Of a DNA stretch of 64,000 nt, positions 1 to 64,000 are shown one piece after another. The first letter of the stretch is position 1. Every line of letters begins with the position of its first letter. Under the pieces are notes generated by a model. That model made no database searches. It saw only the letters and a program-made list of their open reading frames with translations, and was not told where the DNA came from. The DNA is from Cystobasidium ongulense (Eukaryota > Basidiomycota > Cystobasidiomycetes > Cystobasidiales > Cystobasidiaceae): contig BQUP01000009.1 in assembly GCA_022835595.1 (NCBI GenBank), positions 124,001 through 188,000 on the forward strand, read 5' to 3'. A program made the position numbers and the translations under genes.

Positions 1-1988
1 CAGCAATTCTCCAGCAGCGACGAAAGCCTCGACGACATCGTCAATATAGACTACTCCTGTGCCGTCCCAGACAGATTTCGTGACTGCTTTCTCCAGTGCA
101 CGGTTGTCAAAGGTAGAGTTATCGAAGACCCGGACATTCATCGAAGGGAAGGTATCGTCATCTAACACGATGGGTAGATGTCCAATAGCTGAGTGTACTA
201 GATGCGGTATTGGAAGCGATCGGGCCGCGAAGGAGTCGCCAAAGATATGACTATTGGGTGGGAGCCTCAGAGACAAAGCATGAATTCTAGTCGTCTTGGC
301 AAGTTCTGCGATAGGCGAGATGAATGATGTAGAATCGTACAAGCTACGTGAATTCAATGAGCGTTTGATGGTTTTCTTGTCTTGCGTCTTGTGCTCATCT
401 TCAACTAATTTCGTTGATGGTGCTGCTTGAAGCGGCTGAACATCAGGAACTTCGTCTCTTGGGCTGGCCTCTTTACGGATACCCTGCAGCCACTGAGCGA
501 CTTCGGGATCTTCAAGATTCCCTCTGTCACCCGCAACTATCCAAGGTCTGGAATAATTATCGATTTTGCCAACCGCGTCCGCCAAGGCACGCAGACCGCC
601 GCGTTCGAAATCAGCACAATCTCTAGGATTTTTGAGCTTGCAATCTGTGTTCTCATATCCTGCTAGATGGAAGATGCCGCTAACAGGTGGAAAGGCACTA
701 GCAGGATCTTCTTCATAGTGAGGTCGTTTGGGTTTGCCGAATTTTGTCTTTTCTGGCACTTTCTCTGCTGCTTTGGCAGAAGCTAAATTCTGCGATTGGA
801 GTAATCGTAGAATCTGTTCCGCATTTCTTGAATCGCCTTTCACGATACGAAGGCGTCCTTTCGCAATGAACGAGGCCAAGGATACTTCAGAACTTGAAAA
901 GTCCGCTGATCTAGGATCTATGAACTCGAGAGGTGGTGTTCCATCGTAGTCCATCGCTGATTGATCTTGATCATCATCACTATCGCCTTTTCCTTTCCCG
1001 TTCCACAATTGACTGAATCCACTGGGCGAATCTGGGAGGTTGAAGCCTATCCGGGACCGATGGTATAAGGGGGAATGTCGAAGCATATCATCCAATTCCA
1101 TGCTGCGATTGGTAGTATCGAGTATAGTTACGATAATCCCCTTCTTTGCGTCGCTCTCTTGCGTCTTCTTGGGTTCAGCCAGGTCTGCTAGATCATCTGC
1201 GTACTCGTCTTCCTCCTCATCTGATCCCCATAAGCCAGACAGGCCAAATTTACCAGCCGCTCTGTTCTGACGATCCTCTTCTGCTCCAGATTCGCCTCCA
1301 AGGAGCAAGAGGTCACGGACAAGCGACCTGCCGAGAGATGAAAAGCCGCCTGTGACTAGGATGTGTTGTCGTTGTGGCGTATGGGCGAAAACGTGATACG
1401 GAGAAGGCGGCCTGGCGCCTACAAAGCGCGTTGAAGTCAACCTGAGTTTATCAAGTGAGGTGCGTGTATCGTACAAGCCATGTGGACTTTGGTTGGCGAG
1501 CTGCAGTAGCGGATGGGCAGAAGTGAAGAGGGCGTCAGGCGGCTAAGACATCGGCTGAAGAGTAAAAAGAGGTACGCGAGACTCACTTCATAGATGGATC
1601 CGCCGCTTCGCCGGGATGAGAACGAAGAGCTGGTTGCCCCAGAACTCAGAGAGCTTCCTGTTGCAGGCCTCCGACCCGCTGCTACTCCTGTGAGCCTGCC
1701 TATCCGCTGTCCGAAATCTGTCCATGAAGATCCTGACTTTGTGCTTCCCAAGCCTGGTATACTATCGCGATTCGGAGCGTTCGAGTCGCCTTTGTGCCAT
1801 CCTACACGTTCGTCCACTGATCCGCCAGAATGTGGCCTTAGAGCTTTGTTCAGGCCAGCTCTGTAGCTATCCGCCAGCGATATCTGGGAGGTCTGCAGCA
1901 GTACATGCAGCAGGATGAGACCTGGCAGAATCAGGATAACGACGTAGATCCGCCGCGTGATGAACATCGTAGGTAGACGCATCCACAT
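1..1988 (-). CDS. NAD-dependent epimerase/dehydratase with N-terminal membrane anchor (partial)
   Basis: The start at 1988 opens a short N-terminus followed by one hydrophobic segment (about residues 9-30), suggesting a type II signal anchor in the secretory pathway. A Ser/Gly-rich stem follows. An intron at 1543-1586 (GTGAGT..AG, 44 nt) joins the stem in frame to an exon that stays open to the left edge. That exon carries the Rossmann motif HILVTGGFSSLGRSL, then a long acidic Ser/Asp-rich insertion, and later GIFHLAGYENT and VYIDDVVEAFVAAGELL, typical of extended short-chain (epimerase) enzymes. The C-terminus lies outside the window. Membrane-anchored epimerase-fold enzymes include UDP-glucuronate decarboxylases, but the substrate here cannot be told. 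The insertion between beta-strands is unusual for the family. Confidence 0.8.
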
Positions 1989-2674
1989 CTTGACGAGCGA
2001 GTAGCTCTATCTAGTGAGCTCAGACGGGCCTGTCTATCGCAGTATTGCACTGTCTTCCAGATGCGACGATTCGGTCGCGTCAATCGTGCACAATGGTCGG
2101 CCAGCAAAGAATCGAAGGAAGGTGGAAGGACACCGCAGCTAGAGCACGCTGGGCACAGACTGCGCCTCTGCCGGGTATATTTGATGGCTTGTGGATGTGG
2201 ACGAAGATGCAAGGAAGTCGAAAGCTTCAATCAATTGCCATCGACGCGGCTCTAGATGAAAGTCAGGAATGCAGTGGCGCGAAGTGAAAGCTACTATCTA
2301 CACCGCGAAGCGTGCGAGTGTAGCAGTGAGGTATAGCAGGCACAATAATGCAAGCAGAAGCTGCTCGTCTGACACACCATATCATGGAAGCACCAAGCAG
2401 GCTCTTTATTGCACGCAAGATTAGCTCTTTGCGTAGCTACTACAGCCTTCTTTCGCCTGTCTTCTGCGGGACAAGTAAAGTACAATGGACCGCTTCAGCA
2501 GAGGCAACGATACTCTGGCTGATAGCATCTTCATACCCGAACAAGCACACACAACCTCTGCTCGCAAAGCGTCAACGCCGGTGCTTCGCCACCAGAAACG
2601 TGACTTGACTGACTGACCGGACGAGCTTGAGAGCTTGGATCAGTCCAACGTCGAAAGTACATGGTCTCACGCTG
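1989..2674. promoter_or_regulatory. Divergent intergenic region
   Basis: This stretch of about 690 bp separates two divergently transcribed genes and must hold both promoters. Short open frames occur on both strands, but none has codon bias, splice continuity or a recognisable motif. I see no TATA box worth naming. Confidence 0.5.
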
Positions 2675-3894
2675 ATGCCCCTGCGCACCTCTGCAGTCTC
2701 AGAAGCAGAACGTCAAGCTATCGAGGCAGCCTGGGATACAGGTGAGTCTAAGTTCCGGCCAGTCTCTCCAAGGCTATCATTCAGATGGCATATACAGCGC
2801 TGACGCATTTCTCGCACTCCCAACACAACACAGAACGCTCCTGGAGTCTATATCACCTAGGAGGAACACGTAGAAATGGTCTGCGTTTTGTCAAAGCTGT
2901 AAAGACGGATGAAGAATGGACAAGAGAGTCAAGAGTAGGCATATCCAGCTTGAACAAGCCAAAGACCAGTCGTGAAGTAGCAGAGGAGAATGCGAGGTGG
3001 TACAGGGAACTCGTTAGTGGAAGCAGTGGGAGGACGACTAGGGAAGGCAGCTCGAATGGATTGCCTGAGAACTCGACCGTGGAAGCTCGCGGGTCTGTCG
3101 CCAGCACTTCCAAAGTCACTCTAGAGCATTTGGCTGAAGAACACTCGAAGCGGACACTCAGCCAGGGGAGAGGGACTAAAAATCAGCCATTCACACTGGA
3201 TGATGACGATGAAGAGGACACTGTAGTCGACTCAGCGACTCGGTCGACTGAAGGCGAGGATGACCGACCTGAATCAGCTGAGTTGGACGCCAGCCGCCAC
3301 CAGCATCAGGCTGGCAAAATATCGGCTACAGCGGATGAGGAGGAGCATGAATCAAGCAGCGATGTAACCTCACAGACCAGTCCAACTTCGCAAGACCCAG
3401 TGAGCGGAGAAACCTTCCAAGCTGAAGATGCCGAGCCCGAGCCTCAAGACATGTACTGCCTTCTATGCAAAACAGAAGTTCCAGCTGCCGATGTAGCAGG
3501 TCATCGTTCAACTATACTTCATCAGCTATCTAGAAGTTCGCAAAAAGACGACGAACCACTTGTCCCGCCTACGCATTATGGAGTTCGGTCTTCCAACGTC
3601 GGCTACGGCATGCTTCAACGTTTGGGTTGGACAGAGGACACAGGATTAGGATCTTCTCAAACAGGTCGGAAAGCGCCTTTGAAAGCAAGTGACAAACATG
3701 ACAGAAAAGGTGTAGGAGTCGATTCCAAGCGCCGACTTGAGCAGGAAGAAAAGGAGGGTAAAATCGTTAAACGAACAAAGCAAGTACCTCAAGCTGCTGC
3801 GAAACCCTTAGCTAGGAACAGGAAAGAGCTGGAAAGAGCAAAGAAAAAGGAGATGCAGATGTTTAAAGAAGGTCTCGCGTACTTCAACAAGTGA
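2675..3894 (+). CDS. G-patch and zinc-finger-like protein (GPANK1-related)
   Basis: The proposed first exon, 2675-2741, codes MPLRTSAVSEAERQAIEAAW and ends at a GTGAGT donor. The main exon runs to a TGA at 3892. It contains a long acidic Ser/Glu-rich middle, a C2H2-like element starting MYCLLCKTEVP with HRSTILHQ downstream, then a G-patch domain (VGYGMLQRLGWTEDTGLG and following basic residues), and a basic Lys-rich tail. This order of finger, G-patch and basic tail matches the C-terminal half of GPANK1-type proteins, which are RNA-associated and often partner DExH helicases. The acceptor of intron 1 is uncertain: AGs at 2783, 2797 and 2833 or close by are possible, and only the later two keep frame with the rest. 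The nearest one gives more family-like sequence but runs into a stop (see findings). Confidence 0.75.
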
Positions 3895-4086
3895 GTATAT
3901 TGTATATCAGATTGTCGTCGTAAATTCGAATCTCGCTGTGACAAAGGCGTCAACGTAAGGAATCTTGGTCTGTCAAGATCGTTAAGCGAATTTTGGTATT
4001 GTTGCGTATTACAAGCAAATTGTCTTCGCCGGACTAAAACCTTAGCGAGTACATCATTTGACACCTCAGGTCGCGAACAACCACAT

Positions 4087-5102
4087 TTACATAGGTCCCT
4101 TGGTGTAGATCTGGAAAGATGTCCATACGGAACCGAACAGCATAGTCTGTACGAGATTCGAGCGCATCAGCTAGGTGTCACATGTGGACAGCTGTTTATT
4201 TTAAGGTGAAATACTCACGATGAGTGCGAGACTGCCCATGAAGCCTCTGTTTCTTTTGGCAGGATTTCCGCTGATCGTCAAACGGGACAAAGTTTTGTCT
4301 CAGCTCGATCTAAAGGCCTTTTGTACATGAAGGATCCTCACGTTCTGTATCCTTCAGTATATAGGACTCTTCCGACAAGGTAAGTGACCATTGTACCGAC
4401 GGCAAATTCAGGGTAAAGGACGCCATTCAGTAGCGTTCTGGAAAAGGGGCGAAACCAGCGGCACGTTAGCTGATAGACAACCTGCCTTCCTTCCGATGCA
4501 TATCGCTGTGCACTCACGCGAAGAGAACGTAAGGTGCGAATTCCAAGGTGTTCTGATGAGCGCCTGTAAGGTTTGGTGACAGATGTGAATGATTGCCTTT
4601 TATGAAGAGCCAGAAAGACGCTCAGAAGCAGTGAAAGTTTTCAATGTGCTTACGCTGAGTGCAGTTGTAGATCAAGGCTTCCTTGCTGGCCTTCTCTTGT
4701 TCAGGTGTAGCATAGAGTTGTGGGTACTACAGCGGCGATAGACGTCGGAACAAAAGCAGTCGCGTGAGTATTGGACGGTAATGATGGCGCTCGTAAGACA
4801 ACAGCGGGGTAGCATGCAGCATGTAATGCAAGTCTCCTCTTCCACACGACATCAGAACTTACAGGGATCTTGGCTCTCTTTCGTGCTCCTCCGACCAGCA
4901 TGGTCTGGTAAGCTCTGATGGCGGTACGGTACAAAGAACAGCGGTAAGCATGATCGTTCTGCTTCCACCTTAGCATTGCAACATAGCCTGTTGAACGCTG
5001 TAACTTTTGCAATAGCCATACTTACAATAGGAAGCCTAGGCCGGTGCACGAGGCTGTAACGAGGCCATAAGAGCCTGGGATGACGGAAGCGAAGGTGACC
5101 AT
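4087..5102 (-). CDS. MAPEG family protein, microsomal glutathione S-transferase 3-like
   Basis: Seven exons can be joined: 5026-5102, 4863-4914, 4654-4726, 4518-4563, 4342-4437, 4219-4270 and 4087-4146. Their summed length is 456 nt, giving 151 residues, against about 150 for MGST3. The diagnostic MAPEG string is present across exons 2-4: ARKRAKIPYPQLYATPE, then NCTQRAHQNTLE. Four hydrophobic segments fit the four-helix MAPEG fold, and the C-terminus ends TSFQIYTKGPM. Family members sit in the endoplasmic reticulum membrane and use glutathione to conjugate or reduce lipid electrophiles and hydroperoxides. The gene ends 192 bp from the convergent G-patch gene. Every exon junction keeps frame, so the model is firm. 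The substrate is inferred from family only. Confidence 0.9.
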
Positions 5103-5565
5103 GGTGTTGAAGTGAGTGCGGACAAGGGAAAATATCAGTGCTATGTGTTCGCTTTGAGAGGGCAGAAAGCGAGAGAGATAAAGAGAAAGCCGCAGAAATG
5201 ACACGCATTGCTCGCATCGTAATAAATTGTCTCCGGCAGGCGATGGGCGGCCGGAGCAAGACGCGGCTTTGCGAATCCTTCTATCGGCTTCCACTCGCTG
5301 CGAGAAGAGCAGATACATTCTTCGGAGCGACACAGATAGTCCATATGCCACGTATGCCTGGATGTGGAAGCCTGATTGACTCACGAAATGCTGTACAGGC
5401 TCACTCACTACGATGCACGGCAAAGGGGTCACGTGACTGCAAATCGTAAAGCGCGCAAGCGATTGCCCTATGATAAACTCCCCGTTACAGACCAGTACAA
5501 AGCATGAATAGCAGGATAAGAGCACGTTTAACATGCAGTAATTATTATTGGGAGGTATAGCGAGC
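5103..5565. promoter_or_regulatory. Intergenic region between two minus-strand genes
   Basis: About 460 bp lie between the start of the MAPEG gene and the stop of citrate synthase, so they hold the citrate synthase terminator and the MAPEG promoter. The open frames seen here on both strands have no coding character. A purine-rich run on the plus strand near 5150-5200 is a pyrimidine-rich run on the transcribed strand just upstream of the MAPEG start. Confidence 0.4.
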
Positions 5566-8098
5566 TTAAAGCTTAGCTGGGCGTTCGTCAGCCCGCTTGC
5601 TCTTGTATTCAGCAAGGAAAGCGCGCTTTGAGAAGAGATGTGGGACCTGCAAGCAAAAAAGGAAAAGTAGTCAGCTATAGTACAAACGATAATACTGAAT
5701 CCTCTGCAGTTTATTGTCAGATGAGACGCACCTCAGTTGGCTGATTAGCGGGCGTAGCGTCTACTTCCTCTCGTGTCTGCATATCCACATAGTCTCGCTC
5801 GCCCTCGCCAACGTAAAGCTGACGAGGTCTCCAGATCTTGACGCCCTTGGGGTTGAGCATAAGCTGACGCCAGTGTCTGAAGGAGAATTACACTCATTAG
5901 CCACCCCCATCAGCATCGATGCGGGATAGCATATGACTTACGCTAGCCATCCGACGACTCGTGGAACAGCGAACAGGACAGGATAGTAATCGGTAGGCTG
6001 CAAATTTACAGAGTCAGCGTTAGCATGCAGGACTTAGTTCTCGAATGATTATAGAAGTGAACTCACGAAGCCCAGAGATTGATAGATCAATCCCGAGAAG
6101 AAATCAACATTAGGATATAGCCTTCTCTTGACAAAGTATTCATCTTTGAGAGCAATATCATGAAGTGCCAAAGCAGTTTCAAGTAATGGATTTCTACCGG
6201 TAACAGCAAAAACTTCTTCTGCTGTTTTTCGGATAATGAAGGATCTTGGATCTGAAGTTCGATAGATTCTATGTCCGAATCCTGATAGTACTTTTTCTTT
6301 CGTCTTAACTTTCTCAATGTATGAAGGGACGTTCTCCGGTGAGCCTATGTCGAGTAACATGCGGATGACAGCTTCGTTCGCTCCTCCGTGAAGTGGTCCG
6401 TAAAGAGCTGTATTGAATCACAGGCAACGTAGTTAAGCAGACTATCAAATGGTGAGATCAAGCACACTATGAAACTCACCTGCACAGCCCGCTGCAACGG
6501 CAGAATATGGATCAACAAGCGAGCTGCCGACCTGAAGCACACTAGCAGCAGAGCAGTTCTACGCAGCAAGCTAGCTCAGTAAGGTACTCGTGATTTTATT
6601 CGGCTGAACGACGCTAACTCACCATTTCGTGATCTGCATGAAGAATGAAAAGTGTGTCCAAAGCCTTAGCAATGACTGGATTTGGTTTATAATCCTGTAT
6701 GCCAAAGGAGAGTGAATCGTCAGACTCAAGGCTCGGCGCTATTGGTATGTAAGGAGCCAAACGTACCTCCTCTCCGAGATGATCTAGAAGATAGAGGAAG
6801 GTCTGTGTATAATCTAGACCCGGTTTAGGTACATTGAAGTGGCGACCTTGTCGGATTCGGTACGCCATACTGCCAGGAAGAAACACAAAGACAGAATTAG
6901 CAAGCGAACAAGCGGAGCTGACAGACCTTTAGAAAGTCAACACAAAATGCTCACGCTGCGAGAGTAATACTCTTTCCAAGCAACCGGTAAATTTGCTTGT
7001 CCATAGCAGCTAAAGCATCTTTATCGCCTTTGGCGCCATTGGTGTAGAGGTTTTGACCTTGTAGAGATGGATTGGCCTTTTGAAAATGTCAATCAACGTT
7101 TCGAAGCCTTATTAATACGAAAAACATCTATTCGGGAAGGATGGGTTGTGGCTCACCTCTGGAGCGAAAGAACCTAAAGCTGCGAAACAACTTGTGAGGA
7201 TCGACATCGGATGCGAGTCGTATCTGTAGAAATAAGGAAAACGAAGCCCATTAGACGGTGTTCTTATTGTGCAAGTTGGTAAGGCGGGGAACCTACCGGA
7301 ATGCGGAAACGAGCTGTGTAGCAGAATAATAGAAAGAAGGGTATGGAGTTCAAAGTCAGTCAGTTCGCCCATATAGAAAGGCTGAAGAGACACAAAACAG
7401 AACTCACCTTGTCCAAATCATTATGAACAAAAGTATGATGCATGACTTCTGTCTCGAATAGCTTGAATTGCTTGTTGGAAGGTAGATCTCCATAGATGAG
7501 GAGGTAAGCAGTCTCTAGGAAGTTGCTTTGTTGTGCTAATTGTTCAATGGGATATCCTCTATTTATGAGTAAGGAGTGGAAAGAGTCAGCACTAGTGTGT
7601 TACATTGCAAATGATTGCCCTCCAACGGTAAGCCGGCTGTTTGCACGCTCTCCTCTGGCACGTGCTTCTTTTGTTGAGGGGAAAGCTTGGAGAAAGAAAG
7701 ACTTACCGGTAGCGAAGCACGCCGTTCTCGCCTGTGAGAGATGTCCATCAGCTTTGTGGGATCTCGCAAGGATTGATTGACAGGGCTCACCATCGATGTA
7801 TGTGATCCTGGAACTAATGACAGCGGTGTTCGCGTAGCCGGTGTCGACGACTCTCAATCCACCTTCGGTCTTTGCAAAATGGAAGGTAGATAGTAAGCCA
7901 CAGCGAGACAAGCTACCTGTGACGGTAACCCACCTCGTTCTCCTCACGCTCGCCAGGTGCTCGCTTTGCCTTCATCTTCTTGAACGCACTGGCATCAATG
8001 GCATTGTCGACGATTGGAATTCTAAACTTCTCGCCTGTTCGCTCGTCGATGACGGTGAGGAACTGCGAATCCTGCGCTGACTGGACTGGTCTACCCAT
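5566..8098 (-). CDS. Citrate synthase, GltA-type, with C-terminal peroxisomal signal
   Basis: The start at 8098 gives an exon of exactly 55 codons (7934-8098, [20 protein letters not shown]..). Further short exons read on through the canonical blocks: [31 protein letters not shown] (oxaloacetate-binding His), [14 protein letters not shown] (second catalytic His) and [13 protein letters not shown] (catalytic Asp), then [17 protein letters not shown]. Wording such as [18 protein letters not shown] is that of bacterial GltA and plant glyoxysomal citrate synthases, not of the mitochondrial CIT1 type. The last exon ends RADERPAKL followed by TAA at 5566-5568. AKL is a canonical PTS1, and there is no mitochondrial presequence. 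It should condense acetyl-CoA with oxaloacetate in peroxisomes, for the glyoxylate cycle. Confidence 0.93.
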
Positions 8099-8447
8099 GG
8101 CTGCAAGTTGTCTTGAGTGTACGATAATTGAGAGAACAGGAAAGCTTCGCAAATAATTGTCGGTCCAAAGTGGGCAAATGTGGGACTGCAAGCGGAGGGC
8201 GACGGCTTGTCAAGCACCTTGAGCCGATAATGGCCGCGGCGGCAAGCGGGCGCACTTTTATGCTGATGCTGAACAGGATCAAGCGAGTTGCTGGGGAGCA
8301 GTGCACAGTGAAGCTTTGAGGGATGATACTGCAGCAGCTCCTGATGCCTTGAATGCAATGCCTTGACAGCTGGGCAGAGACTGGGCCGTGCAAGCTATCA
8401 TGGCTTCCAGCTTGCGCTTTGACCGACATTGACACACCAAAGGCAGC
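8099..8447. promoter_or_regulatory. Divergent promoter region of citrate synthase and SEC11
   Basis: About 350 bp separate the two divergent start codons. No gene is seen in it. The ORFs here lack start context and motifs and are taken as noncoding. Confidence 0.45.
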
Positions 8448-9452
8448 ATGTTCAATGAGCTCAAGCAGATTAAAGCGTGAGCTTGCTATCTAAGTGTTCA
8501 TTTAGCCTACGAGGCGACTGCGACTGACCTGACCATGCCTTTGCGCTGCTAAGGCTAGGAGTGCGCGTCGCGCTGATACAGGTCCGCCAAACATGAAGAA
8601 CTGCATTGTTCAAGGCACTCGAAATGAGCTGATGGGACGTGTTTGGACGTGCTGCATCACTACAGGCTCTCAACTTCGTTTCCGTAATCTCAACTGCACT
8701 CATGCTTTGGAAAGGTCTCAGTATCGTTCTCAATACCGAATCTCCAATTGTCGTTGTCTTGTCCGGATCGATGGAGCCAGCGTTTCAACGAGGAGATCTA
8801 CTTTTCCTAGCCATGCCTGCTCAAAAGCCTCTGCACTCTGGAGATATCACAGTATACAATGTACCCGGTGCTGATATACCCATCGTACATCGGGTGATCG
8901 AAGTACACGACGAGTGAGTGGTCGCATGCATAGCTAGGCTGGATGAAGAAACAAGGCAGCAAGTGCTAATACAGTAAATTGTAGACCTCTCAACTCTACG
9001 ACCTCAAAGTACCCGTTTTCTCTCTCAAAATCCAGCGTAGCAGATCAATGGCTTATGACCAAAGGTGACAATAATCCGCAAGATGACACGTCCTTATATC
9101 GAGGTCTACGCTATCTTCGCAGGAGCAACATGTAGGCTCTGCATCACTCCATTCTCACCCATTGCACGCTAATGTTCTGTGCTTACTCTGAAAGTGTGGG
9201 CAAGGTTGAGGCATACATGCCATACGTGGGATATGTCACAATTGTGATGAACGACTATCGTGAGTTATTCCGGCACCTGCGCAGACTTTACAGGATCTCA
9301 CTACATATAATCATCACAGCAAACCTCAAGTACGCCCTTTTGGCAATCATGGGTGGCGGTATTCTGCTGTGAGTGCTTTGTTCCTGTTCCTGAGTTTGCT
9401 CTCGTTCGTCACTGACTATCACCCTTTCATCTGACACAGGCATCGGGAATAA
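8448..9452 (+). CDS. SEC11: Signal peptidase complex catalytic subunit SEC11
   Basis: The first exons are small: 8448-8476 (MFNELKQIK) and 8554-8581 (LGVRVALIQ); a longer exon then starts at 8666 with [16 protein letters not shown]. The catalytic block [20 protein letters not shown] holds the nucleophile Ser. [11 protein letters not shown] supplies the His, and [12 protein letters not shown] the Asp-containing box. Later exons give [20 protein letters not shown] and [15 protein letters not shown], a C-terminal hydrophobic stretch, and the stop is the TAA at 9450. The N-terminal helix anchors it in the endoplasmic reticulum, where the complex removes signal peptides from secretory proteins. 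All seven exons join in frame. The 9-codon exon 2 is easy to miss in automatic prediction. Confidence 0.93.
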
Positions 9453-10287
9453 TCTGAAGTCAAGTCTGCTATGTAACATGTAGTCATCACGCAGTGCAAT
9501 TGACAAGTCACAAAGTCTAACCTTTTGGGACAAGTTTCAATGCGGGCAGGTGAGAGTATCCTCAGCACTTTGTCTTACTTGTTGATACAGAGCATCTTAC
9601 TATACTGGCCTTACCCTGCTATTTGGAAATGAGGCAGCCTACTGTATGGTGCGGTGGCGACTGACCTGCTGGTACTCATCTGGCTGCCTTCCACCCCTCA
9701 ACGAGCTCATAGGGTAAATATAAACACACGGATCCTGCTGCACCGACTTTCCTCTCTAACAACGCTTGTATAGATCTAGCATTTATTGTCCTCGCAATTT
9801 TTGGAAGCTTGGATTTTAGAAGAGAAGCGTTTGAGATGAGAACATCCATCAAGTGTCCGCGGACATGGAAGACGTACTGACGTGAGTAAGCTTGGAAGCT
9901 ACACTTGTGGAAGGTATGCCTTCCAAAAACTGGGTATATAAGCCACCGAGTTCGAGTGGTCGTCTCTTGTCTTCCTTTTTATTTCTTCACCCCCTGTGGG
10001 GGGTCACATACCTGTTCTAACAATATCTAAGTCGATTCATAACGATACTATTGAAATAAAGTCAGCAAAGCCAATATTTCAAGTTCAGGCAACCACTTCA
10101 AACTACTTAAACAATATAAAGGTTTGTCCGCACCACTATCCAGGCTTCCCTCTCAAGGCTTTCACTAGCAAATGAACCGGGTGTTCTCTGCTCACCCAAC
10201 CTACACACACCGAGCACTCAGCTATCAGCGACTTCACACCAATCATCTGATAGCGCGCTCGCTCATACTACTCCTTCACTCCTCATC
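9453..10287. other. Intergenic region with no gene seen
   Basis: The first half contains nothing recognisable. From about 9935 onward it looks like a promoter and leader for the next plus-strand gene: a TATA-like motif, a pyrimidine-rich stretch and no long open frame. No tRNA fold was found on reading both strands. Confidence 0.4.
9935..9942 (+). promoter_or_regulatory. TATA-like box
   Basis: The motif TATATAAG is followed at a usual distance by a C/T-rich stretch (about 9960-10000) that could be a start region. It is about 345 bp upstream of the first ATG of the unassigned gene, implying a long or spliced leader if it is used. Confidence 0.35.
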
Positions 10288-13200
10288 ATGCAGCAGCAGT
10301 ACCTCACGTCCCCAATCCTCCCACCCGCTGCCAACGAGCACGGACTGAGCAGAACGGCCGTCGCAGCCACTCTAGAGTATGCTCTACACTGTTACATGCA
10401 CATATGTGCACTACTGACACGCTACTCCGTCCCCTCTGCCTGTCTCGGTCTGGTCCTATCCTCGTCATCACGCATCTCTACCTTTACTTTTCAAAGTCAC
10501 GTGCCTGTTATTCCATGCGTCGACGATCCTTATCCACATCTCGACGATGAGTACCTCGACGAACATCACCCGGATCAAGACTCGACATGCCTTCACAACG
10601 AGGAAGATGTCAGTGAAGCAGTCGTCGACGAGTCCGTCATCATAACAAAGTGAGAAGCCTTTCTTTAATTATTCCTTATCCATCTTGTTCATTCATTTTG
10701 CCATTTCGAACTCATATACAGTGTGCGAGCTATTTCCCCGCAGCTTCGCAGCCGTAAGAACGAAGCTGGTCCCGTCGCTGATGCTCTAAACGCTTGCGAA
10801 GCAGCAGCAACTGCTCGAGCGCTTGAGTCTTCAGATTGGTTAATAGCCAAAATCACGACATCGGCCACGAGCTTGGCTTTTTTGACATTTAGGGATGCAC
10901 TAGTCAAGCAATTGACTTGTTTCAATCGCCAGTTTCCGGTCATCCTTCCTCAAATTTCTTACGGCCAAGTCGAAGGTTTGGACTGGAAAACGGTCTACCG
11001 TACTTTCTATCAGAAAGCATCCCCCTACATCCCACTGGCCTTCAAGTCATTCGCCGTAACCCGCTCCGATCCGTCATTACCAAAGCCAACGAGCCTTGGA
11101 AATGCTTGGTCTGCGATAGCATCCAGGCTTGCTTATACGGCTCCAAAACGCATACATGGCTACTCGCACAAGGATATTAACACGTATGCTATGATCGAAG
11201 GAGTTCATTGGAAAAAGTAGGTTTCTTCATACGCACGTGTTTTACGCACTCATTAATGCGCTATCGTCTTCTTGTGATGGTGCAGGCTTACCTAGCGAAA
11301 AGGTGGCATACTTACAATCCGACGAATATGCCAGAGCGTCAAAGGACAGGAACCGCACACCTGGGGAGTGTTTAGCCGCTACCAGAGTCCAAGCCACCCT
11401 TGATGTCGTGCCCTTGCGAAAGCGTCGACTCGACGACGCCGAGAAGGTATGGGTCTGTCTCATCCACCCGGACGCTCCAAATGTCATTACTGCGAGATCG
11501 CACACGGTTGCCTTCCCCGGGCAACAGCTCAATCAGCATCTAAGACAGACTTGGATAAATAGGATCAGGCCACTGCACCGGCTCTTATTGTACACTCTCC
11601 TTCCCGCTGTGCCGACAGTAGTGCGACTTCCTCAACACGCTCCACCTGCAAATCTAGGCGATGTATATTCCATTCTCGAGGACGCAGGGATATTTAATCG
11701 CTGGCAAGATGTACTCTCCGATGGCCGTCTGGCTGGACCAGTGCTACCATTCCTTAGAACGTTGGTAGAATGCATAGACATGAGAATCTCAATGAAGATG
11801 GCGCTCTTGTGAGAAAGCATTTTGACGAAGCCGGCTTGCCTCGAGTTCCGGATGAATGTGTCGCCGCCGTCGCTCAAGCTGTAGTCTTTGTTGAAGCAGC
11901 GGATTCCCATGTCAGGTCGGAGCCAAAGGAAGAGCAGTATGAGCGCTCAAAGTTGGAAGATCTTCTTGGCATCCTCACGCGTTTCGTCGAGTCGCCTCGT
12001 TCGTTCTCAGAGAGCACATGAAGCTGTCAGCAGTCGATAAAGACTTCTTAAGCTTAGACGATAAAATTCCTATCCCGCTGGAAAAAGCGCAAACCCCCGA
12101 AAAGGTTTCGATGCGAGGGTAAGTCATTGTCACTGATACCTACTCGCCTGACAGCTGAACCATCGCTCAATCAATCACATAGCTTTTACAAAGACGTGTT
12201 CAAAACTCCAAAGTCAGCCGCAAGATCGCCTGTGCACCTAAGAGCTTTAGAACAATGCGAGCAGATAGCTGCAAGAGGATCTATGCTATACTACACGTAT
12301 GGCAAAACCTCATCAAAACCTGCCCAGTAAGCAAAACTACCGATAAGGAAAGGTTTACTCCATCAATCTTGAAGATGCTTCGAAAGAAGACACGAGAGAT
12401 CCTCGCAGACCCCATCTATATATGCTGCTTCACCGTCGGGTATATCAACCCGTACAATTCCAATGTTGTCGCATCATGTAAGGGAGTAGCTGCGCGCTAC
12501 GTCGCTATCACTACACTGCCTACGAAAAATAAATTGCAAACAGAGATGGTCACATTGAGATGGGAAAGCATGCTTGACTTCGTTATTCGCAGTCTTATCG
12601 TCCCAAGAGGTGGTATGTATTCCTTCAATGACAATGATGTCATCTCCGTGTATTTCGAGCAAGTCTAGATGATTCTTGCTTTCTTTACAAGAACAAAGAG
12701 CTGAAATACAAAGCTCACCGGCTATAGGAGAGGATCCCATCAGCGTGGCTGGTAGAGGAAACCCCTATGCCAAGAGAGAGATATGGGCTACCTTCTTGCC
12801 GCGACTGTTCCGCAGTCATGCTGAACCGCTAGACCCCAAGCGTAGAAAGACGATGCTCATCTCGCCTCACGCTACGCTACGCGCAAAGGTAAATCAGCTG
12901 ACTTGCACCTGCTTAGAGCACACCACACTCGCTAATATCACAATTGCTTTCAGGTGGAGAAGTAGTGCATATTGACCGCATGCTTATCCGAACAGACAGA
13001 TACTCAGTTCAACTGTGCTATTCTTTGGCCGAGCATAATCCAGCTCATCTCCTGCAACGTAAGTGTTTAGCGATCTCGCAGTCAATTTAACTAGTGCTCA
13101 TACTATTTGATAGGACGCATTCCAATGGTTACAAGGATCAGCATTACTGCTCTATTAGAGCCAAGAAGAAATGGAGAGCCACACAGTATTGCTCGGAACG

Positions 13201-13512
13201 CAGGCCTCTGCCGAGAGTGAGCAAATCCTAAGAATAATTTGCGTTTCTTGGGCTGACCCTTTCATGCATCAAACAGACTTGCCGATGGTGAACAAGAAAT
13301 TTATGAGCGGGCCAGGGCCAAGGTACATCACATTGTGGGCAGGAGAGGTGACGATATTGGCATGGGCTCGGGATCCCGAAAGCATCTCGTCCTCGTTCCT
13401 TAAGGCAGGCATATTATGTGTGGGTCACTCGTTGATTATCCAAGAAGCTGCAGTTTCATTTTGCGTGAAGATAGACTGCAGTAATACCTACATATTACTC
13501 CTGCGAAGGTAG
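10288..13512 (+). CDS. Unassigned multi-exon protein-coding locus
   Basis: I do not recognise this protein. Exon 1, 10288-10649, opens MQQQYLTSPILPP and has an acidic end. It joins in frame across a GTGAGA..ACAG intron to exon 2, 10722-11216, containing SSDWLIAKITTSATSLAFL and EGLDWKTVYRTFYQKA. Exon 3 (11296-11710) fits through an AG at 11294-11295. Exon 4 starts at 11758 (HENLNEDGALVRKHFDEAG). Further exons near 12180-12330, 12360-12480 and 12600-12720 are bounded by good splice sites, and a stretch near 12955-13060 reads EVVHIDRMLIRTDRYS. A frame change near 11990-12010 is not resolved: either a weak intron or a lesion. The final open frame ends at 13510-13512. It could be two genes. No known domain, signal peptide or clear membrane segment is seen. 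Confidence 0.5.
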
Positions 13513-14268
13513 CGTAGACCACGATATAAAGAAGTGTCATCTTGCGGATTGTTTTCGCCTTTAGTCCATAGCCATTGATCTGCTACGCCAGATGTTGAGG
13601 AGAAAGCGGGCAATTTGAGGAAGAAGCTTGAAGTACCCATTAGTCGACACAGCTCCTACTAACGAGTATGGTAATGATGCTGGTCTCCCTGACGACGTTC
13701 CTCGTCTGACAACACCATCCTGACTTCCGTTCAGCAGGTCTTTCTTTTTTTTTGAGGCCAATCTCGCTATCCTACCCATCGGGAAAGATTTCATCCTCTT
13801 CTCGAAAAGTTTACTCACAAAGCTGTCAATCGAAACGCAGTGCTAGACAGTAGTGAAGACGGTCACGACAGACGACGAGTTTCCTCGCATTAGAAAGCAG
13901 TCTTTCGCAGAAGCGGTTGGGAGAGAAGGAGGGACCGAGAAATACTTCAGCAGCTAAGAGCAGGATGCACTCAGGTGCCCGCGGCAGGTGCAGGGGGCAC
14001 CGTGCAGGTACTATCAGTTTGCCCTCCGGGTGAAGACGACTTCAGTCGATGCGAACGGCGCAAACAGCTTTCGAGCTCATAGCAATCATCTATCTTCATT
14101 TCACACTTGAGAGAAAGGGTAGTTGGTAGATAGGCGGTACGCCTGTTTGTTTTATTGGCTTGTGAGTAGATGACATGAGGGGGATAGCGACAAGTTTCGA
14201 AACAAAACGTTTAAGGGAATCTAAGCATTCACGATGAGAAAATACAGAGATTTTTAACGCCTTGTTAT
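13513..14268. other. Convergent intergenic region, no gene seen
   Basis: About 755 bp lie between the end of the unassigned locus and the ATP2 stop. There is a T-rich tract at about 13740-13755 on the plus strand. A minus-strand open frame at 13561-13818 has no motif and is not called. The interval probably holds two 3' untranslated regions. Confidence 0.4.
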
Positions 14269-16739
<2,471 letters not shown>

Positions 16740-17733
16740 GGTGTGAATATGCTGTTGCGAGGACTGGGTTGTGCTGTTGTTGGTGGGGTGGGTGTTGTTG
16801 TCCGGGTGGTGGATGAACACTGAGTCGGAGGGAAGAAAGAAAGAAGAGGAAGAAGTTCGCAGGCGTGAGCGAAGTGCGGCGACGAGTGGGTGGCATCGGA
16901 AGCAAGGCATCGAGCATGGCGAGTGTAGTGAATACTGTGTAGACCAATGGTATTACTACTGCCTGCTTGCTTCACTCTCCACTCCCTCTGTGCACTCAGC
17001 TTTCCATCACTCCATCCACCTTCTTCCCAATCATGATCGTGAACCACCCGCTCAACTTTTGGACGACGCAGTCAGCTATGCTTACCTTTGGCTCTACACT
17101 GATGCAAGCGTATGCAAGTATGCTGCTACTGTACTTGTAGTTGATAATACTCCTCGTCAAGCTCTTGTGCCCTTGCCATTCACGCTGCTTGAATGCCGAG
17201 AAGCGGTCCCCATCTGATTGTCTCAGGCACCTAGGGTATCGAGCAGCTAACTCACACTGATGCTATGAATACATGATAGTCACACAAACTAGTACAGGAG
17301 GATTGTAATCCACACGCAGTCGCTTGCTCTGACAAACTATTGAAACACCGGGCAGCGCTATTCCGCGAACCCATCAGTCGAGAAAGCTACAGTCGATAAA
17401 GCATCCTCCTGTATTGTATGTAGAGAAAGCAACTACCAAAGTGCCTCATCTCATTCCTCCTACTCCAACTCGGCCTTAACACTGCACAACTCCCTCGACA
17501 AGGCTTTGCTTTCAATGCTTGCCATCCTGTCACGTGTTTTGGAAGTACGCGTGCTTTACGTCTCCGTAGTCTGCTGGCTGCTCAATCTATATACTCTGCC
17601 TACACAGCGGTCCAATGCTTATACGACTTGCACCACTATAATGATAGAGCAGCCTTCAACTCGCCTCTGTCTTTCTTGCTGTCTGCTCCCATCGCCACTC
17701 TCGCAGCTTGTCTGCAATCCAACCGACCGACAA
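16740..17733. promoter_or_regulatory. Divergent intergenic region
   Basis: About 1 kb separates ATP2 from the next plus-strand gene. It carries a purine-rich stretch near 16826-16860 (pyrimidine-rich on the ATP2 sense strand, as often seen near fungal transcription starts). Open frames on both strands have no recognisable content. Confidence 0.45.
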
Positions 17734-19176
17734 CAATGCTCGCCTCGCCCGTCTCTCCAAGCGTCAGTCTAGGCAGTCGCACACACACCTCCAGCAGGAG
17801 CAGCAATAGCAACGGCAACAGTAATCAATCAAGTCCAAATGGGACATACGCTTCACCTCGTCATCCAGCTTACCTGCCATCAACGAGTCCGCACAATCCA
17901 AATCAGACATCTCCATCACAACATTCAATAACTTCAACAAGTAGCGCAGCTCCGAGTCAAACGACATCAAATTACTCTAAATACACTACTAATTCACAAA
18001 TTGATAGAGTTAATGATGTACTTGTGGATAAAGTATCAAGACTGCATGCTCCGTTGCCTTCTCACGGAGTGAAGGAGGACAATGAGAAGGGTGTCGCGCT
18101 GAAGAGATTGATTGCTTTCTTGGATGGTGACGAGGATACGCTTCAGCAAGAAGGAGGACAGAAAGTGCAGCAAGAGAGGGAGCATGAGAGACGTGCTCAA
18201 CAGCATGTAGCTGGGCCGTCGCATGCTCGTCAAAAGCATGTAAGCGAATACAGGCCGATCAGTTGTGTGAATACAATGTATGCTGATTATCCAATCTCTC
18301 GCATTGTATACAATTTAGGACGCTCAAGACCCTTCTCGGTCAATTTACACATCTCAAGAACATTCAACATCGCAATCTCATCCCTCAACACCACCTTCCA
18401 CACATCGTCAAAGTGTCTACCCAAACATGCCTAACGAAATACAAAGAGACCATACCCCACGCTCATCTAGCTCTCAGGCGCATTTACATCCCTCGCATGG
18501 TAGAGCGGGACATCAAGCTCCTTTACAGACGTACTATCAGCCTTCACAACCTACACAGCACGGTACCAGAAGGTCAAGGTCGCCTGATGTACGCCATAGA
18601 TCACGTGCGGAAAACACGAATGAACCCCAACCACCCTCACAATCTGTCTTATTATCAACTCAAACGCAGTTGGAGAGGTTAAAGAGTGAAGTAGCACACC
18701 TAGATGAATTAGTGAATCGTCTCAAATCACAACATATACCCCTCGATCAAGCGCAACCTCCGTCGACTAATCATAACGATGGACAGACATATCAAATCCA
18801 ACATCAACAAAATTTGAACGAGCATGAACAAGACAATGAAGCAGCTATGAAAGCAGCTGAAGAAGCGGATCATATAAGACGGACAAGAGAATATGAATCT
18901 TCACCAGCTTCGCAAAATGATCTACTACGATTAGTACGACACTTGGATTCATTAGTATGGATGCGTATACCCCATACCTATACCGAAGGAGCAGAAGTGA
19001 GAAAGGGAAATCAGCATGAAAAGATAGGGAATGGAATCTCAATCGGTAAAGGGACCAGAAATGATGATATTATCTTCACAAAAGGTAATTTAGATCATCT
19101 TGCTAGGAGGATGGGAGCTTGGGAGAATATAGTAAGGCGGAAACAAGAGGAGGCAAGGTACAATTACGGTACTTGA
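17734..19176 (+). CDS. Ser/Pro-rich protein with C-terminal coiled coil, function unknown
   Basis: The chosen start at 17734 gives MLASPVSPSVSLGSR; a longer in-frame start at 17628 cannot be excluded. Exon 1 is low in complexity (Ser, Asn, Thr, Pro) and ends RQKH at a GTAAGC donor near 18240. The next exon begins DAQDPSRSIYTSQEHS after an AG just upstream of 18320 and stays open to the stop at 19174-19176. A heptad-like stretch, STQTQLERLKSEVAHLDELV, around 18655-18720 suggests a coiled coil. The C-terminal part (NDLLRLVRHLDSLVWMRIP .. LARRMGAWENIVRRKQEEA) is predicted helical and probably the conserved part. I do not recognise the family. It lies divergently from ATP2 and convergently with the MAPEG-like gene. 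Confidence 0.7.
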
Positions 19177-19726
19177 TTCCTTTCTGATTAGTGCAATGGT
19201 GTCCTGAATCACCGTATCATCATTCCTGCGCCTTAGATGCCATTCGCAAAGGCCAAAAAGGGCAATTCTACCTGGATAGGCCTTCAGGCGATACTACATT
19301 CTGTTGGAGTCTGCTAGTCTCCTCAAGCTGTGGCTATTTGTCATAACTCTGCACAGAAGGAAGCGGCATGCAAGTGGGAGACGTATCAGTCGCATAATTG
19401 GGCATCTTAGATATTTATTCAGCTTCAAACAAAGTCCTGGGTCGGATCGCGGCGCATCCACACCTCTATGATTGCATTCAACTCCAGATGGAATGGAGAC
19501 GCTCCAAGCGTATATGGCATTGAGGAGAGAGCGTTAATCTATCTATTCAACACCTTTCCAGTAGTATACAAAGCGTAAAAGCAAGTAAAGTTACCAGCCC
19601 ACCAAGCCAATGAGCGGAAGTAGGATAATTTATGATCAGTAATGTGAATATATAGATATGCGTAGATAGCTCTTGATAGCGTGTATGCTAGGCATAGTTT
19701 ATTAATGAATGGATTGGGTAGACCTG
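19177..19726. other. Convergent intergenic region, no gene seen
   Basis: About 550 bp between two stop codons. It is moderately AT-rich around 19600-19720. No open frame of note and no RNA gene was recognised. Confidence 0.4.
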
Positions 19727-20388
19727 CTAGTTGAGCGAAGCCCTATGTTTCCACAGGAACAGCACATATGCAATACCGTCAATTAGCTGGATAAAGTCAG
19801 GTTCGCGAAGGAAGAAAGAGGAAACGCACGGCTGCGAACCAGAAGAAAGGCAAATTCGCCATGGTATTTTGGTGTGCTGCTTCACGTCTGTAGAGTTTAT
19901 CTAGCTGAGCTTGTGTTATTTTACCCTTTTCCACGAGTCTCTTTCCGTATTTGTCTAGATCTTGAGTTGGCTGTAGACGAAATGATTCGAGTCAACAGAG
20001 TGTCATTTCGAAAGAGTGTTGTGTTTGAGTAGTGAACGATGATCTACCTGTACATTGTGGTCGATGCCTAGTCGAATCGAAAGCAATGACACACTCGTGA
20101 TCAGCTCAAATCCGCCACTCCTCTTGAGCAGAGGGAGGAAGGATAAATCTAACACACCCATGACGGTCTTTGGCCCTCTAGTCGATAGGACGCCATATCC
20201 GAATATGAACTGGCCAATTGCGAAATGGGGGAGGTAGGTTGATGCTCCTGGAGCGAAGAGGGCGGCCCTGCGAGCAAGACGGAGATCAGATCCAGTCTTC
20301 GGTGCTGTAATGGGCTGTCCTTACATTGGGAGAAGTGTGATGTGAATGTGATTGTAATTCTGTCTAGCTTGTATGCAGGAAAGAGCAA
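19727..20388 (-). CDS. MAPEG-like membrane protein (5' end uncertain)
   Basis: Three exons are clear. One reads KLDRITITFTSHFSQ and ends at a GTAAGG donor near 20322. The next reads WAALFAPGASTYLPHFAIG and FELITSVSLLSIRLGIDHNVQ. The third reads PTQDLDKYGKRLVEKGKI followed by REAAHQNTMANLPFFWFAA. The last exon, LIDGIAYVLFLWKHRASLN, ends at the TAG 19727-19729. The pattern of a basic loop and then AAHQNTMxNLPFF before a hydrophobic helix is that of fungal MAPEG-superfamily proteins. I could not find an in-frame ATG: the frame upstream of KLDRI meets a stop near 20425 without one, so a small 5' exon or another start must exist. Function is inferred only: membrane-bound glutathione or eicosanoid-type metabolism. 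Confidence 0.65.
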
Positions 20389-20870
20389 GAAGGAGCAAGA
20401 AAGGCGGCTACTTTTCTCCCGTCATTCTTTCCCTCGCACACCCAAGGATGGAAAGCTGCTGAGTCATCCGATCATTTCACCGGCGAACCTGCTTACAAAG
20501 CCACCTCCCCCAAATGCCGGTCCGCTCTGTCCGGCCTTTCTCGTTCTTTGCAAGTCGCCAACAAAAGAAGAAGCTTCAGGCTCTCAACAATAGCGGAACA
20601 AGGCGATAGGGAAGCAATAATGGGCACACTTGGCTGCAGTGATTCTGATGGAGTTTGCTGGAAGGACGCTGACGAGGCCTGCTTGCCTGACTACCGTTCC
20701 ATTCATATCCAGTCTTCTCTTTGGGCAGGTTGATCCATCAAGCACAGGTCCATAGCGTGCTGTAGCTGGATTATCATTCAACGTGCGTGACAGCTGGTGG
20801 TCAAGACACGCACGCTCCGAGGTCTTCTCTTCCTGCTTAGTAGTTTGCTCACTCCAGATTACAGTGCGAG
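20389..20870. promoter_or_regulatory. Divergent intergenic region
   Basis: This region of about 480 bp precedes the STE6-like gene and presumably also holds the promoter and perhaps the missing first exon of the minus-strand MAPEG-like gene. No separate gene is seen. Confidence 0.4.
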
Positions 20871-23800
20871 ATGGCCTCTTCACCTTCCAGCTTCAACGAC
20901 GACGATGCCGACACTGGGTCCTTTTCGCCTCGAAGACAGCCTTACCACCTTCCCACTCGAGTAATCTCGCCTCCGCCATCCAGGTCCAACACAATCACCA
21001 GAGAAGCTCCACGCACACCTCCATCCCAGCATGCTGCGTACAACAACCCCAATCTCCTCACCCCTCCTCCACCGCATACTTCCTCACCTTCGCCACGCCG
21101 AAATACTCCAGGGCATGTGTACCGCAATCACGTGCAGCAGCAATCACCTTCTTCAAGATGGGCAGACGAGTCGCCCGCAGAAGACAATCCCACAGCACTC
21201 GAAATGGCAGTACGCTTCCCGCTGCCCCCTTCGTCTGCTGGATCTCCCACGCCCCGCTCAAATAGACAATACCTCTCTCCCCATCCTGACGACTCCATGC
21301 CAATGTATACGAGCCCTCAGTTTCCCAATACTGGCTCTCCATCCTTCCATACCCCTTTACAGGATATACATGCATCGCCTGGACGTACCGGTCAGTCTTT
21401 AGCTAGGGTCCCGTCTCCCAAACCCCTGTACCTTCCAGCTTCCAACTACAATGGTACCAACCCACCATCGGAATCGCAGGCTCTCCCAAGAGGCTCCCCT
21501 CAGCTTGCCAGGCCCATACAATCTTATTCTCCTTACACGCCTCAACAGTACGCCGGCAACCATCTCTTGCCTTCTGCTATGCCGGCCCCAAATACCGACG
21601 ATCCATTCAATGAGAATAAGCTACAATCTTCTTCATTCTCACCTCCGAATACAGAAGATACAGAGAACACTTTCCCTCCTACATCACCAAATGATTCGCT
21701 CGACAGCGAAAAGGGATCCGGAAAGGAAAATAAGAAGGATAAGAAAGCAAAAGGTCCAACACCATTATTCAAACCTTCAATGGCTCTACTATTCAGTTTA
21801 TCAAATAGAAGAGATAAACTGACAATCCTGTTACCAGCTATGATATTCTCATTAGCAGCAGGAGTCGTACCTCCAATAATGACATTCGTACTAGGTGATG
21901 CCTTCGATAAATTTACAACGTATCAAAAAGCTCTATCTTATCAAAATACATTGCCGCCAAGCTTGAAAGATATGTCCGAAGCGAATACAGCTCTCAAGAA
22001 TGGAATGATCAGAGTCGCTATTGAATTAATCGTGTTAGGTGTATTCGCTGTAGTCCTTACCACTGCCGCTTTATGGCTTTGGGTATGGCACGGCGAGAGA
22101 GTAGCAAAAAGATTAAGGTACAAGATGTATGCTGGCGTTATTGCGAAACCTATGGCTTGGTTTGATCTTGGCATGGGCAAGCGAATTGGAGAATCAGCTG
22201 GTACAGGAGATGAGGATGATATAGTTGGGGAGAACGAATCAAGTGGAGGCCTGATTGGTCGTTTTACCAGGTGAGAGCTTGACTTGCGCCTGCAGTCATG
22301 TCAGAGTTGTAGCTATTGCTGACTTGGTCGTTTCTCTGGCCATGAATAGGGAAATTGACGATGTTCGAATGGCACTCTCGGCGGCAACTGGAAAACTCGT
22401 AACCTCTCTCTGCACAATAATAGCTGGTCTCATAGTTGCCTTCTGGCACTCGTGGCAGCTCACTCTAGTCATCATGGCCGCCATGCCGTTGGTCATCATC
22501 GTTACCGTCATCTCCGAAGGCATGGTTGCACCTCTGCTCACAGCTGAGCGAAACACGAGTGCCGCAATAGCAGCCAAAGTAGAGCGTGTCACAGGCTCAA
22601 TCACAACCGTCAAAGCATTCAATGCAGAACAAACAGAAATAGATCAATTCACACCATTAGCTAAAAGGGAACAAACGATATATAATAAAATTGTTATGCT
22701 TTGGGGTTTTAGATCAGGTTCAACTCAATTCTTACTTTTATCTATGTTTATAGCTGGTTTTTGGTTTGGCAATTATTTAGTTATCAAAGGTAAAGCTACT
22801 TCAGGTGATGTTACAATTGTTTTTTGGTCTACTTTATTATCTAGTTCAAATTTAGAAATAATCATACCTATTTTAAACCAAATTGAAAAAGCTAAGATCG
22901 CTATGGCAGCTTTATTAGAAACTGCCGCTCCTTCAGATTCTCTTGAAGGTGATTCAAGACCTACTTCGAATGCGGATTCTATGAAAACTGCAGTCGATAA
23001 GATGCAAATTACCCATATTATCGGTAATCTTGATAGTGATAGTCCTCCTCTTTCTCCCACTGCTCCTTCATACATACCTGTTCAACCCGAAAACAAACGA
23101 GGCAGACATCTACGCTCGACCAACAAAAGCAAGAAACCCATCAGAGATATCAAGAAGATTCATCCTTCGAAATTCTCCGGCGAACTCGCTCTGCACAATG
23201 TTACCTTTCACTATCCTTCTCGACCCGCACCTGCTGCTCCAGCATTAAAGAAAGTGACAATGTTTTTACCTGCAAAAGACACTACCTTTATAGTTGGAGG
23301 AAGTGGAAGTGGTAAATCAACTATCGGTTCTTTACTTCTTCGCTTGTATAAACCTGTAAACGGTCGAATCGAAGCAGACGAGCAAGGTATAGAATGGTTA
23401 GATGAACATTGGTTACGAAGTCATATAGGAATGGTTAGTCAAGGTGCATCTGTTATTTTTGATGGTACAGTACATGAAAACGTAGCTTTAGGCATCGTTG
23501 GTCAAATTGGAAGTAAGAAAAGAAGACCTGAAGACGTTAGTCGAGCAGAAGTCATTCAAGCTTGCAAAGTCGCTTTGTTCCATGAATTCGTAAAGGAATT
23601 ACCCGATGGTTATGATACTATCCTAAGTGGTGAAAAGGGAGCTAGTCTGTCTGGAGGTCAACGTCAGCGTTTAGCTTTGGCACGTGCCTACTTGAAAGAC
23701 CCGACTGTGTTGATCTTAGGTAAGTCTGTCATATCAGAAGACGCAATTGATGCCCATGCTGAATGACTTTGTCAAATCAAACAGATGAAGCAACTTCTGC

Positions 23801-26643
23801 ACTCGACACCGTCTCGAGGTCCCTAGTGTACGAAGCCATCAAGCAGTGGAGATTCAACAGAACTACCATTATCATAACACATGATCTTACACCTATTACC
23901 GCTGATGATTTCGTCTATGTTATGCGAGATGGAGAAGTAGTAGAACAAGGATACAGAAGAGAACTTGAAAACAGCAAAGAAGGATGGTTCAGGCACTTGG
24001 CATTCCATCAGTCAACCCTGCCTGAAGAGCCGAGCGCTGGCCCTGATGACGAAGAAATCGAAGAGGTCATAGGCGGGCCAGATCTCATGGTCACTCCACC
24101 GCGCGATGCCAGGCCGAACTCCCTTCATCATCGCCTCAGTTTCTCTCCTGCAATGCCCTTCCCAGCGCGTGAAGACATAGGTGATTCTTATCGCGAATTC
24201 CAAGACAGTCAGAGACGGTCACGCGTTTTCCTCGATGAACAACAGCAACGCCGCTTATCTTCATCTCCTAATCCTTCTTTCCGAATCGAAAAGTCGCCAT
24301 CGCCATCTATTCGCATTGATCACTCGCCCTCTCGTGGTGGTGGATCACCCGCCCTGCAAATGACAAGATCTCATTCTGCTCAGCGCATTATGCGACCGCT
24401 CTCGTATGCGGGTAGCAGGACTTCGTCGTATTATGGCACGCCATCGGCCGATCCATTGTCAAAACGCTTATCATACAATGTGGATGCTCTTGAGAAGAGT
24501 GCTACAGCTTCGCCTGCTAGACGACCTTTGCCCGGTCACGTTCGAAGTGCCGGCGCCCGCGATAGTTGGTACCCGCTAAAAGAAGTAAGGACAGCGGAAG
24601 CCGGAAAGGACGTCAATATCGAGATTGAGAAGGAAAGTGCCGTGGCACCACCTCTCCTACCCTCTCTGCTGAAGATTCTTGGTATCATGGTACCTGCCGT
24701 ACCCAGCAAGCTCGCCCTTTTCATTGGCTTACTTCTTTGCGTTGGACTTGGAGTGTGCACTCCAATGTTCTCGAGCCAGTTCAGTGTACTTCTCGCAGCC
24801 CTCAGTGCACCGGGTAGTGTCAATATCACCAAATCTGGAGGTATCCTTTTCGGCATTGCCGCTGCGAACGGTCTCACTTCCTGGGGCAGGTATACGATCT
24901 TGCAAAGGGTTGGTATGAGCTGGGGCTTGAAGACACAACTCACGGCATATAGAAACGTCATACTACAAGATAAGTCTTGGTACGATAGCACACAAAACAC
25001 CTCAACTAGCATCATGACTGCGCTCGTCAAAGATGTCGATGACGCTCGACAGATATTCGGTAGTATCGTAGGCAATCTGATAGTCGTCGTGACAATGATG
25101 GTAATGGGCATCACCTGGGCTCTGGTCTCTGGCTGGCAGTTAACGCTAGTCGGCTTGGCGATGGGTCCCATCTTTGCTCTCTTGACATTCGTCTCAAGCC
25201 GCTTCCAATCGCGTTACGAGGTAGCCAATCGAGCTCAGAGGGAAGAGTGCGCCAGGCGGTTCTTCACAAGCGTTTCAAACGTCAAAGCTATCCGTTCAAT
25301 GTCCCTTGAGCCCGTCTTGGAAGCCAAATTCCAAGAGTGCGTTTCCGAAGCGTATCAAGGCGGCAAGCGCGCGGCCTTCCTTACGGGCTTTGGAGTAGGT
25401 GTAGTATTTTTCGCAGTCTATCTAGCTCAAGGTGAGTCTTTATATTCTTGAACGCCCGACGACAAGCTGACACACGAATTGTTGCAGCCATCATGTTCTT
25501 GGTTGGATCATTGTTTATCATCAACGGATTGTATACTTTCCCGCAAGTCATGCAAGTCTTTACTCTTCTCGTCTTCTCTATCTCCTTCGCAATGTCGACT
25601 TTGTCTGCCCGTAAGCTATCAATCCCTGAATCTCGCTCTGAAGTAAGCTGAATAAACAACATTCCCTTGCAGTACCTGGTATTACAAAAGCCAAACTGGC
25701 GACTTTCGATCTACTACGTATCCATAGACTGTCTACGGAGACTTCAGAGTCGCAAGGACGAATGACATTCCCCATTTCTGGTCGGATTGTTTTCGACAAT
25801 GTTTCCTTCACCTATCCAGCTCGGCCAGACGTGCCCGTCTTGGATGGCGTTTCTTTCGAGATCCAGCCAAACGAATGCGTTGGTATTGTTGGGTGAGCAG
25901 AACTTTCCTCCTCATCGGAGCGGAGATGTTCCGCAAGAAGCTGACCAATTATGCTTTTTAGACCGTCTGGATCCGGCAAATCGACTGTTGCCGCACTCTT
26001 GCAAAGGTTATATGATCCTCAATCGGGCATGATCCGCATCGACGGTAGACCAACTACTCGAATCGATGTCAATTTCCTTCGTGATCACGTCGCAATCGTA
26101 TCGCAAGTTCCAGCTTTGTTCGATATGTCGGTTGCGGACAATATCACATATGGCCAATCAAATACGTCGTTCGATGACGTTGTGAGAGCTGCCCAAGCCG
26201 CGAATATTCACGATTTCATTATATCCCTTCCGGATGGATACAAGACGCATCTCGGCGAGAGTGCATCGCTCTTCTCGGGAGGCCAGATCCAACGACTACA
26301 AATCGCCAGAGCACTACTGCGCCCACGTGAGATCTTGCTAGGCGACGAAATTACTTCGGCTTTAGATACGGAGAACCAAGAAGCTGTCATGAAGACAATC
26401 CTGGATGTAAAGAAAGGACGCACCACCGTGCTTATCACGCATACTTTAGAAACGATGCAGATGTGTGATCGTCTCATTGTGATGGAGCATGGCCGCGTGG
26501 TCCAACAAGGAACGTTCCAGGAGCTCCAAAAGGATACGATGGTGAGCCTGCATCGCGCTGAAAAGCTTGAAGTTCCCTACTGATCGTTTTGGACGCAGGG
26601 TATGTTTGCATCGCTTGCAAGGGCTGGAGAGTGGAATCTGTAG
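20871..26643 (+). CDS. Full-size ABC transporter, ABCB family, STE6-like
   Basis: The start at 20871 leads a Ser/Pro-rich cytoplasmic region of about 290 residues. A first membrane domain follows (from PSMALLFSLSNRRDKLTILL), then a first nucleotide-binding domain: Walker A GGSGSGKST, signature LSGGQRQR, Walker B ILDEATSALD, His switch IITHD. A long Ser/Arg-rich linker separates it from the second membrane domain and second NBD: GPSGSGKST, FSGGQIQRLQ, LLGDEITSALD, ITHT. Introns lie at 22271-22349, about 23720-23784, 25431-25487, 25611-25673, 25893-25961 and 26543-26597. After the last one the protein ends GMFASLARAGEWNL at TAG 26641-26643. Order TMD-NBD-TMD-NBD and sequence fit the fungal a-factor exporter STE6 group, which exports lipid-modified pheromone at the plasma membrane. 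A general multidrug role is possible. Confidence 0.88.
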
Positions 26644-26827
26644 TTTCGTGTTGAACTTGACCACATGTAGCTGTATGTAGATAATAGAGCCGAGAAGAGT
26701 TTTCTTGATGTAGCCGCAACTCCCCTCTATCAAAGTCTTTCCGACCAACCACTGACGGTCTTTTGGTCGGTCGACGTTCAACTGCTTGCCGTTGCTTGCG
26801 ACAGATACAGCACGACAACGTCTCGCA

Positions 26828-28208
26828 TCACCGAGACTGGCCATCTCCAGTCTGAAGGTTCTGTGTGTCCTCGGAAAAGACTTGGCGCACATTTATATTC
26901 AAGCGCGTGCCTTTCAAGAAGTCTTGTACACTGCGCCCGTTCGCATGTTGGCTCCAGTCAAAAGGGGCTCGACAACTCGCCTCAATGATCCGCGGCACTC
27001 CGTGGAAGACCCGTCTTGCATCACCCGCCATTATAATGACGTCTCCACTGTTGAGCAGGAAGGGTATTGGCTTCTGATTTCTCGTGGTGCCGCCGGCTAA
27101 AAAGATGCAAGACTCCCCAAGGGACATGGAGATGAGCGGTCGAACAGAATCGACTTCAGATTGGTCAACGTGGGCGGTGAGCGAGTCGCGATACTGGTAG
27201 AAATTAACCACGCCTGCTTCAGGCTTGTAATTCTGCCACCCCGAAGTATCTAATTTTCTGCTTTTTGTGAGAGGTATGTTGGCCCAGGGAATCGTAGAGG
27301 CGATTTGCCGGCAGGTTCGTTTAATTATCCCAGGCATCGGCATTGGCGGCTTGTCCCAAATGTACGACTTGGTTCCCCACTGGAAGGATGCTCGTTAGCC
27401 ATGTCGTACTATAATAGGCTGTATCCAAGCTCACATGGTACTCCAATCCTATAATTGTCCAGCGGAGTTTGCGCAGCAATGTTGCAGCAGGGAGAGGCTG
27501 CACAGTAGAGCTAGGAACAGGTTCCTCCTTGACAGTAGTTTGATCTTCTTGGAAGCCCGAGGTGTTCATCGGCTTCAGGTCAACCTGGACTCGGTGAGTA
27601 GACGGTCTGAAGTCATCTAGCAGCGCACGTTCGGCAGCTCTGGTCTGTACGACATCTTGGGGCGCTTGAACATATTGTTCCCACCAGCCCGACGAAGGCG
27701 GGTAATAGTGCGAATCCAAGTTTGTCCGCGAAGCTGGACCAGTAGTCTCTTGTAAGGCACCCAATATCAAATCTTGCTGTTCAGCGATATCGAGAAAGCC
27801 TGGTAATACAATTAAGCCTGACGGGGTAAATGAAGCTCAAGTTGAGTAAGATTACAGTATTATATAAGATACATTCAGCCTACCTGGATTGTCAAGGAAG
27901 CAGCACGCAGTTTTGCCGTTTGCCAATTTCCACTCCTGTACGTCCCAGACATGGCCATTCCTGTCTTTCCACGAGGCTGTTCGAATACCCGATTCAATGT
28001 CTAGACTCGTCCATTTGATATCATTGCTGTGAGCTTGAAATGCTAGATTCCAATCTGGCTCCGTTATGCGGTTCTTCCAACATACTTCCTCTGCACGAAA
28101 GGCGGTGATCGAGCCCTGTTCGGTTTTCTGACTTCTCTGCAGGTCAATGAGAGCTTTGGCGCGTGCTAGACGCTTGCGTTCTGCATTTGATATGGACCTT
28201 GTTGCCAT
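26828..28208 (-). CDS. ALKBH1-type 2-oxoglutarate/Fe(II) dioxygenase
   Basis: Exon 1 starts at 28208 (MATRSISNAERKRLARAKAL) and ends near 27884 at a GTAGGC donor. Exon 2 starts GFLDIAEQQDLILGAL and ends GLEYH before a GTGAGC donor. Exon 3 starts WGTKSYIWDKPPMP and runs to the stop at 26828. The dioxygenase core is present: NFYQYRDSLTAHVDQSE with the HxD iron ligands, RPLISMSLGESCIFLAGG, LNSGDVIIMAGDARRVFHGV with the distal His, and RLNINVRQ with the Arg pair that binds 2-oxoglutarate. Family members remove methyl groups from nucleic acid bases (tRNA m1A, mRNA or DNA). An N-terminal basic helix is the only targeting hint. It is convergent with the STE6-like gene (184 bp apart). Confidence 0.88.
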
Positions 28209-28333
28209 GCTGAGGCTTTTCCAGCTACTGCTGTCGTTGTGAGTGTTTTGGGGGCGATGGCCTTACGCGGGAGATCCCAATTTATGGAAGCAGGATAGGA
28301 CCTTCAAGGCTTGTCTTGACTACAACGTCGATA

Positions 28334-29837
28334 ATGTCGCACTCCAAAGAGCAGCATCGCATTGCCGTTCTAGGCGGACTGAAGGGCTATCCGGAGAAGG
28401 ATTGGAATGAGTGTGGGTCAAGTCGAGTCTGAACCAAGTCTAGAGCATCAACACTGAATGCATTGGCCGCCACCTTCGTACAATCTTGCGAAATCATTCC
28501 CATACAACCGATACTGCGATGCCATCTTGACTTTACGCATCCTATGATCTCTTCACTGGTATAACGCAATCCTGTACAGTCAAAGAGAAATGGACATCCA
28601 AAGGTGTCACGTTTGTTCAAGTGGACATCCAGTCCAAGCTCAAGGCCTCGCAAGACAGAGATGTTTACGATGAGCTGAAACAGCTGGAAGCCGACCAGGG
28701 ACCAATTGACGGAATTAGTGAGGACCTTTGGATCGGACCTTGTGAAAATCACTAGTTCTCTGACGATCATTTCAGTATCTTCGGGTGGTCTGCTCCATAA
28801 ATACAAACCTATAGGCGAAGAGTTCTGCCAATGCTTCCCGCACCTGAGCTTCCTTACGGGTGGCGGAGCAGGCTATGATAATATAAACACGGCTGCTCTG
28901 TCCGAAGCTGGTGTATACTACTGCAATACTCCTCAGCCAGTAGCGGAACCAACTGCAGACGCAGCGTCAATCATGATACTGTCCGCTCTTCGCAATGTCA
29001 TAACATACGACAGGGAAACTCGAAAAGGTAACTTTAGACAGGGTCTAGAGATGGGGACGAATCCACGAGATGCGAAGTAAGCAGTCCTTGAAGATTTTGT
29101 CTACTGAATCGCTTGCGCTGACCCATTGAGCAGGATCGGCATTCTGGGTATGGGTAGCATTGGAGCCATCGTAGCTCGTCATATGCATGCTTTCGGTGCT
29201 CAAGTGCTATATCATAACCGCAATAAACTTCCAAAAGAATGTACGTCACAAGCCTGTGCGCTTCGGAGGTTCGCCAGACTTAATCCTGACTGTCACTCCC
29301 TGCAATAGCGGAACACGGCGCGCAATACGTTGCAGACTTGAGCGATTTCCTCGGACAATGCGACGTAGTCTCCGTACATATACCCCTCAGCGATGCGACT
29401 CGTCACTTCCTGTCAACCAAGGAATTCGCAATGTGCAAGAAAGGGGCCAAAATCGTGAATACCGCACGTGGACCTGTAGTCGATGAAGAAGCGTTAGTGA
29501 AAGCTCTGAAAAGTGGACAGCTTGCTGGGGCAGCTCTGGACGTATTCGAGAACGAACCTCAAATCCACCCTTGGCTATTGGAGGCAGACAATGTTCTTCT
29601 TCAGCCTCACACTGGAGTCAGTTGACCTTGCTTTCGCGTATCGTATTTAATCAAGCTGACTGTGTTCGTTGCCAGAGCTACACCATCGGTACGGACGCAG
29701 CAATCTTTCACGAAATGATGAAGAGTTTAGACAGCTATCTCTCCCTGCCCACGGGGGAGGCTCCACATAACGCCGTGAACAAGATCAACGCTAACAAAAT
29801 CACTATAACGGTACGTTTACGGGGAAGTGAAGTATAA
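28334..29837 (+). CDS. D-isomer 2-hydroxyacid dehydrogenase (glyoxylate/hydroxypyruvate reductase-like)
   Basis: Exon 1 (from ATG 28334) reads MSHSKEQHRIAVLGGLKGYP. A long intron of about 168 nt (about 28411-28578) joins it to KEKWTSKGVTFVQVDIQSKL; another intron (about 28717-28773) leads into IISSGGLLHKYKPIG. The rest is classic: FLTGGGAGYDNINTAAL, VAEPTADAAS, the NAD-binding RIGILGMGSIGAIVARHM, then the catalytic Arg in IVNTARGPVVDEEAL, Glu in ALDVFENEPQIHP and His in LLQPHTGSYT. The C-terminus is either read straight to a stop at 29837 or spliced at ACG|GTACGT to a tiny last exon ending SLSEQVK near 29890. It should reduce glyoxylate or a related 2-oxoacid with NAD(P)H. Confidence 0.87.
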
Positions 29838-30073
29838 AGAAACATACCCTCAGTCCTGAGCAGTCCCTTTCAGAGCAAGTAAAGTAAATTGTGCGACGTA
29901 ACAATGTTCAGTCTCGTTGACGGATATACTTGCTGCAACACCGCTATGATGGAGACAGTCTACTTGGGTCGCAATGCTACAAGAGTTTCAGACAGATCTT
30001 CGGCGCTAATCGCTATGCACTATACCGACCTTGCCACTAGCTTGCTTCTTATGGTTGAGGTGTGTGGTCACAT

Positions 30074-31792
30074 CTAAGCCCGACCTTCGGCTTTATCTCT
30101 GGCTTCACGAGCCTTGTCCATGGCAGCATCTTTAGCAGCCTTAGCCTTTTCCTCAGCCTCCTTCTTAGCTTCCTCTTCCTGCTTCTGGCGTTCTTCCTCC
30201 TCCTTTTCTCTTCGCTTCTCGGCATTATCGAATTTGACAAATGCATCGTCACCTCGTTGTGTTTCAATCTCGCCTCCTACTGTACCTTCTATTCGGGGTC
30301 CAGCGGTCACTTCCGTCTCAGTGGAAGGAATTTCTTTTGTATTGCTAAGTCTTGATCTCTTATCGCTCAGTTTGCGCTGCGCGGACTCTGTACTGGCAAC
30401 TCGAAAATAACTCGAAGCACCCAACGTGAGAAGAATTAGGGAGCCGACGACAGCAGTCAAGCCGAAGCGGTACTGAAGGAAAGACTATCATCAGCACATG
30501 AACTTTCGACAGGAGTGTGACTTTTCCTGAGAGCAAAGTCACTGACTGTCGAATACCACTTGGGTGCCCACCCTTTGGCAGTCGCTCGAGAGTCAATATA
30601 CCAAATAGCAGTGAAGATGGACCACTGAGCAGCTAGAGCGATCTGCGGCTGAAGAAGGAGGGTAGGCCACCCAGCTACGACAGGGAATATTCCCATAGCG
30701 TATCGAACTGGACCCTTTTCTCCGCCAAACTTGGAGAATTCGAAACCCCAGTGGATGGCTCCAAGGAAGGAAAGAATGACAGCTCCGTATGAGATCTGGC
30801 TGTAGAGTTGAGACATAGTTTCAGTTAGACTATTGTTCATCTTTCGGGATATGATCTTACATCTGCTCAACGTGGTGCAACAGCGCCAGAGCGGTGTCAA
30901 GATCCATATTGCTTTCAGCTGTACAAAATCCAAGTATCAGTTGGACTCGCTGCGGATTGGTCAGATTTCATCTGCACACCTGTTTTACTGGAGATAAGGG
31001 AAGCTTCACGAGCTAAGTAGATGGTCGATACAGATGTCCCCACATATGGCAGAAAGCCAGCGACACCAGCCTGAGTGAGGTTGAGTTAGACTAGGAGAAA
31101 TGAAAAAAAACAAAGGTTTAAGTCGACGAGTAGCTTACTAGCCATGCTGTCTTCGGTACAGTCTGTGCCAGGCTGCTCAAGCTGGACTGATAGGTGCCAA
31201 GGGCATGTAGATGTCAGCCTCTTTCCCTCGTAGCAGCTAGAAAGGTGTTACAAAACAAGCCAAGCACTTACCATTGTACTTTCCATCTCTCCCAGGCTTC
31301 CTCCTTCGGTTTGAGAAGTGCTTTTCGGATCATTGCCACCCGTTACCGCTTTAGCTATGTCTTTCGTTATCTTTGACGCTTCTTGCTGTTGTTTGGCGGA
31401 GACAGGTCAGTCGACGACTCCGAGCAAAAGTACAAGTCTAATCTGTACCTTGGCATTCTCCTTCATACCTGCAGAGCATAGTCAGCGCTGTCGCTCTCTT
31501 CAGGCCAGCCAAGCGGGACGGGCATGTCGCTCACCACTGAGGTCCTTGTTGGCCGGTTGACCCGAGACGCTCGAAGCCGCCTTGAGAGCATTGTAGGTTG
31601 TGAATGCCCTGAAGGCTGAAGGTGCTGTTGGCTGCTACCAGGTATCATCAGCATCGCACTGCTTCATGCATGTATGCCATCCACTGTGAAGCGGGCCTCG
31701 CTCACCCTGACCGCCCGGAGCACAACAGGCCTGGCGAGCGAGCTTCGCAGCAGAGGTGAGGCGAGCTGGCTGAGGCGAGCGCTTGCGGCCAT
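30074..31792 (-). CDS. DUF3429 / TMEM69-like mitochondrial membrane protein
   Basis: Exon 1 (start 31792) reads MAASARLSQLASPLLRSSLA, an amphipathic Arg/Ser/Leu mitochondrial presequence. Small exons follow: PSAFRAFTTYNALKAASSV, MKENAK, a Lys/Gln-rich segment, SSLSSLAQTVPKTAWL, and AGVAGFLPYVGTSVSTIYL. The DUF3429 core comes next: ALALLHHVEQMQ, ISYGAVILSFLGAIHWGFEF, RYAMGIFPVVAGWPTLLL, IALAAQWSIFTAIWYIDSRA and RFGLTAVVGSLILLTLGAS. It ends in a charged coiled-coil tail of about 100 residues rich in Glu, Lys and Ala, with the stop at 30074. DUF3429 proteins are multipass proteins of bacteria and mitochondria without known activity; human TMEM69 is the nearest named relative. The long charged tail looks like an extension to the domain. 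Confidence 0.85.
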
Positions 31793-32065
31793 GGCTAGAC
31801 TTGGTCGCTGGCTGTAGTAACAAATGCTGTAAAGCAAAAGCCACCGACTTCTTTGTCTCGCATTGTAGCTTTCACCTTTGTAATATTGATCGACGTCAGC
31901 GTCATTTTGGAAGGGCGGCATCTTTCGTCCTCTGTATTTTCACTCGGAAAGTGGTAACAGTACCCAGCAAAGCTACTACTAGTAATACCGATTGACACAT
32001 GCTGGAAATATATGTAAAACAAACACAACTATCGGATAAAGACGACTTTTATCGCGGAGACGCGC

Positions 32066-33091
32066 TCACTTGCCCCGATGCTCTTTGAAGGTCTCCGCAA
32101 CTGTTCGGCCTTTCTTGAGGTCCGCCATACATCTGCCATCAACTTCTTTATTGTGCTTACATCTTCTAAGTACCTCTTCCACATCTCCCTGAGGTATCAC
32201 CACAATGCCGTCTTCGTCGGCGAGGATGAAATCACCAGGATGAAGTGTAACGGCTGGAAAAGCTTCTTCCGTTTGCGTACAATCGGGACGGGCCTGAATA
32301 GTGACTGGCTCTTGAAGGATGCTCGGACGTACGAAAGGTGATTGTCCCAGTGTACTGTGCCCACGAGCATATATCTAGGAAAGCAACCCATTAAAGCGAT
32401 CCTTACTGAAATAGGGTGGAAGGGAGCCTCGAACGTACTGAGAAGCCCGCTTCTCGATGTTCAGCTAGGTCTCGACATCGTCCATCTATGATAACTCCCT
32501 TGACTCCTTTTGCCTGCGCCCGTGCGGTCATCAACCCACCCCATACGGCGTTCTTGCATTCTGTTATAGGTGGTCAGCGGGTACATCGAAGCAACAAACC
32601 TGTTCCCGCAGCATACCTGGCGGTGCACTTATCACCATGACACTGCCTTCTTCCGCCGCATCAACCTGTGAAGGCAAAGTCACAGCTCCAGTACAGTTGC
32701 GAAGAGTAGAAATAGTTTGCTCACAAAATGCTGCGCCGGCTTTGGAGCAGCCTTGTCCTTTGCGTTGACCATCTACACTTGTGTCATCGCTAAGTGTATG
32801 ATTCTTTGCTTCTCGTGGGATACCCACCTTGACTGTAAAAGCAGGTCCTACGATTTTGGTAGGCTTGTTGGGCGAATAGCTACTTAAATCGGGGACATAG
32901 CCGCCATGCGGATGGCCCATTTGAATGAGACTGTCGGAGATCTGATGACAGACGCCCAAGCGAGTGTAAAAGAGAGATCAGGGCAGTGGTCAGTGGGTCA
33001 GATTCATTGTTGATGCTACTTGCTTGAACAGGTGATAGCGTACATCGCAGGCGCCGTACTGAGCGAGCTGCTCGAGTGTGGTGGAGGACAT
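32066..33091 (-). CDS. RraA-like protein, putative HMG aldolase / oxaloacetate decarboxylase
   Basis: Six or more exons join from ATG 33091: MSSTTLEQLAQYGACD, ISDSLIQMGHPHGGYVPDLS ending AFTVK, MVNAKDKAAPKPAQHF, VDAAEEGSVMVISAPPG, then AVWGGLMTARAQAKGVKG, GVIIDGRCRDLAEHREAGFS, and IYARGHSTLGQSPFVRPS to HPGDFILADEDGIVVIPQGD and the end EHRGK (stop 32066-32068). The GGLMTARAQAKG and DGRCRDL blocks are the substrate and Mg-binding signature of the RraA/HMG-aldolase fold. Characterised members cleave 4-hydroxy-4-methyl-2-oxoglutarate or decarboxylate oxaloacetate in the cytosol. The true substrate in fungi is not shown by the sequence. Confidence 0.87.
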
Positions 33092-36000
33092 GGTAGCGGG
33101 CTTCTCAAATAGCGGTGAATGGTTAGTTAGTTTCCTGCAGCATTTGATGTATTATCAAGTGCAGATAAAGGTGTAAATGTTTCACTGCTCGTCCATAGCC
33201 GTTTACTGTAATTCTCGATCACGATAGCTGAAGGACTGCGGCACGGGATGGACAAGTGTGTCGCTGTGTGCGTATCCACGGGCACAGCCTGTTCGAGTGG
33301 TAGTCATCCTCGACGGACTGCCTGGCTCCCCAGAACATGCAATTTCTCTTCCAGCGTGCCATGCGCCTCCGCTCGAAAATCATGCTGCCAGCCAGATAGA
33401 AGGATCACCGGTAAGAAGAGGTACACACCGTACGCATGTCCCTGTCGCTCTAATGCTTGCGTCACAGTCAAGTAACTAGTAAGAGAGGGCTACGGGACGT
33501 TGAAGGTCCTTGTCCCTGGCCTTTTCTCACTAGAATCAAAGTATTTCGCGCGATTACAATGCATTCAGGATCACCTTTATACGCGTGACGCGAAGCCGCA
33601 GTGGCAAGCTCGAACATGCTTGCGTACAGAGGATACCGACTCCCTCAAGCGTTAATCTAATATTTCAGTCCTTTTTATTAACATGTTCGGTGTATCACCT
33701 TAATAACTTTAGGGTCAAACCTCTTCACCTTTCGAGGTGGTAGCCGTCAAATGTTCTCACTGTATATGTACAGGGTCCGATCGCGTCGAAGCTCTAAATA
33801 AATCTTCTAAGCCCTCCCTCTGTCAACCTGCATAGGTGCAGCATGCACACGATACCAGTGATATGGGCAGGCACTGCCCAGCAACCTAGTATTTCCCACT
33901 AGGCCTCTACGATGATCTTGCATCGATTTCAGAGAAATGAATGCCAACTGGAAATCATCTGTTTGCAACCCGCACAAGAGCAAATCCACAAGGCAGCTAC
34001 GACGACATGACCTCTAACCTACCGCCCGCCATGTGTATTCGGCTTCAGTTGAACTTGGTCTTCGTCCTGCCTAGGAATTAAGGACTTGCTCATTCCAATG
34101 CGACAAGTACCTTGCTGTGGGCGCAAATCTTCGTAGTATTTCCAGAATTGTCTGCACACAGGACCGAAGTCAAGCCATTCTGTCTAGTCAATAGCTCAGA
34201 CCATTCATTTCGCAGTGCTGGTGCGGTGCTACTCTTCTAATTTCGTACCCTATGCATAACTTGGTAGGAGGTCAATAGATCGATGCCCACTTTCTTTGGA
34301 CCGTCAAGATCATCGCATCAGGTCGGGCAGTTCAGCGTGATACTCAGCTAGTCCATCCCTTCAACTCGCGTGATAGTCGGCTAGATAACTGCAGGTTCGC
34401 TTTGAACGACAATATGGAGGCTGTGGAATACGCTAAGTTGCGACTTCGTAGACCCAGACTAACAGGCTACGACGGATACGAATGGGCGGACCTCGGCTCC
34501 GGTGGGTCTGGTGATAAGTTTGTGAAGAGTTTTGAAACGGATTTGACTGAAAAAAATCGATTCATTAAGCCTTCCGACACTGGACAGCACCGGCGTGACC
34601 CGCAAGCAGCTGCAAATATCGGCGTTGCAGATCTCGGAAAATCATTTCATTAACCTCAGAAAGGTCAGATCGTGTTCGACAAGAATGGGATAGCAGTATA
34701 TTGGTCTCCAAGCATTTGGATTATACCACCGGTCGGGCTGGACAATGGAACAATGGGAAAAGAGTTGCTAGTGAAGTTCTGAAAAGACGTTGGAGCGGAC
34801 AATGAGGAAGAAGAATTTGAACTCTAATGAATCCACCTGCCAACACGTGCAAGTTGCAGATGGAGGCCTTCAGCTTCTCCATAAGGCAGCATAGATTGCC
34901 TTTGTAGCGGCTTTGTACATGCAGCTGCTCAGTCATCGCTATCGTCGCCCTTATCCACCACTACTACTGTATTGCATGTCGTGTGCCTGACCATGACCAT
35001 GAGCGGACAGCAGACATCGACCAGGAAGACAGTGCCTGAAAAAAACTCGGTCTTCAGATGTCATTGTGTCGTCATTGCATTGTTGCCCTCAGGGCGCGCA
35101 TCGCTCTGCCATGAAGTTTGAGTTTACTCGTTCTCGCTGTTACCGCTTCGGGCTAGACTTGGCGGGCCTGGCACGTGAATGGTTTTGTGGCAAATCCAAA
35201 ATATGGACGGATTCGGCAAGAGGTATAGCAAACATCGATTTCAGTAAAGTCAACGAAAAGGTAGTCCATCCTAATTGCAGTCATTAACAGTAGACAATGG
35301 CTATTGCTAATGGGGTAAGGTGGGTATTGGTCTCCTCGGGGCCTAATCATCAGTACCGGTGTATTAGAGGCCTGGAAGTAGCATGCGAGGCGAAAACACC
35401 AGCGACTTACATTGAAAATGGCAAAATTCGTCAGCGATGGACATGGCTTCTAGAGTCAACTGATCCCATAGGCGAAAGCGGTCGAGTCGTCCGCTATGGA
35501 GTCCGTATCAGTATATCATTAACCATCGGCGTGCGTCCAGATTGAAGTATATAAATCCCTCGGGCCTCAATAAACTCAGAGGAGAACCTCCCTTCGCACT
35601 TTTCAGCATTCTCTTTCTCTCTCTTCGACCTTGCCCATCCTTGACTTCCTTCATCGTCAACCGCTATATACCATCGTTTTCCGCTAGTGGTGTGCTTAGA
35701 GCGAACCCGAAGTCTCAGCAACTACAGAGTCAGATCCCGATCGGGCGCCTTTGAAGACCGTCTATTCAAGCAAGCAGGTTAGAAAGCCATACGTGAGTAG
35801 CATTCAGCTATCGATAGTACTGCGCCATGCTGGAGTGAGGCTGGCGTTTCCAGCGACGAAACGCGCCTGTTCACTTCAGTGGCAGGGCTATCTGAGGGGG
35901 CGTGAATGAAGGCTGAACCGTGCCATTTTACCTGTCCGACAGTGCGTACGTTGCTGCCATCATCGAGCATACCTTCTGAACGTGGCAGTCGATACAAGAA

Positions 36001-36799
36001 CCTAAACTTTGAAGACCACGCTATCGACACTGCTTCAAATTACGGTAACCCGAAAAGAAGACCTCAGCAAGCACGATCGCTGCCCCGATAGGCGGATCTA
36101 CCTCAAGCTCCAGCAAAGTGCCAGCAGCGTGCCTTTGAGGTTGTCAATCTCAGCGACCCGTTGCATTCCAAAAGTGATAGATTGATTGAAACTCAATTTA
36201 CGCGCCCTCTTCACCCAACCGCGAAGTTCGCGACCGGCCCCCCTAATTACATCGGCCGCCTCCCGAGCCAACTGCGCGCCACCCCAAATTTCGGCGGGAA
36301 CTTCAAGCCTCGTGCTGGTGCGTTCCTATCAGTAAAGACGTGACCCGTCGGGCGTCTGCGTGCAGACGAGGGGACTCATTCCTGACACTTGAATCGCATA
36401 ATTGTGCAGTGCTTTGGAATATATCGAGGTCCCGCATCGCATCGCTGCTCGTCGTCGTCGTCCAGGAAAGAAAGCTGCTCCTCGTTGTCTGCCTCTTTCC
36501 TTTCCAACTTTTCCATCCATCCATCCTATCTCCGACCAGCCACCTTTCAATTAACACGTATCCATAACGGGCAGCAGGCCGCCATCTCTCCTCCTGCAGC
36601 AAGAGATAACACATCGACATCATTCGACACGTCGGTATAAAGAGCCTTCTTTTCTCAAGATTGTCTCTCTCCTCTTTCTTCTTCATCCACCGCAGTCTCT
36701 CACTCTCGTTATCCCGAGCACTTCCACGCTAGCTCACGCCCAAGAAGCCCGCACCTCATCTTCGCCTAAAGCTTCTCAACACGCGTATCTCTTTTCAAC
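33092..36799. other. Gene-poor 3.7-kb region upstream of the cyclin gene
   Basis: This is the longest stretch without a convincing gene. Open frames such as 34402-34653 (+), 35066-35287 (+) and 33807-33989 (-) show no motif, no flanking splice continuity and no homology I know. A promoter-like arrangement sits at about 35548. C/T-rich runs near 35600-35650 and 36460-36540 are typical of fungal leader regions. Large upstream regions are common for G1 cyclins, whose transcription integrates many signals. An unseen noncoding RNA is possible. Confidence 0.4.
35548..35556 (+). promoter_or_regulatory. TATA box with pyrimidine-rich start region
   Basis: TATATAAAT is followed 50-80 bp downstream by a CT-rich run (about 35608-35632), the usual layout of a strong fungal core promoter. 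No coding frame follows it. If active it would start a transcript about 1.2 kb upstream of the cyclin ATG, either a long spliced leader or a noncoding RNA. Confidence 0.4.
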
Positions 36800-37849
36800 A
36801 TGAGCATTCAAATGGAAGGACCAACGCCATCAATGGCTCGACGACACCCTGCGTCTCTCCTTCCCAAGTTCATGCACCACCCTCAGCTCCTCGAGCTTGT
36901 TCGGTCGCCAGTCACTCCCGAGATGATCTGTATGTCTCCCCCATCTTGCAGCGCTATCCAAAGAGGACGGTGAACTGACTTTCTTACCTGTTCCAGCCTA
37001 CCTCGCAGCCAAGACCTACAATGTTATTCAATGCGGACCTTCTACACCAACCGGTCTTCCATCGCCACCAACAACACCAACCAAGCAGAACTTCGCAACC
37101 GCAGCGGAATCACTAGACCCAGCCCTTCCTTCTCTTGAAGCCTTCATTACCATCCTTGCCCAGAAGAGCAATGTCCAAGTCCCAACATTGATGTGCACCC
37201 TGGTCTACCTTGAACGTCTGCGCTCTCGACTCCCGCCTGCGGCCAAGGGCATGTCCTGCACGCGTCATCGCGTCTTCCTTGCTGTCCTCATCGTTGCTGC
37301 AAAGTACTTGAACGACTCTTCACCCAAGAACAAGCACTGGACGCGTTATGCTGCTCTCTTCTCTCAAGCCGAGACCAGTGAGTTCAACCATATCTTCTGT
37401 CTGTCGCAAGCAATACTGACGCGCTCTTTCTTCCTTCTTCAGACTTGATGGAATGCCAATTGCTTTACCTTCTTGACTACGATCTCCGCATTGAAGAGTC
37501 TGAGCTCCTCGAGCACTTCGCCCCATTCCTCAACTTCCGAACAGCGCCCGCTGCCATCTCTCCCTCTACTCGGCTGCGCGAACGCCGGACACCCTCCCTC
37601 GAGTCTGTCGGATCATCATCCAGCTCCGATGCCTCCCTCTCTCCCCAACCCAAGACGCCTTCGAGCGAGGTCCCATCAAGTATCGCCATCTCCGGAGCAC
37701 CAGCTCACTATTCAAAAGGTCTTCCAACACCAGAACCGTCGCCACCTTCGCGTCGCAAGGGACTCAGCAAGTACTTTAGCGGACGCACATACCGGTCACG
37801 GAGCATCGACTCTGCTATGACGACGTCGGAAGGTGTGACCATCATTTAA
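36800..37849 (+). CDS. PCL1/2-type cyclin
   Basis: The start at 36800 ([20 protein letters not shown]) is followed by an intron from about 36930 to 36996, after which [14 protein letters not shown] continues in frame. The cyclin box reads [60 protein letters not shown] and [14 protein letters not shown] second intron (37380-37441) leads to [20 protein letters not shown]. The wording [28 protein letters not shown] is diagnostic of the PCL1/PCL2 family, which activates the Pho85/Cdk5-type kinase in G1 and in polarised growth. The C-terminal 110 residues are Ser/Pro-rich with many SP/TP sites and end GVTII. A long 5' intergenic region suggests complex transcriptional control. Confidence 0.92.
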
Positions 37850-38276
37850 TAAGCTGCAAATCCGGGATTCGCGCCTCACTCCGTCTGTGTATCTGGGTTC
37901 TTCTCCGTTTCGTCCATCGCATTCATCTGTAGCATCTTGAGTTCATTTAGAAGAGGGGTTTTGGTAGAGCCATTTGTTGGGTCTCTAGGGTCGGTGGTCA
38001 GTCAAGTCAAAGCCAAGTATGGTCGTGTACAGCTAGCATCTTTCTGGTAGAGCGTCCTGTGGGACATGTGAATTCTTAGCATCAGCGCTTGTCGCGATCT
38101 AAATAGAAATACAAAAACAAATCACAAACAATCTTTTCAATTAATACTTACCGAGCAAAACGTCTGAATTATTCTGACTCGAGTTTGGACTTGCATTTAA
38201 AAGATCGACCTAGCCCTTCACCGAGAACTGCAACGCTAAACCTCTGTCGGACACCAAGTCAGGCGCGAGAAGGGTG
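37850..38276. other. Intergenic region, terminator of cyclin and promoter of next gene
   Basis: About 425 bp with an AT-rich part at about 38098-38175 that may serve the cyclin 3' end. No gene is seen. Confidence 0.4.
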
Positions 38277-38796
38277 ATGGAGGCTCCAGCGATTCCGACT
38301 AGCGGATTCTTCAGGAATGAGCTCAACACGGCGCTGAGGGAGAACGGCTACGCATTGATGGCGTGGGAGCTGCTTGGAAGCGTCGACGATGACAGAGGGG
38401 AGGCCGCCCATGCGGAGGCAAGCGTCGAGCTGCTGCCCGAGAACGAGTCACAGGGTGACAAGGGAAAGACTGTCGAGATCCAGCTTACGCTGCAGGGCTA
38501 TCAGGTAAGAATCAATAGAGAGCTGAGTGGTGTCCTTGCAGCCAGTGCTCGTGTTCACAGTGATAGGAATCAAAGCTCACGTGATATTCCAACTCCAGGT
38601 CAAACTGTCTACGAGCGAGCAACGCATGCAACACTACGAGACGTTGGACGATCTACTGAGTGCAATCAGCCCTGCGTATTGCCGCCGTCGCCAGAAGCTC
38701 TTGTTCGCGAAGCTGGAGGATGTGGCGAAGGAAAGGTCGTGGGACGAGCAGACGGATGGGAAGCAAGACGAGGAAGACGAACCAAAGGCGCGATAA
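38277..38796 (+). CDS. GSKIP-domain-like protein
   Basis: Exon 1 (from ATG 38277, MEAPAIPTSGFFRNELNTAL) has an acidic middle and ends IQLTLQGYQ at a GTAAGA donor near 38504. Exon 2 begins VKLSTSEQRMQHYETLDDLL and continues SAISPAYCRRRQKLLFAKLE before an acidic tail ending EPKAR (stop 38794-38796). The pattern of beta-strand, YxVxLS, YETxxxLLxxxSPAY and a final amphipathic helix matches the small GSKIP domain, which in animals binds GSK3 and PKA anchoring surfaces. Sequence conservation is modest, so the assignment rests on the pattern. Convergent with the cyclophilin gene. Confidence 0.6.
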
Positions 38797-39339
38797 GCTG
38801 TCCTGCTCAGTTGCTTCTCATAGTGGGCCACGGAGATGCTCTGCCCTTCATGTCGCATGCAGGCGGAACAGCTTCCAGGCCTCTCAACTGGACAAGCTGT
38901 AAGTTTACCTTTCAGCAGTAATTGCAGGGCTGGCGAAACTAAGAGCTGCTTGGCGAATAAGCCTACAGGTCTCTGTCCGAGCAACGTTAAAGCTTCAACG
39001 ATCTCTGCGTAGTGCCGAGCTGTTTCAGATCTAATGACCAGTTTCTCGTATTTCTGCTGGATTGTCTCTCGGAGCTCGTGTCTCCGAGAAATGCTTCTCC
39101 ACTCTCAACATCCAGTATCGACAGCTCTACCATGCAGAAGATAAACGGCTGGAGAGGTATTAGGCTATCGTGTTCTAGACTCGTTTGTCTGTCGTTAGGC
39201 CATAGCATGCTTCGGAGCGGGTACGCCCATACGCTGAGCGTCTGTATAGTACCAATATAAGGGAATCCCTTCATATTTTAATTGCCCCTGACCTATACTA
39301 ATACAACATTCACAAGGCCGTAGATCAAGGTGACCTTCA
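38797..39339. other. Convergent intergenic region, no gene seen
   Basis: About 540 bp between two stop codons. Open frames antisense to each other occur (for example near 38987-39274) but show no motif or codon bias. Confidence 0.4.
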
Positions 39340-40308
39340 TCACTTTTCGGCGACCTCATTTTCATTAGCTGCTTGCTCCTCTTCAGGCTCTACTACTCGA
39401 CTCTTGAGAATCTTGATGTCCTCGAGAGGTCTGTGGGAATGTTGTCAGATGCTGAACGCTGCACTGCTTCTCTGTAGTTGAACTTGCCTATCCTGTGCGT
39501 TGGTCTGTACTGCTCCTAAGCGCTCTACAACTCGCATGCCAGTCAATATACGGCCAAAGATCGTATGCTTGCCTGCCGAGGTGTATGAAATTGATCGGTC
39601 AGTTTCTACAGCGCCAGTCCTTGGCTATGACTCAGACTCACCGTCTAAATGCGGTACGGGTGCGAGCGTAATAAAAAATTGGCTGCCATTCGTATCGGGC
39701 CCACTGTTCGCCATTGCCAAAATACCTGCTCCCGTAAAGCGTAGTTCTCGGGTCTGTATGCAACAAACACAAAGAGATCAGCATATAGATGGAGCAAACT
39801 CTTCCAAACCCTCTTACGATCTCGTCTTGGAACTTCCCTCCTGCAAATTGAGCGAGATAATCAGCAGGGCTTGAAAATCATCGTCTTTTTGAGGAGCACA
39901 ACCCACCGTATATACTCGTTCCTCCTCGACCTGTCCCTGTTGGATCACCGCCTTGGAACATAAAGTTGGGAATAATACGATGGAAGATAGTCCCGGTATA
40001 GTAGCTATGGGTACATATCTGGTCAGCTACCGAGGCCAAATCTTATGGGCTAAACCTTCCAGACCAACCCTCGTTTAGCGAGCTCGTAGAAATTCTTGCA
40101 AGTCTGGAGACAGAGATAAAGTCAATTCTCTTGTGCTGCATGTCCACAGTTCATATTAGATCTGTATGTATTTACTTTTGGTGCTTCGTTCCAGTATAGC
40201 TCTATCGTGAGCTGGCCCATGCCTGTGTCCAGTACGACATTGCCTGATAGGTAGGTCAGCAGCCGGTCCGTGTTTGAGATAGTCGAAGTATATACCTCTT
40301 TCAGACAT
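39340..40308 (-). CDS. Peptidyl-prolyl cis-trans isomerase, PPIL1-type cyclophilin
   Basis: Exon 1 is tiny: MSER from ATG 40308, ended by a GTATAT donor. It joins [20 protein letters not shown], then [12 protein letters not shown], then [20 protein letters not shown] with [13 protein letters not shown], then [20 protein letters not shown] and [30 protein letters not shown] follows, and the end reads [17 protein letters not shown] (stop 39340-39342). Catalytic residues of cyclophilins (FHR, QGGD, NGSQFF, LDGKHTIFG) are all present. TCKNF..YY.GT.FHRII and [11 protein letters not shown] are the PPIL1 (spliceosomal cyclophilin) pattern. It probably works with the activated spliceosome, which fits an intron-rich genome. 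Confidence 0.9.
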
Positions 40309-40478
40309 GATGCTCGTGGGTGAGTGGTGAAGTGTGTTAGGAAGACGAGGCTGTTGCATAAAACAGTCTTCATGGAGGAGCTGATCGGGACACTTGGAGG
40401 GATTGCTGGAGAGACCATGGCTTACGACCTCCCAACCCCCATACAACAGCATGGTCGTCCACAGCAGCGCTTGACAGC

Positions 40479-43400
40479 ATGTCAGGTCTCTCTGGCGTGC
40501 ACGGCAAGCCTGGCTCGTCCTCACGAAATCCCAGGCTCAGTCTGGCAGAGCCGAGTGCGATCATCCATCAGGACGAGCAGGCAGCCAGTGATCCACCATT
40601 CAGCCCAAAGCAGCCGCTGTCGCCCGCAACAGTCGTGCACCTCAAACAGACCTTCTCGAAAGCGGCTCAGCGTGCTCGCAACAACTCTGCCGGATTAGCA
40701 GACTGGGAGGGTGTGCGAAAATCGCACGTGCAATTGCCAAGTGGTGCGCCGGGGGTCGCGACAAATAGCAGCGATAATGGCCAGCGAACTGGAGCAAGTC
40801 CTAGACCGAACTCTCTGCTCTCTCCACCTCTTGTAGATGAACCCACCTCATATCTACCGCCAAATGGCTTAACAAAACCCAATGGCCATGAGGACAATCA
40901 ACCCGAAAGCAGCTCCGAGGACTCGCACTCTGGCGATGAATACACTCGGTTCAAGCAGGCAAGGAAGGTTCAATCACTCTGGCGCATTCCTTCGCTCACT
41001 GCTCAGCAGCGGGGTATATTGAAATGCACAATTGCGTACACAATTGCCACTCTGTTTACGTTTGTGCCTATCCTGTCTGGGTTACTGTCTGCTCCATTCG
41101 ACCTCGCTGGACCTGTCAGAGGTGGTCATGTAGTCGCTACAGTTGCGACCTACTACAACCCTGCCAAAACACTCGGAGCTATGTTCGAAGCCGTGCGCCA
41201 TAACCGTTCCGGTTGCATTGACGGCACGCGCTAGGCTGAACATTTTTCTCGTGTTCTAGGATATCTTTATGCTCTGGGCTTCTTTATTCGCCTTTCTGGT
41301 AGCCCTCGGATCAATGGCCACATCCACTATCCTCAATGATATCGATCAGCATACGGCCTCGCATGTCATCAGCGTGCTCTGGCTTATGGCTGCAATGGGT
41401 TTGGTGGCCTGGATGAAGGTTAAGGTCTCTCACCCACAATTTGGTAGTGTAGGTCTGCATCTGTCTAAGTGACTTTCCCAGGCTGAATTTCCTGCTTCTC
41501 AAAGGCGTGTTCCATGGTCGCCCTCATTCTGTAAGGGCCGGCTGCAAATCACTAGTATCCACGTACTTCAGCTGATCAAGTCGACCTCCTCCAACAGCAC
41601 CTCTATGCGAGTACTCAAAGCACGCTGTCCACATATTCTTAGTCTAACTCTTCTCTACAGCATTTGCAAGGAAGGCAGCGTGCACAATGGCGATTTTCAG
41701 CTGGAATCCATAGGACAGGTAATTGAACGCTTTTACCCTACATTTAGCTTGTTGCAGTTCTGACTCCATTATAGACCTTCGCAACGGTATTCCTCGGCGC
41801 TGGCATATCCAATGCTGTCTGTTTGCTGGTGTGGCGTGGGTCTGCAACATCCAAGCTTCAGTATGTCTTATCGATACCGCCAGCAAAATTGATTAGACTG
41901 ACCCGTTACATTGTATAGGGGTGACATCAACAAGACTCTTGAAAGCTTCTCAACGCTGGTCGACCTCTTATGCAGCTCCTTCCTGAACGAGACCTCGCAA
42001 GTATAAGCTGAAAGCGAAGAACTCCCGCTCCTATATCTGCTGACTCTTGTGTGACAGTCGTATTTCCGAAGATGCTATCAAATTGGCTATTGACACCCAC
42101 CGGACTTCCTTTGTGGCACTTAAAGCGTCTCTTGGCGCAGCTAAGCTAGAGCTGTGGGACTACCGCATACAAAGGACGCAAAAAGCTTACGATGAGTGAG
42201 GTGTCGTCCTACTTATCGTCGAGGCTCAGCTAATAGTGCTCTTCTATAGCATCCTAGCATCTATGAATCGACTAGCCCAAGATATCACCGGTATTCGAAC
42301 TGCAGTGACGATGAAGCGCGAGCTTGAAGATCACCGCGAAAAAGAACGTTCTCTTAGTGGATCTAGTCATGCTGAAGAGGACGAAAATGCTCGAGAAATC
42401 ATGGATTCCTTCCAAGAACATGTGGGTCCAAGCTTGGCCGCTTTGGCAGTACGTACATTCCCATATAAATCATAGAGTCTTTGCTGATACTGTTGGGCAG
42501 GATGTGGCTCGCAACAATCTTCGAACCCTGCGCACTTCTTTCTTACAAAGCAAAGCTGGAACAAAGCAGGGGTCAATACCAGGTGCAGATGATCTAGAGG
42601 CTACTGGTGTTACAGACACAAGTCAAATGGCCGCTGAACTTCAGGCGGCTCTCGACACTTATCACGCCGTCCATACCAAAGCTCTCCGGAAGCTCTATAG
42701 GCATTTTCCATCGGCTCTTGACGGCCAGGTTTCCAAGTCGATAGAGAGCTATCGTGCACTGGACTCTCGACCGTATGCCGCGGGCGCTCGTGCTATCGCT
42801 AGCGCCTATGCTGATAACCCGTCTTGTTTCCAACAGGAACGAAGAAGTGCTTATCATCTACTTCTACTGCTTCCACCTAGAAGAATTCGCTAAAGAAGAG
42901 GTTAGTGGAAGAGAATGCAGCACCAGGAACTGGGATTTGACCATTTCTGCGCAATTCGATAGTTGATTCTCATCGATGCCTTTGAAGCTGTGCGGAAAGG
43001 TAAGATATCGTTGGTCGAGACGGGTATCGCGATCTGAAAGGTTCTTAACTTTCCGCTGGCTGACTCTACCATTAACGCAAATTTTCCTTCCTTTCAGAGG
43101 AAATTCTCCTGGCGCAAGAACTTCAACAGTATGTCACCAAATTCGGAAGGCCACTTGGGCAAATCTTCGATTCCCTAGATGTCTTTGGTCTGCTGCTTCC
43201 GTTAAAAACTGGACATGCCAAAACCAATAGATGGGGAACCTTGAAGAAGAAGCTTGGTACGTGTTATCCGCTCGGTCTGGGGACCATTGTTAGCGCTTGA
43301 TAACATTGTGCTTCAGTCCAACTTATGCCCCTGTCCAGCCACAAGCCTCCATCGCCCTTCCCACCGGTAGGCGATCACGCAGTGACATCTCACTCTAAGG

Positions 43401-45504
43401 CCCAAGAAAAGCAGCAAAGTCGTTTCGGCAGATTCAGACGGCAGCTCTGGAAGTTTGGCGTTTCCTTGAAGCGGCCAGATAGACTGTTTGCTATTAAGAC
43501 GGGAATAGGCAGCGGTCTTCTGGGTGTTCTCGCTGTGAGCATGATAATTAAGGAGCGAGGAGTGTACTTTGGCTGAGCATCTTGATTTCAGTTTGATCAT
43601 CGCACTCGACCAATTTTTGTGCAGTATTCGGGTTCGTGGGCAATCCTTTCATACATTGTTAGTGTCTACCAACCTACCAATGTTCCCTCTTGGAATGGCT
43701 GACCGTATACAAATCGTGAATTTCAGGTTGTGGTCGCGGTCACCACAGGTCAGACACAGTTCAATGTATGTTAAAGGATCTACTTTACCTGATGAGAGCT
43801 AACGCGATTATGGATTGTAACAGTCATTCTTCCGGATTGGGTATGTCCACCTCCTTCGCCCATGGACGCGACATATAATGACAATGTGTCGGCACAGGGG
43901 CACTATATTGGGAGCGACGGTTGCCGTCGTCGCTTGGTACATCTTCTTCGCCCACCCAGTGGCTCTTTGCAGTAAGTAGCTTGGCCTAGACAAAGTCTTC
44001 ATAGGCTAAGGCTGACCCGCAATGTAGTCTTTTCCGCCTTAGTATCGGTGCCTTGTTTCGCAATTATTGTGACAATGCCAAAATTCGCAACATCTGGCCG
44101 TTTTGTTCTCCTTTCGTACAACCTGACAGCACTATATGCATACAAGTAGGTAGTGTTGAATTCTTTATAATAATCCCCTCTAAAGTTGCATGTGCAGTGT
44201 TCGTTTCTCCGATTACGATGTGGAGGAAATTGGCTATTATAGGATTGTTGCTGTGTCTGCCGGAACAATATGGGGTCTGGTCGTGACGCGTTATGTCTTT
44301 CCCGTTGAAGCACGCCATGAGCTTCGCAACGGGATCTCAGAGTACGTTCTGAGAATCAAAGAGTACTTGGAAAAGTGCTAATTGTGCATCTGCAGGCTTC
44401 TTCTGGATTTCTCGTATTATTACCAGAGATTGGTTGAGAACATGTCTCTTGGCGAGCAAAGGCTGAACAGCAACATCGACGCACCCGAGCCAGATGAGCG
44501 TACAGCCTTGCTGCACGAGAGCCCCATCAGAGGCCAAAATACTCTCGACTTGTTCACCGAAATGGAAATGTGCTTGCAGGTGGCGATCCTAAAAGTATGT
44601 AGGCTTGCAATGAAAGGGTCCATCTACCTTATTTAGCTGAACAACTATCACTCCGTAATCTCAGTTACGGACGCATCTTGATAATGCGCATCATGAACCA
44701 CGCCTGAAAGGCCCCTTCCCCGTTGGTGCATACGCCCTCATAATGCAAAAATGCCAAAGAATCTTGGATATCCTGCACTCGATGCGCATCATTACGGTCC
44801 GGCCTGATTTCTCGGATGTAAGTCTTTTTGAAGCTAGACATCATGACAACTATCTTAATGCTTCCCTCTTCAATGACTAGATCATAAGGCATCACTTTCT
44901 TTATCCCACCAACCGCGAGCGCCGAGACGTCACTGGGAAGTAAGTATAGAATCTGCGTCCCCAGATCAAGCATAGCTGATATCTGGTGTGCAGTATCCTC
45001 TTGTTTAAAGCTCTGCTAGCATCGACTCTTAGTCTTAAGGCCCCAATGCCACCTTTCAGTAAGTCTTTGACGAAGGGATATGCGGGGAAGCCTTGCTAAC
45101 GGTATCTGCTTCAGTGCCGCCGGCCGATGAAGCCCGCCAAAGATTGATTGCCAAGGTCGCATCGCTTGCAGTGGTCCGTCGTAGAGCAATCCGCGGCACC
45201 TCGCCGTACTTGCTATACTACAGCTATGCCCTCATGGAGAAGGTAGGCGTTGTCGACTTGGCCGAGCCTAAACTTTACTGATGTGATGCGATACTAGGAC
45301 TTGATCGTCCAGCTGGAAGGCCTTGGACAAATCTTTCAACACCTATTCGGTGTGTCTGGCGATGAAGACGGTTCTGGCGATGGAGTGCAAGAGTTCGAAG
45401 CTATCTTCGAAGAGGGCGCCGATGACGGAAGTAGCTTTCGCTCAGTGCGCTCCCAAGATTCATCGGACTCTGGCGCACAAGCACTCAAGGAACATCGACA
45501 TTGA
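40479..45504 (+). CDS. Large multipass membrane protein, BRE4 / DUF2421 (ER transporter-like) family
   Basis: ATG 40479 opens a Ser/Pro-rich N-terminus of about 170 residues (MSGLSGVHGKPGSSSRNPRL). The first membrane half includes ILKCTIAYTIATLFTFVPIL, VVATVATYYNPAKTLGAMFE, DIFMLWASLFAFLVALGSMA, VISVLWLMAAMGLVAWMKV, ACSMVALIL and TFATVFLGAGISNAVCLLVW. A soluble middle follows (42,000-43,250). The second membrane half includes AIKTGIGSGLLGVLA, an exon with TRPIFVQYSGSWAILSYI, GATVAVVAWYIFFAHPVAL and ISALVSVPCFAIIVTM-like segments, then the cytoplasmic DUF2421 region to VRSQDSSDSGAQALKEHRH (stop 45502-45504). The split architecture with two six-helix halves matches the fungal BRE4/aromatic-acid-exporter-like group; the transported substrate is unknown. 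About fifteen short introns are needed, and not all were placed to the base. Confidence 0.8.
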
Positions 45505-45537
45505 CGTGTAATAGTAGACAAATAGATTGACGCGTAG

Positions 45538-47464
45538 CTATGGGTAGCCGTTTGCAGTGAAGAAGTTATGATCTGCTTGTTGACGCCTCAAGGAAGACGG
45601 TCCTGACCCAGACACGCGCTCAAGGTCTCGAAGACGGCTTGACATGATCGTTCTTCTCAGGCTATTCTTGCTGGGAAAGTCCGACTTGCTTGACTGCATC
45701 AAGCTTGCGGCCATAGGTATCTGCATAGGCACGTCGGGATTCAGCAGTGATGGTCTCGCGGATCGATTGCTTGTGAAAACATTGTCGTTCATAGCGGTGG
45801 TGGTCGACGATCCCTCGTCAGTTACAGGGAAGTATTCGTCTAGATCTTCTCGATGTATGCGAAGTCGATCTCGCGACTTGGCCCCCTTCAGAATTCTCGA
45901 TTTATGAGGTGAGTTGTTTGGTGTTGTTTTCGGTGTCGTGCCTTCTAGTCGATGAAGTCGCTTCCTAGTTGCAAGAGGTATGCGAGTCTCGCCACCATCT
46001 TGCTTACTGGCGTTGGGATTAGCCTGCAAGCTCGTGCCGTTTCTCTCTGAGCGGTGAGATGGTCGTTGCGTGTGTGTATGACTTTCTTGCTGCGAACCAT
46101 CTAAGGACTTGCGCAGATCCTGGACCGAAACTGGGACAGGCGCCTTGGAGAAGGTTGTAGCAAAGTTCGAGGTGCTTCGCTTGAGTGAACTGATGATAGG
46201 AGAGTCTGTGCCAGAGTCTCGATCAAGAAGATGCTGTGATCCATTTCGTGGAGGCGAGGAATGAGGCGGCAATAGTTCATCATTCGTCGATTCTCTTGAC
46301 AAAGTGGAGGACCAGGAGGAAGTTCGAGACTTGTTCTCATCAGGAGATACAGATACTTCCTGGTAGTCCCGCACAGACTTGTAGTCGTCAAAGAATGATC
46401 TTCCAATCCGGCTGTTCGAGCTTTCCTGGGGAGATTCATCGTAACGTTCGCTAGAGTCGGAGTCCGACTCAAAGTGAATAGCTTCGAAGTCAAAGCCTTT
46501 TGTATTTCTAACACCCAAATAGCCTTTGCTTGGGCTCGTACCCAAAGAGCGAGACATTGCCCTTGATCTGGCGTGCGCTGGATTCCCAGCAAAATCGTAC
46601 GGTAGACTGTCATCGGGTTCTCGGTTGTCTACAGGACCCGTTTCCGAGACAGGCGTGTGTATAATCTGCTCGACTACGATAGGCGTATGACTGTTCGCAG
46701 CTACAGCTTGCTGTGCCATATCTGCGCACCACCTTTGTGAAAGTCGGTGTATGAGTGACGGAAGGTCTCTTCTGAAACGTTCTCGCAGCTGATTCTCAAT
46801 TTCCTGTGAGTGTGAGTAACAGACCACTTCTGTTGTCAGCACCTCTACTTTGTAACAGGATATTAAGCTGGTGAGCTTACCGATTGTATGAACTGCTGGA
46901 CAACGCCAAAGCTATCAAATGAGCTGGACACGTTCAAACTCTCTAGAGGATCGTCTCGGAAGGTCATAGCAAGGCCACTTGTTTTCGAAAAGGAAAGCGA
47001 GATGACGCATCGCAGACGAAGGTGGGACAGTGTCAACTGAACGAACATTTCCGCAGTAGTCAAGAGAACGGAGGGCGTGGCCAGCATTTCTAGGGCATGC
47101 TTGTACTGTGTGAGAGGGTTCACCTATGTGTCATGGACGGAAATATTTCAGCTCGAAGTAGACTATCTACTGTCTGCGCCTGTCCAAAACTTACATGTAG
47201 GTTTGTAGCTAAGGATATGAGGGCGTCGCCACTGTAGCTGAGCATAAACCGGCCTTTGAAGCTCCCGTCGACCGCAGAGAGCTCATCGATAGCAAGCAGG
47301 TCCAGTTCTGGAGGTATGCTTCCCAAGTTCAGGTCGACGACTCTAATCTTGTCTGCCACCAGTGAGAGCTTTTGTCCTGAATTCAGAGCCTGCTCAAGCG
47401 AGGCCTTTGCCGAATCGTAGAACGAAGCCGAGAAGTAGCGAGGCCATTCGAAGTCGAATGACAT
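45538..47464 (-). CDS. MDM34: ERMES complex subunit MDM34 (SMP domain)
   Basis: The start at 47464 reads MSFDFEWPRYFSASFYDSAK, followed by ADKIRVVDLNLGSIPPELDL and GRFMLSYSGDALISLATNLH. An intron leads to NPLTQYKHALEMLATPSVLL and LRCVISLSFSKTSGLAMTF, then another to EIENQLRERFRRDLPSLIHR. The N-terminal 190 residues are a lipid-binding SMP domain, and MSF.F.WP followed by GSIPPELDLLAIDEL is specific to MDM34. A Ser-rich, probably disordered tail of over 350 residues ends NFFTANGYP at the stop 45538. MDM34 sits in the mitochondrial outer membrane and with MMM1, MDM10 and MDM12 tethers mitochondria to the endoplasmic reticulum. Only 33 bp separate its stop from that of the convergent BRE4-like gene. 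Confidence 0.92.
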
Positions 47465-47939
47465 CTCTGTGGCCTTCGTGTTGAGGCAGAGGCTACCGTT
47501 TCATGATCTGCGAGTAACGCCGTTCACGGTCGTTCTGACTCTTCGAGACTTGTATGTGGACAACACGGATGCACGCACAGCAGGCCAGCACCCAGAATAC
47601 GGTGCGACCTTGTGAGCAGTGATAGGTGTTGTCGAAAGTGCTACCACCTTCCAAGCAGTTCGCACTATTGAGAAGCAATGGCCAGGTTTACCCTCGTCAA
47701 GATGAATTGATCGAGTCGCAGCACGCTTTGCAACTTGAATCGTCATGAAATATACACATACAAGCCTCTGTCTCAGCAACCATGGTAGCGGATCAATTGT
47801 CATGTTGGCATGCTACTATTGCACAGCCCAGGTTGAGCTATCACGGGTCTATCTATTGTCAACAACAAGATTGTTATACATCACACCCAGCATAGTGACC
47901 GCTGGCCGCTCTTGCTAGCTGGCATCATGATTACCAGCT
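47465..47939. promoter_or_regulatory. Intergenic region upstream of MDM34
   Basis: About 475 bp between the TDP1 stop and the MDM34 start on the same strand. A minus-strand open frame at 47501-47803 (100 codons) has no recognisable content and is treated as noncoding. Confidence 0.4.
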
Positions 47940-50575
47940 TTATGAAGCACTACCTCGATATGTGTGCTGATCCTAAACGCCGCATCAGACTACGTCAGCC
48001 GGATGCATAAACAAATTTCAATCGACTCGCCTACCCATGGTGTGTCTTTTGGTCCATAGCGCTGTAAAGGTCGCTTCCACGTAGCTAAAAACGATCCTTC
48101 ACTTTCTAAATCCGCTTGTGTCAATGGCACTACTACTCCGAGTTCATGATTGGCGATAGATAGACCACCAGACTTCTCGCTGTATCGTCCCCAAGCAGCA
48201 GGTGTGCTAGATTGGGTTTTGTGTCAGTCACGCCTTTGACGCAGCTTCGTGACAGCGCACACCACTTACAAATTATGCGAGCCGACATAAAGCCAACCAA
48301 AAGGCTTGAACGGTGTTTCACTAGCTGTGTCGGCAGTCTTCAGCCTTTGTTGCCCTTTGCCGTCGGACTTCTCAGTGTGCGCAATGGCTAGGATCATTTT
48401 GGTCTGATGGCTGCAATCAGTCTGCTTTCCCAAGAGAGAAAAGGCAACATTCGCTTACATGCTGCAGAAGGCCATCCCGTTTAGAGCGACTATCGTAGAA
48501 GAGCTGTTTGGGAAATTTAGGCTTTCGCCAATAGTCAAGTGGACAAAAGATCGTTCCACCACCTTCTGGTCCATTGATGCTTTCTTTAACAGTCTTGAAA
48601 GTTGGAAAAACAATCTTGACATTTGGCCATTCATCTGTATTCCGATATGTTACGACGCGTTTACTAGTAGGCGTTCGTAGATTAGGTGATTTGGGATCCC
48701 AACCTAAGCAAGATCTATAGAATGTCCGCATCCAATCCAATGTGTATGAGCCTATAGAAGACCCTTGCGCTTCAACGTCCAGCTTAGCCCCTTCTGTTGG
48801 AACAACAAGATTGAGCTCTTGTAAGCTGTGGGCGAGCCCAGTATGTCCCATTGCATGTATATCTGAAGGCGATTTGAAGTTGCCAGGCACAGACAGGACA
48901 AGCCGGACCTTGGACGCAGCTGAATAGTCAAAATTTAGAAGTGCGTTCTTGTAATATTCAGTTGGAGTACCCAGCGAGCGATGTGCGCGAAGGAGGGTTT
49001 TCAGAAAGTGCGAAGATTCTGGATCCGTGGTCGTACTCGTGCGAGGAAAATCTTGGACGTAGACAGCCTGAGCGAAGTAAATTTTAGCCTCGGGTCATCC
49101 AAAGGAGACCATAATGACTGACGTTCTCGATGGTCGACCAGTCCTGTTGAGGTAAGATGCGATGTCAGGAAGGAAGTACCCTTCGTCTCATGCTTAGAGG
49201 CTTACATAGTCAATGAGATTGGCTGTTGCTACAGCGACTCGCAAATATGTTTCATGATACAGCTGTATACAGGTCAGATTTCTGATTCACAGATACAGAG
49301 TCATCCGACGTACCAGAATAAGTTTAATGTGCATGACGCCCCTGCTCTCTAGTTCCCTACAAATCGCAAAGTCGTAAGCTGCCATTGCAAGCGATGTGTT
49401 GTGTATCAATGGCTTCTCACCTGACTGGATTCATCAAGCGCATGTTAGGGGCTACTTGCATAGCTTCAAATCGAGTATGCGTAGCACATGGCATGACAAG
49501 AGCAATCTTGACATGGTCTGGGAAATGCGAATGTATCCATTCCGGTGTGCCGCAGAATGTAGCTAGAAGAGCAGATTGCATGTCATCTGTCTGTCAAAGC
49601 ATCTGTCAGATTCAATGCCCGCTTGCACAAAGTGACAACAGATATTGCTTACATTGCCAACAACATCTGCAAAGGTGAAGCATTCGTAGCCAGAGTGCAA
49701 TTTTGAAGCAGTAGGCCGAACGATACCATTCCAATACATAGTATTTTTATTCTTCTCAGCGAGACTAGATAGAGTTCCGATTTTAGAAGTTCCAGATGAT
49801 TTACTAGATGCGTTGCTTTGTGTCTGAGGTAGTGAAGGTGCAGTTTCGTCGGATGCCCTGATGGACGACAGAGTTGCCACTCTACCATTACTTGAGCCTC
49901 CTGTTGGCTTGCTATTCGAAGGACCTGTCACGGTTCCAGTAATGGACGAAGGATCTCTCCCGTCGGCTTGTTGAGCAGCTTGACGCGCAGCTACGCGAGC
50001 TAACCGTTCCTTTTCCATTTCCGCCCTCGATGCGCCACCGAGTATATATCGTCCCGGATCCATGTTCTCAGTTCGGTGCGGGATGTCGAGCTTGGCTGTA
50101 TACCCAAGTCAAGAAAGTTTCATCCATTTGCTGATTCACATCTCAAGCAATGGGTACATAGACACGACTTACGAGCTGTTTTGGTAGACGGTCGTGTATC
50201 CCTCAGTTTCGACTTCTTTTTATCATTGTCTTCGGCCTCATCGCCAGAAGCTAGCTTGCGCTTGTTGGTTATGATAGCAGTCTTCGGCAATGGTACCTCC
50301 TCATCACTGCTCTCTTCCGTTGCAGAGCTGTCGACAGTCTCGCTTTCATTAGGCTTGATCGACTTTGAGACTCGTGCAGTTTCCTCTTTTCGAGCAGCTT
50401 GTTTCGACATGACCTCTTCATTGTCGCTACTACTATCTTCTATATTAATGACTTGTCGAGCTGGCTGTTTGCTTGCTGCTGCTGTTGTTGACGTGCTTTG
50501 CGAATGTTGACCGAGCGAGAGTGCAATCGCTGCATCTATCTGGCGCTGCTCCTCTGCCGATATATCACCCGCCAT
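47940..50575 (-). CDS. TDP1: Tyrosyl-DNA phosphodiesterase 1
   Basis: The start at 50575 opens MAGDISAEEQRQIDAAIALS, which contains a ubiquitin-interacting-motif-like helix, then a long acidic Ser-rich region to about 50165. The catalytic part begins near ENMDPGRYILGGASRAEMEK. The first HxK half-site is GVMHIKLILLYHETYLRVAV with TANLIDYDW. The second is completed across an intron: LLQH|TKMILAIAH, giving H-T-K, with GWLYVGSHNFTPAAWGRYS downstream. The last exons end KDTPW|DQHTYRGSAS (stop 47940-47942). The enzyme hydrolyses 3'-phosphotyrosyl bonds left by stalled topoisomerase I in the nucleus. The intron splitting the second motif (GTAAGC, about 55 nt) has two nearer AGs in competition; only the third gives HxK. 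Confidence 0.9.
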
Positions 50576-51019
50576 GACGAAGGCAGTCCACGAGTCGTCA
50601 GTGGGTAGGCATCTCAGACTGTCTTGCTGAACACATAGCTCTATGGTCGATGAGAGGCGGATTCAATAGAAGCGAAGTCAACCGAGCTTGCAGCCCGTCA
50701 CGTGTTGAAGGACACAAACTCTCTATAGCTCTCTAGAAAGCTTGCGGCAAATTAGAGATGGTTGGCAAGTAGCATCGTCAGGCAAGTTCCCTTATATGGG
50801 TACATTGGACACGCGAGGGGCATCAATGCAGTGAAACCGGGTCTAAAACTGTGCAGAAATGTATTGCAGAAGTCCACAGACATGGAGGTGATAGCAAGAC
50901 ACTATAGAAGGGGGCGTAATGGTATGGCGTTGATGTAAGATGTTGGAGAGCAGCAGTTTGTAGCTTGCCTTATTGTGCATGGACTAAGACTGCGTGCAAA
51001 CTGCCGGTTCTTCGTTGCT
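50576..51019. promoter_or_regulatory. Intergenic region between V-ATPase c and TDP1
   Basis: About 445 bp between the TDP1 start and the V-ATPase c stop, both minus-strand. It holds the TDP1 promoter and the V-ATPase terminator. No gene is seen. Confidence 0.4.
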
Positions 51020-52320
51020 TTAGATACCACAGCCGGGGTTGTTCTTCGAGCGGGTGTTGAGGATCTGTTCATGTGGAAGAAACGCGTTAGCCGAATGAAG
51101 GTAGATTGCTCTTGTGGAATTGACTTGCAAGAGCGACGATAAGGCCGTACAGACCCAAAACTTCGGCGAAAATGAGGATAAGAATCATTCCGACGAAAAG
51201 ACGTGGTCTGGGGAGAAGATGTAAGAGGAGAGAAGCCAAGAATCAGACATAGAGACTATGATTGCTCAGAAACGCATGCCAAGACGCACTGTTGGGCTGT
51301 TCCTCGAACACCTGCATCTCCGACGATACCGATAGCGAATCCAGCAGCAAGACCAGCGAGACCGACGGAAAGGCCGGCACCGAGCTGAATGAAGCCGGAG
51401 TACAGAGGCATGGGCGAGATGACTGAGAGGAACACAATTGTCAGCTCTTGATTTGAAAGGTTACGAGTGGTCCCAGTATGCTCACTATCTCCGGAAATGA
51501 GGACGGCGACGACGAGACCATCTGGGGCAAAGTGTGCGTGTTAGCTGTGGACTAGGATGCATGTAGTGTACTCGTTTTCCCGCTCACAAATCTGCAGTAT
51601 CGTAGAGAACGAATCAGTCATGTTCTGCGCTCTACAAACGTGGTTCAAACTGAGTGCTCACAGCAATGATACCCGCCATGACGACTGGAATGATACACTT
51701 CATCATGAGATCAGGACGTAGGACACCCATAGCCGAGATACCGACCTGTATATGAGAAGGGAGAATGTGAGCGATGCATGGTCAGTCTTGTGCTTCTCTA
51801 TGGTGACAAGCAGCAAAGGCGCTGTTGAGGTAACGATTCCACTCACGCCAGACTTGGAGGTACCATAACTAAAGAGTAGTGGATAGCATTAGCAGAGTGT
51901 ACGAGGTGAAGTCATCGTATTGTAGCTAACCTGGCACCAATGCCTGCAGTGGACAATGAACATGCATCATCAGCCTCGCTGTCCCGAACAGCCTTTCGCA
52001 CCCACGCAAGCAGGCGAGCTCAGCGCACCAGGCACTTTGCCCGCCCTGCCAGCGAGGTTCAAGACGACGTACAAGTCAGACTGATAGCTGCTGTGCAGCC
52101 CATGGCACCGAAGAAGGGCGCATAGATGGGGCAGAGTTCGGAACTGTGCGAGCGGGGTGCGCGATAGGTTGGTTCGTTGGATGCATGCGATGGCGATGAC
52201 GGCGCGAGCATGGATGGACGGGTCACACAGGCCAGAGAGCGGTTCGTGGAGGGCGAGGGAGACACAGAGTCAGCTTTAGCATACGTGTGCAGCCTCGTGC
52301 ATGGTGGATACGCACGTCAT
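51020..52320 (-). CDS. VMA3: V-type proton ATPase proteolipid subunit c
   Basis: Ten exons can be placed to the base: 52316-52320, 52073-52143, 51931-51943, 51847-51868, 51662-51745, 51588-51591, 51486-51521, 51290-51422, 51129-51207 and 51020-51064. They sum to 492 nt, 163 residues plus stop. The protein reads [20 protein letters not shown], then [79 protein letters not shown], and [20 protein letters not shown] with the essential proton-carrying Glu in helix 4. Four helices in two repeats form the rotor ring of the vacuolar ATPase. Exon 1 has 5 coding nt, exon 6 has 4 nt, and the last intron is GC-AG. All junctions are forced by the highly conserved protein. Confidence 0.95.
51588..51591 (-). 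other. 4-nt internal microexon of V-ATPase subunit c
   Basis: The sense-strand tetranucleotide ATTT lies between CTGCAG (acceptor, 51592-51597) and GTGAGC (donor, 51582-51587). It supplies the Ile codon and the first base of the Tyr codon in GIIA-I-Y-GLVV. Leaving it out would shift the frame and lose two residues that are conserved in the family. Confidence 0.85.
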
Positions 52321-53154
52321 GGCTGCTGATGTGTCGAAGACTTGTGCGAGTAGTCGATTGTGCGAAGGCAGAGCAGGTCGAGGCAATTCGGGAGGCAGTT
52401 TTACATTTCATCGCGACGCACTGCGAAGATGGGAATGGAGTATCCTAAGCTACTCATATAACACGGCAGGTGTCACCTTGATATGTGGGAAAAGCTCCCC
52501 GCATTCTGCCTGATCCCGACGAACATGCACTCGATACGATGAAGGGTAGACGCGAATCATGACATCGAATTGGAAAAACTTGCATGCAACGATCCAGACG
52601 CTTGACATACTGACATCTAGCTGAACGTCACTTTGGTTGGTCTCCAAGCTTTCCCTGCGAGCTATGGTAGCACGTCTATCATTCATCCTTTTGGCTCTAC
52701 ATGCTTTATATATTGGACAGCCCATTCGTAAACGCATCCGTATAGATTTCCTCACAAGCTTCACATTGTCACTATCAAGACTTCAAGCTTATCATGCCTC
52801 CCTCAAGCTTGGCTGTGCGAGCATACCGCCGAAGAGCGTGGCTTTAGATGCCCTCAGCGCTCCTGGACCGCGAAGAACGTGTCGTACTATTTCCTACAGT
52901 CCAAGCTTTCTCTTGCAACAGAACCTCGTTTACATACAATCGTAATTGTGGCATCAGCAGCATATTCGAGGACCCCTCATGCTGTTGTGAGCCACCCGGT
53001 CAGCGTGGACCAACCCCGTCTCGACGGAACGTATAAAGTTTGACATAGCTTAAATCGTTTGACACATCATATCCTTGTCTAGAGATACATGTTTAACGTA
53101 GATACTAACGGGAGAGGTTTTTATACCATTTCTTCTTCAAGTATGAACAATTCT
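52321..53154. other. Intergenic region upstream of V-ATPase c, no gene seen
   Basis: About 835 bp between two minus-strand genes. A plus-strand open frame at 52637-52945 (102 codons) has no motif or splice context. The region presumably holds the V-ATPase c promoter and the reductase terminator. Confidence 0.4.
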
Positions 53155-54431
53155 TTATTTCTCGAGACCTTTGACATTATCAAGTAAAGTAGTCTTTGTA
53201 TCAATCCAGTTCCTTCCAGCATATCTTTGTAGCAGCTCTGTACTCTTTGAATTATCAATCACTTGTTTAGGAGGTTCAGGGAAATCGAAATCTTTGGGAA
53301 TTTTATCTTTTCTATCAGGATAAGCATCTCTCCAGACTTTGAGGATAGTATTGACATGGTTGACATCACCAGAAGCAGCCCATAGTCTTTCTTTGTCCGT
53401 CTTTGAGTCAAGTAGTGCAGCTACGTGTATAAGAGCTACATCTCTAACATCTACTATACGAGCAGGTGGATTTAAGAATGCTAATGCCATTTGAGATTCA
53501 TTATTGAAAAATTGAGTTGACCATGTTGAGGTACTGTATGTTCCTGGTGCAGGGTTTGAGATTGGACCAAGAACTAAATCTGGAAGTACGGTATTGAATG
53601 AGAAATGTGGTTTTTCTTCTTCAATGTATTTCCATGCTGCTCTTTCGCCTTTGACTTTAGATGCGGCATCTAAGTGTTCGAATGAAGCGATAAAAGGTAT
53701 AAATAGTTAATACATGGCTTTGGAAAACATGTAAAAGCAAGGTAGTCAAACTTACAAGCTAAAACAGGCTTCACAGGATCATCATCCTTGCGGGATTTGC
53801 CCAAATCATAGAAATAATCCGAAAACAAAGTGAGGGGGTATTCTCCATCTTTACCATATTCAGGACCATAGACGGCGATTCTAGATGAAGTGAGGACGAA
53901 TGCTTTGACGCTTGGTACGCGTGCTGCTGCTTTGAGAAGGGTGAGAGTACCATCTACTGCGCTATTGACTACTTTATCTACGTCGGCAGAAAAGGAAACG
54001 TCTGTTGCTATGTGAAGTACGCCGTTGACGCCTTGATATAATACAAGGATAGAGATTGTTACTATCTAAATGAGTGCAAGGTGTAGGAATGGTTGCGCTC
54101 ACCCTTTAGAGCATCGTCATAAGCTCCCGGAGCAGTATAGTCTTCGATTTGAACAGCTTCAAACAATCCATCTCCATATAATTTCTTGAGCTTTTCTTCG
54201 AACTGAGTGGTCTTTGAAGTGTCTCTAGTAGACACACGGACTTTATAGCCCCTCTTGACTAGTTCTTCGACTGTGGCACTATACAGAAGAATGCGTGATA
54301 GGGATTAGTCATGATGATGAAAACTGGAGATGGACAAGTGCGATGACCTACCTGCCAATGAGGCCAGTACCACCAGTCACAAAGACGAGAGAGCCCTTGG
54401 GTAGACGAACAGATTCGGACGAGGTAGTCAT
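53155..54431 (-). CDS. GRE2-like NADPH-dependent aldehyde/ketone reductase (extended SDR)
   Basis: Exon 1 from ATG 54431 reads MTTSSESVRLPKGSLVFVTG with GGTGLIGS, the Rossmann motif. Following exons give EELVKRGYKVRVSTRDTSKT, VNGVLHIATDVSFSADVDKV, VKAFVLTSSRIAVYGPEYGK and, after an intron near 53700-53755, a C-terminal part with TVLPDLVLGPISNPAPGTYS, ARIVDVRDVALIHVAALLD and the end LLDNVKGLEK at 53155. This is the dihydroflavonol-reductase/GRE2 family. The usual Y-x-x-x-K pair should lie near the 53640-53690 exon, where SKVKGERAAWKYIEEE is read; its exact register was not confirmed. The last exon is visibly richer in A and T at third positions than exon 1. The substrate is unknown. Confidence 0.85.
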
Positions 54432-55247
54432 ATCCTTCCTAGTGTAGATGCTTGAGATTGTTGGAAAGTTCAGTGTAGTGAGGTGGGGACAGTGGTGGAT
54501 AAAGAAGCAAGAAGGAAGCTCCAGTCAGACGAGCTTCTTATACCTCGGTGTGGATGATTATAACGAATGTCGCCATCAATGCACATTCAGCGAGGGATGT
54601 GTACTAATAATAATCACTAATGATGATGGTGTCCCGCTTTCAAGCAAATTGCTGACTGCTGACAGAGCAGCGTGTCATGCATATCCGACCGAGCCGAGTG
54701 TCCATTCGCCGATGTACACTAATTGCAGCAGTACAGCAGTACACACCACACTCGACGTGCTATCATATTGGCCCTCACTGAGAAGCGGTGGGGTGCTGAG
54801 TGAGTATGAAGCGAGAAGTGTGCCGTCGGTGTTATCGCTTGCAGCCTGAAGCTTGAACACCTTCAAGTTGACCAGCTGAGCACTGACGAGTCGACGAGAG
54901 CACAGAGCAGACACAGCAGAAGAGACTGCAGCAATGAAGCATACATGCTACTACTACCACGACTGTCTTCATGCATTCGCCCATTCTATCCCAGCCTGCA
55001 TTCCTCGCTTGATGCCAATGGTGGCCACCCACGCGTGCCACTTCTCTGTTTACGAGGACTTGAAAGCGAGACTATCGCTCTCTTCATACTGTACACGCGC
55101 ACCTCGGCACGAGCAGCAAGTTGCATCTATCGCGTCCATTGCATGAAGTACACTCTCTAGACTGGGTGTAGTCGTGCACACGTTGTCCCTCCACCGAGAC
55201 CTGTCACTGTATTCGACGCATACCTGAAGACAGACAGGACAGCAGCC
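54432..55247. promoter_or_regulatory. Divergent intergenic region
   Basis: About 815 bp between the reductase and the UPF0658 gene. A trinucleotide-like AT-rich patch (about 54605-54630) is present. Open frames are short and featureless. Confidence 0.4.
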
Positions 55248-57398
55248 ATGAGTCGGCCAGCAGCAGCAGCAGCACTACCGCGGCGCATGCCATCGTCCAA
55301 CTCATACAGCAGCAACAACTACGCAGAGCAGAGGTCAGGCTATCGCACATCGAGTTCAGACGAGATGGACCTCGACAACACCTCTTCGTCCTACAATGGG
55401 CGAGGCTATCCAACATCAGAGGCACATCTCACTCGCTCGGCTGGGGAGGAAGAGTATGGCTATAACATGGCCCAATACCAGGCACAACAACGACAGCGAC
55501 AGCCTTCCCTCCCTTCGGCTGTCCATACACCGGAAATTGAACGCTCAGGCAGGCCAGCTGCAAATACTCAATATGCATCATATCGCAGCCACGATGAACA
55601 CAACTACAACTCGGGCGTCATGCACGACAAGATGGAGTTTGCAAGTCCACCTCTAAGCGATCTAGACATGCAATACGCCTCGTCAAACGCACCGGCACCC
55701 TCGTCGTACGCCGACAAGGATGGGCCATACCGCACCGACATCGCACATATATACGGGCAGAGTGACAAGCAAGGCACTAAAGCGGGGACACAGCAGCCTG
55801 CGATTGGTAGTGCTGGCGTGGCTGGAGAAGGTGTCTCGTCAATCGTCAGAGGGTACGGCACCCCTCATCAAATAGCCTACCTCTCGGTCGTCCTCCTCCA
55901 GACATTGGCAACAGCAGCGATGATTGCGATAGTGTGGGTGAAAATACGCGCAGGAACGCCTGGTAGGCTTACTTCAACCTCCATCATATCATCAAGAGCT
56001 TATACTAATGACCTTACTCCTACACAGTGGGCTACGACGGCTTCACTTCATTCTTTTCTGGAAACGACGATGTTGCATCTTTAAGACGAAGAACAATTAC
56101 AGTCTATCTAGCAATCTTCCTGTTTGGGTCTGTATTCGAAATAATAACAGCTATCGACGCTCTTAGACTTAACAATACAATTCAATTGATTGGAGTTTGT
56201 CTGTTTGTAGTCGCTATGATGGTAAGTTCGTTCTCTCACGTGACTTTATAGGACGCGACTCTGAGAGTCTCCCAGATAAATAGCGCATTTGATATTGATT
56301 GTTCTTCTTCCTCCCTTTCCTGTCCTTCTTTCTTATACTATTACTTCGATTGAACATGTCTCGACACGCCTATCGACTTGAAACAGGTCTATTCAGCCCT
56401 CCTAGACGGTCAAGTCCAAAATGCAATCTCTATAGAAGATGGCTATTCTCCAACTTTATATACAGAAGTCAAACCATACATCCTAGCAATGCCGATCATA
56501 CAAGGTGTCGCTGTACTCGTATTGGCTTACTTTACGTATAAATTGTTTAGAGACTTCGGTTGGGAGGTTTTACATCTTATTGGAGCGGATAGGAAATTGA
56601 AGGTGAGTTTGTTTCCTTTCTTTTGGGCAGCTTTATATTCTTTATCCTCCTATCCTCCTGTCTATGCTGTTATACGTAGATCACAGATGCTGATGCTCTT
56701 TATCGGCGTGCTTACAGCGGGTGTATACCAAGTATCAAATCTTCGTCTGTCTGGTCAAATTCGATGTGAGTTGGCTTCCGCACATTAAGTTGATTAGTTG
56801 ATTGAAAAAAACGAGCTGATGGTGAATGTGTCCCTTCAGTTCTTCTTCTTCGTCGGTTTCTCACTACAATATATGATTCTCGTGCTCAAAGTGCAAGAAG
56901 CCGAGGTAAGTTGCAGTCTTCGATGCGTGACAGAACTTAATTACAACACGGATTCTAACCTTGTAGGCCTCCCCTTTCCTACAGTTCATCATCACCATCG
57001 TCGCTTTCCCATTCACCATCCTGGCTCTAATTCTAGCAGTAATAGCAGTTCGTCGGGAGATAAAATCATTATCCTACGTAATTTTCATAGCAGAATTATG
57101 TGCATTAGCCTATTTTATATTTAAATTTTTTAGATTATTTCAATCTTCACAAGAATTTAGATATCAAAATTCAAGGAAGACATTAGCAGTTTTTTCTGCA
57201 TTGGCAATTTTAATGCTATTATTAACTTTTTGGTGTTCTATTCAATGTTTTTTAAATTTTGATAAAGGTTTAAAAAGTGCTATTCCCGGTTATTTTGGTG
57301 AACATAGAGCTTCTAGACGACAAAAATTAAATAGGAAAAACTCGAATTCTGCGGGTGCTATTTTGGATGAGAGACCGGCGAGAATGTCAATTGATTAG
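55248..57398 (+). CDS. UPF0658 Golgi apparatus membrane protein
   Basis: ATG 55248 opens a Ser/Tyr/Gln-rich cytoplasmic N-terminus of about 200 residues with a poly-Ala start (MSRPAAAAALPRRMP). Membrane segments follow: QIAYLSVVLLQTLATAAMIA, ITVYLAIFLFGSVFEIITAI, LNNTIQLIGVCLFVVAMM, VKPYILAMPIIQGVAVLVLA and LFRDFGWEVLHLIGADRKLK. A long intron (about 56603-56739) leads to VYTKYQIFVCLVKFD, then FFFFVGFSLQYMILVLKVQE, FPFTILALILAVIAVRREIK and SALAILMLLLTFWCSIQCFL. The DALRLNNTIQ and FGWEVLHLIGAD blocks match the fungal UPF0658 family, placed in the Golgi in fission yeast; no biochemical role is known to me. Codon use switches to strongly AT-ending in the last exon (57040-57398). Confidence 0.85.
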
Positions 57399-57869
57399 CC
57401 AATAAATTCTTTCATTGACGGGGGCTAGAATGAAGGGAAGGGAGGAGAGAGAAGGGTCTCGAGAAGACGAAGGAAATGTATGCCGCTGCATGTCTTGCGG
57501 GTTAGCAGCTTGCTCATCCTCCCTCTGCCTTAATTTCCCCGGCAGTAATCTCATGTATCATCATTCAAAGCAAGGGTGTGCAGTAGTCACAGAGAATGGG
57601 TTGTTGGATCGCAGGCAGATCCCACTAAATCGTACTTGCTTTTGATCCTGCAGTTGTTGTAATGTTATGCTTGGCTTGAGTATTTCAGCCTTTTATCGTT
57701 AGTTCCTTCGGGTTGTTGAGCAAAACATATCATCATTCGATATTTCCGAATTCCCGAGCTTGAGCAAAAGTTCATCTTTTGCCTGAGAAACATCAACTTC
57801 AGAGCTGGAAATGTCAAAGCCTTCTCGACCTGTCCCAGTTCATCTAGGGATTGTATTGCCAACATTTCA
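57399..57869. other. Convergent intergenic region, no gene seen
   Basis: About 470 bp between the stops of UPF0658 and CLP1. A purine-rich run at about 57425-57475 is present on the plus strand. No gene is recognised. Confidence 0.4.
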
Positions 57870-60491
57870 CTATACATCGACCCACTCTACTTGTCCGACA
57901 ATAAGCTTTGTCCGTGGCAATTTCCCTGGAAGAGGTGACAAGACTGTATATTTATGCTTGACGGTGTCGATATTCGATCTGTAACAACTCATACAGAGAG
58001 GAACACGAAAAGGGAGAAATAATGCATTCAGTCAGCTTGTGCCCATTACGCCTTGCTGTCACGGTACCAAGGTGAGAGACTAATGAGATAACTCACATAT
58101 GCACGAATCCCAATACTGGACAACTAGCAATTTCAGAATCTTCAATAGCATCTTCAACCAATTGTAATTTCTCTTCTTCAGTATAATCAGCATAAGGATC
58201 ATCATTTTCATCTGATGGTTTTACGTCTTCTTCTTTCGTTTCCGAAACTTCTTGTTGATCAGCGGCAGGTATGCCATTTTCAGCCTTTCCTTCTTCAGCT
58301 GATGCTGTGGGAGGTAAGTTATTGCTTTGATCTTCTTCTTCACTTTTCACAGGCACAGCTGATTCTTCCTTCCCATTGACTGCTTCTTCCGCTTTTACCA
58401 CTGATGGTCCAGCCTCGGATTGTGCTGGTTCTGTGCTCGTCCCGGCTGCTGCAGCCTCAGATTGACCGAGCGCAGCCATAGTACCGGGTACTGCTTCTTC
58501 AGGTGGTTCACTCGGTTCTTTCACGATTTCGGGTTCATCTTTAGCTGCCGGTTCTTCAACAGCAGCAGGAGCAGGTGGTGGAGTAGCTGTTCTCTTCCTT
58601 TTCTTCGCATGTCGACGCGCTCCTTCCAGTTGAGGTAATGCACAAAGCTTGTTCATGATATCACCACTTGTATCAGAATCAACAGGACTTAATTCGACAA
58701 GTTGTGTATCTTTAATGCTTCTTGTATGACCTATCGGTAACGCTGAGAGTGGAACAAAAGCATCTTCGCCTACTCGATTGATGGAGAGAATTGGGAAGGG
58801 AATAGACATGCTATGTGGTGCAAGAGCGCCAAACGAAACAGAGGGACCGCCATAGAAATATGAGTGAATCTGAGCAGCTTGTAAGCGTCGCTTGGCGGCG
58901 TTATCAAGACCGCTGGCCTGGTAAAACGAAATAGACCAATTAGCATAGTGTCTTTTCTGCGGACGAAAATATGACATACTCCACTATTCTTGGACACTCG
59001 AATCACTGTCACCGTTTTCTTGGTGCTCATGAGTTTGGACATCTCGACTTGCAGTCTTTCATTGCCGACTACAAGCGCCACGTTGACTGATAGGATGATG
59101 AAATGTAAGTGTCAGCTTGCGAGTACAAGTATGCCAAGTAGACTACACATACCTTCAAATTCTCTTACCGCGCGTGATATCCATTTATAGTTCTCCTTCT
59201 TGGTGAAAACTGCAGGGGTGTCAATCACAACACCACCTCTCCAGATTCCTTCATCGTTACTTTGTTCAATCCGACGTCTCACACAATCACCGAGTTTAGC
59301 GAACAAGCTTTCTGTAAGTCCTTCGTTTTTGCCCCATTCTGTACTACCGTAGAAGAAAGAGAGACCATTATGCATTGGTGCGAGAGCATTGAGATTTGGT
59401 TGTGGCTCCCAAGTATTGGATGTAAGTGAGGGAGCGGCGAGAGGTGGGAGAGCGGTTGAGTGCGTGGATCCGAACGGTAGAACGGGAGTTGTTGTGGGGA
59501 GAGTGTGGTTGATGGGTGCTGCTGAGAATGTGCCTGGAACTGTGAAAGCGCCCTATAAATTGTCAAGAGGCTTGGTCAGTGATCTTATCATGTAGGTAGA
59601 GTTCTAGTTCAAGAAGTCAATACTCACATCTGACAAGTCAAGATTAACGAAAAGGACTTTCCGACCAGTCCCATATTCAGTCCAGTCGCCGTCTCGTCTT
59701 GCCTTTCCAGCTCGTATAGCCCAATTGATTAGAGATTTGCAAAGCGTGCTCTTCCCGCTTCCAGCATCACCAATCACCAGCACTCGAGGTCCGAATGTCT
59801 CATCAGGTTGTAGATGTATAGGCTGCGCTCGTACTGGATCGTCGAAGGGTAGAAAGGAAGGTGGTGGTTGACATGTTGCTCGTAGCTGTTCCAAAGCAAG
59901 GTGGGCGTTGTAATGTGATGGGAGAGGCGTTTCTTCGGCTACATATTCTGTTGATGGATGACCTAGGATGTGGATGGGATGAATAATGGCTAGGTGTCAG
60001 CTTTAGATGGTACAGCCGTATACCACACTGCTTCTAGCATAAGAGAGCTTGATCGAGTCTTTCGCAAGGTGTGCCATGTCGTGTTCAGTCAGCACTACCG
60101 CCATTCTGCCAGCAGTACGACCGCTAGAGTGAGTGCTAGTCTGTTATATCCAATATACAGAGACTGCCTGGAAGCGTGCTGTACATGCGCACGATCATAG
60201 TGCCACCTTGCGCCGACTCGACCAGCAATGCTCGACAGCCAGCTCTATGGCAGTATTGATATTGGAACAACGACGACTTATCTCCAAGTCACATCCAGTC
60301 CAAGTGAAGATGGCAGCTTTGCACTCCTCAGCAAGCGGGTTCTCGAAGCCAGGTGAGAGCTCGAAGCCGAATATCTCTGCAGTGCCGCCGAGCAGCTTGA
60401 TGCTGCACGACTCGCCCTTTTCGAGCTCGATTCGGAGCTCGTGCAGAGGCGGGACCTGGACCACTCGTGGTGTCGGTGGCCTGAAGGCCAT
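57870..60491 (-). CDS. CLP1: mRNA cleavage and polyadenylation factor CLP1
   Basis: Exon 1 from ATG 60491 reads MAFRPPTPRVVQVPPLHELR, then GTAEIFGFELSPGFENPLAE and GCDLEIS. A long intron of over 300 nt joins HPSTEYVAEETPLPSHYNAH. The P-loop exon has VLVIGDAGSGKSTLCKSLIN (Walker A) and VLFVNLDLSD. Further exons give GAFTVPGTFSAAPINHTLPT, GLSFFYGSTEWGKNEGL, GGVVIDTPAVFTKKENYKWI, VNVALVVGNERLQVEMSKL and SIPFPILSINRVGEDAFVPL. The final exon, SNIDTVKHKYTVLSPLPGKL, ends QVEWVDV at TAG 57870-57872. CLP1 is a polynucleotide-kinase-fold protein of cleavage factor IA in the nucleus. A Glu/Ala/Pro-rich insertion of about 150 residues (58,140-58,620) interrupts the C-terminal domain and is not part of the usual core. 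Confidence 0.93.
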
Positions 60492-61074
60492 TGGAATATG
60501 TGGAGTGGTGGATGAATTCAGCAAAGCAATGTACAACACAGAAGCCAGATCCTCAAGAGGGTGATCGAGGCAACTACACGCTCTGTCCACTCATGCAAGC
60601 CTATTCACCTTTACAACTCGTCAACTTGTAAAAACAGCCTTAATATGCTGCACTCTGAGCAAGCCTCTGCACTTTCTGGCCCCCGTAATCTGTCCTACAA
60701 GCCTGCCGAGGTTATGCACAACGGACACCTTGAAAATGCACCGCTCGAAAAGCTTCAGGACGTACAGCAGACACCGCAACGACTGGATCGCACGTTCAGC
60801 TGCATATCCTGTTAGACTGACGAAACAAACTACACAGCTGATAGATGCACAGCTGGCATAGCAGCGACTGGACTTCAGGTTTCAGGTCAAACTGTAGCAT
60901 AGCATTTCCAAGCCTGAAAATGGTGAGAGGCACGCCTCTTGCGCTCTCCTACCTCCTAAGTCACCCATCTCGTTTCCATTCTCCTCCTTGTCTAGTCCTG
61001 CTGAGCTGATCGCCCACTCAGCAGCTTAGTCTTGACAGCTTGATGTATCTGAAAGGTACGGCGATAGACGCACA
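60492..61074. promoter_or_regulatory. Divergent intergenic region
   Basis: About 580 bp upstream of both CLP1 and the small basic protein. A plus-strand open frame at 60561-60815 has no motif and is not called. Confidence 0.4.
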
Positions 61075-61544
61075 ATGGAAGTGGAAACCAGGAGTCAAGC
61101 GGAGCAGAAAGAGCGCGATGCGCTGCTGCGCAAAAAAATGGAGTTACGTGCTGAACAGGCGTCGCGTGCAGAAGAGCCCAGTGAGTAGGGCGTACCTTAG
61201 CCGCTTTCTCACTTCAGTCCTATGACGCAGCAGCCTGAGAGTGCTCTCATCCATATGGCGCAGTGCCTTCCATTGAAAGGGTGCCGCGTGGATGCAGACT
61301 GAAAAATCAGACTGGTATGGGGCCTGATTTAGTCCAGCGCCCAGATGCTTCCGTAGAACAAGTGACACCTGACTCCCTCAACAAGCGACCAGACGTACCT
61401 GGTGCAAAACACGCAAGATTTGCAAAGCTACCGCCGCCCCGCAAAAAAAAATCTGCAAACAAGACAGCATCCCTAAGATCAGCCACCCTAGCCAGACAAG
61501 ACGAAGAGAAGCGCCGGGGTCGAAGCATTGCACCATCGCCATAA
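61075..61544 (+). CDS. Small charged protein, function unknown
   Basis: Exon 1 from ATG 61075 reads MEVETRSQAEQKERDALLRK and KMELRAEQASRAEEP, a highly charged helix. A GTGAGT donor near 61181 and an AG near 61262 join it in frame to PSIERVPRGCRLKNQTGMGP, ending in a basic stretch (PPPRKKKSANKTA) and RGRSIAPSP at the stop before 61545. The total is about 128 residues. The charged helix and Lys-rich tail suggest a nuclear or RNA-bound protein, but I do not recognise the family. A good splice junction and its position between two real genes are the main support. Confidence 0.6.
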
Positions 61545-61743
61545 AGCGTCCTATAGTTAATTCTGCTGGGCCTAGTCCTTGCGCATGTGATCTTATCATG
61601 TTACGTTTCCAATTCTGAAGTTCTACTCAGTGATGTATCATTCGTCATAGCCTTCTTGTTGTTCGGAATGATGACGAGATTTTTCTTTCTGATTCTGCCA
61701 TGTGATTTATTTTTCGACGTGCAACCTTTCTAAGACTTATGTT

Positions 61744-63035
61744 CTAGAGGAGGGTTTTCAAGACTGTCTTCGTATCCAGCTTTGGCACGTCCTTGAACAG
61801 TTGCTCTTCTAAAGCCTTGTCCTCGACTTCTTTACCGTCCCTCAGATATAATGCTCTGGGCTTCTTAGTAAAGTCTGAGCCACCTTCATACCAAATTCTA
61901 GTCAGAGTGTATACTGTAGCGTTTGGAGCACCTTCGGACCAAGCCTTTTCTTCTGCTTTACGGAATTTCTCAGGCGTGATATAGGTTGTCTCGATCTTTT
62001 TGTTCTCGATAGACTCGAGGGCTGAAATGATCTCTGATGGTTTGGCATCGATACTGCTGACTCGAAGAGTAGCATTTGCGCTAGCTTCGGGCGTGAGCAA
62101 GCTGCTCAAGACGTCTGTGCAAACAAGTATAGTAGCGCATCAGCGGAGACCAAGACCTTTGGAACAGACGGCTAACTTACATTTTCCAGTATCTTTGTAT
62201 GTAGTACCGGATATTCTTGGCTGCTGGGAAGGGTCGTCGGACCCTACTACGTGGAATGTGCTCTTCTGACGATCATAGCCAGCCTGTTCAGGTCCACGGA
62301 CATAGAGGAAAGTGTCCAGGAATGGGCCTGTGACTATGTATGTGAACTCGATCTTGCCTTCTTTAGCTGTTGTCGCAGACATGTCAATAACACATCGAGG
62401 ATGTATGGAGTCCAAAGCTGGTTACCTAGATCTTCTATATGAGCACGTGTCTTGAGCTTATTCTGATGCGGCTTTTCTGCAAGCACAAGGGCGTCAATTG
62501 TATTCCATTCAATATTCATATCGTCACTGACCATGAGGGGATGTGACTGGGTCATATCGGATGTCTGTACCATATTCTGTAGGTGTCGTTTCAGGATGTG
62601 TCCAGGATATATGAAGTCTAGCCAAGCCGCTCACCAGAAGGGTAGAATCGCCTCGGCTTGCCATTTTCGAGTTTAGGCAAGGCAGCATAGATGTCAACTA
62701 ATCTAGTCTGGAGGTGGAGAGCTCCTCTGCCTAAAGCCGAAACGATGGTGTCGAATTCTAGGGGATAGCGGGTTAGTATGGGATGCTAGCCAGGGAGTGA
62801 AGCGTAGCTCACCAGCAAAGGTTTTCTTCAGCAAATCATCATCGTTGATATCCCCGACAATGACTTCGACGCCTTTGCTTTTCAAATCGTCAATGACGCT
62901 CTTCTTCCCTTCGGCAGTCGACGGCGAGGTGAAGATGGCTACTCGCTCGAAAGACTTGCTGCTGTCGGCAATGGCGGCGGTGATGTGTGTGCCTATGGTG
63001 CCTGTTGCACCGATAATGAGTACTTTGCGAGCCAT
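61744..63035 (-). CDS. NmrA-like / isoflavone-reductase-like NAD(P)-binding protein
   Basis: Exon 1 from ATG 63035 reads MARKVLIIGATGTIGTHITA with the GxxGxxG nucleotide motif and GVEVIVGDINDDDLLKKTFA. Next come EFDTIVSALGRGALHLQTRL, PKLENGKPRRFYPS, EYGTDMTQSHPLMVSDDMNI, a helix with KLKTRAHIEDL, then EGKIEFTYIVTGPFLDTFLY, STFHVVGSDDPSQQPRISGT and the last exon from about 62115 to the stop at 61744 (DTKTVLKTLL). This is the atypical SDR fold of NmrA and plant isoflavone or phenylcoumaran reductases, with RFYPSEYG at the usual place. Such proteins are either redox-sensing regulators or small-molecule reductases; the sequence does not decide. Confidence 0.85.
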
Positions 63036-63334
63036 GATGGAGAGTTGCTATTGCTATGAAGAAGAAAGCAAGACAGCCAGACAGCTTGAAGCCGGCATTC
63101 AGGAAGGCGTCAAGTGGCGACATCGATATGGCGAGACAGCCAGCAATGGCAATTATAGGCTGACTATGTATTCATTGTGCTTGAGAAGTAGAATCAGAGT
63201 CATGATATTAGTTGATCACTCGTAGATTCAGTCTGGCCTGCTTGGAGACCTCGCTTCTCTCGCCAAAAGTCGCCCGCATCATGCACTGCTTCTCAGCCTC
63301 TGCACAACTCAGCTCAGCACGCCTATCATTTCTC
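63036..63334. promoter_or_regulatory. Divergent intergenic region
   Basis: About 300 bp between the NmrA-like gene and the last plus-strand gene. No motif stands out. Confidence 0.4.
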
Positions 63335-64000
63335 ATGAGCGACCTCGAGGAGCAGCTAAAGTGGTTTGACGAGAACCTAGGCTCACAGTCGTACAACGAC
63401 AGCCCTCGTGGCAGCCCTGCCTTTCCAGCTGCATCTGGCGGCTCTGCTCGGCCACACCACGCGTCTGGCAGTCAACAACGACAACCCCACCCTGCAGTAC
63501 ACGCACATGCACCTCAGCCGCAGCATTCGTACGCTGGACTTTATAACGACCATCTCGCGTCTTCAGTCATGCGGCAGCGCCCTCCTCCTTATCCGCAGGC
63601 ACAGGGACGTCCTAGCGGACCTCATTACCCCCCGCCACAGGGCGCCATGATGCGACGACCGCAGACTCCAAGCTATCACGAGAAGCCTACTTATGTCAAA
63701 TCGGCAGACCCAGATGGAACAGAACATTACTATCTAAAGACTACAAGCGGCCTTCAGGAGGTCGACCCTGTCGAGCGTGGTAAGCAGCCACACTTTCACT
63801 TGCCAACAAACAAGCCGATCCACTGACTCAGATGGCACATTCAGGACTCATCCTTGCACCACAATATCGCACTTCACCACCAGGTCCTCCCATCTACCAG
63901 TCCGACCCAATGTCGTCGGCTTCTCTTCGCAGTTCCGCTCACCTGAATGCTTCACGGGCTAGACAAGGCTCTTCTCAAGGCTTTCATCGTGCTTCACAGA
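63335..64000 (+). CDS. Pro/Ser/Gln-rich protein, partial at right edge
   Basis: ATG 63335 gives MSDLEEQLKWFDENLGSQSY, a short acidic helix, then a low-complexity Pro/His/Gln-rich stretch and the ordered-looking YVKSADPDGTEHYYLKTTSG. Exon 1 ends at 63779 before a GTAAGC donor, and the next exon begins at 63845 after CATTCAG, reading LILAPQYRTSPPGPPIYQSD in frame to the window end. The family is not recognised. The composition suggests a regulatory or scaffold protein whose folded domain lies beyond the window. Confidence 0.6.

Follow-up and report, generated by a model that had tools for sequence, protein, structure and literature searches.

A probable 4-nt internal coding exon in the V-ATPase subunit c gene of Cystobasidium ongulense

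The window analysed here is a 64,000-nt stretch of the Cystobasidium ongulense assembly GCA_022835595.1 (contig BQUP01000009.1, positions 124,001 to 188,000 of the forward strand), and coordinates refer to it unless a contig is named. Its minus strand carries, from 52320 to 51020, a gene for V-ATPase subunit c with ten coding exons, whose lengths from 5′ to 3′ are 5, 71, 13, 22, 84, 4, 36, 133, 79 and 45 nt. Together they sum to 492 nt and, once joined, translate into a single 163-residue protein followed by a stop codon. The exons and the introns discussed below are:

52316..52320, minus strand: exon 1, coding part (ATGAC, with the start codon), placed by eye outside the coverage of the spliced aligner
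52073..52143, minus strand: exon 2, 71 nt, from the gene model and the spliced aligner
51931..51943, minus strand: exon 3, 13 nt, from the gene model and the spliced aligner
51847..51868, minus strand: exon 4, 22 nt, from the gene model and the spliced aligner
51662..51745, minus strand: exon 5, 84 nt, 3′ end encoding ...MAGIIA (GGT ATC ATT GCT), phase 0, from the gene model and the spliced aligner
51592..51661, minus strand: intron 5, 70 nt, GTGAGC...CAG, CTGAT as branch motif (A at −23), from the sequence
51588..51591, minus strand: exon 6, putative 4-nt microexon ATTT (Ile codon and base 1 of a Tyr codon), from the aligner, enumeration and shuffles
51522..51587, minus strand: intron 6, 66 nt, GTGAGC...CAG, CTAAC as branch motif (A at −20), phase 1, from the sequence
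51486..51521, minus strand: exon 7, 36 nt, starting AT|GGT (bases 2 and 3 of the Tyr codon), from the gene model and the spliced aligner
51290..51422, minus strand: exon 8, 133 nt, from the gene model and the spliced aligner
51129..51207, minus strand: exon 9, 79 nt, from the gene model and the spliced aligner
51065..51128, minus strand: intron 9, 64 nt, GC-AG (GCAAGT...CAG), from the gene model and the spliced aligner
51020..51064, minus strand: exon 10, 45 nt including the stop codon, from the gene model, with the aligner spanning its first 15 to 18 nt

The gene model and its splice signals can be read directly from the DNA. Introns 5 and 6 both have GT-AG ends and each contains a branch motif of the form CTRAY. 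At 4 nt, with GT-AG introns on both sides, exon 6 lies within the limit of 15 nt by which we define a microexon between two standard-ended spliceosomal introns. On its minus strand the window contains the string CTGCAG|ATTT|GTGAGC a single time, and the surrounding stretch, 51480-51760, is single-copy in the assembly, where its one match is itself.

Among PDB entries, the predicted protein matches subunit c of 3j9t best (233 bits), which we take to be yeast Vma3. Its scores against subunits c′ (189 bits) and c″ (at most 79 bits) identify it as c rather than either of these. It further matches TIGR01100 with 169.2 bits (cut-off 61.45) and, in two stretches, PF00137 (Pfam ATP-synt_C) with 115.1 bits (cut-off 24). 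The original prediction that ten exons totalling 492 nt complete the family sequence is thus borne out by the 163-residue product and both family models. Glutamate E138 of the last helix, presumably the proton-binding residue, is invariant in an alignment of four sequences.

Exon 6 falls into a conserved stretch of the protein. GIIA closes exon 5 in phase 0 and AT|GGT opens exon 7, while the PDB chains and the c′ paralogue read GIIA(I/V)YGLVV; a transcript without ATTT would thus lack the codon for Ile as well as base 1 of that for Tyr. In the four-sequence alignment I63, I64, A65, Y67 and G68 are invariant and I66 is replaced by valine in the c′ paralogue, while GIIAIYGLVV is identical in the five PDB chains for which alignments were printed. 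Exon phases and PDB chains concur with the earlier claim that the protein needs exactly an isoleucine and one further base between the GIIA exon and the Tyr exon. The paralogue, which lies on contig 10 and has c′ as its best PDB match (199 bits, versus 187.6 for c), encodes GIIAVYGLVV inside one unbroken exon, with no intron between these codons. A search for subunit c in genome contigs gave 51 pattern matches and one relative, on contig L005, which reads GVVGIYGL and has no intron at this point either; in viral contigs, none of the pattern matches to a single-protein query (5) or to the four-sequence alignment (57) was a relative. Contig L005 (JAIYDP010000099.1) is filed under a Verrucomicrobiaceae MAG, yet its V-ATPase subunit c gene is of eukaryotic type and seems to have introns, as 594 bases were matched for 157 residues; the contig is therefore probably contamination.

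For the spliced alignments we used a home-made aligner with no information beyond BLOSUM62 and simple splice rules. It chose the 4-nt exon unaided with two outside queries, subunit c of 3j9t and subunit c of 7u8o, the latter presumably from a mammal. Forbidding the acceptor of this exon lowered the score from 558.5 to 509.5 with the first query (a loss of 49) and from 524.5 to 475.0 with the second (a loss of 49.5). We also enumerated one- and two-intron splicings of 51745-51486, in which donors were GT or GCAA, acceptors AG and introns 40 nt or longer. This yielded 159 + 1268 = 1427 candidates, and the 120 that were in frame and contained no stop were scored. The ATTT model came out on top with 132, followed at 110 by a solution in which VSTQFEPH replaces IY; larger middle exons between exons 5 and 7 were rejected on the same grounds, the ATTT model having outscored all frame-keeping candidates.

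As a control for chance, the interior of the composite intron was randomised with its dinucleotides kept, and with 6 bases at the donor and 30 at the acceptor held fixed. The observed score was reached in none of 2000 shuffles. The same protein was restored, at a lower splice score, in 19 of the 2000 (1%), and we count these against the exon. Compared to 117 introns of 17 other aligned genes, the donors of introns 5 and 6 lie at the 11th and 21st percentile and their acceptors at the 46th and 12th. Of the splice sites around exon 6, three out of four are hence weak for this genome, so that the exon does not stand out as particularly well marked. Of the 117 introns, 84 have a CTRAY motif between −55 and −12. 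Judged on the sequence, the best gene model by a wide margin is the one with a 4-nt internal exon, located exactly where the original prediction had placed it, at 51588-51591 between CTGCAG and GTGAGC, and aligner, enumeration and shuffles agree on this position. We consider it very probable that the V-ATPase subunit c gene uses ATTT (51591-51588) constitutively as an internal coding exon of 4 nt.

The closest competitor to this model dispenses with the microexon and assumes that a single intron is removed, with the usual acceptor but with its donor displaced to GTTTGT at 51639. Its reading frame would stay open, and among the 12 one-intron solutions that preserve the frame it ranks first, but it scores 110 against 132, its donor is outside the twelve commonest of our survey, and it replaces the (I/V)Y of the four aligned proteins by VSTQFEPH, eight residues of which several are polar; we regard it as very unlikely. 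A different objection is that an assembly error creates the need for the four bases and that the true gene has a plain intron. One-base errors are common in some long-read assemblies, but here an error would have to delete the exact four-base motif at the junction while AG|ATTT|GT with flanking branch motifs arose by chance (0 of 2000 shuffles), and it would have to do so in a region that is single-copy in the assembly. This makes an assembly error extremely unlikely.

It is also conceivable that the exon exists as a regulated switch, skipping of which destroys the message and so tunes the amount of subunit c. If exon 6 is skipped, a 140-nt intron is removed between exons 5 and 7 and the frame shifts; within the 488 nt of joined exons, translation would then stop at nt 385-387, 56 nt ahead of the last junction (443), and the product would be deprived of the conserved last-helix glutamate. 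A composite intron of 140 nt is within the 5-95% range of the survey (61-209 nt), so that skipping is physically possible, and both the premature stop ahead of the last junction and the three weaker-than-average splice sites would suit a switch. On the other hand, the distance of 56 nt is near the limit for nonsense-mediated decay, which lies 50-55 nt before the last junction, the V-ATPase rotor subunit is constantly needed, and an unsystematic look at the sequence brought no sign of regulation to our notice. We therefore deem a regulated switch unlikely. As its length is not a multiple of three, exon 6 is unusable as an in-frame optional insert, and because skipping shifts the frame, its inclusion must be nearly constant. 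Retention of either intron 5 or intron 6 leads to an early stop.

How a constitutive exon of four bases would be spliced can be outlined from its introns. At 70 and 66 nt, introns 5 and 6 are shorter than the survey median of 80 nt (n=125; minimum 57), and each has its own donor, branch motif and acceptor, from which we infer intron definition, as the original prediction had done. In this mode splice sites are paired across the intron, and efficiency is set by the length of the intron and not of the exon, according to the excerpted text of PMC8624252. Each flanking intron would be recognised across itself, with a bridge from U1 at its donor to its own branch-point and U2AF complex. Exon 6, which encodes Ile66 and begins the Tyr67 codon in GIIA-(I/V)Y-GLVV, would never be measured or bridged, and its length would hardly matter. 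Simultaneous occupation of both sites is improbable on an exon of four bases, so that the introns would probably leave sequentially, in either order. With introns that are short even by the standard of this genome, ordinary intron definition would suffice as an explanation.

The available passages of PMC8378409 report that, in C. elegans, microexons with flanking introns of ordinary size depend on PRP-40 and that shortening the intron relieves this dependence; cross-intron bridging is a model that its authors there call speculative. Since a short flanking intron relieves the dependence in that system, the V-ATPase c exon may need no special help. Intron definition is likewise invoked for the PRP-40/PRPF40A-dependent neuronal microexons described in those passages, which differ from ours in being alternative, animal and set in longer introns. 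Strict recursive splicing, by contrast, requires that a 5′ splice site be regenerated at the junction (AG|GT), whereas here four bases intervene. Intron 6 has its full donor from the outset and each of the two introns is complete in itself, so that either could go first. We therefore depart from the original prediction where it suggested recursive removal of a composite intron.

To place exon 6 in its genomic context, we surveyed the assembly (19.77 Mb, 19 contigs), locating conserved genes with housekeeping queries. Twenty genes were aligned, namely 17 that were fetched, the c′ paralogue and two from the window; GAPDH, Rab7, RPL23 and histone genes were also located, and seven further loci fetched, outside this aligned set. 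Arf1, whose result varied with the settings, and CypA, which had a frameshift, were excluded, which left 18 genes without frameshifts, subunit c included; two PP2A-like loci aligned initially were left out of the exon count. Five of the 18 alignments (EF1A, c′, alpha-tubulin, 14-3-3 and ATP synthase beta) contain two or three protein gaps, and that of CDK1 spans residues 1-264 of 290. The 18 genes have 107 internal exons with a median length of 65 nt. Eight of these measure at most 10 nt, a number that includes the V-ATPase c exon and a 1-nt candidate in beta-tubulin, 12 at most 15 nt and 24 at most 27 nt. The remaining exons of up to 10 nt are listed with their shuffle controls, where "score" is the number of shuffles reaching the observed score and "protein" the number restoring the same protein:

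Rab11 (L088): CAACC, 5 nt; score 0/500, protein 3
Ran (L068): ATATCG, 6 nt; score 0/400, protein 1
Calmodulin (L069): TCTGAAG and GACAAGG, 7 nt each; score 1/400 and 0/400, protein 0 and 0
Beta-tubulin (L072): ACAAACTG, 8 nt; score 0/600, protein 0
EF1A (L077): CGTCGTCGT, 9 nt; from the spliced alignment

The shuffle controls cover the exons of subunit c, Rab11 and Ran, the 7-nt exons of calmodulin and the 8- and 1-nt exons of beta-tubulin. Calmodulin has a further internal exon of 12 nt.

The shortest candidate of the survey is found in the beta-tubulin gene (contig 6, 1420586-1421579), whose first exons are 9, 11 and 8 nt long and would be followed by one of a single nucleotide. The phases of the 8-nt exon (end in phase 1) and of the next clear exon (start in phase 2) leave MREIVHLQTGQCGNQ one base short. 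This base could be supplied by a G at contig 6 position 1421197, between CTGCAG and GTATGT, which would complete a glycine codon spread over three exons (MREIVHLQT-G-QCGNQ). A human beta-tubulin query finds this model, with a score of 196.0 versus 177.5 without the 1-nt exon. Shuffles reached the score in 4 of 2000 cases and restored the same protein in 195 of 2000; in a smaller run, the numbers were 1 and 23 of 150. There is a second AG|G|GT at 1421147, in poorer surroundings, and a single base missing from the assembly would remove the need for the exon altogether. The 1-nt exon is thus a candidate, for which the evidence is weaker than for ATTT. In the accessible text of PMC3036848, a rust beta-tubulin gene has first exons of 14, 19 and 16 nt; the finely split 5′ end is a feature shared by both genes, but none of the exons given for the rust gene is shorter than 14 nt.

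With eight of 107 internal exons at or below 10 nt in 18 genes, and with published exons of 4 and 1 nt, the rarity of such exons was overstated in the original prediction. The available passages of PMC8831610 describe a 4-nt microexon in a rice gene, validated by RT-PCR, as well as 1-nt microexons in plant APC11 and VPS55. Like the V-ATPase c exon, the plant microexons in these passages are tiny, one of them exactly 4 nt, are often missed by annotation and damage the protein when omitted; they differ in having RNA-seq and RT-PCR support and, for APC11 and VPS55, wide conservation. A fungal parallel is the 1-nt exon of Fusarium CYP621A, which its authors (PMC12940212) call the second for any gene and the first in a fungus. 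It resembles the V-ATPase c exon in lying within a conserved motif, in being essential for the frame, in having a composite intron about twice the usual length and in the route by which it was inferred; it differs in its length (1 versus 4 nt) and in belonging to a Fusarium P450 gene, and it is confirmed by 18 RNA reads and by orthologues.

P450 genes of Phanerochaete chrysosporium have many small introns and microexons according to the excerpt of PMC1184071, and their shortest exon as given there, at 6 bp, is longer than the 4-nt exon of V-ATPase c; both are fungal microexons. The excerpt of PMC11121469, which calls work on microexons in fungi limited, describes a microexon in Xlr2 of Trichoderma virens that acts as a regulated switch of protein isoform, whereas skipping of the V-ATPase c exon, likewise fungal, breaks the frame. 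The passages seen of four further papers (PMC3990503, PMC8022950, PMC4014442, PMC3936741) give only mapping settings or mapping performance for short exons. Our literature search, which lay mostly outside subscription papers, found no report of a V-ATPase c gene with a 4-nt exon. This exon adds to an already known, little-explored kind.

There is about an even chance that this genome treats exon length as almost free. Its housekeeping genes would then be routinely split by exons of 1-9 nt, including the 1-nt exon of beta-tubulin, its spliceosome would work by intron definition without a lower bound on exon size, and the V-ATPase c exon would be one of many. If this is true, the spliceosome uses intron definition to its physical limit. 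A 4-nt exon in an essential proton-pump gene would offer a clean test of the smallest exon that a spliceosome handles, and as its small genome has several more tiny exons in conserved genes, the species could serve as a compact model for studying if exon size has any effect under intron definition, in which order introns leave, and if splicing there calls for bridging factors like Prp40. Even in the most conserved proteins, exons may be lost when genomes of this type are annotated automatically.

The tiny exons of Rab11, Ran, calmodulin and EF1A seem to lie near the 5′ end of their genes, an uncounted impression. The window also contains, on its minus strand, the gene for mitochondrial ATP synthase beta (14305-16364), whose shortest internal exon in the alignment is 29 nt. 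Intron 9 of the subunit c gene has the sole GC donor among the 125 survey introns, in a survey made with an aligner that disfavours GC donors, and the excluded Arf1 model likewise had a GCAAGT donor candidate.
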